Assembly: GCA_002069965.1 (NCBI GenBank)
Contig: MWCI01000024.1
Span: 1-42,571 of the forward strand
Origin: Spirochaetes bacterium ADurb.Bin218
GTDB taxonomy: Bacteria > Spirochaetota > UBA4802 > UBA5550
Length of the DNA: 42,571 nt
Direction of reading: 5' to 3'
Position 1 is the first letter of the stretch. Each line of letters opens with the position of its first letter. The notes beneath the pieces were generated by a model that saw only the letters and a program-made list of their open reading frames with translations, searched no databases and had not been told where the DNA came from. Both the position numbers and the translations under genes were made by a program. Shown piece by piece: positions 1 to 42,571 of the stretch.

Positions 1-1
1 T

Positions 2-550
2 GATTTTTGTGCAAGTCATTGTATAGCTTTTCATCTTGATGGAGCACGGCTGTTTAATGCCCTGGTAGAAACAGGAGAAAAGCCCTCTCAGTATGGAGAG
101 ATCTTTGACTCCATATCAATTTGCCTTTCAAAGGGACTGGGCGCTCCTGTTGGTTCTGTCCTTGCAGGCAGTTCTTCTTTTATTAAAGAGGCAAAGAGAG
201 TTCGCAAGGTTTTTGGTGGAGGTATGAGACAGGCTGGCTTTTTGGCTGCTGCAGGTATTTTTGCACTTGAGAATAATATTTCAAGGTTGAAATATGATCA
301 TCGCAGAGCAAAAGAGCTTGAGCGGATTTTGTCTTCTTTATCTTTTGTGGAGAATGTGCTTCCTGTGGAGACAAATATAGTTATATTCACTTTGGCTGAT
401 TCCATTGATGGGAAAGATTTTCTACAGAAACTTAAAAGTAAGGGATTGCTTGCAAGTTCTATGGGGAAAAGAGAAATTCGTTTTGTTACCCATCTTGATT
501 TTACAGATTCAATGCTTGAGGATGCAGCTAAGATATTAAAGTCTTTATAA
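2..550 (+). CDS. L-threonine aldolase (low specificity), 3' part
   Basis: This is the C-terminal ~182 residues of a PLP-dependent low-specificity L-threonine aldolase, which splits L-threonine or allo-threonine into glycine and acetaldehyde in the cytosol. The reading frame is open from the first base of the window, so the start and roughly the first half of the protein (family length about 340 residues) lie outside. Visible family motifs are FHLDGARLFNA, followed by SISICLSKGLGAPVGS, whose lysine is the expected Schiff-base residue for PLP, and then KVFGGGMRQAGFLAA. The gene ends 69 bp before the convergent rlmI-like gene and I see no strong terminator between them. An internal ATG at 224 is not the start, because conserved sequence continues upstream of it. 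Confidence 0.88.
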   Translation, partial: DFCASHCIAFHLDGARLFNALVETGEKPSQYGEIFDSISICLSKGLGAPVGSVLAGSSSFIKEAKRVRKVFGGGMRQAGFLAAAGIFALENNISRLKYDHRRAKELERILSSLSFVENVLPVETNIVIFTLADSIDGKDFLQKLKSKGLLASSMGKREIRFVTHLDFTDSMLEDAAKILKSL

Positions 551-619
551 AATATTATTTAAGGTATGATGGTGATTATTTCTGAATGCAATGCCTATCT
601 CCGCTGGCTAAGATAAAAG

Positions 620-1795
620 CTATTCCACATGTAATAGCAATCCCTTGAGATATTCTCCTTCTGGGTGATAGATATTTATGGGGTGATCCTCTGGCTGAGA
701 GAGATGGGATATTATCTGAACATTTCTGCCAGAGTCTGCTGCTGCAGAGAAAACAATTTTTTGAAACAGCTCAGAGCTAATATGTTGGGAGCAAGAAAAT
801 GTTGCAAGGAATGAGTCCTTTTTTATTTTGCGCAGAGCGTTTAAGTTTATGTCTTTGTAGCCTTTTGCTCCTTTTTCTATATTCGTTGCTGATTTTACAA
901 AAGCTGGGGGATCAAGTATTATCAGATCGTATATCTCATCCATGTCTCTTAGATAGTTAAAGCAATCTTCTTTAATTGCTATATGATTTTTGAGGCCTTT
1001 AAAATTTTCTGATACATTTTTTTCTGTCATAGCAATGGCAGATTGAGATATGTCTACACTATGAACAGATCGTGCTCCCCCTGCAAGGGCATAGACAGAG
1101 AATCCACCTGTATAGCAGAAGGCATTGAGCACTGTTTTTTCTTTAGAGATTTGTTTTATAAGCTCTCTGTTTTTTCTTTGATCAATAAAGAACCCGGTTT
1201 TTTGACCTTCCTTAATATCAACAGCAAACAAAAGAGAGTTTTCCATGACAAGTAGGTTGGAATCTATCTTTCCTGCGATGGTATAGTCTCTTTGAGAGAC
1301 CTCCTCAATAGGATTGACTGAGCTATTTTTGGCATAGACATTTTTAAATCCAAGGTCATAGAGGGAATCCACTATTATATCAAGGAGCAGTTCTGTCCCT
1401 TTTATTAAAGTTTGAATGACCGCACTTTCATTGTAAATATCAATTATAAGCCCAGGGAATAAATCGCCCTCTGCATGAATGAGCCTATAACAGTTGGTTT
1501 TTCTTTTATCTATAAATTTATCTCTGAGATTTGCTGCTTTTATTATTTTTTCTTTAAAAAAAGAATCAGGGAAATTGGTAACTCTTTCTTTTGTGAAATG
1601 AAAAATCCTGCATGAGATTTGACTTTTATAAGAATAAAATCCATAGCCAAGTATATTTTCCTTATAGTCTATTACTTCAACTATTTCACCATTTTGCGGA
1701 TCTTCAAGTGACTGGATAGCTCCAGAGAATACCCATGGGTGACGATTAATAAAAGCCTTTTCTTTGCCTTTTTTTATTTTAATTTTATTATACAT
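620..1795 (-). CDS. rlmI: RlmI-type 23S rRNA cytosine-C5 methyltransferase
   Basis: A 391-residue class I SAM-dependent methyltransferase of the RlmI/YccW family, which places m5C on 23S rRNA. It has an N-terminal PUA-like RNA-binding segment (about residues 1-80, with HPWVFSGAI), a SAM-binding motif FCYTGGFSVYALAGGA, the acidic loop HSVDIS, the LDPPAF motif and a TFSCSQHIS segment carrying the likely catalytic cysteine. Length matches the family (about 390-400). It is transcribed away from fdhA, so its promoter must lie in the 538-bp divergent region 1796-2333. The assignment to RlmI rather than a paralogous m5C methyltransferase rests on the PUA-plus-Rossmann arrangement and motifs; the exact target base is inferred. 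Confidence 0.85.
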   Translation of the reverse strand: MYNKIKIKKGKEKAFINRHPWVFSGAIQSLEDPQNGEIVEVIDYKENILGYGFYSYKSQISCRIFHFTKERVTNFPDSFFKEKIIKAANLRDKFIDKRKTNCYRLIHAEGDLFPGLIIDIYNESAVIQTLIKGTELLLDIIVDSLYDLGFKNVYAKNSSVNPIEEVSQRDYTIAGKIDSNLLVMENSLLFAVDIKEGQKTGFFIDQRKNRELIKQISKEKTVLNAFCYTGGFSVYALAGGARSVHSVDISQSAIAMTEKNVSENFKGLKNHIAIKEDCFNYLRDMDEIYDLIILDPPAFVKSATNIEKGAKGYKDINLNALRKIKKDSFLATFSCSQHISSELFQKIVFSAAADSGRNVQIISHLSQPEDHPINIYHPEGEYLKGLLLHVE

Positions 1796-2035
1796 ATTTT
1801 ATAAATTTTACTTCCAAATGAGATTTTTTATTACAAAAACTTGAAAAAGTTAGTTTAGGTTAAAAGAGCTATATGTCAACTTATAGTCAAATATAAATTG
1901 TGGAATAGCTCATTAATAAAAACAGAGCCTATAGACTTTAAGATCTTGCAAGAGCTGAGTTCTAAAATTATATAAAATATTTAAATTTGCACTTATTTTT
2001 ATAACTGTGAGTAAATAATCATTGACTTCTATAAA

Positions 2036-2070
2036 TCAATATTTTTAATACAGTATATTAAAAATATTGA
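2036..2070. promoter_or_regulatory. Perfect 15-bp inverted repeat upstream of fdhA
   Basis: Arms TCAATATTTTTAATA (2036-2050) and TATTAAAAATATTGA (2056-2070) are perfect inverse complements around the spacer CAGTA. The dyad sits in the rlmI/fdhA divergent region, just upstream of the sigma54-like site and the structured leader. It could bind a dimeric regulator or fold as an AT-only hairpin. It lacks the G/C-rich stem expected of a terminator. The remaining bases between 1796 and 2035 are AT-rich, with nothing else I recognise. Confidence 0.55.
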
Positions 2071-2076
2071 GGTGAG

Positions 2077-2093
2077 TGGCATGTTTTTTACAT
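2077..2093 (+). promoter_or_regulatory. Possible sigma54 (-24/-12) promoter for fdhA
   Basis: TGGCATG, four bases, then TTACA resembles the sigma54 consensus TGGCACG-N4-TTGCA. The GG is at 2078-2079, but the -12 GC is AC (2090-2091), so the match is imperfect. If used, transcription would start near 2103, a few bases before the first stem of the leader RNA, which is the main reason to take it seriously. An alternative TTGACT at 2022-2027 has no good -10 partner. Confidence 0.35.
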
Positions 2094-2102
2094 ATCTTCA
2101 TA

Positions 2103-2264
2103 TATGATGCAGAGGACTATTCAGGCAGGTCCTGTCTGATGATGTCTGGAGGCATGTCTATGGGGATCTTCTCATGCTGCTTGCCTGCATGAGATGCTGA
2201 GCTTAAAGTCTTCCATAGTTCCTCCCCCTCAGGACTAGCTCTGTTTCACAGAATTATTCTCTGT
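2103..2264 (+). promoter_or_regulatory. Structured leader RNA, candidate Mo/W-cofactor riboswitch
   Basis: A locally more G/C-rich stretch folds into five nested stems: 2109-2114 with 2239-2244, 2129-2134 with 2230-2235, 2148-2152 with 2221-2225, 2158-2163 with 2213-2218, and hairpin 2171-2177 with 2187-2193 (CTCATGC/GCATGAG). Downstream, ACAGA (2248-2252) can pair with TCTGT at 2240-2244 or at 2260-2264, which gives mutually exclusive hairpins. TCCTCC (2220-2225) can also pair with the fdhA ribosome-binding site GGAGGA (2323-2328). The Moco riboswitch family is known upstream of molybdenum enzyme and cofactor genes, and fdhA needs such a cofactor. I cannot confirm the conserved Moco nucleotides by eye, so the family name is a hypothesis; the pairings are seen directly. 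Confidence 0.45.
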
Positions 2265-2333
2265 ATCTTATTTTATGAAGCTATCATGTCTCTCACCTGG
2301 TGATGCAAATATAAAAATTTTAGGAGGATATTC

Positions 2334-5303
2334 ATGCCTGTTACAAGAAGAAATTTCCTCAAACTGTCGGGTGCGACAGCAGCCGGGGCTTTTCTTGGAG
2401 GAACATCCTTTCTCACAGGATGTGGAAGCACATCTGTTGATAAACTGAAAGGAGCCAAAGAGAGCACAACTATATGCCCTTATTGTGGTGTGGGATGTGG
2501 GCTTATAGTTTCTACAAGAGGGGGAAAGATTATCAATATTGAAGGGGATCCTGATCATCCAATAAATCAGGGTTCTCTCTGTGCAAAGGGTAATGCAATT
2601 TATCAGATTGCAATTAATCCTATTAAAAGACGGCTTGATAAAGTTCAGTACAGAAGGCCCGGTGGTGATAAATGGGAGGAAATCAGTTGGGATCAGGCTA
2701 TTAAGATGATAGCCAGAAGAGTAAAGGATACCAGAGACAAAACCTTCATCGAGAAGGACAACAATGGTGTTACAGTTAATCGTGCTTCAGGGCTTTTCAG
2801 TCTTGGTGGAGCAGCTCTTGATAATGAGGAGTGTTACCTGGTTTCAAAATTTGCAAGACTATTAGGTATAACCTATCTTGAGCATCAGGCGAGGCTTTGT
2901 CATAGTTCCACTGTTGCTGGTCTTGCAGCAACCTTTGGCCGTGGTATAATGACCAATCACTGGATTGATATTAAAAATGCAGATGTTATTCTTGTTATGG
3001 GGTCTAACCCTGCAGAGAATCATCCCATATCCTTCCGCTGGATTCAAAAGGCAAGAGATAATGGTGCAAAGCTTATTGTAGTTGATCCAAGGTTTACCAG
3101 ATCAGCATCTTTAGCAGACCTATATGGTTCCATTAGACCAGGAACTGACCTTGCTTTTCTTGGGGGTATTATAAACTATATATTGCAAAATGACAGGATC
3201 CAGAGAGATTATGTTGTGGAATATACCAATGCAGCATATCTTGTTCATGAAGGATACAGTTTCAAAGATGGTTTATTCTCTGGATATGATGCAGCAAAGA
3301 GGAGCTATGATCGTTCTACATGGACATATCAATTAGATGAAAAAGGAATTCCCAAGCAGGATAAATCATTAAAGGATAAAAGATGCGTATATCAACTGAT
3401 GAAGGAGCATTACTCTCGTTATACTCCAGAGGTGGTTGAAAAGATTACAGGATGCCCAAAAGAAACATTTCTTGAAATAGCTGATCTCTTTACTTCAACT
3501 CATAAACCAGATAAAGTTGCCACTATACTTTATGCAATGGGGACAACTCAGCATACAGTTGGAACTCAAAATATAAGGGCCTATGGGATTATACAGCTCC
3601 TCCTTGGAAATGTTGGCCTTGCTGGTGGCGGTATAAATGCTATGAGGGGTGAGTCAAATGTTCAGGGTTCTACTGACGCTGCTTTACTGTGGCATATTTT
3701 ACCAGGATACAACCCTGTGCCAGAGGCTGCGAAGCATAAAAATCTTGAGGAGTATTTTAAGGCAGTTGTCCCCAAATCAAATGATCCTATGAGTATAAAC
3801 TGGTGGCAACACAGGCCTAAATATGTTATAAGCATGCTTAAGGCCTGGTTTGGTGATGCAGCAACAAAGGATAATGATTTTTGTTTTGACTGGCTACCAA
3901 AGGCAGAAAAACCAACTCCTCATATAGTTTTATTTGAAGATATGTATGCAGGAAAGCTTAAGGGTGGCTTCTTGTGGGGGACAAATACTGTAGTTGGGGG
4001 TCCGAATTCTGCAAAAGAGGCAAAGGCTCTGGAAAAATTGGACTGGCTTGTTGCAATAGATCTCTGGGAAACAGATACATCCATTTACTGGAAAGAGAAT
4101 TATAAAAATGTAAAAACTGAAGTTTTCTTACTACCAGCAGCCTCTTCAGTTGAAAAAGAGGGTAGCATTACAAATTCCGGAAGATGGGCTCAATGGAGAT
4201 ATAAGGCCATGAATCCTCCTGGAGATGCTAAATCTGATCTTGAGATTGTTGATTTAATTTTTAATGAAGTCCGCCAGCTTTATAAAAAAGAGAATGGTAA
4301 ATTCCCTGATCCAATAGTAAAGGCTAACTGGAATTATACTCATGAAGGACATCATGAGCCAGATCCAGAGCTTGTTGCAAGGGAGATCAATGGTTATGAC
4401 TGGAAGAGTAAAAAGCAGTTGGATTCTTTTATGGATCTCAAAGATGATGGAACAACTGCATGTGGCAACTGGATCTATGGTGGAAGCTTTACAGAAAAGG
4501 GAAATTTAATGAAGAGAAGGGGGCTTGATGAAGGCCCTGGCAATACAGGTCTTTATCCTGAATGGGCCTGGGCTTGGCCTTTGAATAGAAGAATTGCCTA
4601 TAACAGAGCTGCAGTTAACCGTAAGGGAGAGCCATGGGATCCAAAGAGATGGTTTATTAAATGGACTGGAAGCCAATGGAAAGGAGACGTTGTTGATGGA
4701 GGAGCAAAATTTGGTCCTGAGGCAAAGAATCCTTTCATTATGAACTCAGAAGGCGTTGGTAAGCTATTCTCTAATTCAGTTGTTGATGGGCCTTTAACAG
4801 AACATTATGAGCCTATGGAAAGCCCCTTTGTAAATATCCTTAATTCTCAAAAAGTAAATCCTGCATCACTTATACTTGATTCTGTTAAGTCTGAATTTGG
4901 CAATCCATCTCAATTCCCTTATGTTGGGACATCTTACCGTCTTGTGGAGCACTGGCAGGCTGGAGCTATGACTCGTAATCTTCCATGGCTTAATGAGCTT
5001 GTTCCAGATATGTTCTGTGAGATAAGCCCATCTCTTGCAAAGAAGAAGAATATCAAGACAGGGGATATGGTTAAGATTAAATCTCAGAGAGGCAATATAA
5101 AGGCTCGTGCCCTTGTTACAGAAAGGATTCAGCCATGGACAACTGGAGGTAAAGAGATAGAGATGGTTGGTATGGTATGGCATTTTGGTCATGGATGTGC
5201 TGCCAGTGGAGATTCATGTAACATCCTCACTCCTCACATAGGTGATGCCAATACTATGATACCTGAATACAAGGCATTCCTTGTTGATATTGAGAAGGCA
5301 TAA
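2334..5303 (+). CDS. fdhA: Periplasmic formate dehydrogenase alpha subunit, Cys form
   Basis: Catalytic subunit (989 residues) of an FdnG/FdhA-type formate dehydrogenase, oxidising formate to CO2 at a Mo- or W-bis-pterin centre. The N-terminus has a twin-arginine signal (RRNFLKLSG, residues 5-13) that ends in LTGC (Cys30), so a lipid-anchored form is possible. A [4Fe-4S] site follows (Cys48, 51, 55, 83; CPYCGVGC). The usual selenocysteine position is Cys189 (ARLCHSSTVAGLAA, codon TGT at 2898-2900). The C-terminal molydopterin-dinucleotide-binding part includes THIGDAN-like sequence. The start is set by AGGAGG at 2322-2327. It lies 12 bp before fdhB in the same operon. FDH was chosen over nitrate reductase because of the RLCHSSTV motif and the FdhB partner; metal choice cannot be read. 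Confidence 0.92.
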   Translation: MPVTRRNFLKLSGATAAGAFLGGTSFLTGCGSTSVDKLKGAKESTTICPYCGVGCGLIVSTRGGKIINIEGDPDHPINQGSLCAKGNAIYQIAINPIKRRLDKVQYRRPGGDKWEEISWDQAIKMIARRVKDTRDKTFIEKDNNGVTVNRASGLFSLGGAALDNEECYLVSKFARLLGITYLEHQARLCHSSTVAGLAATFGRGIMTNHWIDIKNADVILVMGSNPAENHPISFRWIQKARDNGAKLIVVDPRFTRSASLADLYGSIRPGTDLAFLGGIINYILQNDRIQRDYVVEYTNAAYLVHEGYSFKDGLFSGYDAAKRSYDRSTWTYQLDEKGIPKQDKSLKDKRCVYQLMKEHYSRYTPEVVEKITGCPKETFLEIADLFTSTHKPDKVATILYAMGTTQHTVGTQNIRAYGIIQLLLGNVGLAGGGINAMRGESNVQGSTDAALLWHILPGYNPVPEAAKHKNLEEYFKAVVPKSNDPMSINWWQHRPKYVISMLKAWFGDAATKDNDFCFDWLPKAEKPTPHIVLFEDMYAGKLKGGFLWGTNTVVGGPNSAKEAKALEKLDWLVAIDLWETDTSIYWKENYKNVKTEVFLLPAASSVEKEGSITNSGRWAQWRYKAMNPPGDAKSDLEIVDLIFNEVRQLYKKENGKFPDPIVKANWNYTHEGHHEPDPELVAREINGYDWKSKKQLDSFMDLKDDGTTACGNWIYGGSFTEKGNLMKRRGLDEGPGNTGLYPEWAWAWPLNRRIAYNRAAVNRKGEPWDPKRWFIKWTGSQWKGDVVDGGAKFGPEAKNPFIMNSEGVGKLFSNSVVDGPLTEHYEPMESPFVNILNSQKVNPASLILDSVKSEFGNPSQFPYVGTSYRLVEHWQAGAMTRNLPWLNELVPDMFCEISPSLAKKKNIKTGDMVKIKSQRGNIKARALVTERIQPWTTGGKEIEMVGMVWHFGHGCAASGDSCNILTPHIGDANTMIPEYKAFLVDIEKA
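2898..2932 (+). other. SECIS-like hairpin after the active-site Cys codon
   Basis: Starting 12 bases after the TGT codon for Cys189, GTTGCT (2913-2918) pairs perfectly with AGCAAC (2927-2932) around the loop GGTCTTGC. The GGTCT begins at base 19 after the codon, exactly as it does after the TGA codon of the selenocysteine enzyme in this window and in E. coli fdhF. It may be a relic of a Sec ancestor, or simply codon choice for the conserved VAGLAAT residues. Confidence 0.5.
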
Positions 5304-5315
5304 GGGAGGTAGAAA

Positions 5316-6140
5316 ATGGCTGGTAAAGCTTTTTTAGTAGATACATCAAAGTGTCAGGGCTGCAGGGGATGCCAGGTGGCATGTAAGCAATGGAATGGTC
5401 TGCCTGCTGAAAAGACAGAATTTTTTGGTGGGAGTGAATATACAAATCCTGCGGAACTTTCTGCTATTACATGGAATCACGTTGTGTTTTTTCCTCTGGA
5501 TCGCAGAGATCCCAAAAAGCCAGTGTGGACAATAATGCATAAAAAGTGCTTCCACTGTGAAGAGGCAAATTGTCTTCGTGTTTGTCCAGAAAAGGCTATA
5601 TATAAAAAGGATGGCTGGACAGTGATTGATCAGAGCAGGTGCATAGGTTGTGGAGCCTGTGTAAATGCCTGTATATATAAGGTCCCCCATCTTGCAGAGG
5701 CTAATCACGTAAGTGATACAGGGCTTAAGATTATTCACAAGGACAAGTCCCATAAATGCAATGCCTGCACTTTAAATGAAAGAGATATTCCTGCATGTGT
5801 AAAGACCTGCCCATCGGGATCTCTTCTTTATGGAAGTAGACAGGAAATGATTAAAATTGCACTTAAACGAGTAGAGGAGCTAAAGAGGGAATTTCCAAAT
5901 GCAAGTGTCTATGGCCTTAATGAATTTGGTGGTCTTGGAGTAATCACTGTTCTTAGAGATAAGCCAGAGAGATTTGGACTTCCAGTAAATGTTAAAGCTA
6001 TAGATATGGCAGAGGCTGAAGCGATAAAAGACACATACGCTTTGCTTTCACATTTTACCTTTGGGATCCCATTTATGAAAAAACAGGTATATAAAGTTTC
6101 AAAGGCTTTAAGCTCTCATAAAACCCCGAAAGAAGCTTAA
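5316..6140 (+). CDS. fdhB: Formate dehydrogenase iron-sulfur (beta) subunit
   Basis: Electron-transfer subunit (274 residues) with four cysteine clusters typical of FdnH/FdhB: CQGCRGCQVAC (residues 13-23), CFHCEEANCLRVCP, CIGCGACVNAC and CNACTLNERDIPACVKTCP. These should hold four [4Fe-4S] clusters that carry electrons from FdhA. The C-terminal membrane helix found in E. coli FdnH is absent (the protein ends in a basic stretch), and no cytochrome b gene follows, so the enzyme should be a soluble or FdhA-anchored periplasmic dimer that hands electrons to c-type cytochromes. It has no signal peptide of its own and is presumably carried out with FdhA by the Tat system. GGGAGGT lies just before the ATG and a terminator follows the gene. 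Confidence 0.93.
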   Translation: MAGKAFLVDTSKCQGCRGCQVACKQWNGLPAEKTEFFGGSEYTNPAELSAITWNHVVFFPLDRRDPKKPVWTIMHKKCFHCEEANCLRVCPEKAIYKKDGWTVIDQSRCIGCGACVNACIYKVPHLAEANHVSDTGLKIIHKDKSHKCNACTLNERDIPACVKTCPSGSLLYGSRQEMIKIALKRVEELKREFPNASVYGLNEFGGLGVITVLRDKPERFGLPVNVKAIDMAEAEAIKDTYALLSHFTFGIPFMKKQVYKVSKALSSHKTPKEA

Positions 6141-6149
6141 AAGTTATTC

Positions 6150-6190
6150 AATACCTGCCGGTTGAAGGCCGGTAGGTATTTTCTTATCTT
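6150..6190 (+). terminator. Rho-independent terminator of fdhAB
   Basis: AATACCTGCCGG (6150-6161) pairs with CCGGTAGGTATT (6169-6180) over 12 bp with one G-U pair and a seven-base loop, followed by a T-rich run. It starts nine bases after the fdhB stop codon and separates fdhAB from the selenocysteine formate dehydrogenase genes. Confidence 0.85.
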
Positions 6191-6321
6191 AAAAAAGTCT
6201 CCTTCCTTTAAATTGTTTTCAAAATAAAATAGTTGCTTTACTCATGCCTTTCTTTTTATTGAAAGCTCATTTAATTTTAATAATTTAAATCTGGTATTTC
6301 TTATAACAATAGGAGTTTGTA

Positions 6322-9036
6322 ATGAATATTGAGTTTATAATAGATGGCAAATTAATAAGAGCTCATAAGGGGCAGAGTATCTTAAAGGCAGCTCTTTTAA
6401 ATGGGATTGATATACCTCACCTTTGTTATCATGAAAAACTTAGTGCAACTGGAGCATGCAGGCTCTGTATTGTTAAGGTAAATGGAATGTATAAAGCCTC
6501 ATGCACAGAGCCAGTAGCTGAAGGGATTGATGTTGTAACTTATGATGAAGAACTCTCTATGATGCGAAAGGAACTACTTGAGATGCTCCTTGCAGAAGGT
6601 GATCATAACTGCCTCTATTGCCACAGTAATGGGAACTGCGAACTCCAAAATTATTGCTATCAATACAATGTTGAACCGCCAGCTAAGGATTTGCCAAAGA
6701 ATATACGTGAAGTAGATCTCACCTCCAGCCAGGGAATTAAAAGGGATGAAAATAAATGTATCCTCTGTGGGAGATGTGTTAAAGCCTGTGCTGAGATTCA
6801 GGTGAATTTTGTATGGGATTTCGCAGGGCGTGGATCTCATGCACACCTTACTTCTGATATGTATGAGAAGATCGGTGATTCATCATGCATTCAGTGCGGC
6901 ACCTGCGTGCAGCTCTGTCCTACAGGGGCATTGTCTTTTCAGACAGTGCTGGGACGGGGGATGAACTGGGAGCTTAAAAAAGAATCCAGTATCTGTATTT
7001 ATTGCGGTGTGGGATGTAAAATTGATTTCTATACAAATAAAGAAGGCAAGCTTGTAAAGGCAATGGGCAATGATGAAGGCCCTAATAAAGGCCATCTCTG
7101 TGTAAAAGGACGTTTTGGTTTTGACTTTGTTCAGAGCAATAAACGCCTCACAACTCCACTGATAAAGAAAAACGGAAAATTTGAAAAAGCTACATGGGAT
7201 GAAGCGCTTGATCTCGTTGCATCTAAATTTGGCGAAATAAAGGAAAAAAGCAGCCCTGACGCGCTTATGGCCTTTGCTTCTGCAAAGTGCACTAACGAAG
7301 AAAATTATCTCATGCAAAAGTTTATGAGATCTGTCATTGGCACAAATAATATAGACCACTGTGCACGGCTTTGACACAGCGCCACTGTAGCCGGTCTGGC
7401 TGCAACACTTGGATCTGGTGCAATGACAAATTCAATAAGGGAAATTCCTCTCAGCGAATCATTCCTCATAATTGGATCAAACACAACAGAAAATCATCCT
7501 GTCATTGGTTCAATGATTAAAAATGAGGTAATCAATAAGGGAAAGAAACTTGTTGTGGTAGATCCAAGGAAAATAGAACTGGCAAGATATGCAGATATAT
7601 TTCTGCAGATAAAAGCAGGCACAAATATTGCTATACTCAATGGCTTTGCCCATGTTCTTATAAAAGAAGATCTTTATGATAAAGAATTTGTTCAAAATAG
7701 ATGTGAAGGCTTTGAAGAAATGGCAAAGGCTCTTGAAAAATATACTCCAGAGTTTGTTGCCAATATATGCGGGATTGATGATCCCTTCAAGATTGTTGAG
7801 GCCGCACGTTTATTCGCTGCAAGTAAGCCCATGGCTTTGTATTATTGCATGGGTATTACTCAGTTTAAGTCTGGCACAAATGGCGTTAAATCTTGTGCGA
7901 ACTTACAGATGCTTCTTGGAAACATTGGAATTTTAGGTGGCGGGGTGAATCCTCTTAGAGGTCAAAATAATGTTCAGGGTGCCTGTGATATGGGTGCTCT
8001 TCCAAATGTTTATACTGGCTATCAGTCTGTGAGCATTGATGATAATAGAGAAAAATTTATCAAGATGTGGGGAAGTGAATTTGAGCTTTCCAAAAATCCA
8101 GGACTTACAGTAGTTGAGTCTCTCAATGGTGTACTAACCGGTGATGTAAAAGCTATTTATATAATGGGAGAGAATCCTGTTATTTCTGATCCAGATCAAA
8201 GTCATGTTATAGAGGCCTTGAAGCAACTTGATTTTCTTGTGGTGCAGGATATAGTAATGACAGAGACAGCTGCTTTGGCTGATGTTGTTTTACCTGCTTG
8301 TGCATTCCTTGAAAAGGAAGGCACTGTTACAAACACTGAGAGGCGTGTGCAGCTTATGAAAAAAATAGTTACTCCTCCTGGTGAAGTTAAGGAAGATTGG
8401 AGGATTATTATGGAAATAGCCAATATCATGGGTGCCAATTGGGATTATAAATCAGCGGAAGATATTTTTGAAGAGATAAGGCAACTTACACCATCGTATG
8501 GAGGCATAACTTATAAAAGGCTTGAGAAAGAGCTTATACAGTGGCCATGTCCAAGAGAAAATCATCCTGGAACTCAGATCCTCCATAAGGATAGATTTTC
8601 CAGAGGCCTTGGACTTTTTTCTGTTGTTGAGTTTACACCTCCAGCTGAGGATATTGATCCACAGTATCCTATGGTTCTTACAACAGGAAGGATTTTGCAA
8701 CATTTCCATACTGGCACTATGACTCGTAATTCAAAGATACTTGATGAAATATGCCATGAGGCCTTTATTGAAATACATCCCAATGATGCAAGCAACTATA
8801 ATATCTCTAATGGAGAAGAGATTTCTATATCCACAAGACGTGGCAGTGTGAGAGTTAAGGCAAAGATAACAGATAGAGTCAAGCCTGGCATTATCTTTAT
8901 GCCCTTTCATTTTGCAGAGGCAGCAGCTAATAAGCTCACACATGATGCCATGGATCCTTACTGCAGTATTCCTGAATTAAAGATCTGTGCATGTAAGATT
9001 GAAAAGGTGAATGCCATAGGAGGTCTTAGTGAATAA
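6322..9036 (+). CDS. NAD-linked formate dehydrogenase alpha subunit, selenoprotein
   Basis: One 904-residue protein whose codon 351 is TGA (7372-7374), read as selenocysteine. The sequence runs NIDHCARL-Sec-HSATVAGLAATL, matching the active site of formate dehydrogenases, and homology continues unbroken on both sides. The N-terminus is NuoG-like: a [2Fe-2S] site (Cys35, 46, 49, 61), a His-Cys cluster region (GDHNCLYCHSNGNC), two ferredoxin clusters (CILCGRCVKAC, CIQCGTCVQLCP), then the CIYCGVGC [4Fe-4S] site and the Mo/W-bis-pterin catalytic domain. There is no signal peptide, so it acts in the cytosol. Its stop overlaps the start of the NuoEF-like partner by 8 bases. Conventional gene calling would split it into two false genes at the TGA. 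Sec insertion needs selA, selB and selC, which are not in this window. Confidence 0.93.
7372..7406 (+). promoter_or_regulatory. Sec TGA codon and bacterial SECIS hairpin
   Basis: After the TGA (7372-7374), GTAGCC (7387-7392) pairs with GGCTGC (7398-7403), with one U-G pair, around a GGTCT loop (7393-7397). The loop sequence and its position, bases 19-23 after the TGA, are the same as in the E. coli fdhF SECIS that binds SelB. This supports selenocysteine rather than termination or a frameshift. Confidence 0.9.
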
Positions 9037-10849
9037 GGAGATTATTTCTAAAGCTATAAATAAGTATGGAAGGGAGAGAGAGCATCTGATGAATATTTTA
9101 CGAGAGCTGGAATCTCTCTCTGAGGATAATTATTTAGATGTGGAAACTTTAAGTGAGCTTGCCGAGCAGATGAATATACCTAAAAGTGCAGTGGCTGGAT
9201 TTGTGGACTTCTATACTATGTTTAAAACAACCCCACGTGCTAAATATGTAATAAGGATATGTAAATCAACTTCCTGTCATATTATGGGTGCAAGAACAAT
9301 CTTTGAAGAGATTGAGTCTATACTTGACATAAAACCAGGGGAAGCCACCAGAGACGGTATTTTTTATCTTGAGACATGCCAGTGCCTTGGTGTATGTTCA
9401 GTTGCTCCTGCAATGATGATAAATTACGACATTCATGGGAATCTTACACCGGAAAGACTTAAAAAGATCATAGATGATTACCGCAAAAAAGAGCCTGTTG
9501 ATGGTGAAGCCTGCGGTCCAGAAGTCGAAGGTAAAAAATGTATCATTGAAGGGACTCCTCAGACAAAACGGCTCCTTGAAAATGTTGGAGTTGTGAATCC
9601 CCTTGAAATTGATACATACGTTGCGAAGGGGGGATTTGATGCTCTCAAAAAAGCTTTAGGAATGGATCGAGGCGATATTATTGACATAATAAAAGATTCA
9701 GGTCTTAGAGGAAGGGGAGGGGCGGGCTTCCCAGCAGGTATGAAATGGTCTTTTGTCACAAAGGGTGATATGCAAAAATATGTAATATGCAACGCAGATG
9801 AAGGTGAGCCAGGAACATTTAAAGATCGCATTCTCATGGAGGAAAATCCCCAGGCACTTGTTGAGGGTATGGCAATTTGTGGTTATGCAATCGATGCTTC
9901 AATCGGTTACATCTATATTCGCGGTGAATTCAGAAGATCTATTATTCGTCTTCAGAAAGCAATAGATCAGGCAAGAGCAAAGGGTTATCTGGGTAAAAAT
10001 ATTTTTGGCTCAAGTTTTAGCTTTGATATTTTTATTAAGGAGGGAGGTGGAGCTTATGTATGCGGTGAGGAGACATCTCTTATAAATTCTATGGAAGGCA
10101 AGAGGGGATATCCAAGATTTAAACCTCCGTTTCCAGGGGTTACAGGATTTATGGGTAAACCGTCAAACGTGAATAATGTTGAAACATTGATGTCTGTTCC
10201 GATGATTATTGAAAAAGGGGCTGATTGGTATAAATCCGTTGGTCTTGCAGGATGCACAGGCACAAAGCTATATTGCCTCTCTGGAAAGATGAACCGCACA
10301 GGACTTGTGGAACTCCCCATGGGAGCAACCTTGAGAGAGATTATTGATATTCATGGTGGAGGAATGAAGTGCGGGAGCAAATTCAAGTTTGCCCAGGTGG
10401 GCGGAAGCGCAGGGGGTATGCTTGGAGAGGATCTCATGGACATTCCTCTTGATATAGATAATCCCATGAAACACGGTGTGACTCTCGGTTCGGGAGTTGT
10501 TCTTGTAGCTGATCAGAATACATGCCCTGTTGATTTTCTGCTTCAGATATTGAGTTTTTTTGAACATGAATCCTGTGGGCAGTGTGTCCCATGCCGTGTT
10601 GGGACAAGTCATCTTCATGCTATGGTGAAAAAATTTGCTGAAAGAAAAGCTTCTATTTCTGACATAGATTTAATGATTAAAAAGGCTGAGCTTATGAAAA
10701 AGACTTCTCTCTGTGCACTTGGTCAGTCACCTGTAATGCCAATAGTTACAATTCTTAAATATTTTAGAAGTGATTTTGAGAAGCACTGTGATCCATCTCA
10801 CAGATGCCCTGAGTGTGAAAGTTCCCTTACAACTTATTATATTTTTTAA
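9029..10849 (+). CDS. Fused NuoE-NuoF-type NAD-binding subunit of formate dehydrogenase
   Basis: A 606-residue fusion. Residues about 1-150 form a NuoE-like thioredoxin-fold [2Fe-2S] domain (CKSTSC and CQCLGVC). About 170-600 form a NuoF-like domain with the glycine-rich GLRGRGGAGFPAG segment, ADEGEPGTFKDR and EGGGAYVCGEE for NADH and FMN, and a [4Fe-4S] site (CGQCVPCRVG plus CALG). It should pass electrons between the Sec formate dehydrogenase and NAD(P). It begins with GTG, preceded by AGGAGGT (9018-9024), and overlaps the upstream gene by 8 bases, so translation is probably coupled. The extra ferredoxin domains of electron-bifurcating HydB/NuoF proteins are absent, which argues for simple NAD(P) linkage. 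A short cysteine pair (CPEC) near the C-terminus is unexplained. Confidence 0.92.
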   Translation: MNKEIISKAINKYGREREHLMNILRELESLSEDNYLDVETLSELAEQMNIPKSAVAGFVDFYTMFKTTPRAKYVIRICKSTSCHIMGARTIFEEIESILDIKPGEATRDGIFYLETCQCLGVCSVAPAMMINYDIHGNLTPERLKKIIDDYRKKEPVDGEACGPEVEGKKCIIEGTPQTKRLLENVGVVNPLEIDTYVAKGGFDALKKALGMDRGDIIDIIKDSGLRGRGGAGFPAGMKWSFVTKGDMQKYVICNADEGEPGTFKDRILMEENPQALVEGMAICGYAIDASIGYIYIRGEFRRSIIRLQKAIDQARAKGYLGKNIFGSSFSFDIFIKEGGGAYVCGEETSLINSMEGKRGYPRFKPPFPGVTGFMGKPSNVNNVETLMSVPMIIEKGADWYKSVGLAGCTGTKLYCLSGKMNRTGLVELPMGATLREIIDIHGGGMKCGSKFKFAQVGGSAGGMLGEDLMDIPLDIDNPMKHGVTLGSGVVLVADQNTCPVDFLLQILSFFEHESCGQCVPCRVGTSHLHAMVKKFAERKASISDIDLMIKKAELMKKTSLCALGQSPVMPIVTILKYFRSDFEKHCDPSHRCPECESSLTTYYIF

Positions 10850-10852
10850 TAT

Positions 10853-10876
10853 AATAAAATAATTTTATTGATTTTT
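10853..10876 (+). terminator. Weak AT-only terminator candidate
   Basis: AATAAAA (10853-10859) and TTTTATT (10863-10869) form a seven-base-pair stem followed by GATTTTTTA, just after the NuoEF-like gene. The stem has no G or C, so read-through into the tRNA genes is possible. Confidence 0.35.
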
Positions 10877-10907
10877 TATGAGGATTTTTTATTTGTGAAA
10901 TAAATAT

Positions 10908-10979
10908 TGAGGCATCGCCAAGCGGTAAGGCAACGGACTCTGACTCCGTCATTCCAAGGTTCGAATCCTTGTGCCTCAG
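10908..10979 (+). tRNA. tRNA-Gln (anticodon CTG)
   Basis: A complete 72-nt cloverleaf. The acceptor stem TGAGGCA pairs with TGCCTCA, including the U1-A72 pair typical of tRNA-Gln, and the discriminator is G. The anticodon stem ACGGA/TCCGT encloses CTCTGAC, giving anticodon CTG (codon CAG). The T arm is CAAGG-TTCGAAT-CCTTG. CCA is not encoded. Confidence 0.93.
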
Positions 10980-10983
10980 AATT

Positions 10984-11056
10984 GGGTTGCTAGCTCAGCT
11001 GGTAGAGCAACTGACTCTTAATCAGTGGGTCCCGGGTTCGAGTCCCGGGCAACCCA
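10984..11056 (+). tRNA. tRNA-Lys (anticodon CTT)
   Basis: A complete 73-nt cloverleaf four bases after tRNA-Gln. The acceptor stem GGGTTGC pairs with GCAACCC and the discriminator is A. The anticodon stem ACTGA/TCAGT encloses CTCTTAA, giving anticodon CTT (codon AAG). The T arm is CCGGG-TTCGAGT-CCCGG. CCA is not encoded. The stop codon of the convergent chemoreceptor gene begins only five bases further on. Confidence 0.95.
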
Positions 11057-11061
11057 AAATA

Positions 11062-13059
11062 TTAAAATTTTTCAAATCCCTCTTCTTCCAGAATATTTTT
11101 TTCTTTTCTTTCTTTCATTGTTTGCCTTTGTTCTTCCCCAGGGGCTTCTGATTTTTTTTCTGTAAGAGTCTTGCTTTTTTCAGATGAATGAATTTTTTTA
11201 ATCTCTTTTATTTTGCTTGCAGCTTCTCCAACATTAAATTTGCTAATCATTTCTAAAAGTTCCTGAGCCTGGCTGGACATCTCTTCACTTCCTGCTGCTG
11301 TTTCTTCAACTAAAGCTGCATTTTGCTGTGTAATCTTATCCAGTTCCATGATAGCTGTGTTAATCTGTTCAATCCCACGTCTTTGTTCATCACTTGAGGC
11401 TGCCATTTCAGAAACCAGCATGTTTACCTTTTGTATGGACTCAATTATTTCCCTTAAGGCTATGCCGCTTTTTGACACAAGGTCAGTTCCTCTTTCAATC
11501 TTATCAAGGGAATCTTTTATGAGGTTATCGATTTCCTTCGCGGCTGTTCCTGCTCTTTGAGCGAGGTTTCTAACCTCTCCTGCAACTACTGCAAAGCCAC
11601 GTCCCTGTTCCCCTGCACGTGCAGCCTCTACTGCTGCATTAAGAGCCAGAAGATTTGTCTGGAATGCAATTTCGTTGATCATGTTTATAATGTCGCCTAT
11701 TTTTTTGCTTGAAGAGTTAATTTCTTCTATAGAGAGAACAGCGTCTTCAACAATCCTACCACCATCTTGGGCAAGCATCAAAGTATTGTTTGCAAATTGG
11801 CTTGCCTGATTTGCATTTTCAAAGCTCTGTCTTGTTGAGGCATTTGCCTCTTCAATGGCAGCAGCTATCTCCTCCAGAGATGAGGCCTGTTCAGATGTTC
11901 TTTGCGATAGGTTCTGGTTGTCCTGCCCAATCTGCTCTGTTGTTGCAGCAACCTGCTCGGCAGCCTTTATGATCTCTGCAACAGTGGTGCGCAGAATCCC
12001 AATAAGTGTCTGGAAAGATTTTCCCAGCGTCCCTATTTCATCTGTGCGTGTTAAAATGGAATCTTTTACATCTTCTGAGAGATCAAGGTTTGCCATTTTT
12101 TCTGAATATCCCACAGTGGAAATGATGGGATTGGAGATGCTACTTCCAAGGAAATATGCAAGAATAAATCCCAATATAAGCATAATGAAAGTTACAATTA
12201 TTATAATGTTTCGCAATTTAGTTATTCCCTCTAAGGCTTCATCTAATTCCATGGCAAGTGCCACTGCCCAGCTATCTGTTCCATGAATTGGGCAGCTGGC
12301 AGCAAAAATATCCTTACCATTAAAAAAATAAGTTGCCGTTGTTTTTTCTCCCCCAATAGCTTTTTTTAAAAGATTTGCCAGAGGAGTAAGAGATGGATCT
12401 TTTTCAGCTGCCTTTATGGGGCTAAAGCTTTCCATAACAAGCTTTGTATTTTTATGTCCCTGAACTGTTCCCTCTTTGTTTACAATATAGGAGTATCCTG
12501 TTTTGCCAATAGCTAAGTCTTTAACAAGATTTGAAATTTCATTGCCATCTCTTATGCCATATAGAACTCCTATTATCTTTCCATTTCTCTTAACTGGTGC
12601 TGCAACAGCAACACTTGGTTTCCCTGTAACTCTGCTTATAAATACAGAGGAGTATGTTGAAACTCCAGTCATTGCACGTATAAAGTAATCTCTGTCAGAA
12701 ACCTTTGCTTTGTCTTTGCCCTCATTAAACCTTGTGGAGTTTCCTTCTGTATCTGCAAAGGCAAAAACTTCAAATCCAGTGCGCTTTGCCTCAGCAGTAA
12801 GGAGATTTAATTTTTCTTCCCATGGAGTATCATCTGTTATTACTCTTCTTTCTGCAAGTGATTCTATGATGTTTATGTTGCTTCTCATTGTCATTTCTAT
12901 GGTTTCTGCAATTTGTAGTGATAACTCAAGGAAAGACTCCTCTTTGTCTTTTAAGATTATGTTTTTGCCGCCGTAGTAGGTTATTGTTCCTAATAAGGCA
13001 GATATTATAAATATGCACCCGCTTATGAGTACTATTAATTTGTTTTTTATAGAGTTCAT
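11062..13059 (-). CDS. Methyl-accepting chemotaxis protein with Cache sensor
   Basis: A 665-residue transmembrane chemoreceptor. A first membrane helix (about residues 7-29) leads into a periplasmic double-Cache-like sensor (about 35-275, with [10 protein letters not shown] and [10 protein letters not shown]). A second helix (about 283-306), a HAMP linker and a long cytoplasmic coiled coil follow. The highly conserved hairpin tip is visible ([20 protein letters not shown]). The protein ends in [13 protein letters not shown] fits the aromatic-x-x-Phe tail that tethers CheR or CheB in enteric receptors. The ligand cannot be predicted. It converges with the tRNA genes almost without space, and its promoter lies in the 13060-13392 divergent region shared with the hydrogenase operon. 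Confidence 0.92.
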
Positions 13060-13176
13060 AAATTCACCTTTAATTAAGAATTATAATTTAAAGATAATAA
13101 AAAGTTTAGATTTTCAAAAAAAAATAAATATACTAAAGTATTTATTCATTAACTTCTTTTAAAATAAAGATACTCT

Positions 13177-13209
13177 ATTATCTCCTTCGCCAAAGGCGGC
13201 GGGGATAAT
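13177..13209. other. Strong hairpin in the chemoreceptor/hydrogenase divergent region
   Basis: A 15-bp stem with one mismatch and an AAA loop: ATTATCTCCTTCGCC at 13177-13191 against GGCGGCGGGGATAAT at 13195-13209. On the plus strand it is followed by a T-rich run. It looks like a terminator, but no plus-strand gene ends nearby. It could be an attenuator of a longer hydrogenase transcript, the end of a small RNA, or an interspersed repeat. The 13060-13392 gap otherwise holds only AT-rich sequence and the two dyads listed separately. Confidence 0.6.
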
Positions 13210-13258
13210 GTTTTTGATTTTACACTAAAAATCCTATTCAGGAATAATTACCGAAAAT

Positions 13259-13278
13259 ATTGTATCTTTTTTGATATA
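13259..13278. promoter_or_regulatory. Dyad operator candidate, copy 1 (hydrogenase operon)
   Basis: ATTGTATCTTTTTTGATATA differs at two central positions from a second copy 62 bp downstream (13321-13340). Each has TATC and GATA half-sites in inverted orientation. It lies upstream of the tetrahaem cytochrome gene. Confidence 0.45.
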
Positions 13279-13320
13279 TTTTTTAAAGTCAGCATGTTAA
13301 AGAGTTGACTTTATATTTTT

Positions 13321-13340
13321 ATTGTATCAATTTTGATATA
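13321..13340. promoter_or_regulatory. Dyad operator candidate, copy 2 (hydrogenase operon)
   Basis: ATTGTATCAATTTTGATATA contains TATCAA-TT-TTGATA, a perfect dyad, 53 bases before the cytochrome start codon. A TTGACT lies at 13305-13310, between the copies, without a convincing -10 partner. The dyad resembles neither the FNR (TTGAT-N4-ATCAA) nor the Rex consensus exactly, so the regulator is unknown. Confidence 0.45.
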
Positions 13341-13392
13341 AAATTGCCGGTTTGCATAAAAACAAAATTTAATTTTTTGAAGGAGAAAAAAG

Positions 13393-13776
13393 GTGAAGCG
13401 GATTAAAGTTTTTATTCCTTTTTTAGGTCTTTTTTTACTCCTCCTTGTTGCCTGTGAGCTTGATCCATGGGCTCTCGGATCAAACTCAGTAAATACGGAT
13501 ATGGTTGTCATAAAAAAGGTAACTGCCTATGGGACGATTGACGGCATTTCTCCGTTTAAAGGCCAGGTTGGAGCTGTAACCATGTCTCACAAGGTCCACG
13601 AAAAGGAAGGCGTTGGTTGCAATGAGTGTCATCATAAAGAGAATAATGATGAGAGGATTAAGGAGTGTGCAAAGTGTCACAATGGTTATAAGGGGTATGA
13701 TACTATGCATGGGCTTTGTGTAGACTGTCATATAGAAAAGGCACGAGGACCTCAAAAGTGTATGCAGTGCCATTGA
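13393..13776 (+). CDS. Tetrahaem class III (c3-like) cytochrome lipoprotein
   Basis: A 127-residue secreted multihaem cytochrome. The N-terminus is a lipoprotein signal with lipobox LVAC (Cys21), so it should be anchored to a membrane and face the periplasm. Four CXXCH haem sites are present, at residues 76-80 (CNECH), 92-96 (CAKCH), 109-113 (CVDCH) and 123-127 (CMQCH, the last residues). His66, His69, His81 and His106 are available as sixth ligands, as in c3-type cytochromes. The start is GTG, 7 bases after GAAGGAG. It is the first gene of the hydrogenase operon and is therefore the likely electron acceptor of that enzyme, perhaps also of the periplasmic formate dehydrogenase. Confidence 0.9.
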   Translation: MKRIKVFIPFLGLFLLLLVACELDPWALGSNSVNTDMVVIKKVTAYGTIDGISPFKGQVGAVTMSHKVHEKEGVGCNECHHKENNDERIKECAKCHNGYKGYDTMHGLCVDCHIEKARGPQKCMQCH

Positions 13777-13784
13777 GGTGTATC

Positions 13785-14246
13785 TTGCAACAAAAAGAAA
13801 TTCTTATACTTGGAATAGGGAATATCCTTCAAAAGGATGATGGGATAGGAGTCCATATTATAAATGAACTGCAGAATTCTTGGGGGGATATACCAGAAAA
13901 CGTTGAAATTGTTGATGGGGGGACCATTGGTCTTGATCTGTTGCCTGTTATGAAGGCCAGAAAAAAGATAATTATTGTTGATGCTTTAAAAAATGGTGAT
14001 CTTCCTGGGAGTATATATCGTTTTCCTGCGGACCATCTGGTGTCTGGCAATAATATCCTTTCGCTCCATGAAGTAGGGGTAAAGAGAATCATTGATATGC
14101 TAAAGCTTATGGGAGATTGCCCTCTTGTTGAGATTATAGGTATTGTCCCAGAGGATATATCTTCCCTTGAAATAGGCTTAAGTGATTCTTTAAAAGAAAA
14201 AATTCCAGTAGCTATAGAGTGTATACTGGAGGCTGCAATTTCTTAA
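13785..14246 (+). CDS. [NiFe] hydrogenase maturation endopeptidase
   Basis: A 153-residue HyaD/HybD/HynC-family protease that removes the C-terminal tail of the hydrogenase large subunit after nickel insertion. Motifs are ILGIGNILQKDDGIGVHII at the N-terminus (with the metal-binding acidic residue), VDGGTIGLDLLP, IIVDALKNG and LSLHEVG. I set the start at TTG 13785, because GAGGTG (13775-13780) sits four bases ahead of it and the family begins right before this motif. An in-frame ATG at 13716 would add an unrelated extension overlapping the cytochrome gene. It acts in the cytosol before Tat export of the hydrogenase. Confidence 0.88.
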   Translation: MQQKEILILGIGNILQKDDGIGVHIINELQNSWGDIPENVEIVDGGTIGLDLLPVMKARKKIIIVDALKNGDLPGSIYRFPADHLVSGNNILSLHEVGVKRIIDMLKLMGDCPLVEIIGIVPEDISSLEIGLSDSLKEKIPVAIECILEAAIS

Positions 14247-14298
14247 ACTTAAATCTTTTTAGCGGGAATGCAGCTTTGAAATTTTGAAGGAGGAATAT

Positions 14299-15279
14299 AT
14301 GGCATTAAACAGAAGAGACTTTCTTAAAATTATGGGTGGAGCAGGAGCTGCTATAGCTTTCCCATCTGTAATGATTCAGGGATGCAAAAGGGCTCTTGAA
14401 AGAGCTGCTGAAAGGACAAATATAATCTGGCTTGAGGGTCAGTCCTGTTCGGGCTGTTCTGTTTCCCTATTGAATAAAATAAGCCCTGATATTGTATCTG
14501 TAATAACTGAGCATATCAGCCTTAACTATCAGGGAGTTGTAATGGGTGGAACAGGGGAAGCCGCGACTCGTGTTTTAGAGGATGCAGTTAAAAAACAGAG
14601 GAAGGATTTTATCCTGATAGTGGAAGGTGCAATTCCAACAAAAAATGATCTCTACTGCACAATAGGGGAAGATGAAAAAACTCACAGGGGAATTGGAGTT
14701 CGTCATTGGGTTGAAGAGCTTGGCAAAAATGCAATGGCAATAGTCTCTGTGGGAACTTGTTCTGCCTATGGTGGTATACCTGCTGCAAAAAATAGAATAA
14801 CTGGTGAGAATCCAACTGGTGCGGTTGCTGTTTCTCAGTTGTTTAAGGGAAAGACAGTTTTAAATGTTCCTGGATGTCCTCCTCATCCCGACTGGATGGT
14901 GGGAACATTACTTCATGTGCTTTTGAAAGGTATTCCAGAACTTGATGAATATAATAGACCAAAGATGTATTATGCTAAGACAGTTCATGAGCAATGTGAG
15001 AGGCTTTATTATTACAAGAGAGGAATCTTTGCAAAGGAATGGGGGGACAAGGGATGTCTTTATAATCTTGGATGCCTTGGAATGGACTCTGGATGTGATA
15101 TACCAACAAGGAAATGGAATAGCGTAAATTCCTGTACAGATTGTGGTTCTGGCTGTATAGGTTGCACAGAGAAGGCTTTCCCTGAGTATGGAAAGAGAGG
15201 TATATATCAGAACCTTATGGCTTCAGGTGATTATAAAGAAAAAGTGGTTATTGCAGGTATAAAAAGAGGGGAGGTATAA
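14299..15279 (+). CDS. Periplasmic [NiFe] hydrogenase small subunit
   Basis: Iron-sulfur subunit (326 residues) that carries electrons between the Ni-Fe site and outside partners. The Tat signal is RRDFLKIMGG (residues 5-14). The proximal cluster ligands start at CSGC (Cys50, Cys53) and continue with VGTCSAYGG and VPGCPPHPDW. The distal His-ligated cluster is at HEQCERLYY and onward to GCLYNLGC. The last cluster region, CDIPTRKWN ... SCTDCGSGCIGC, has an extra cysteine compared with classic [3Fe-4S] enzymes, so a [4Fe-4S] medial cluster is likely (inference). There is no C-terminal membrane helix. The ATG at 14299 follows AAGGAGGA at a normal distance; an upstream TTG at 14284 was rejected as it lies in the ribosome-binding site. 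Confidence 0.93.
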   Translation: MALNRRDFLKIMGGAGAAIAFPSVMIQGCKRALERAAERTNIIWLEGQSCSGCSVSLLNKISPDIVSVITEHISLNYQGVVMGGTGEAATRVLEDAVKKQRKDFILIVEGAIPTKNDLYCTIGEDEKTHRGIGVRHWVEELGKNAMAIVSVGTCSAYGGIPAAKNRITGENPTGAVAVSQLFKGKTVLNVPGCPPHPDWMVGTLLHVLLKGIPELDEYNRPKMYYAKTVHEQCERLYYYKRGIFAKEWGDKGCLYNLGCLGMDSGCDIPTRKWNSVNSCTDCGSGCIGCTEKAFPEYGKRGIYQNLMASGDYKEKVVIAGIKRGEV

Positions 15280-15282
15280 GAG

Positions 15283-16857
15283 ATGGCTTCACAAAAAGTA
15301 TATATAGATCCTTTGACAAGAATAGAAGGTCACCTTTCAATAGAGATGGATGTTCAGGATGGTAAGGTTGTTGATGCTAAGTGCCGTGGAGACATGTATA
15401 GGGGCTATGAGTCTATCCTGCAGGGAAGAAATCCAGTTGATGCGCAGCAAATTGTAATGAGAATATGTGGAGTTTGCCCTGTGTCTCACGGTCAGGCCTC
15501 AAGCAGATGCCTTGATGATGCCTTTGGCATAAAGCCAACAAAAAATGGAAGAATTTTGCGTAATTTGATTCTTGGCTCGAACTTTTTGCAATCTCATATT
15601 CTCCATTTTTATCATCTTGCAGCTCTTGACTTTGTGGATATAACAGCAATTCTTAAATATAAAGGTTCTGACGATGCTCTGTTGAGACTGAAGGATTGGG
15701 TAAATAACGAGATTAAAGTAAAAAAAGGCAGAGTTGATGAAATTTCAACAGCAGGTCCATTTTTGCCAAGATATGAAGGAGAAAATTTTTACATCAAAGA
15801 TCTAGATACAAATATTGATGCAATTGCAGGCTATGTTAAGGCTCTTGAAATAAGAGAAAAGACTCACAGGATGGTAGCACTCTTTGGAGGAAGAGCTCCG
15901 CATCCAATAGCAATGGTTCCTGGTGGAGTTACAACAGAGATAACAAGTGCAAGGGTAAAAGAATTCAAAAAGTATCTTAAAGAAGTAGAAAAGTTTATAA
16001 ATGAGACTTATATAAATCATGTAATAGCTGTTGCAAAAGCTTTCCCTGAATACTTTAAGCTCGGCAAATATGACAACTTCCTTTCTTATGGCGTTTTTGA
16101 CAAGGATGAGGATCGTAAGAGTTTTATGTTTGAACAGGGAGTTATTACTGCAGGCAAGCTGGAGAAATTTGATTCATCTAAAATTAGAGAACAGATAAAA
16201 TATGCAAGGTATAAATCCGGTTCAAATCTCCATCCTCTTAAGGGTGAGACTGTTGCTGATCCAGAAAAAAGTGGTGCTTATTCATGGGTTAAAGCCCCAA
16301 GGTATGATGACAAGCCTATGGAAGTGGGAGTTCTTGCAAGGACGCTTGTGGCATATTTATCTGGCAATAAGGATGTTAAGGCAGAGGTTGATTCACTCCT
16401 TAAAGTATTTAATGCTGAATTGCCAGCAGCTAATTCTGTTTTAGGACGTCATGCAGCAAGGGCTCTTGAAAGCAAACTTATTGCAAAGGCGATACACAAA
16501 TGGCTTGATGATCTTGATTCAGATGAAAAGACAAGAAATAGCTATGTTATACCGGAATCAGGGGAGGGCGAAGGTCTCATTGAGGCTCCAAGGGGTGCTC
16601 TTGGCCACTGGATAGTTGTTAAGGATCACAAAATAGCTAATTACCAGGCAATAGTTCCTACCACATGGTTCTGCTCTCCACGGGATGACAAAGGAGTTAG
16701 GGGTCCAGTTGAACAGGCTTTGATTGGCACTCCAGTATCGGATCCAAAAAATCCTATTGAGGCAGCTCGAGTTGTTCGTTCCTTTGATCCATGCCTTGCT
16801 TGCGCTATTCACGTTGTTGAAGGCGATAAGGAGATAGGCAAATTCAGACTTATATAA
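15283..16857 (+). CDS. [NiFe] hydrogenase large subunit
   Basis: Catalytic subunit (524 residues) for reversible H2 oxidation, starting three bases after the small-subunit stop codon. The Ni-Fe ligands are in MRICGVCPVSHG (Cys62, Cys65) and SFDPCLACAIH (Cys504, Cys507, His510). RIEGH is at residues 13-17. The first cysteine of the C-terminal pair is encoded by TGC, so this is a [NiFe] and not a [NiFeSe] enzyme. The last 14 residues, VVEGDKEIGKFRLI, are the tail expected to be removed by the protease encoded upstream. The subunit has no signal peptide and should be exported with the small subunit. No cytochrome b anchor gene follows, which suggests a soluble group 1 enzyme reducing c-type cytochromes. 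Confidence 0.94.
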   Translation: MASQKVYIDPLTRIEGHLSIEMDVQDGKVVDAKCRGDMYRGYESILQGRNPVDAQQIVMRICGVCPVSHGQASSRCLDDAFGIKPTKNGRILRNLILGSNFLQSHILHFYHLAALDFVDITAILKYKGSDDALLRLKDWVNNEIKVKKGRVDEISTAGPFLPRYEGENFYIKDLDTNIDAIAGYVKALEIREKTHRMVALFGGRAPHPIAMVPGGVTTEITSARVKEFKKYLKEVEKFINETYINHVIAVAKAFPEYFKLGKYDNFLSYGVFDKDEDRKSFMFEQGVITAGKLEKFDSSKIREQIKYARYKSGSNLHPLKGETVADPEKSGAYSWVKAPRYDDKPMEVGVLARTLVAYLSGNKDVKAEVDSLLKVFNAELPAANSVLGRHAARALESKLIAKAIHKWLDDLDSDEKTRNSYVIPESGEGEGLIEAPRGALGHWIVVKDHKIANYQAIVPTTWFCSPRDDKGVRGPVEQALIGTPVSDPKNPIEAARVVRSFDPCLACAIHVVEGDKEIGKFRLI

Positions 16858-16868
16858 TTTTTCCAGAT

Positions 16869-16906
16869 GGGGATGTCAGGCTTTCTGATATCCCCAATAA
16901 TTTTTA
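16869..16906 (+). terminator. Terminator of the hydrogenase operon
   Basis: GGGGATGTCAG (16869-16879) pairs with CTGATATCCCC (16885-16895) over 11 bp with one G-U pair and the loop GCTTT, followed by AATAATTTTTATT. It begins 11 bases after the large-subunit stop codon. Confidence 0.85.
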
Positions 16907-16972
16907 TTACAAAATTAATAATATGATTTTTTGTGCAGTTTTTTGTAAAAGTTCTTGAATTGTAACATTAAA

Positions 16973-16990
16973 TATGTCAATATTGACATA
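16973..16990. promoter_or_regulatory. Perfect 18-bp palindrome upstream of acyl-CoA synthetase
   Basis: TATGTCAATATTGACATA reads the same on both strands. It lies between the two terminator hairpins, 153 bases before the acyl-CoA synthetase start. A dimeric repressor of fatty-acid genes is one possible reader (inference). Its right half contains TTGACA, which could also act as a -35 element. Confidence 0.5.
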
Positions 16991-17014
16991 ATAAAAGTTT
17001 CTGGTAACAGGCTT

Positions 17015-17040
17015 AGCTGCCCTTGGGCAGCTTTTTTTTT
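17015..17040 (+). terminator. Second strong terminator hairpin between hydrogenase and acyl-CoA synthetase
   Basis: AGCTGCCC (17015-17022) pairs perfectly with GGGCAGCT (17025-17032), followed by an unbroken T run to 17040. It lies 120 bp after the first terminator and 38 bp before the promoter of the next gene. It is either a back-up terminator or the end of a short transcript starting between 16900 and 17000. Confidence 0.85.
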
Positions 17041-17077
17041 GTTTAATCGATATTTTCTTAAAAAACAAATAAATAAT

Positions 17078-17107
17078 TTGACTATTTATATTAAAATATG
17101 ATACAAT
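17078..17107 (+). promoter_or_regulatory. Sigma70-type promoter of the acyl-CoA synthetase gene
   Basis: TTGACT (17078-17083), 18 bases, then TACAAT (17102-17107), with TG just ahead of the -10 (TGATACAAT) forming an extended -10. A start near 17114 would give a 30-base leader holding the ribosome-binding site GGGGGA at 17132-17137. Confidence 0.65.
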
Positions 17108-17143
17108 GTTTATCTAAACTATGAAAAATATGGGGGATTTTTT

Positions 17144-18841
17144 ATGGCAAGTGATATTTATGATTCAAAACCGTGGCTTAAATTTTATGCTCCAGGGGTT
17201 CCTGCTTCAATAAATTATGAAAGGATTACACTTCATGAGATGTTTTATCGGACAGCAGCAAAGTATCCTGATCGGGATGCCCTTATTTTTCAGGGGTATA
17301 GGATAAAGTACAGTGAGCTACGGGATTTGGTTGATACTCTTGCTGCTTTTTTATCTTCTAAAGGCATAAATAAAGGAGATGTTGTGGCTATTCTTCTCCC
17401 AAATATGATTCAGACAGTTGCCTCCTATTATGCTGTTCTCAAAATAGGGGGTATAGTTCAAATGAATAATCCCTTATATACAGATAGAGAGTTGGAATAT
17501 CAATTCAATGACTCCGGAGCAAAGTTTTTGATTACACTTGATCTCCTTGCTTCAAGGATGATTGCTTTAAGAGAGAAAACCAAAATTGAACATATAATAT
17601 GGACATCAATTGCTGATTATCTCCCAGGGCTTAAGAAATTTTTGGTTAAATTAGTTGGAAAGAAAAAGGGGCTATGTGCAGATGTTCCTGCTGCCTCTAA
17701 GGTATATCACTGGGCTGAGGCTGCATCTTTTAAGGGTAATGTTCCAGAGGTGACTGTTGATTTTGAAGATACGGCTGTTTATCAATACACTGGCGGAACC
17801 ACTGGCCAATCCAAGGGCGCAATTTTAACTCATAAAAATCTCTGTTGTATGATTCAGATGTATGAGGCGTGGTTCCCCACTCTTAAAAAAGGAGATGAGG
17901 TGCTTATTGCTGCTGCTCCTGTTTTCCATGTTCTTGGTATGAGTGCTGCCATGAATCTTCCAATGTATATGGGGTGGACAGCTGTTATGGTGCCAAAACC
18001 TCAGCCAAAGGAATTACTTGAGGCAACAAGAAAATACAGACCAACGGTCTGTTCCATGGTCCCAACAATGTATGTGGGGATGTTGCAGCATCCTGATCTA
18101 AAGAAAACAGATATGACCTGTTATAAGGTTTTGACTTCAGGGGGTTCTTCTCTTCCTGTAGAGGTGCTTAAAAAATTCAAGGAGCTTACAGGTGCAGATA
18201 TAAATGAAGGTTTTGGTATGACAGAAACATCCCCTCAGACTCATCTTAATCCCTATGGAGGTCTTAATAAACCAGGTAGCATTGGTATTCCTTATCCAGA
18301 TACTGAAGTGAAAATTGTAGATCTGGAAAGAGGTGAAGATTCAATGCCAGTTGGCAAAGAAGGAGAGATGATTTTCAAGGGTCCCCAGGTAACAAAAGGT
18401 TATTTGAATAAGCCAGAAGAGACTGCAAAGTCCATAAGGAATGGCTGGCTTTATTCTGGAGATATTGCATATATGGATGAAGATGGTTATTTCTTTGTTG
18501 TGGATCGTAAAAAGGATCTGATAATATCTGGCGGATACAATGTGTATCCGAGGGAAATTGAAGAGGTTTTGTATAAGCATCCACTTATTCAAAAAGCTGC
18601 AGCCATTGGAGTTCCTGATGAGAAGAGGGGGGAGAATATAAAGATCTTTGTTGTGCCAAATGAGGGAGCAACTCTTACTGTAGATGAGGTTATGAATTAT
18701 TGTAAAGAAAACCTTGCAAAATACAAATGGCCTTCAGAGATAGAGATCCGCTCTTCTTTGCCAGAGAGCAATGTCGGCAAGATACTTAAAAAAGAGCTGA
18801 GAAGAGAAGAGGAGGAAAAGAGAAAATCAACAGCAAGGTGA
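17144..18841 (+). CDS. Long-chain acyl-CoA synthetase (AMP-binding)
   Basis: A 565-residue adenylate-forming ligase of the FadD type that activates fatty acids to acyl-CoA with ATP. Motifs are the P-loop-like YTGGTTGQSKGAILTH, the NEGFGMTETSP segment, the YSGDIAYMDEDGY motif with the conserved aspartate, DRKKDLIISGGYNVYP, and a C-terminal catalytic lysine in NVGKILKKELR. No signal peptide or membrane segment is obvious, so it is cytosolic or peripheral. It is a single-gene unit with its own promoter, followed by a 351-bp gap and an acyl-CoA dehydrogenase gene that would use its product. Chain-length preference cannot be read; a short-chain or methylmercaptopropionate ligase is a less likely alternative. 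Confidence 0.88.
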   Translation: MASDIYDSKPWLKFYAPGVPASINYERITLHEMFYRTAAKYPDRDALIFQGYRIKYSELRDLVDTLAAFLSSKGINKGDVVAILLPNMIQTVASYYAVLKIGGIVQMNNPLYTDRELEYQFNDSGAKFLITLDLLASRMIALREKTKIEHIIWTSIADYLPGLKKFLVKLVGKKKGLCADVPAASKVYHWAEAASFKGNVPEVTVDFEDTAVYQYTGGTTGQSKGAILTHKNLCCMIQMYEAWFPTLKKGDEVLIAAAPVFHVLGMSAAMNLPMYMGWTAVMVPKPQPKELLEATRKYRPTVCSMVPTMYVGMLQHPDLKKTDMTCYKVLTSGGSSLPVEVLKKFKELTGADINEGFGMTETSPQTHLNPYGGLNKPGSIGIPYPDTEVKIVDLERGEDSMPVGKEGEMIFKGPQVTKGYLNKPEETAKSIRNGWLYSGDIAYMDEDGYFFVVDRKKDLIISGGYNVYPREIEEVLYKHPLIQKAAAIGVPDEKRGENIKIFVVPNEGATLTVDEVMNYCKENLAKYKWPSEIEIRSSLPESNVGKILKKELRREEEEKRKSTAR

Positions 18842-18886
18842 GTATAAGACTTTAGGCTTTATTTGATTTGAAAAATTTAATTTTTA

Positions 18887-18915
18887 TTGACATTTTTATA
18901 TTTAGTTAATAAAAA
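18887..18915 (+). promoter_or_regulatory. Weak sigma70-like promoter in the 18842-19192 gap
   Basis: A perfect TTGACA (18887-18892) is followed after 17 bases by TAAAAA (18910-18915), a poor -10. The 351-bp gap holds this and the better sigma54-like site further down; I see no gene in it. Confidence 0.3.
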
Positions 18916-19103
18916 TCATTTAGTAACGTAGAAATTTTGCCCTTTTTTTAAGGTGCAATAAGCTTTTAAATAGAAAGTTTTGCTGGTTTAATATCCAAAG
19001 GTATAATTTTTTATGGGGGATTACTTTTTTAGAGCTTTTTTTAGGTGTAGCTCCTTTTTAAGTAATTTTTCCTTAAATAAGTGAAAGCAGTAAATAAGAT
19101 TGC

Positions 19104-19119
19104 TGGCATGTAGTGTGCA
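19104..19119 (+). promoter_or_regulatory. Sigma54 (-24/-12) promoter of acyl-CoA dehydrogenase
   Basis: TGGCATG, four bases, then GTGCA matches the TGGCACG-N4-TTGCA consensus with two changes. The invariant GG (19105-19106) and GC (19117-19118) are exactly 10 bases apart. Transcription would start near 19130. A hairpin, TTCTGC (19122-19127) with GCAGAA (19134-19139), overlaps that point. The enhancer-binding activator is not in this window. Confidence 0.6.
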
Positions 19120-19192
19120 TATTCTGCCCAGGAGCAGAAAAATCTTATTTTCTGGAATATATATACAATAAACACTTTTTAGGGAGGCTTAT

Positions 19193-21064
19193 ATGCTTAA
19201 TCCACTGGTTGATACAAGGGATGTAAAATTTGTTTTATTTGAGCTCCTCGAAGCACAGAAGATGACAGAATACTCTGCTTTTGCTGATTTTGATCTCGAT
19301 ACTTTTGAAGCAACTATTGATCTTGCAGAGCAGATGGCTGTTGAGGTTTTTTATCCTACTGCTGAAGAAGGTGACAAGATTGGTGCAAAATGGGATCCTG
19401 TAACAAAGGAAGTTAAGATTCCAGAAATTTTTAAGCCAGCACTGGATAAATTCTATGAAGCTGGTTTTATGGGTCTTACAGATTCTCCAGAGCATGGCGG
19501 AACAGGGATGCCTAATATGGTTGGTGCTGCTGTTAATGAATATGTTTGTGCTGCAAACTATAGCCTTGGCATGTATCCAGGTCTTTCCCATGGAGCAATG
19601 GAACTTATCTATGCCTTTGGAACAGAAGAACAGAAAAAACTCTATGCTGACAAAATTATGACTGGTGAGTGGGGTGGCACAATGTGCTTGACAGAGCCAG
19701 ATGCAGGTAGTGATGTCGGTAACCTCAAGACTAAGGCTGTAAAGCAGCCTGATGGAACATATAAGATCCAGGGGCAGAAAATATTTATTTCATCTGGAGA
19801 AAACGATTACTACAAAAACATGATTCATCCTGTTCTTGCTCGTATTGAAGGGGATCCAAAGGGCACAAAGGGTATTTCGATTTTTATCGTTCCAAAATAC
19901 AGAGTAAATCCAGATGGCTCCCTTGGAGAATTCAATGATGTAGTGTGCACAGGCATTGAGCACAAGATGGGTATTCATGGTCAGGGAACATCCCAGCTTG
20001 CCTTTGGTGACAATGGTAATTGTATTGGCTATCTCCTTGGCGAAGAGCGTCAGGGTATGAAGATTATGTTTAAGATGATGAACTATGCACGTAATGGTGT
20101 TGCAGTTCAGGGTCAGGGTAATGCCTCTGCAGCTTATATGCATGCAGTTACTTATGCAAAGAATAGATATCAGGGATCTGATGTAACTCAGATGTTAAAT
20201 CCAGATGCTCCTCTGGTAACAATAAGCAAGCATCCTGATGTAAAGAGAATGCTTCTTTGGATGAAATCTCATCTTGAAGGTCAGAGAATTCTTTGCTACT
20301 ATCTATATAAGAATATTGACCTTGCTAATATAGCTCCTGATGAAACAGCAAGAAAAGAGGCTCAGGCCCTTGTTGAGATCCTTACTCCTATCTGTAAAGC
20401 TGGATGCACAGATAAAGGTGTTGAAATTACATCAATGGCTATGCAGACCTATGGCGGATATGGATATTGCCGTGATTATCCAATAGTCAGATATATGTGT
20501 GACTCCAAAATTCTTGCTATTTGGGAAGGAACAAACGGGATTCAGTCTATGGACCTTACAATGAGAAAGATTCTCATGAATAAGGATCAGTATAACTATA
20601 AGGTTATGAGAAAGAGAATGGATGATACTATTGCTGCTGCTAAAGGCATAGTTGAAGACAAATACATTGAGATTTTTCTTGATGGTCTTAAAGAGCTTGA
20701 TGAGATTATTGAAATGCTTAAAAAGCATATGGCTGAGGGTAAATTCCTCCATCTATTTATGCATGCAACTCCTCTTCAGGAAGCTATGTATATGGTTGCA
20801 ATCGCATGGTGCCATCTCTGGTCTCTTACCAAAACTTTGCCAAAGATGAAAGAGCTTGTTGGAGATACAAAGGGTGCAGATAGAGATAAGCTTTTGGCAG
20901 AAAATGATGAGGCTGCTTTCTATACAGGAAAGGTTCTTGCTTCTCAGTTTTATATTGGAAGTGAGTTCCCTAAATTCTTTGGTAGAGCAAAGGCCATCAA
21001 GTGGAATGAAACTGCTACAATTAAAGCTACTGATCCTGTATTTACAGGCGCTCCTCTTGAATAA
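19193..21064 (+). CDS. Acyl-CoA dehydrogenase, long (about 600-residue) subfamily
   Basis: A 623-residue FAD-dependent acyl-CoA dehydrogenase that introduces the 2,3-double bond in fatty-acyl-CoA. It has an N-terminal helical domain, the substrate/FAD region MCLTEPDAGSDVGNL, the GIEHKMGIHGQGTSQLAF segment, and YGGYGYCRDYPIVRY followed by LAIWEGTNGIQSMDL, where the glutamate is the likely catalytic base. It is longer than ordinary enzymes (about 380) because of a C-terminal extension (about residues 460-623), as in the subfamily that includes DmdC. Electrons should pass to ETF, which is not encoded here. GGGAGG lies at 19182-19187. A bidirectional terminator follows. Confidence 0.92.
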   Translation: MLNPLVDTRDVKFVLFELLEAQKMTEYSAFADFDLDTFEATIDLAEQMAVEVFYPTAEEGDKIGAKWDPVTKEVKIPEIFKPALDKFYEAGFMGLTDSPEHGGTGMPNMVGAAVNEYVCAANYSLGMYPGLSHGAMELIYAFGTEEQKKLYADKIMTGEWGGTMCLTEPDAGSDVGNLKTKAVKQPDGTYKIQGQKIFISSGENDYYKNMIHPVLARIEGDPKGTKGISIFIVPKYRVNPDGSLGEFNDVVCTGIEHKMGIHGQGTSQLAFGDNGNCIGYLLGEERQGMKIMFKMMNYARNGVAVQGQGNASAAYMHAVTYAKNRYQGSDVTQMLNPDAPLVTISKHPDVKRMLLWMKSHLEGQRILCYYLYKNIDLANIAPDETARKEAQALVEILTPICKAGCTDKGVEITSMAMQTYGGYGYCRDYPIVRYMCDSKILAIWEGTNGIQSMDLTMRKILMNKDQYNYKVMRKRMDDTIAAAKGIVEDKYIEIFLDGLKELDEIIEMLKKHMAEGKFLHLFMHATPLQEAMYMVAIAWCHLWSLTKTLPKMKELVGDTKGADRDKLLAENDEAAFYTGKVLASQFYIGSEFPKFFGRAKAIKWNETATIKATDPVFTGAPLE

Positions 21065-21082
21065 AATTATTTATAATGCTAA

Positions 21083-21115
21083 GAAAAAAAGCTGCTCCAT
21101 TGAGCAGCTTTTTTA
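21083..21115. terminator. Bidirectional terminator, acyl-CoA dehydrogenase / isocitrate dehydrogenase
   Basis: GCTGCTC (21091-21097) pairs with GAGCAGC (21102-21108) around CATT, flanked by an A run on the left and a T run on the right. It can therefore stop transcription from both convergent genes. Confidence 0.92.
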
Positions 21116-21135
21116 TTTTGTTATTTGCTGTATGT

Positions 21136-22353
21136 TTAACTATTTAAAAGCACTTGTAGTCTCTTGTCTATTTCTCTTATAAAGCCCTCTGTATTTAAAG
21201 GAACCACATCTGCATCATTACAAAGAGCAGCTAAGTCTTTGGTCATAAAGCCGTCTTCTATTGTCTGGATTGATGCTTTTTCTAATTTTTCTGCAAAATC
21301 CACAAGGCTATGGAGATTGTCAAGCTCCCCACGTTTTTTAAGTGCTCCTGTCCAGGCAAATATTGTTGCCATTGAATTTGTTGAGGTTTCTTCCCCTTTG
21401 AGGTGCTTGTAGTAATGACGCTGAACTGTTCCATGGGCTGCTTCATATTCATAATAACCCTCTGGCGACACAAGGACTGATGTCATCATGGCCAGGCTGC
21501 CAAATACAGTTGCCACCATATCAGACATTACGTCTCCATCATAATTTTTACATGCCCAGATAAATCCTCCCTCAGATCTAACAACACGGGCTACTGCGTC
21601 ATCAATGAGAGTATAAAAGTATTCAATCCCTGCTTTTTGAAATTTTATTTTATATTCCTGTTCAAATATCTCCTGAAAAATATCTTTGAATCTGTGGTCG
21701 TATTTTTTGGAGATTGTATCTTTTGTGGCAAACCATATATCCTGCTTTGTGTCAAGAGCATAATTAAAGCATGACCGTGCAAAGCTTGCTATTGAACTGT
21801 CAAGATTATGCATTGCAAGGAGTATACCTGGAGAGTCAAAAGTATGGACTGTTTCTTTGATTACCTCACCGCTTTCTGATGTAAATGTAAGCTCTGCTAC
21901 TCCTTTGCCACTTGCAATAATTTCCACGTCTTTATAAACATCACCATAGGCATGCCTTGCTATTGTGATTGGCTTTTTCCATGCAGGTATAAAGGGCTTT
22001 ATTCTCTTTATAACTATGGGGGCTCTAAATACTGTTCCATCAAGTATGCCCCTTATTGTACCATTGGGGCTTTTCCACATTTCCTTTAGATTGTATTCCT
22101 TGACTCTTTCTGCATTTGGTGTGATTGTGGCACACTTAACAGCAACTCCATATTTTTTTGTTGCCAGAGCTGATTCAACTGTTACTTTATCTTCTGTTTT
22201 GTCTCTGTTTTCCAGTCCCAGATCGTAATACTCTGTTTTAAGTTCTATATATGGCTCCAGAAGTATTTCTTTTATGAGCTTCCATATAACACGGGTCATC
22301 TCATCTCCGTCCATCTCTACAAGAGGGGTCGTCATTTTAATCTTATCTGACAT
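21136..22353 (-). CDS. icd: NADP-dependent isocitrate dehydrogenase, eukaryote-like type
   Basis: A 405-residue dimeric isocitrate dehydrogenase converting isocitrate to 2-oxoglutarate and CO2 with NADP. It opens with [15 protein letters not shown] and continues with [29 protein letters not shown] and RHAYGDVYK, the pattern of the subfamily shared with eukaryotic cytosolic and mitochondrial enzymes, and it has [14 protein letters not shown] near the C-terminus. This differs from the E. coli-type Icd (about 416 residues). It fits with the aconitase gene 3 kb away, so the organism has at least this stretch of the TCA cycle, oxidative or reductive. A good ribosome-binding site (CAGGAG) precedes the start. 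Confidence 0.94.
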
Positions 22354-22546
22354 GAAAAATCTCCTGTTTGTTTTATTTCCATTGAAGAATTAAATAAATA
22401 ATAGTTTTTTAAAAAGATAATATTTTCCTGTCCACTAAAATAACTATAGGTTTGATTTTTTTATTTAGAGTGAAAATTTTTTAATAGCTTTTTGATAGGC
22501 AATATGCTTATAGTAATTTAAAAATTTTTTGTAGGTTGCAGTCAGG

Positions 22547-23017
22547 ATGATTACAATAGATATCCCTGGAGGAGATATTCTTAAAGCAGAGCATCTCGTC
22601 CTTGATTATAATGGCACTATTGCAGTAGATGGCGTGATACTTCCGGGTGTAAGGGAACTGCTTGCTAAACTTTCCAGTGATATTCAAATCCATGTTATAA
22701 CCGCAGATACTTTTGGAAGGGCAGAGGCGGAACTTTCAGGTGTTAATTGTTCTCTTAAAATTTTGCAAAAGGAGAATCAACAAAAGCAAAAGTTAAACTT
22801 TATTGAAGAGCTTGGGAAAGAGCGTGTGATTGCCATAGGTAATGGCTATAATGATCTTTTGATGCTTAAAGAAGCTGGATTGAGTATTTCTGTTATCCAA
22901 AAAGAAGGGGCTTGTCCTCAGAGTGTAGTTTTTTCAGATATTGTCACAACATCAATAATTGATGCTCTTGAGCTTTTAATCAATCCTTTTAGAATGATTG
23001 CAACTTTGAGAAACTAA
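22547..23017 (+). CDS. HAD-family phosphatase, P-type ATPase-like soluble protein
   Basis: A 156-residue small HAD-fold protein resembling the soluble phosphatases related to the P domain of P-type ATPases. Motif I is LDYNGTIA, with the nucleophile aspartate but asparagine where many HAD phosphatases have the acid/base aspartate. Motif II is VITADTFG, and motif III/IV is AIGNGYNDLLML. The substrate is unknown. It is 25 bp upstream of queE and on the same strand, so the two are probably co-transcribed. The start is uncertain, since the ATG has only a close-lying AGG before it. Confidence 0.75.
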   Translation: MITIDIPGGDILKAEHLVLDYNGTIAVDGVILPGVRELLAKLSSDIQIHVITADTFGRAEAELSGVNCSLKILQKENQQKQKLNFIEELGKERVIAIGNGYNDLLMLKEAGLSISVIQKEGACPQSVVFSDIVTTSIIDALELLINPFRMIATLRN

Positions 23018-23042
23018 AACAATATTTTTATGGGGATTTTAT

Positions 23043-23672
23043 ATGGCTCTAAAAGTAAATGAAATTTTTTACTCTCTTCAGGGAGAGACAACCACAACAG
23101 GGTTTACCTCTGTCTTTATAAGGCTTTCTGGCTGTAACCTCAACTGCACTTGGTGTGATACTGCTTATGCCAAAAGCGGTGGAATTGATATGGAGGTTGA
23201 TGATATTGTCAAAAAGGTTGTTTCCTTTGAGCCATTCAATCATATAACAGTTACAGGGGGCGAGCCTTTATTGCAGTCAGATACTCATGCTTTATTGAAA
23301 AGTCTTACAGATTATGGCTATGGAGTTCAGCTTGAGACAAATGGCACTATTCTTTTTGATAATATGCCAAGGGGGGTTAGGGTAATAACTGATGTTAAAA
23401 CTCCATCAAGTGGGGAGGCTGGATCTTTTTGCATGGATAATTTAAAGTACCTAAAAAAATATGATGAGGTTAAATTTGTTATAGGCATTATGGAGGATTA
23501 TCAATTTGCAAAGGACTTTATAAAAAGTTATCTTTCAAAAATTGATTGTGTCATAAATTTTACTCCTGCGGCAAATTTAATGGAACCATGGGCTCTTGCA
23601 AATCTAATAATCAAAGATAGACTAAGTGTGCGTTTGAATATTCAGCTTCACAAGGCTGTAAATTTTAAGTAG
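23043..23672 (+). CDS. queE: 7-carboxy-7-deazaguanine synthase
   Basis: A 209-residue radical SAM enzyme of queuosine biosynthesis that contracts the ring of 6-carboxytetrahydropterin. The N-terminal FYSLQGETTTTG is typical of QueE. The radical SAM cluster is CNLNCTWCDT (Cys31, 35, 38) and the SAM-binding GGEP is in VTGGEPLLQ. Length fits the family. GGGGA precedes the ATG. The other queuosine genes (queC, queD) are not in the window. Confidence 0.92.
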   Translation: MALKVNEIFYSLQGETTTTGFTSVFIRLSGCNLNCTWCDTAYAKSGGIDMEVDDIVKKVVSFEPFNHITVTGGEPLLQSDTHALLKSLTDYGYGVQLETNGTILFDNMPRGVRVITDVKTPSSGEAGSFCMDNLKYLKKYDEVKFVIGIMEDYQFAKDFIKSYLSKIDCVINFTPAANLMEPWALANLIIKDRLSVRLNIQLHKAVNFK

Positions 23673-23774
23673 CTATTCTAAAGTGCTTGCCATATTAACT
23701 TGCCTTTGTAATTGTAACTCAATATCTAATTTTGTGTCTTATTTTTATATAAATTTTTTAAGGAGTAATATTTC

Positions 23775-24659
23775 ATGGATTACGTTGGACATGTTATAAG
23801 GCCGCCTTCTGAGGCTTATAGTATGATAATTCAGGTCACTGTGGGATGCTCTCACAATATGTGCACCTTTTGTGGAACATATAAAGATTTGAATCCTAAA
23901 TTCAGGATCAAAGATTGGGAAACAATCAAAAGAGATATTGATGAGGCCTCTTCTTACAGGTATTCCTTCAGGAAGGCTTTTCTTGCAGATGGTGATGTCT
24001 TGATTCTTCCAACTGAAGAGTTGCTTAAAATAATGCATTACATAAAACAGAAGAATCCAGACATTGAAAGCATAAATGTTTATGGCAATACAAAGGCTAT
24101 TTTGAGAAAAACTCCTGAGGAGCTTAAGACTCTCCATGATGCAGGCCTCAAAGTGGTGTATCAGGGTATTGAAAGTGGAAATATTGAGGTCCTGAAGAGA
24201 ATCCGAAAAGGTGCATTCCCAGATAATATGAAAGAGGCTGCAGCAAAGGTCATGGATGCAGGCATTAAGCTTTCTCAGACAGTGCTTCTTGGCATTGGTG
24301 GCAAAGAGCTCTCTTTTGAACATGCAAGGGATACAGGGAGACTGTTGGGAGAGATGTCCCCTGACTTTGCCTCAGCTCTTACAGTGATGATTCTTCCCAA
24401 TACTCAACTATTTCAGGAATACAGAGAAGGGAAATTTATTTTACCTGATAAGTTTGAGCTTTTAAATGAGCTTAGAATTATAATCAAGAATATGAATGTA
24501 AGGAGGAGGTGCTACTTCACATCTAATCATGCCTCCAATTATCTGCCAATAAAGGCTTATCTACCGGAGGATCAAGCTGGTGTAATAAAGGCTATTGAGC
24601 AGATTATAAGAACAAAGGATGAGAGCATTCTCAGGCGAGAAGAGATGAGAGCCCTTTAA
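23775..24659 (+). CDS. Radical SAM protein of unknown function, CX4CX2C type
   Basis: A 294-residue radical SAM protein. The cluster motif is CSHNMCTFC (Cys25, 30, 33), a CX4CX2C spacing rather than the usual CX3CX2C. Other visible parts are FLADGDVLILP, VYGNTKAI, YQGIESGNIEVLKRIRKG and LGIGGKE, consistent with a SAM-binding TIM barrel. There is no B12 domain and no extra ferredoxin cluster. Proteins with this N-terminus are widespread in anaerobes but I know no proven reaction. A possible ribosome-binding site, AGGAG, lies about ten bases before the ATG. It is 102 bp from queE, so membership of that operon is uncertain. It ends at a bidirectional hairpin. Confidence 0.85.
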   Translation: MDYVGHVIRPPSEAYSMIIQVTVGCSHNMCTFCGTYKDLNPKFRIKDWETIKRDIDEASSYRYSFRKAFLADGDVLILPTEELLKIMHYIKQKNPDIESINVYGNTKAILRKTPEELKTLHDAGLKVVYQGIESGNIEVLKRIRKGAFPDNMKEAAAKVMDAGIKLSQTVLLGIGGKELSFEHARDTGRLLGEMSPDFASALTVMILPNTQLFQEYREGKFILPDKFELLNELRIIIKNMNVRRRCYFTSNHASNYLPIKAYLPEDQAGVIKAIEQIIRTKDESILRREEMRAL

Positions 24660-24662
24660 ATT

Positions 24663-24696
24663 TTAGCAATCCCTGCATATTTGCTGGGATTGCTAA
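24663..24696. terminator. Bidirectional hairpin between convergent genes
   Basis: TTAGCAATCCC (24663-24673) pairs perfectly with GGGATTGCTAA (24686-24696) over 11 bp with a 12-base loop. It fills the gap between the two stop codons. The U runs are weak on both sides. Confidence 0.65.
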
Positions 24697-25359
24697 TCAA
24701 TACATCTTTGAATTATAAAATTGCAGAATTTCTTTAAATATCTCTTGAAAGATTTCTCTTCTATATTTAAGAGAAAACTCTTTGCAGTTTTGTTTGTATT
24801 CTGGTAGAGAGTAAAAGAAGATATCCCCATCATAGTTTTGTAAATTTTTACTATGTAGCAAAAGCCCATAGTTGAGAAGTGATTTATTTAATTTTCCCTG
24901 TGCAATATCTCTGCATGCCTCATAAAGTATAGAAAAGGAATATGGGTCGGCTATTGCTGTTGAGTAGAGATGCCAGTCATCCACATTTGATATCAGTGCT
25001 TGCTTTTCTTCCATTGATAAGATCTCATGAGCAGGGCATAGAAACTTATCACATATCTGTGCAGAAAAAAGTGAACGATTTCTTTCATCTTTATTTATAA
25101 ATAGTGGATGGATTAGACACCCTGGCTTGCCATTTTTTAGAAATCCCTGATAAGGACAAACATGGGAGGTTATATCTCTCACAGAATTTGGTTCCTGCCA
25201 GTTTTCATGGCTCTGGAGGATTTGACTTCTTTTTTTTCCCTCATTGAGAAAGATTGTAAGATTTTCTTTGGTAATATTTTTGTGATTAAAAAGGCCGCAA
25301 CATAGGCTGCAGCCCTTTTTGTCATCAGGTTGACAGAGTATGAGTTTTTTCTTTGTCAT
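24697..25359 (-). CDS. Cysteine-cluster protein, possibly YkgJ-like
   Basis: A 220-residue protein of unknown function. Its N-terminal half holds cysteines in the order GCSLCCG, HVCPYQG, PGCLIHP and CDKFLCPAH, like the putative metal-binding YkgJ/zinc-iron-chelating family; the C-terminal half has no recognisable motif. It starts 6 bp after the aconitase stop codon, so it is probably co-transcribed with that iron-sulfur enzyme. A role in metal or cluster handling would be a guess from context only. Confidence 0.6.
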   Translation of the reverse strand: MTKKKLILCQPDDKKGCSLCCGLFNHKNITKENLTIFLNEGKKRSQILQSHENWQEPNSVRDITSHVCPYQGFLKNGKPGCLIHPLFINKDERNRSLFSAQICDKFLCPAHEILSMEEKQALISNVDDWHLYSTAIADPYSFSILYEACRDIAQGKLNKSLLNYGLLLHSKNLQNYDGDIFFYSLPEYKQNCKEFSLKYRREIFQEIFKEILQFYNSKMY

Positions 25360-25365
25360 AAACTA

Positions 25366-27297
25366 TCAGGCCATCGAGTTTTTTGTGTAATTAAGAAGAC
25401 CCCCTGCAAGGAGAATTTTTCTTTGCCTTTCTGTTGCAAGGAGTTCAAAGTCATAGATCTTTCCAGCAATCTCAATTTTAACTGTTAAGTTTTCTTTTAT
25501 AGTCTTTATGAGATCTCTGGCAACAAAGGGATCATTTTGATTTATTTTGTCATAGTCTTCTTTGTTTTTAAATACCAGAGGTATTATACCAAAGTTTATA
25601 AGGTTTCCTGAGTGTATTCTCTCAAAGGATTTAGCCATAACTATGCGAACACCAAGATACATTGGACAGATTGCAGCATGCTCTCTACTTGATCCCTGTC
25701 CATAGCTTTCACCACCGACTATTGCTGTATATATTCCATTTTTTTTGTTTGAAAGTGTTCTTGAGGCAAATTCTGGGTCAATATTTTCAAATACGTATTT
25801 TGCATATTCTGGAATATTGGATCTATATTTAAGTCTCTGACCTGCTGGCATTATGTGGTCAGTTGTTATTTTGTCGCCAGTCTTAAGTCCTATCACGCCA
25901 GTGATCTCATCAGCTAAAGGATCTGTGTAAGGTGGCTGACCTATGTTTGGTCCTCGAAATATTTCAACCTTTGTTTTTGAAGGAGGGATAATCAGTGAGT
26001 CATCTATATAGAATTTATCTGGCATTTTGATCTCAGGATAAAGAGAGCTGTCAATCTCCAGTGGGTCAACAAGCTTGCCTTCTATGGCAGATAAAGCTGC
26101 AACCTCAGGGCTTACAAGGTAAACGCTGGCGTTAGTTGTTCCAGATCTCCCTTCAAAGTTTCTATTGTTAGTTCGCAAAGAAACACCATTAGTCACTGGT
26201 GCCTGTCCAGAGCCTATGCAAAAACCACATGCTGATTCCATGATCCTTGCACCTGCAGCAATGATATCAGCCAGAGAGCCATTTTTTGCTATCATCTCAA
26301 AAACCTGCTTTGAACCTGGAGCAACAATGAGACTTACCTCTGGATGAACTTTTTTGCCTTTAAGTATGGCAGCAACTGTCATGAGATCTTTGTAAGAGGA
26401 GTTTGTGCAGCTTCCTATTGCTACCTGGTCTATTTTCATTCCCTTGAGTTCTTTGATCTTTTTTATGTTATCAGGGGAATGAGGGCATGCAATTAGAGGC
26501 TCCAGTGTGCTCAGATCTATCTCAATTTTTTTATCATAGGCAGCGTCATCATCTGGAAGGAGTTCCATCCATAGATTTTCTCTTCCCTGGGCTTCCAAAA
26601 ACTCACGGGTAATATCATCACTTGGGAATATGGAGGTTGTTACTCCAAGCTCTGCCCCCATATTTGTTATTGTGGCTCTTTCTGGAACAGAAAGTGTTTT
26701 AATCCCTTCACCAGTGTATTCAACCACATAGCCAACATTGCCTTTTGTAGAAAGGATCTCCAGGACCTTGAGTATAACATCCTTGGCGCTGACCCAAGGT
26801 CTTAGCTTTCCTTTCAGTTCAATATTTATCACCTTAGGAGCAGTGAGATAAAATGCACCACCTCCCATTGCAACAGCAACATCAAGACCTCCTGCACCAA
26901 TGGCAATCATTCCTATGCCTCCCCCTGTGGGAGTGTGACTGTCAGAACCCAGCAATGTTGCGCCAGGACGGCCAAAGCGTTCAAGGTGAACCTGATGGCA
27001 TATCCCATTGCCAGCCTTTGAGTAGTATATGCCATAGTTCGCATTCATTGTTTGTAGATATTTATGGTCATCTGCATTTTCAAAGCCCATCTGCAGAGTA
27101 TTATGATCCACATATGATACAGAAATTTCTGTTTTGACCTCGGGTATATTCATGGCCTCAAATTGAAGATAGGCCATAGTCCCTGTTGCATCTTGAGTGA
27201 GGGTCTGATCGATTTTTATTCCTATCTCTTTTCCTGGTATAAGCTCACCATCAACAAGGTGGTCTTTTAGTATTTTATAAGTTACTGATAGTCCCAT
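25366..27297 (-). CDS. Aconitate hydratase
   Basis: A 643-residue aconitase interconverting citrate and isocitrate. Substrate and cluster motifs are LGSDSHTPTGGGIGM, AIGSCTNSSYKDL and ACGFCIGSGQAP, which supply the three cysteines of the [4Fe-4S] cluster. The swivelling domain carries GGESYGQGSSREHAA. The length and domain layout fit the shorter aconitase group seen in Aquifex-like and delta-proteobacterial genomes (TIGR01342-like), rather than AcnA (about 890) or AcnB (about 865). It is followed by the cysteine-cluster gene and lies near isocitrate dehydrogenase. Confidence 0.92.
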   Translation of the reverse strand: MGLSVTYKILKDHLVDGELIPGKEIGIKIDQTLTQDATGTMAYLQFEAMNIPEVKTEISVSYVDHNTLQMGFENADDHKYLQTMNANYGIYYSKAGNGICHQVHLERFGRPGATLLGSDSHTPTGGGIGMIAIGAGGLDVAVAMGGGAFYLTAPKVINIELKGKLRPWVSAKDVILKVLEILSTKGNVGYVVEYTGEGIKTLSVPERATITNMGAELGVTTSIFPSDDITREFLEAQGRENLWMELLPDDDAAYDKKIEIDLSTLEPLIACPHSPDNIKKIKELKGMKIDQVAIGSCTNSSYKDLMTVAAILKGKKVHPEVSLIVAPGSKQVFEMIAKNGSLADIIAAGARIMESACGFCIGSGQAPVTNGVSLRTNNRNFEGRSGTTNASVYLVSPEVAALSAIEGKLVDPLEIDSSLYPEIKMPDKFYIDDSLIIPPSKTKVEIFRGPNIGQPPYTDPLADEITGVIGLKTGDKITTDHIMPAGQRLKYRSNIPEYAKYVFENIDPEFASRTLSNKKNGIYTAIVGGESYGQGSSREHAAICPMYLGVRIVMAKSFERIHSGNLINFGIIPLVFKNKEDYDKINQNDPFVARDLIKTIKENLTVKIEIAGKIYDFELLATERQRKILLAGGLLNYTKNSMA

Positions 27298-27404
27298 TAT
27301 TCCTCCGTAAAATTGAAACTCTTAAATCATTAAGAATGGCAGAGGTAAAAAGAGGCAAGAATTTTTTCATGACTATAAAGAATTTAGATTGCTGAGGATC
27401 AATT

Positions 27405-29612
27405 TTAAGTTATTGAAGCCTCTATCTTTGCAAGTAACTCTTCTCTGTTAAAAGGCTTGCCTACATAATCCATAAAGCCTGAGTTTAAGAATTTCTCAAT
27501 ATCCTCAGGCATTACGTGTGCAGATATGGCTATTATGGGAACAGATTTTTCTAAGGAGGTTTCTTTTTCTATATCACGCATCATTTTAAGAGTTTCAACT
27601 CCATCAATACCAGGCATCTGTATATCCATAAGCACCAGGTCAAAGCTATTTTCATTCTGAAAGATTTTTATGGCCTCAAAACCGTCACTGGCAGCTACTA
27701 TATTATAACCTGCTTTTTCAAGTATTTTAGAAAGAAGAGTTCTGTTTATCGCATTGTCCTCAACTATGAGTATTTTGTTACCTTCGGGTTTGTTTTTTTC
27801 CTTTTGAATTTTGGTATTTTTTAATTCTACAGCAGGAGAGTAAGGTAATGTGAAGATAAATTTTGAACCCTCACCTGGCTTTGAACGGACATATATTTCT
27901 CCACCCATCATTTCAATAATCATTTTTGATATGGTGAGTCCAAGACCTGTTCCACCAAAAATTCTTTTGCTCTCTGTATCAACCTGTGTGAATCTGTCAA
28001 AAATTGTTTTTATATGATCCTGCGGTATACCTATGCCTGTATCCTCCACAAAAAATTCAAGGCTATAGTCATTCCTTAAATTCACCCCAAATCTTATATG
28101 GCCGGAAGGAGTAAATTTTACCGCATTCATAAGTAGATTGCTTAAGACTTGCTCAAGTCTATGCAAGTCTCCATAGAGATTTTCCGGTATCTTAGGATCT
28201 ATCTCACAGGAAAGAGATATATCCTTGCCGCTTTTTTTAATGAGTATAAGGCATCTGTTGTATGAGTTTTCCATGAGATTTTTAAGGTTGAATACCTCAG
28301 TTATTATTTTGATGGTCCCTGATTCAATTTTTGATAGATCAAGAATATCGTCAATAATGGACAGCAGAAGTTTGCCACTGCTTTGGATCATATCAAGATA
28401 GCTTCTATGGTTGCTGTTTTGTATTTCCTCAAGGAGAATGTCTGTAAAGCCAAGTATTGCGTTTAGAGGCGTTCTTATTTCGTGTGATATATTTGCTATG
28501 AAGTTTGATTTAATCTTTTCTGACTCCTTTGCCTTTTCCTTTGCTTCAATGAGAATTTTTTCAAGTTTTTTTCTTTCTGTGATATCTCTTGCAGAGCCGC
28601 TTATAGCCTTTGGATTGCCATCGTTATCAAAAATTATTGAATTTTTAAACTCCAGCAGCAGCTTTTCCCCTTTTTCATTTGTGATCTCGATCTCTCCGTT
28701 GAGAAATCCTTTTCTTTTGATTAATTCAATGCTTTTTACTATATCCTTTTCATCATATTTATTGTTTCTACCACCTGATAGCAACTGGATGATATTCAGT
28801 CTGCGGTTTTCTTCCTCCGGGAAACCTGTGAGCTTGTAGAAGGCTTTGTTAGCCTCTAAGATGTTTCCCTCGAAATCATAAATGTATAGCATATCATGAA
28901 CAGTGTCAAAGAGTTCCCTGTATCTTTTTTCTTTTTCCGCAAGTTCAATTTCAAAATTCATTCTCAAAAGTGCAAGCCCAAAGAGCGAGGATAGAGCTTG
29001 TGTGATTTTTATATCCTTTTCTAAATAGCCTCCATTTTTATTTCCAGCAATAATAAAGCCAAGTATTTTATCTTCAGCTACAGAGGGGGCAGCTATAAAG
29101 TTATGAATCTCTGGATGGTTCTCCGGCAGATCAGATTTTATGGGGTTATTTTCCATTTTATTTACTACTATGATTTCTTTTTTTTGTAGCAAATTATTTA
29201 CAAGGGCACCCATTTTTTCCATGCCTATTTTTATTTGGTTAAAAGAATAATCTTTGTCTTTCTTTGTGCATACAAAAGGGAATAAAACAGTTTTATTTTT
29301 TTTATCAAGATAGCATGCTACTCCATAGTTGCTTGAAGTAAGATCTATCAGGTATATCATTATATTTTTTGTGACATTATCTATTTCAAAATCCTCAAGG
29401 ATTTTTTTTGAGATATCTGCCATATAGAAATTGAGCTCTTTCTCTTCTGTCAGGACTGTGATCCGGTTGTTAGAATTTTTTATAACTTTTGAGAAAATGT
29501 AAAATATTACAGATATTATAAATAGTATAGAAATGTGCAATATGGATAGTAAAAGCCATCTGCCCTGTGTTGCACTGTTCACTATATTTAAAATGAATTG
29601 CCATAAATCCAT
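27405..29612 (-). CDS. Hybrid sensor histidine kinase (GAF-PAS-HisKA-HATPase-REC)
   Basis: A 735-residue membrane sensor kinase. One N-terminal transmembrane segment (about residues 19-43) is followed by a GAF-like domain (about 75-215), a PAS domain (about 228-345, LYIYDFEGNILEANKAF), the phosphoacceptor helix with SHEIRTPLNAILGF, an ATPase domain (N box NLLMNAVKFTP, G boxes DTGIGIP and GGTGLGLTI) and a C-terminal receiver (VEDNAINRTL, phosphoacceptor Asp in LVLMDIQMPGIDG, Lys in VGKPFN). No output regulator is adjacent, so the signal and the target are unknown. It is a minus-strand gene 107 bp upstream of aconitase with no clear terminator between. Confidence 0.93.
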   Translation of the reverse strand: MDLWQFILNIVNSATQGRWLLLSILHISILFIISVIFYIFSKVIKNSNNRITVLTEEKELNFYMADISKKILEDFEIDNVTKNIMIYLIDLTSSNYGVACYLDKKNKTVLFPFVCTKKDKDYSFNQIKIGMEKMGALVNNLLQKKEIIVVNKMENNPIKSDLPENHPEIHNFIAAPSVAEDKILGFIIAGNKNGGYLEKDIKITQALSSLFGLALLRMNFEIELAEKEKRYRELFDTVHDMLYIYDFEGNILEANKAFYKLTGFPEEENRRLNIIQLLSGGRNNKYDEKDIVKSIELIKRKGFLNGEIEITNEKGEKLLLEFKNSIIFDNDGNPKAISGSARDITERKKLEKILIEAKEKAKESEKIKSNFIANISHEIRTPLNAILGFTDILLEEIQNSNHRSYLDMIQSSGKLLLSIIDDILDLSKIESGTIKIITEVFNLKNLMENSYNRCLILIKKSGKDISLSCEIDPKIPENLYGDLHRLEQVLSNLLMNAVKFTPSGHIRFGVNLRNDYSLEFFVEDTGIGIPQDHIKTIFDRFTQVDTESKRIFGGTGLGLTISKMIIEMMGGEIYVRSKPGEGSKFIFTLPYSPAVELKNTKIQKEKNKPEGNKILIVEDNAINRTLLSKILEKAGYNIVAASDGFEAIKIFQNENSFDLVLMDIQMPGIDGVETLKMMRDIEKETSLEKSVPIIAISAHVMPEDIEKFLNSGFMDYVGKPFNREELLAKIEASIT

Positions 29613-29668
29613 ATATAAAGAATACCTTTAAAATAATAACTCACAACTTTAATTTTGATTTTTAGTAA

Positions 29669-30574
29669 TCATTTTTCTATAAGCGAGTTAAGTGCTTTAT
29701 CAACATCACTATATTTAAACTTAAATCCATCAGCCATAAGCCTTGCAGGGACAACCTTTTGGCTAAAAACAAGATATGATCCAAACTCGCCAAAAACTAT
29801 TTTAAGCATGAATTTAGGCATAAAGGGAATAAGCAATGGACGCTTAAGAGCAGATGCAAGCTTTTTTGTAAATTCACCATTTGTTACATATCCTGGAGAT
29901 GCCAGGTTGTATATGCCTTCCATTTTAGATTGCCTGATTATTCTTATAATAGCAGAGATAACATCCTCAATATGTATCCATGGGAACCATTGTTTTCCAC
30001 TACCTAATTTTGTACCCATAAAGGATTTGAATTTCTTTTCCATTTGCTGAAAAGCTCCACCATTTTTGCCCAATATTGTTCCAAATCTGACTATGGCAAC
30101 TCTTACTCCATATTCTTTTGCTACAAGGGCTTCCTTTTCCCAGTGCTGGCATATGTGAGATAGAAAATCATTCCCTGTCTCGGACTTTTCATCTACCTCC
30201 TGATCGCCTCTATCACCATAGATGCCAACAGCAGATGCATTGATTAAGATTTTTTTCTTTTTACTTCCTTTAAGGCCTTCCACTATATTCCTTGTGGAAA
30301 GAATTCTGCTGTTAAATAGTAATTCCTTTATTTCTGGATTCCATCTTTGAAATATATTTACACCAACGAGATTTATTATTACATCGAAATTTTTTATTTG
30401 TTCCTGCCATTGGCCCTTTATCATAAAATCAGCTTCTAAATGATCTATTCCTTTTATAGAAAAATTTTTATTACTCCCCCTTCCGCCAATAGTTACCTCA
30501 TATCCCTCACTGAGCAATTTAGCTGCAAGATCTTTGCCAACAAAACCATAGCCACCGGCAATCAAAACTTTCAT
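29669..30574 (-). CDS. TIGR01777-family SDR epimerase (YfcH/SDR39U1-like)
   Basis: A 301-residue extended short-chain dehydrogenase-like protein. The N-terminal nucleotide-binding motif is AGGYGFVGKDLAAKL; INASAVGIYGDRG holds the Ser and Tyr region, and the C-terminal part (MPKFMLKIVFGEFGSYLVFSQ onward) fits the DUF1731 end of this family. The substrate is unknown across the family. It ends 56 bp before the sensor kinase start and could be co-transcribed with it. Confidence 0.88.
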   Translation of the reverse strand: MKVLIAGGYGFVGKDLAAKLLSEGYEVTIGGRGSNKNFSIKGIDHLEADFMIKGQWQEQIKNFDVIINLVGVNIFQRWNPEIKELLFNSRILSTRNIVEGLKGSKKKKILINASAVGIYGDRGDQEVDEKSETGNDFLSHICQHWEKEALVAKEYGVRVAIVRFGTILGKNGGAFQQMEKKFKSFMGTKLGSGKQWFPWIHIEDVISAIIRIIRQSKMEGIYNLASPGYVTNGEFTKKLASALKRPLLIPFMPKFMLKIVFGEFGSYLVFSQKVVPARLMADGFKFKYSDVDKALNSLIEK

Positions 30575-30662
30575 AATGCCTCCAAATTTTTTTATTGAAT
30601 TTTTAGTGTTATAATAAAATAAATGTCAACTCCTTAACTTTATATGGAATAACATACCCCAA

Positions 30663-30689
30663 ATCCCCCTTCTAAAGAGCAAAGGGGAT
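30663..30689. other. Imperfect hairpin in the 30575-30926 gap
   Basis: ATCCCC (30663-30668) pairs with GGGGAT (30684-30689), with a further short pairing inside. It is a G/C-rich island in a very AT-rich 352-bp divergent region. It resembles interspersed palindromic repeats or a terminator, but no gene ends here. The rest of the gap holds the cheW promoter and no gene. Confidence 0.4.
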
Positions 30690-30846
30690 ATTGCAAATGG
30701 TAATTATTACTGTAATAAAATATAAATTTTTTTTTTAAAAAAGACAATATATAATTTATGGAAATTATTAATTTACTTTTTAGTTCTTTTTTATTCTTTT
30801 GTAGCTAAATGATTCTATGATTTTTCTTATAATAATTTATGCTTTT

Positions 30847-30875
30847 TTGACTTTTATGGCTAAATATATTATATT
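30847..30875 (+). promoter_or_regulatory. Sigma70-type promoter of cheW-chemoreceptor
   Basis: TTGACT (30847-30852), 17 bases, then TATATT (30870-30875), each one base off consensus. Inverted repeat arms ATGGCTA (30856-30862) and TAGCCAT (30892-30898) flank the -10 and the expected start near 30882, a possible operator. Confidence 0.65.
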
Positions 30876-30926
30876 TAAATTACAAAAAAGATAGCCATGG
30901 GGTTATCTCAGAGGTGGGAGGATAAA

Positions 30927-31448
30927 ATGCCAGTTGAAACAGATATTAATGTAACAGCTAATTCTGCGCAGCAATATGTTACCTTTATAATTAACAATGA
31001 GATATATGGTATAGAGGTTTTAAGGGTAAAGGAAATTGTAGGGATGACAACTATTACTCCTGTGCCAAATAGCGAAAAATATCTTAAGGGGGTTATAAAT
31101 CTCAGAGGTCTTGTTGTTCCTGTTATTGATTTGCGTCTTAAGTTTAATCTCCCGGAAAAGGAGTATGATGCCTTTACTGTAATTTTAATTGTAGAGCACA
31201 AAAATTCTCTTGTGGGTGTTATTGTGGATTCTGTCTCTGATGTAATTACTGCAAAAGGAAAATTGCAGGATGTTCCTAATTTCCATACAAGCATAGAGAG
31301 AGAGGTGCTTAAGGGTGTATTAAATCAGGATAACAATCTCATCATTATCTTAAATCCTGATATAATGCTTACAGCAAAAGATGTTGAATCAATATCTGAA
31401 TTTGGAGAAGACTCAGCAGTAGATGAAGAAGCTAAAGAAAAATTTTGA
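30927..31448 (+). CDS. cheW: Chemotaxis coupling protein CheW
   Basis: A 173-residue CheW-like adaptor that links chemoreceptors to the CheA kinase. Motifs are FIINNEIYGIEVLRVKEIVG, PVPNSEKYLKGVINLRG and VVPVIDLRLKF, and the whole length fits a single CheW domain with short tails. I chose ATG 30927, because GGGAGG (30916-30921) is five bases before it; an ATG at 30897 has no ribosome-binding site. The stop is 9 bp before the chemoreceptor gene, so the pair forms an operon and this CheW may serve that receptor. Confidence 0.93.
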   Translation: MPVETDINVTANSAQQYVTFIINNEIYGIEVLRVKEIVGMTTITPVPNSEKYLKGVINLRGLVVPVIDLRLKFNLPEKEYDAFTVILIVEHKNSLVGVIVDSVSDVITAKGKLQDVPNFHTSIEREVLKGVLNQDNNLIIILNPDIMLTAKDVESISEFGEDSAVDEEAKEKF

Positions 31449-31457
31449 GGTATAAAT

Positions 31458-33542
31458 ATGAATGTTCACTCTTTCAAAAATAAGCTAATATTATACATTT
31501 CCTCTATTGTAGTTTTTCTTCTTGTTGCAACATCTGTAGTTTTTCTTATTGCCACTTATTATTCAATCAATAAAGAGATAAATGAAAAAATGCCCCTCAA
31601 GCTTTCTTTTGTCAAGAGTGAGATTGAAAAGAAGTTAAATGATCATGCTGTTATTGTAAGGTCTATTGCATCTCTTGCACAAAGCAATAAAGGCTCTATC
31701 TCACGGCAAGTCTATATAGATTTTCTTAGAGATCTGAATAAGGATAATAACTCAAGTTTTGGCTTTGGAGTCTGGTTTGAGCCATATAGGTATAGCCCTA
31801 CTATTAAATATTTTGGACCTTATGTTTATAAGGATAAGGGAAATATTATTGCAACTCTCGAATATGAGAAGGCATCTTATGATTTTCATAATCAGGATTG
31901 GTATAAGACAGGTATAGGCAAAGAGGAAAATACCGTTGCATGGTCTCATCCCTTTTATGATGATGCCACAAAGGTTACAATGGTCTCTGCTGTATCTCCT
32001 TTTTATGATGATAATAAAAAGTTTATGGGTGTTGCAAGCGGTGATTTTGATATAGCTGAGCTACAAAAAATGGTAAATAGCCTTAGGGATGAGACCATAG
32101 ATCTCAAAGGATTTTTGCTTGATAGCGATGGGACATTCATCACTTTTTATGATAATGAATTTATAATGAAGAAAAAAATTACGCAGCATCCAGAAAGTGG
32201 CTTTGCTTTGCTTGGGAAGGATATACTTAAAAATAAGAATGGAAGTGGGGAGGCAGAGCTTAATTCCACTCCGATTCTTGTTTACTATTCAACTATAGAA
32301 CAAACAGGATGGATATTATGCGTTACAGTATCAAAGTCGCTTCTTTATGCACCTGTTAGAAGGCTTGCCTTTGTAACTATTTTGATTCTTATTTTTTCTG
32401 TGGTATTAAGCGTTGCAGTGAGCTATTACATCGCAGGCAAGATTTCTAATCCTGTTAAGGCGATGAGCGATTTTGCAGATAAAATTGCAGATGGGGATTT
32501 TACAGAGAGAATTGATATAAAGCAAAAAGATGAAATTGGAAATTTAGCCAGAGCTTTAAATACCTCTGCAGATAATCTTGAGGATTTAATATCAAAGATT
32601 ATAATCTCTGCAGAGAATTTAAATTCTGCAGTTGAAGAGATATCTAAGGGTAATATAAATCTTTCTCAGAGAACTACTGAACAGGCCTCTGCTTTGGAGG
32701 AGATTGCAGCAACAATAGAGGAAAACACAGCTACTGTTGAAAAGAACGCAGAGAACTCACAGCACGCAGAAAAGCTTACAAAGGAGGGTGCTGATAAATC
32801 CTCCCTTGGCAGCCAGCAGGCAGATATTGCAATAAAGGCAATTAACGCTATTAATGAATCCAGTAAAAAAATTGCAGAGATCATCTCTGTCATAAACGAG
32901 ATAGCATTCCAGACAAATCTTCTTGCCCTTAATGCAGCAGTGGAAGCAGCGCGTGCAGGAGAACAGGGACGTGGCTTTGCAGTAGTTGCCAGTGAGGTTC
33001 GAAATCTTGCACAGAGATCTGGCGCTGCAGCAAAGGAGATAGAGCAGCTAATAAGGGAATCTGTATCCAGGGTTGATGAGGGGACAGAGCTTGTTATAAA
33101 AACGGGACAATTTCTTAAGGATATTGCAGAGGCAGCTAAGCTTTCGGCAAATATTATATCAGAGATAGCTGCGGCAAGTGATGAACAGAGAACTGGTATG
33201 GAACAGATAAATAAGGCTGTTATGGAACTTGATTCTATGACTCAACAAAATGCAGCATTAGTAGAAGAAACTGCATCAGCAAGTGAGGAGATGGCAAATC
33301 AGGCTCAGGAGTTGCTGGCTCTTGTAAGCAGATTTAAAATTAGCAGTGATCACTATGATAAAGATAAATCTATCAAAAAAAGCTTTGCCTTAAGAGTGAA
33401 TCAGCAGAGGGAGTCTCAGAATAAAAAAGAAGAAGCCTCTCAAAATAAAACCCGGAACTCATACATTGCAGAGAATAAGACTTCTGATGGAAAATCAGAA
33501 CTCTCGGATATTATGTCAGACGAAGGTTTTGAGAGGTTTTAA
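31458..33542 (+). CDS. Methyl-accepting chemotaxis protein with Cache sensor
   Basis: A 694-residue chemoreceptor. The first membrane helix (about residues 9-33) leads to a periplasmic double-Cache-like domain (about 38-290, with [13 protein letters not shown] and DWYKTG). A second helix (about 300-325), HAMP (about 326-380) and a long signalling coiled coil follow, with the invariant tip [20 protein letters not shown]. The protein ends in SDEGFERF, again a CheR/CheB-type tether tail like the other receptor in this window. GAGGT precedes the ATG. The signalling part is very similar to that of the receptor at 11-13 kb, while the sensor domains differ, so they detect different ligands. Confidence 0.94.
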
Positions 33543-33544
33543 TC

Positions 33545-34297
33545 TTAAAGCTCATCAATCCTTTCTGGGTGTGAGTAGATATTGAATCTATCTGTTCGTA
33601 AAAATCCTATAAGAGTAATTCCTGCATCTGCTGCAGCATCAATTGCAGCAGAGGTGGGAGCTGAAACTCCAGCAATAATGAGAGCTCCTGTTCTGTAGGA
33701 TTTCTTTATCATCTCAAAACTTAATCTTGAGGAAAGCATAACTATTGCAATATCTTGAATTCTGCCAATAAGTAAGGCTTTACCAGTTATTTTATCCAGA
33801 GCGTTGTGTCTACCTGTGTCTTCGGCAAAGGATATGAGAGTGCCATTTTTATCAAAGGCAGCAGCACAATGAGTCCCTCCTGTAATTTCAAAAAGTTTTT
33901 GATTCTCAAAAAAATTATTCTGTATTTTAAAGAGCTCATCTGGTTTAATTTTGAATGTTTCGTGTCTGTATGCCGGTGCAGGAAGAGACCATGGAGATGT
34001 AGCTCCAGAGGAAGATGTGATTGTCTTTGCTGAGAATTTATCTTTTTGCGGCAGTAAAATCTCTATAAGGTCCGAGGAACTGTTTATATCTGTAATCTCA
34101 TGGAGCGAAGATATAATCCCTTCATTGTAAAGCAAACCAATGGAAAGAGCCTCATCGCTTCCTGGAAGCCTCATGCAATAGTATGCTATTTTACCATTTA
34201 TTTTTATGGTTAATGGACTTTCATTTATTACATCATCTTCTTCTTGAGTAAAGAGCCCTTTTTTGTATCGAATAATTTTTCTTTTTAGTATCTCCAT
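33545..34297 (-). CDS. fdhD: FdhD-type formate dehydrogenase sulfur carrier, CxxC missing
   Basis: A 250-residue FdhD-family protein. In E. coli FdhD moves sulfur from the desulfurase IscS onto the Mo-cofactor of formate dehydrogenase, using a CxxC loop. Family motifs are clear: LPGSDEALSIGLLYNEGII, TGGTHCAAAF, FAEDTGRHNALDKITG, SSRLSFEMIKKS and VSAPTSAAID. The loop where CGxCG is expected reads ITSSSGATSPWS, so both cysteines are replaced; a single Cys remains nearby in GGTHCAAA. The protein would serve one or both formate dehydrogenases in the window, 23-32 kb away. It lies 6 bp downstream of an unknown gene and converges with the chemoreceptor gene, its stop codon starting two bases after that of the receptor gene. 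Confidence 0.88.
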   Translation of the reverse strand: MEILKRKIIRYKKGLFTQEEDDVINESPLTIKINGKIAYYCMRLPGSDEALSIGLLYNEGIISSLHEITDINSSSDLIEILLPQKDKFSAKTITSSSGATSPWSLPAPAYRHETFKIKPDELFKIQNNFFENQKLFEITGGTHCAAAFDKNGTLISFAEDTGRHNALDKITGKALLIGRIQDIAIVMLSSRLSFEMIKKSYRTGALIIAGVSAPTSAAIDAAADAGITLIGFLRTDRFNIYSHPERIDEL

Positions 34298-34303
34298 GAA
34301 GTT

Positions 34304-35221
34304 TTATCCTGTTGAGAATTTTTTCCATCCCCTTAGCAAAAGTTCCTCCTCTGTTAAAAAAGAATATGCTGAAAAATAGTCTTTTATATTCAATAGAAAC
34401 CCTGGAGTCAAAGAGATAGTATCCTTTTCTTTTTTTATGGAGTCTATAAATTTTAAAATATCATCAGGGTTAATATCACCTTTGAAGTTTTTGCATGTTA
34501 AGTAAAGAAATAAAAAAATTGGCTCATAAATCTCTGCAGAGGCGGCAATTTTAAATTCAAAGGGATCAGGTATATTTAAGACTGCTGTAAAAAAGTCATA
34601 AGAAATAAAGGGATATATTTTTGAGGGGATAGTAAAAACATCCAGGCCTATTTTTTTCGAAAATTCTATAGAGATTTCCTTGGTGGAAAGCTCATCAAAT
34701 ATTGCAGAGGTAAAGCGCTTTCCGTCACTTTCAATGGTTTCTTCTTCCTTTAGCTTGATTTGTTTAAAATTATCGCTTCCTTTATGTATAGGTATAAGAA
34801 GTGATTTGAAATAGAGCTTGTCTGTGCTATAAGAAGGATAGTGGAGAGAGTCTCCCTTCTGGATAATTCTGCTGCCTCTGCTGCTTTGCTTAAAATTTAT
34901 ACGCAAGAGGTGAATGAAGTCAATGATTTTACCCTCTATTCTTTTTATAAAATGCAGAGAGTGTTGCTCATAGGACGGAAACCTCTTTGAGGAGAATTCA
35001 TGGCCTTTCAAAAACTCTGGTATAAGATTGATTATTATTGATGAAAGTCTTAGGTATTCTTCTTTAGTTATTTCAGACACTGCAAGGGATGGGATTTCTA
35101 TTTCGTTATTGAATCTATAGAATTCACTCAGTGTGTCGTCTAAATATATTCCCTCTATGAGATTAGAGTCAGATTCATGGCTTGTTATTAGATCATTGAT
35201 TTGTTTTTCTATAGAATCCAT
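34304..35221 (-). CDS. Conserved-looking protein of unknown function, fdhD operon
   Basis: A 305-residue protein I do not recognise. It is mostly charged and soluble, without signal peptide or membrane helix, and has a single cysteine (LTCKNF). The N-terminal third is predicted-helix-like (YRFNNEIEIP, SSIIINLIPEFLKGHE). The stretch KFIDSIKKEKDTIS and the tail EEELLLRGWKKF near the end are distinctive. It is the first gene of a unit with fdhD, 6 bp upstream. FdhE, the other formate dehydrogenase accessory protein, has a similar length and context, but its CPVCG-type zinc ribbons are absent here, so I do not assign it. Confidence 0.7.
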   Translation of the reverse strand: MDSIEKQINDLITSHESDSNLIEGIYLDDTLSEFYRFNNEIEIPSLAVSEITKEEYLRLSSIIINLIPEFLKGHEFSSKRFPSYEQHSLHFIKRIEGKIIDFIHLLRINFKQSSRGSRIIQKGDSLHYPSYSTDKLYFKSLLIPIHKGSDNFKQIKLKEEETIESDGKRFTSAIFDELSTKEISIEFSKKIGLDVFTIPSKIYPFISYDFFTAVLNIPDPFEFKIAASAEIYEPIFLFLYLTCKNFKGDINPDDILKFIDSIKKEKDTISLTPGFLLNIKDYFSAYSFLTEEELLLRGWKKFSTG

Positions 35222-35283
35222 GATAACATCATATCAAACCTCTTGAAAAAAATCAACAATTTATATATCTGTTCAAGGAATAC

Positions 35284-35312
35284 TTGACAAGGAGACGGCT
35301 TTTTGTTATGTA
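35284..35312 (+). promoter_or_regulatory. Possible promoter of cheD
   Basis: A perfect TTGACA (35284-35289) is followed after 17 bases by TATGTA (35307-35312), a weak -10. It lies in the 154-bp divergent region between the unknown gene and cheD. Confidence 0.35.
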
Positions 35313-35375
35313 TTTACATATAGATTTTATCTGGATTTTTATTTCTGGGAAAAACTCTTAGTCAAGAGAATAATT

Positions 35376-35861
35376 ATGAACGGAACACTGATAAATGTAG
35401 GGGTAGCTCAGGTAAAGACAGGGGAAAATCCTGCTGTTTTGCGGACAATCCTCGGTAGTTGTGTTGGTATATGCATATACGACAGAATGAAAAAGATAGG
35501 CGGCCTTGCTCATATATTGTTGCCCACAGACACCTCTGGAGGTTCAAATCCAGAGAAGTTCGCAGATACTGCTATTCCTTTGCTGGTTCAAATGCTTATA
35601 AAACAGGGAGCAAAAAAAGAGTTCATGTCTGCAAAGATTGCAGGTGGTGCTTCAATGTTTAAATTTGATGCAAATGTTGCCTTGGGACAAATTGGTGATA
35701 GAAATATAGAAGAAACAAAAAAGGCTCTACAAAAACTTCAGATTCCAATTCTGGAAGAGGATGTAGGAGGTAATGCCGGTAGAGTTATTGATTTTTTTCT
35801 TGAAGACGGGCGCTTGAAGGTTAAGGCTTCTGGCCAGGAAAAAATATATTATAAAGTTTAA
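35376..35861 (+). CDS. cheD: Chemoreceptor glutamine deamidase CheD
   Basis: A 161-residue CheD protein that deamidates glutamines in chemoreceptors and so tunes adaptation. The catalytic cysteine is in TILGSCVGICIYD and the histidine in GGLAHILLP; AKIAGGASMF and DVGGNAGRVIDF are also typical. It is 17 bp upstream of the HDOD gene and close to a receptor-cheW pair, its likely substrates. The ribosome-binding site is weak (AAGAG). Confidence 0.93.
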   Translation: MNGTLINVGVAQVKTGENPAVLRTILGSCVGICIYDRMKKIGGLAHILLPTDTSGGSNPEKFADTAIPLLVQMLIKQGAKKEFMSAKIAGGASMFKFDANVALGQIGDRNIEETKKALQKLQIPILEEDVGGNAGRVIDFFLEDGRLKVKASGQEKIYYKV

Positions 35862-35877
35862 TTTCCGGGGTATATTA

Positions 35878-36738
35878 ATGCAGGCACATATAAAACAGCG
35901 AATAGAGAGTACAATAAATAATATAGCAGCTCTTCCCACTATGCCAGAGGTGGCTACTAAGATACTTAATATGGTAAATGATCCAGAGGTTTCCTTTAAG
36001 GCTGTAGCTGAGGAATTGGCCAAGGATCAATCAATGACCACTAATGTTTTGAAGCTATGTAACTCTGCATACTTTAGTAAAGGGAAAGAGATTACCTCTA
36101 TAGAGAGAGCCATAGTGACTCTGGGAATTAAAGAGCTTACAAATATTGTGATGGTTATTGCAGCCAAGCCGATACTTGATAAATATGTAATTGGCTATGA
36201 CCTTGGTAAAGGAGAGTTATGGAAGCAGGGTCTACTTGTGGGTATTTTATCAAAACAAATAGCGCTTCTTAAAAATCGTAAGGATATTGCAGATGTAGTT
36301 TTTACTGGTGGAATAATTCATAATGTTGGAAAGACTGTCATTGCAATCTTTGTTCAAAATACCTATAACGATATACTGGAAGAGGTTCGTAAAAACAATA
36401 TAACCTTTACAGAAGCTGAAAAAAATGTTATGGGATATAGTCATCAGGAAATCAGCGAGAAGATTCTTGAGAAGTGGAATTTCCCGGCAGTGTTGCGAGC
36501 TATTGTTCGATATTATGCAGAACCAGAAAATGCTCCAGCTGAATTCAAAACAGAAGTCTCCATTGTTCATATAGCTCATTCCATAGGTATTATGGCAGGT
36601 ATTGGGATAGGAAGTGATGGTCTATATCATCAGTTGAGTAAGCTTGCCATTGATAATTTGAAGATGGATAACCAGGAGCTTGAGGAGCTTTTTACAAAGA
36701 TCCCAGAAATTACAAAGCAGGCTATGGCCATAGGGTGA
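35878..36738 (+). CDS. HDOD-domain signalling protein
   Basis: A 286-residue protein made of one HDOD domain (about residues 10-215), a relative of HD phosphohydrolases that usually lacks the full metal site. Visible parts are LPTMPEVATKILNMVNDPEVS, CNSAYFSKGKEITSIERAIVTLG and GIIHNVGKTVIA. Such proteins act in bacterial signalling, often next to chemotaxis or c-di-GMP genes, through unknown partners. It is co-directional with cheD and probably in the same transcript. A terminator-like hairpin follows. Confidence 0.9.
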   Translation: MQAHIKQRIESTINNIAALPTMPEVATKILNMVNDPEVSFKAVAEELAKDQSMTTNVLKLCNSAYFSKGKEITSIERAIVTLGIKELTNIVMVIAAKPILDKYVIGYDLGKGELWKQGLLVGILSKQIALLKNRKDIADVVFTGGIIHNVGKTVIAIFVQNTYNDILEEVRKNNITFTEAEKNVMGYSHQEISEKILEKWNFPAVLRAIVRYYAEPENAPAEFKTEVSIVHIAHSIGIMAGIGIGSDGLYHQLSKLAIDNLKMDNQELEELFTKIPEITKQAMAIG

Positions 36739-36814
36739 GAATAAAGTATTAAATAGTCTCTTTGAGTTTGAAGATGCCAATTAGTGCAGAGATTTTTGCT
36801 TTTATAGAGACAAG

Positions 36815-36850
36815 AAGCCCCGGAAGGTGGCTTTTGCATATATAACTTTT
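36815..36850 (+). terminator. Terminator after cheD-HDOD
   Basis: AAGCC plus CC (36815-36821) pairs with GG plus GGCTT (36826-36833, one bulged T) around a GGAA tetraloop, followed by a T-rich run reaching CTTTTTT. It lies 77 bp after the HDOD stop. The 278-bp gap to tetR otherwise holds AT-rich sequence and the dyad listed next. Confidence 0.6.
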
Positions 36851-36973
36851 TTCAAAACATTCTCTGAATTTCCCCTGTTTTTAAGATTCAGTTCTATAGA
36901 AGGTCTCCCCTTTTTCAAAAGATAAAAATTGAAAAAAAATGATTTTGTTGTTGATTAATTTTTATTTAAATTT

Positions 36974-37004
36974 TAAATGAATATTTAAACAAATTATTCA
37001 TTTA
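36974..37004. promoter_or_regulatory. Inverted repeat, probable TetR operator
   Basis: TAAATGAATA (36974-36983) and TATTCATTTA (36995-37004) are perfect inverse complements 11 bases apart, ending 12 bases before the tetR start codon. The position fits autorepression. No clear ribosome-binding site is visible between the repeat and the ATG. Confidence 0.55.
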
Positions 37005-37016
37005 TTTATTTAAGCC

Positions 37017-37598
37017 ATGAGAAAGAAAGAAAGCACAGAAAAAATCTTTTCAGCCTCTTTGCGGGTATTTGCAACCTATGGTTATAAAAAGACCACTGTA
37101 GAGGATATTGCAAGAGAGCTCAATATGACAAAGGGGAATCTTTACCTTTATGTTAAAGATAAAGAGGATCTCTATCGCAAAACAGTGGAGTTTGCTCTTT
37201 TACGCTGGCAGGACTATGTCCGTGGGGCAATAGAGGACAAAGCTGATCCAAGGGATAAATTTCTCATTATGTGCCATAAGGCAGTGGAGTATCTCTCTAT
37301 TGATGATGATTTTCGCAGTATTTTAATTCATGATCCAGAGATATTCCCTATGTTTACTGATAATGATCCCTATGAAAAAATTAATAATAATTCAGTCAAT
37401 ATGATAAAGAAGATATTAAAAGATGGTATTGCGAAAGGTGTTTTCCGACCTGTGGGTATAACTGCAATGTCAAAGGCGATTTTTTCTATTTATAAGATGT
37501 TTATTATCCGTATGTATATTCGCAGTGAGGAATCACATGTTCGCTCTATGTTTGAGCAGACGCTGGATCTCATTACCAATGGATTGTTCAAACAGTAG
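37017..37598 (+). CDS. TetR-family transcriptional regulator
   Basis: A 193-residue repressor with an N-terminal TetR helix-turn-helix (about residues 8-55: FATYGYKKTTVEDIARELNM, split by the turn TKGNLYLYVKDKEDLY). The C-terminal ligand-binding half is unassigned. The effector is unknown. The next gene, with an SCP2 lipid-binding domain, suggests a lipid or acyl-CoA effector, and control of fatty-acid genes is possible. It is 45 bp upstream of that gene and probably regulates the three-gene unit. Confidence 0.9.
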   Translation: MRKKESTEKIFSASLRVFATYGYKKTTVEDIARELNMTKGNLYLYVKDKEDLYRKTVEFALLRWQDYVRGAIEDKADPRDKFLIMCHKAVEYLSIDDDFRSILIHDPEIFPMFTDNDPYEKINNNSVNMIKKILKDGIAKGVFRPVGITAMSKAIFSIYKMFIIRMYIRSEESHVRSMFEQTLDLITNGLFKQ

Positions 37599-37642
37599 CA
37601 TAAGCAGTAGCATAAAATATTTTTATATCTAAGGAGGGGGAT

Positions 37643-38044
37643 ATGTCACAGGAATTAATTTATCTAACGCCTCAGTGGCGAGATGAAGCAGAGAGGAGAC
37701 TAAAGGAGAGTCTTACTCCGGAAAAAATGAATTTTATAACTTCATCTATGTCTAATATCTATCTAAATTGTCCTGGAGGAGGGAGTAAGTTTCTCTTTTT
37801 CAAGTTTGTTGATGGAAAATTGGATTCACTGCAGGTAGGGGAGGGAGAGCCACCAGAAGCTGAGTTTAAGATCACAGGGGACTATGAAACATTTGCAAAG
37901 ATCTCACGGGCAGAGCTGGGCTCTCAAAAGGCCCTTATGACAGGGAAATTAAAATTAAAAGGGAGCATGGTAAGGGCCCTAAAGCTGGCTGCCATTGCAG
38001 ATAGGTTGAATAAGGTATTATCTGAGATACCTGCAAAATACTAA
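37643..38044 (+). CDS. SCP2 sterol-binding-domain protein
   Basis: A 133-residue stand-alone SCP2-like protein (about residues 15-125). This fold has a hydrophobic tunnel for lipids or acyl-CoA. GDYETFAKISRAELGSQKALMTGKLKLKG matches the core of the family in two parts (TFAKISRAELGSQKALMTG, then KLKLKGSMVRALKL). It is cytosolic, with no signal. A very good ribosome-binding site, AAGGAGGGGG, precedes the ATG. The tetR, M24 and nearby fatty-acid genes suggest lipid binding, but no function is proven. Confidence 0.82.
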   Translation: MSQELIYLTPQWRDEAERRLKESLTPEKMNFITSSMSNIYLNCPGGGSKFLFFKFVDGKLDSLQVGEGEPPEAEFKITGDYETFAKISRAELGSQKALMTGKLKLKGSMVRALKLAAIADRLNKVLSEIPAKY

Positions 38045-38082
38045 ACCTTTCGCTTATTCCATAAAAATATGAGGTAATTACT

Positions 38083-39309
38083 ATGACATCACGTTTAGAA
38101 AATAAAGGCCCATTTTTTATAGACTTCCCTGCAAGGATAAAGGCTATCCAGGAGGAAATGGCAAAGGAAAAAATAGATGTATACCTTGGATCTCGCCTCA
38201 GAACCTTATCCTGGACTTTAGATGCTTTTTGCCCATGGAGAAGTTTTGTTGTTATACCAGCAGAAGGTATGCCTGCAGCCTTTACCTTTGTAATTGATGC
38301 TGCACGTATTGCAGATGAATCATGGATTGATGAGGATCATGTTTTTGGTTTTGTTCCAATGGGTGGTCAGGATCAGATTGAGCTTATTTCCGATTATATC
38401 AGAGATATTTTAAAAAACAGGAAAGGGAGAGTTGGCATAGAAAGCGGAATGTCTAATTATCTTCCTGAAGGCAACCTCACACATTATGAATATGAACGCT
38501 TTAAAGAAGCCTTACCTGATGTTGACTTTGTAAATTCATACACGATCATAGATAAGCTATCAATGATCAAGGATGAGGGGACTATTAACAGGTTCAGGGA
38601 AGCATCACGTATTGTGGATGTGGGCCATAAAGCTGTTTATGAGGCAATACAAAAGGGCGGATGGAAGGGTATGACAGAAACTGAGATTGCAGGGCTGGCT
38701 GCTTATGCTATGAGGAAGGAAGGCAGTGAATGGGAATGGAGCTATACAGGTGGTAATGAAATAGCGTGCGGATACAGAACAGGTCTTGCAGGTGGGGCCT
38801 GCACTCCTGCTACACGCAAAAAATTGCAGGCAGGTGAGCCTTTAATGGTTGATATTCACGCCATGTTTATGCTTGGACTGGGGGATCATTCTCACAATTA
38901 TCTAATTGCACCTGTAAGTGACAGGCAACTCTGGCATGCACAGAATTTTCTTGATATTGTGAATCTTACTCTTAAAACATATAAGGCAGGTGTTACTCCT
39001 TCGTCTCTGGCTGAGGAGATGATGGCTTTTGCAGAGGAGAGAGGCTTTGCTGATTACATGGTGCCTGGCTTTGAGCATGGTATAGGGATGATGGGTGATG
39101 AATGGCGTATCGGAATAAATGATGGGCCATTTCCTTTCTGGACAAATCCCGATCACATATACCAGGAAAATGAATTAATAATATGTGCCATACAGTATGC
39201 CTGCCCCGATGAGAATATAGGTTTTAGATATGAAAATCCCATAGTAATTCAAAAAAATGGCTGTGAGCCTTTATCAAAGTATCCTCTCACAGTTGATGAG
39301 ATTGAATAA
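38083..39309 (+). CDS. M24-family (Xaa-Pro peptidase/creatinase-like) protein
   Basis: A 408-residue protein with an N-terminal creatinase-like domain (about residues 14-165) and a C-terminal pita-bread fold (about 175-395). Of the five metal ligands of aminopeptidase P, four can be placed: Asp in LMVDIHAMF, Asp in GLGDHSHN, His in GFEHGIGMMG and Glu in GFRYENPIV. The Glu expected in the EPG motif is replaced, giving CAIQYA. It may therefore be a peptidase with altered metal binding, or a creatinase-like enzyme with another substrate. It is the last gene of the tetR-SCP2-M24 unit, 38 bp after the SCP2 gene, with GAGGT before the ATG. Confidence 0.8.
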   Translation: MTSRLENKGPFFIDFPARIKAIQEEMAKEKIDVYLGSRLRTLSWTLDAFCPWRSFVVIPAEGMPAAFTFVIDAARIADESWIDEDHVFGFVPMGGQDQIELISDYIRDILKNRKGRVGIESGMSNYLPEGNLTHYEYERFKEALPDVDFVNSYTIIDKLSMIKDEGTINRFREASRIVDVGHKAVYEAIQKGGWKGMTETEIAGLAAYAMRKEGSEWEWSYTGGNEIACGYRTGLAGGACTPATRKKLQAGEPLMVDIHAMFMLGLGDHSHNYLIAPVSDRQLWHAQNFLDIVNLTLKTYKAGVTPSSLAEEMMAFAEERGFADYMVPGFEHGIGMMGDEWRIGINDGPFPFWTNPDHIYQENELIICAIQYACPDENIGFRYENPIVIQKNGCEPLSKYPLTVDEIE

Positions 39310-39336
39310 TAAGGCATCTGTTATAGTTTTTTAATT

Positions 39337-39370
39337 ATAAAGGGCTAATTTTTATAGATTAGCCCTTTAT
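39337..39370. terminator. Bidirectional terminator, M24 gene / smpB
   Basis: ATAAAGGGCTAA (39337-39348) pairs perfectly with TTAGCCCTTTAT (39359-39370) over 12 bp with a ten-base loop. It lies between the two convergent stop codons and is flanked by A/T-rich sequence on both sides. Confidence 0.85.
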
Positions 39371-39424
39371 TTTAAAATTCCAGATGTTTTGTAAATATTA
39401 TGTCTATTAAAGTTTATTGTTAAG

Positions 39425-39883
39425 TTACATATACTTTTTTATCTCCCTTTGCATATCCCGTTTCATATCTCGGTCCTGGATTGTTTTGCGTTTGTCGTGT
39501 ATATTTTTGCCCTTTGCAAGGCCAAGCTCAAGCTTTACTTTGCCATTTTTTATGTAAAGTCTCAGTGGCACAAGAGTAAATCCCCTCTCTGCAAGTTTTC
39601 CTGTGAGCCTTTTTATCTCCTGTTTGTGTAAGAGAAGTTTTCTTTCCCTCAATGGGTCGTGGTTAAAGAAATTCCCCTTATCATAATGAGATATATTCAT
39701 ACCTACAATAAAGACTTCGCCATTTTTTATTTTAGCGTATGATTCCTGGATGCTTACCTTTTTTTGTCTTATGGACTTTACCTCTGTGCCTTTAAGAACA
39801 ATCCCTGCCTCAAAGGTATCTAAAATTTCGTATTCAAAACGCGCTTTTTTATTTTTAACTATTTCAATAATATCATCAGCCAT
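39425..39883 (-). CDS. smpB: SsrA-binding protein SmpB
   Basis: A 152-residue tmRNA partner for rescue of stalled ribosomes. Motifs are ARFEYEILDTFEAGIVLKG, then TEVKSIR, an OB-fold core with ISHYDKGNFFNHDP, and the basic C-terminal tail LAKGKNIHDKRKTIQDRD. The start at 39883 (MADDIIEI) is preferred: AAGGA lies ten bases before it, while an upstream in-frame TTG at 39892 is only one base from that site. The tmRNA gene ssrA is not visible nearby. Confidence 0.95.
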   Translation of the reverse strand: MADDIIEIVKNKKARFEYEILDTFEAGIVLKGTEVKSIRQKKVSIQESYAKIKNGEVFIVGMNISHYDKGNFFNHDPLRERKLLLHKQEIKRLTGKLAERGFTLVPLRLYIKNGKVKLELGLAKGKNIHDKRKTIQDRDMKRDMQREIKKYM

Positions 39884-40003
39884 TTTTTGCAAATCCTTAG
39901 TTACAGAGAAATTTTTTCAAAAACACTTTTAATTGATTAAAATATTGATTGAGGATTTTAAAGTCAATTTAAAAAAATCTATGGATATAATATTGAGGAA
40001 TTT

Positions 40004-40037
40004 ATATCTTCTGCTATATTTTTATAGCAGAAGATAT
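40004..40037. terminator. Perfect 15-bp hairpin downstream of htpG
   Basis: ATATCTTCTGCTATA (40004-40018) pairs perfectly with TATAGCAGAAGATAT (40023-40037) around TTTT, six bases after the htpG stop codon on the minus strand. There is no U run after it in the htpG direction, so it is either a weak terminator or a 3' stabilising hairpin. Confidence 0.6.
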
Positions 40038-40043
40038 TGTAGA

Positions 40044-41915
40044 TTAAAGAGCTTTTGATGTTATTCTGTTTAATCTTGCCACAAAGCCATTTGGATCCTT
40101 AAGCTCAAGACCTTCCACAAGCATTGCCTGTTCAAGAAGTAAGAGGCTTACATCATTTATAAGGGAATCATCTGTTGTATTTTCCAGTTTTTTGATTATT
40201 TCATGTTCTGGATTTATGAGGAGCACTGGTTTGAATTCAGGCAATCCACTTTGCCCCATCATCTTCAGTATTGTTTGCATCTGAGCTGTGGGATCATTTT
40301 CATCTGCCACAATACAGCTTGGAGATGAGCTTAGCCTTGTGCTTGCAAGGACATTTTTTACCCTATCGCCAAGTTGTTCTTTGATTTTATTTATCAAAGG
40401 TTCGATCTTTTTTTCTTTTTCTTTGTCCTCATTATTTTTTAGATCATCTTCAGAGTCTGTTCTGTTAACTGACTTTAGCTCATAATCTTTGTATTTTGGC
40501 ACAGTGCTTATGACAATTTCATCAATCTCATCATCAAGAATCAGGACTTCAATGTCTTTTTCTTTGTATATCTCAAGGAGAGGAGAGTTTCGCAGAAGCT
40601 GCTCTTTACCTCCAGTAATATAATATATTGCGCTTTGCTCAGGCTTCATTCTATCTACGTATTCTGAGAGTGTAGTGTAATCCTCAGCCTTTGTTGATTT
40701 ATATTGCACCAGTTCGAGGAGTTTTTCTCTATTTTCAAAATCCTGATAAAGCCCCTCTTTCATTGGGATACCAAACTCTTTCCAGAATATGTTGTATTTG
40801 AATCTGTCTCTGTTTTTTAGGGATTCAAGCTCGCTCAGTATCTTTTTCACAGAGGAGGATTTGATCTTTGCCATAACCTTATTTTGCTGGAGAATTTCTC
40901 TGCTTACATTGAGAGGTAGATCCTCTGAGTCAATTATACCACGCACAAATCTAAGATAGGTTGGCATGAGCTCTTTTGAGTCATCTGTGATGAATACGCG
41001 TTTGATATAAAGTTTGACTCCAGCCTGATAATCCACTCTGAAAAGGTCCATAGGAGCTTTTGCAGGTATATAAAAGAGAGTGGTATAATCCAGAGTCCCC
41101 TCAGCCTGAGTGTGAATATAAAGAAGTGGATCCTCAAGATCATAGGAGATCTGTCTATAAAATTCAAGGTAGTCTTCTTCTTTTAATTCGCTTTTTGGCC
41201 TTTTCCATATTGCAGAGGCAGAGTTTATCTGTTCAACCTTTGGCTCTCTGATTTCTTTTTTATTGTCCCCTTCACCTTCGTATTTGATCTCCTCATAATG
41301 CAGATAAATAGGGAAGGGAACATGATTTGAGTATTTTCTTATTATAGACTGGATTGTCCATCTGTTTGCATATTCTTCGCCTTCTCTGTTTAGGTGGACA
41401 GTTACAGTTGTTCCGTGGGAATCCCTTTCTGCAGGCTCAATGGTATATTCTTCTTTCCCATCACTTACCCATTTCCATGCAGAATCCTCCCCAGCTTTTT
41501 TGGATATCACTTCAACTTTGTCTGCAACCATGAAGGCTGAATAAAATCCAACGCCAAATTGGCCAATGAGATTTGAGTCCTTTTTGGCATCACCTGTCAT
41601 TTTTTCAACAAAGTTTCGTGTGCCAGAGCGTGCTATTGTGCCAAGATTTTCGTCAAGGTCTTGCTCGTTCATTCCTATTCCGTTATCACTTATGGAAAGT
41701 GTTTTTTCTGTAAAATTAAAGGAAATATCTATTCTTGGATCAAATTTGAGAGATTTATATTTTTCGTCAGTCAGGTTGAGGAATTTGAGCTTGTCAAGGG
41801 CATCAGAGGCATTTGATACAAGCTCTCGCAAAAATATCTCTTTATGAGAATAAAGAGAATGAATAATCAGATGCAATAATTTACTCACTTCAGTTTGAAA
41901 GTGCTTTTTGCTCAT
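40044..41915 (-). CDS. htpG: Hsp90 chaperone HtpG
   Basis: A 623-residue bacterial Hsp90. The N-terminal ATPase domain shows LRELVSNASDALDKL, ISDNGIGMNEQDL and IGQFGVGFYSAFMVADKV. The middle domain includes GIIDSEDLPLNVSREILQ, and the C-terminal dimerisation domain follows, without the eukaryotic MEEVD tail. Length matches HtpG (about 620-630). It is transcribed from its own promoter region and ends at a long hairpin. No CIRCE element is visible upstream. Confidence 0.96.
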   Translation of the reverse strand: MSKKHFQTEVSKLLHLIIHSLYSHKEIFLRELVSNASDALDKLKFLNLTDEKYKSLKFDPRIDISFNFTEKTLSISDNGIGMNEQDLDENLGTIARSGTRNFVEKMTGDAKKDSNLIGQFGVGFYSAFMVADKVEVISKKAGEDSAWKWVSDGKEEYTIEPAERDSHGTTVTVHLNREGEEYANRWTIQSIIRKYSNHVPFPIYLHYEEIKYEGEGDNKKEIREPKVEQINSASAIWKRPKSELKEEDYLEFYRQISYDLEDPLLYIHTQAEGTLDYTTLFYIPAKAPMDLFRVDYQAGVKLYIKRVFITDDSKELMPTYLRFVRGIIDSEDLPLNVSREILQQNKVMAKIKSSSVKKILSELESLKNRDRFKYNIFWKEFGIPMKEGLYQDFENREKLLELVQYKSTKAEDYTTLSEYVDRMKPEQSAIYYITGGKEQLLRNSPLLEIYKEKDIEVLILDDEIDEIVISTVPKYKDYELKSVNRTDSEDDLKNNEDKEKEKKIEPLINKIKEQLGDRVKNVLASTRLSSSPSCIVADENDPTAQMQTILKMMGQSGLPEFKPVLLINPEHEIIKKLENTTDDSLINDVSLLLLEQAMLVEGLELKDPNGFVARLNRITSKAL

Positions 41916-41985
41916 TTCCAGTACTCCTTTTATTTTAAAAATTATTTTAAGATAAAATTGCTGAATTTTAAGAGGTTACATAATA

Positions 41986-42013
41986 TGTATAAATAAGCCA
42001 AAAAATGTGTCAA
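41986..42013 (-). promoter_or_regulatory. Promoter candidate for htpG
   Basis: On the minus strand TTGACA (42008-42013) is followed after 16 bases by TATACA (41986-41991). This is a reasonable vegetative promoter, about 70 bases before the htpG start codon. The heat-shock sigma32 consensus is not matched. Confidence 0.5.
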
Positions 42014-42062
42014 AAAAATCAAGAAAATTTTTATTGAAAAAGCTGCATTTGAAGGTAGCGAG

Positions 42063-42563
42063 CTATTCCTGATTCACTATAAAATTTTTCAAAACTGCGC
42101 TGGCAGCTTTTGACATTTCAGAAAACTTCATTGTGCTATAATAAATTTTCCCATTTTCTACAGTTCTTGAGGCCACGAGATAGCTTGCAATTTTAAATGA
42201 AAAGTCTGGAATATCAAAAAGTATTGTGTATTTTGCATTGTAGCTTAAAACAGCGTCAGTTCTTATCTCACATTCAAGTTCATTCAGTCTAAAAATTGTC
42301 CCTTCTATCTTTTCTTCCTGTTCTTCTTCAGTAAATTTTTCTGGAATAATTACGGCTGGTATCATAACGTTTATATATTGGTGACGGAATTCCCTTATCC
42401 TCTTTAAATTATCTGTCATTGCAATGAGTATATTATCCTCTTCTATGCCCTTGCAGGTAGTTTCTGCAAGGTATTCGCCATCATTTACTCTTATAATTGT
42501 AATTTTTAGAGCCATTCCTTCTTTGAAATTTTTGAAGTCTTTTTTGTTTGAGATGAGTTTCAC
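42063..42563 (-). CDS. PilZ-like protein, possibly incomplete at its 5' end
   Basis: A 166-residue soluble protein whose C-terminal half (TIFRLNELECEIRTD, FDIPDFSFKIASYLV, YYSTMKFSEMS, VLKNFI) has the rhythm of a PilZ beta barrel. The RxxxR and DxSxxG c-di-GMP-binding motifs are not recognisable, so it may not bind the ligand. The N-terminal part is like the YcgR-type first barrel. GTG at 42563 is a possible start but has no ribosome-binding site, and the frame stays open to the window edge, so the true start may lie outside. Assignment is tentative. Confidence 0.45.
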   Translation of the reverse strand: MKLISNKKDFKNFKEGMALKITIIRVNDGEYLAETTCKGIEEDNILIAMTDNLKRIREFRHQYINVMIPAVIIPEKFTEEEQEEKIEGTIFRLNELECEIRTDAVLSYNAKYTILFDIPDFSFKIASYLVASRTVENGKIYYSTMKFSEMSKAASAVLKNFIVNQE

Positions 42564-42571
42564 AGCAAGGA

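Follow-up and report, generated by a model that had tools for sequence, protein, structure and literature searches.

In Escherichia coli, control of selAB is exerted through a leader element that resembles a SECIS and is bound by SelB. Autoregulation of SelB in this organism is mentioned in PMC8124441. For bacterial SECIS (bSECIS) elements, an upper stem of 4–16 bp and a distance of 16–37 nt between the UGA and the apical loop are given in PMC13188914. Selenium represses the Cys form of formate dehydrogenase in the spirochaete Treponema primitia, an effect on transcript level, and a review of this effect names no sensor (PMC6288185). How bacteria choose at the RNA level between Sec and Cys isozymes is poorly known.

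The window (the whole stretch of 42,571 nucleotides analyzed here) belongs to a Spirochaetota metagenome assembly, and its region 2036–2333 is the leader of a formate dehydrogenase gene, fdhA. With bSECIS elements this leader shares a UGA in a potentially translated frame and, at a spacing of 16–37 nt, a small apical loop with G followed by U on a stem of at least four pairs, but the UGA lies in a short leader uORF instead of a selenoprotein coding region, and the sequence is unlike that of formate dehydrogenase (FDH) SECIS elements. As in E. coli selAB, a SECIS-like hairpin is located in a 5′ leader and repression would be expected with Sec-tRNA, whereas this leader adds a UGA-ended uORF at decoding distance and would control a Cys isozyme in place of the Sec machinery. 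T. primitia, with fdhF-Cys and fdhF-Sec, is likewise a spirochaete carrying both paralogs, the Cys gene being needed at low selenium (PMC6288185); by contrast, its probable Cys gene (L121, in genome G216) has a short, AT-rich leader in which the element was not found. As in attenuators of the trp and tnaC type, the fold of the leader would depend on translation of a short frame within it, although the decision would be made by stop-codon recoding rather than by codon starvation or peptide stalling. Finally, the Moco/Tuco riboswitch (RF01055) is also found upstream of Mo/W formate dehydrogenase genes, including the sister gene L009, but no covariance-model match was obtained in the window leader or the host genome. 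We found no description of such a leader arrangement in the open-access literature searched. The coordinates of the features are collected in Table 1.

Table 1. Features of the fdhA leader and neighboring genes, in positions of the window.
Feature	Position	Strand	Support or remark
Inverted repeat of two perfect 15-bp arms around a 5-nt spacer, TCAATATTTTTAATA-CAGTA-TATTAAAAATATTGA, its 3′ end falling on the Shine-Dalgarno (SD) sequence of the uORF	2036–2070	+	candidate operator or AU-rich hairpin
uORF SD GAGGTGA within TGAGGTGAG	2069–2076	+	sequence
Outer closing helix, 5′ arm; holds uORF SD and AUG	2070–2083	+	pair probability 0.95–1.0
uORF MFFTYLHI, 8 codons, ATG 2081; UGA 2105–2107 as candidate selenocysteine codon	2081–2107	+	sequence
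Continuation of the frame with UGA decoded as Sec: 30 more codons to TGA 2198–2200, with TAA 2204–2206 behind	2108–2200	+	
SECIS-like hairpin TCAGGCA-GGTCC-TGTCTGA	2121–2139	+	pair probability 0.80–0.88; bSECIS constraints from PMC13188914
Stem 3, 5′ arm (partner 2221–2225)	2148–2152	+	pair probability 0.77
Stem 4, 5′ arm (partner 2213–2218)	2158–2163	+	pair probability 0.92
Stem 5 hairpin (2171–2177/2187–2193)	2171–2193	+	pair probability 0.97
3′ portion of leader rich in C/U and poor in G (27 C versus 14 G), some of it paired in the fold	2201–2300	+	possible Rho-loading region if freed
Outer closing helix, 3′ arm, 36–49 nt 5′ of fdhA start	2285–2298	+	pair probability 0.95–1.0
fdhA SD GGAGGA	2323–2328	+	sequence
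fdhA, formate dehydrogenase, Cys form, 989 aa	2334–5303	+	active-site Cys codon TGT 2898–2900
Decayed coding-region SECIS behind Cys codon	2898–2937	+	35.2 bits to SECIS model of FDH genes
Second formate dehydrogenase, Sec form	6322–9036	+	TGA 7372–7374, SECIS GCC-GGTCT-GGC

At the position of the fdhA Cys codon, TGA is present in most orthologs and in the paralogs of the host genome (G000). The segment behind this codon scores far below functional FDH SECIS elements, which reach 54–60 bits to the same model, and this decayed SECIS indicates that the Cys form apparently descended from a Sec gene. Besides the Sec formate dehydrogenase at 6322–9036, the host genome carries a close Sec paralog (L066), and it encodes SelB (336 bits) and tRNA-Sec (73.8 bits, TCA anticodon). 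In the tree, fdhA and L009, from genome G008, formed a Cys sister pair (support 100/99) adjoining a Sec gene of G008. L009 was the sole sister Cys gene of fdhA in the genomes searched, which yielded no third member of the clade. A decayed SECIS also follows the Cys codon of L009 (3559–3598), evidence for Sec-to-Cys conversion there too. Contig C35 of G008 contains Cys and Sec formate dehydrogenase paralogs in tandem (L075 and L074), about 1.1 kb apart, together with selB and tRNA-Sec. In the window, the Sec formate dehydrogenase is split into two ORFs by its in-frame TGA at 7372, so that automatic annotation would break the gene; a NuoEF-like gene then follows, and two neighboring tRNA genes are located at 10908–11056, behind the formate dehydrogenase operon.

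An earlier note on this DNA had drawn five nested stems in the leader, all of which are exactly complementary. In a partition function calculation for 2057–2340, the three inner ones (stems 3–5) were supported, but stem 1 (2109–2114/2239–2244) and stem 2 (2129–2134/2230–2235) were rejected, with pair probabilities of 0.00 and 0.04, respectively; the local hairpin at 2121–2139 outcompetes stem 2 for the bases that they share. The predicted fold is closed by an outer helix absent from that note, composed of 2070–2076/2292–2298 and 2078–2083/2285–2290, and a duplex as good was obtained in 3 of 5000 shuffles. The complete domain, 2069–2299 (231 nt), was more stable than dinucleotide shuffles (z −4.65, 0/200), a value that is somewhat flattered because these limits were picked once the outer helix was known; with the untuned limits 2057–2340, z was −2.50. 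The stability of 2090–2340 alone did not exceed that expected by chance (z −0.70), and it is the outer helix that makes the complete domain far stabler than shuffles. The structured, cis-acting leader that the note proposed in front of this Mo/W formate dehydrogenase gene is well supported by the folding calculations.

Two switching elements had been proposed along with it, namely a TCCTCC strand masking the fdhA ribosome-binding site (RBS) and a segment, ACAGA at 2248–2252, with two competing partners. The TCCTCC/GGAGGA pairing had a probability of 0.00, and complementarity to the SD region was matched by 2190 of 5000 shuffles. ACAGA paired with CTCTG at 2240–2244 (about 0.7–0.86), and its rival pairing with TCTGT had a probability of 0.00. 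Both mask and toggle were unsupported, and with them the suggested layout of an aptamer with an expression platform. No terminator-like site that could act as an intrinsic terminator was found in the leader. The leader did not behave as a repeated mobile element, with a single copy in the host genome at E ≤ 0.001; DNA searches of 59 related genomes returned no homologous leader except for the start-codon region, and no match was found in viral contigs. In the genomes searched, no related leader could be aligned for a comparison of compensatory changes.

The SECIS-like hairpin begins 13 nt after the UGA of the uORF, and its loop lies 20 nt after the UGA (21 nt to the MFE loop). It has a GGUCC loop (GUC in the MFE structure), an upper stem of 8 bp, and a folding energy of −14.1 kcal/mol. 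Upper stem (4–16 bp) and spacing (16–37 nt) were within the bSECIS limits of PMC13188914 in both this hairpin and that of L009. A search of both window strands for UGA codons with an RGTYY loop behind them, carried by a stem of 6 bp or more, gave three matches: the leader, the genuine SECIS of the Sec gene, and one other. The loop spacing was +23 in the leader hairpin versus +21 in the genuine SECIS, 2 nt apart. Searched with a covariance model of FDH SECIS elements, this leader and that of L009 gave best matches below 4 bits, versus 54–60 bits for functional elements; this FDH-trained model is dominated by coding constraint and is not part of the published bSECIS definition. The uORF peptide had weak matches only and no credible homolog, the best match, in G001, lying inside an efflux-adaptor-like ORF. 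In the predicted fold of the completed leader, the uORF start sits in the outer helix, and with SD and AUG buried in this way, translation of the uORF would need to begin before 2285 is transcribed.

The same arrangement of elements was present in the leader of L009, where AAAGGAGGTC-ATG is followed by 12 codons, a UGA, a hairpin, and then 41 more open codons; the SD is a good one in this uORF as in that of the window. The L009 loop, AGUU (4 nt; AGTT in DNA), is at +21, like the genuine SECIS, with 18 nt between the UGA and the loop. Its upper stem reaches 9 bp with bulges allowed, only 3 bp of which are uninterrupted, and its folding energy is −14.0 kcal/mol; it is the weaker of the two leader hairpins. 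Under the published bSECIS constraints (PMC13188914), 10000 shuffles of each leader reproduced the combination of uORF, UGA, and hairpin once for the window and 26 times for L009, figures that take no account of the pattern having been formulated on the window by inspection and then sought in L009. By the same constraints, 42 of 49 known FDH SECIS elements were retrieved, and 2 of 68 other FDH leaders matched versus 0.52 expected, no clear excess. A stricter in-house rule gave 0/20000 shuffles for the window leader, 14/20000 for that of L009, and 0/68 control FDH leaders; across 1.37 Mb, its matches were the two leaders, two genuine SECIS elements, and two unrelated sites. The uORF start is predicted to pair with the segment just 5′ of fdhA in the window, and correspondingly in L009, clearly significantly in the window only. 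No shared sequence was detectable between the two leaders, and since the uORF peptide also lacks a credible homolog, shared ancestry of the element is not evident.

Both genomes with the element, G000 and G008, encode SelB and tRNA-Sec, that is, they decode Sec. In G029, where the only gene of this type (L008) is a Cys form, we found no SelB, no tRNA-Sec, and no such uORF. The congeners G025 and G041 (L007), with a Sec enzyme, have both SelB and tRNA-Sec, and G029 apparently underwent a recent loss of selenocysteine use. Two tRNA-Sec matches each were above the cut-off in G009, G024, G025, and G041. Cys FDH genes from outside this clade, in genomes that decode Sec, were not found to carry the element, which would therefore be the solution of one lineage, if real.

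Two features speak for selenium and not for molybdenum: fdhA is a Cys paralog, and the fold of its leader encloses a UGA-ended uORF together with a SECIS-like hairpin. On the sequence evidence, we tentatively propose that the leader senses selenium, with translation as the readout, a hypothesis that we place ahead of each rival. More tentatively still, the sensor may be an attenuator in which the SECIS-equipped UGA of the uORF gauges Sec-tRNA by readthrough and silences the Cys isozyme whenever the Sec isozyme can be made. When selenium is plentiful, SelB and Sec-tRNA would decode the UGA at 2105, and the readthrough ribosome would run on to 2200, opening the leader helices along their 5′ arms. 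Under selenium shortage, the ribosome would halt at the UGA, and the helices downstream could fold. Readthrough would thus lower, and termination raise, expression of the Cys isozyme; repression by selenium is the sensible sign because the cell requires the Cys form only if it is unable to produce the Sec isozyme. One possible output step is that the C/U-rich segment 2201–2300 would be freed for Rho. Loading of Rho is only an idea; C exceeds G in both leaders, a bias equaled by 6% (window leader) and 19% (L009 leader) of ordinary windows. RBS masking was also considered as the output but was not supported, with a probability of 0.00 for the TCCTCC/GGAGGA pairing and a duplex no better than in shuffles. 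Counting against the selenium reading are the unlike leaders, the failure of the FDH SECIS model to recognize them, the buried uORF start, and the lack of an evident expression platform. If it is true, selenocysteine recoding would have a regulatory use, with the UGA in a short frame and not in a selenoprotein, and the succession of SD, short uORF, UGA, and hairpin would serve as a search pattern for other genomes.

Some of these points suit a different explanation, in which the structured leader controls fdhA in a different way, through attenuation of transcription, through mRNA stability, or in response to an unknown ligand, and the UGA uORF and hairpin are coincidental. The unusual stability of the leader (z −4.65), the absence of a fitting Rfam family, and the uORF start buried in the predicted fold are all consistent with it, and SD-bearing short uORFs can arise by chance in long leaders. 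We consider it somewhat unlikely, as the combination of uORF, UGA, and SECIS-like hairpin is improbable in the window leader and in the L009 leader alike while not clearly raised in the 68 others, and the leader has no terminator-like site.

Control at the promoter, by a regulator acting on the palindrome at 2036–2070 with the leader incidental, appears improbable. The 15-bp arms of this inverted repeat are 100% matched and unique in the window, where none is expected, and the palindrome may point to ordinary transcriptional control. By eye, TTGACT at 2022–2027 with TAATAC 18 nt on would set transcription to start near 2058 and place the palindrome over the −10 element; this promoter was missing from the output of the promoter scan. 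The probable T. primitia Cys gene, selenium-responsive (PMC6288185) with a short leader lacking the element, also fits such control, which nevertheless leaves unexplained the stable fold downstream and the recurrence of a UGA uORF in L009. Promoter control and leader control can coexist.

Still less probable is repression of the E. coli selAB type, in which SelB would bind the leader hairpin without decoding of the UGA: the hairpin fits the bSECIS constraints and SelB is encoded, but neither leader would then have any need of its suitably spaced UGA behind a well-placed SD and AUG.

The least probable explanation is a riboswitch, either a divergent Moco/Tuco member or one of a new Mo/W-cofactor class, an assignment offered in the earlier note that suits a Mo/W enzyme gene such as fdhA and the presence of RF01055 before related genes, but that is contradicted by the absence of RF01055 from the leader and the genome and by conserved Moco segments being invisible by eye. 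An Rfam scan of the window at gathering score returned no family in the leader; RF01055, for which membership requires a covariance-model score of at least 36 bits, was absent among matches to E 10 in 1900–2450 and had no match in the entire host genome at E ≤ 1, and on this Rfam evidence a Moco riboswitch in the window leader was rejected. Elsewhere, RF01055 is present upstream of the orthologs L007 (79.5 bits) and L008 (72 bits) and, in the same family, precedes AOR-like genes in G003 and G011. Upstream of L009, a Moco riboswitch (58 bits) is located at L009 positions 2369–2487, about 190 nt 5′ of the UGA uORF, so that selenium and Mo/W may jointly control this gene.
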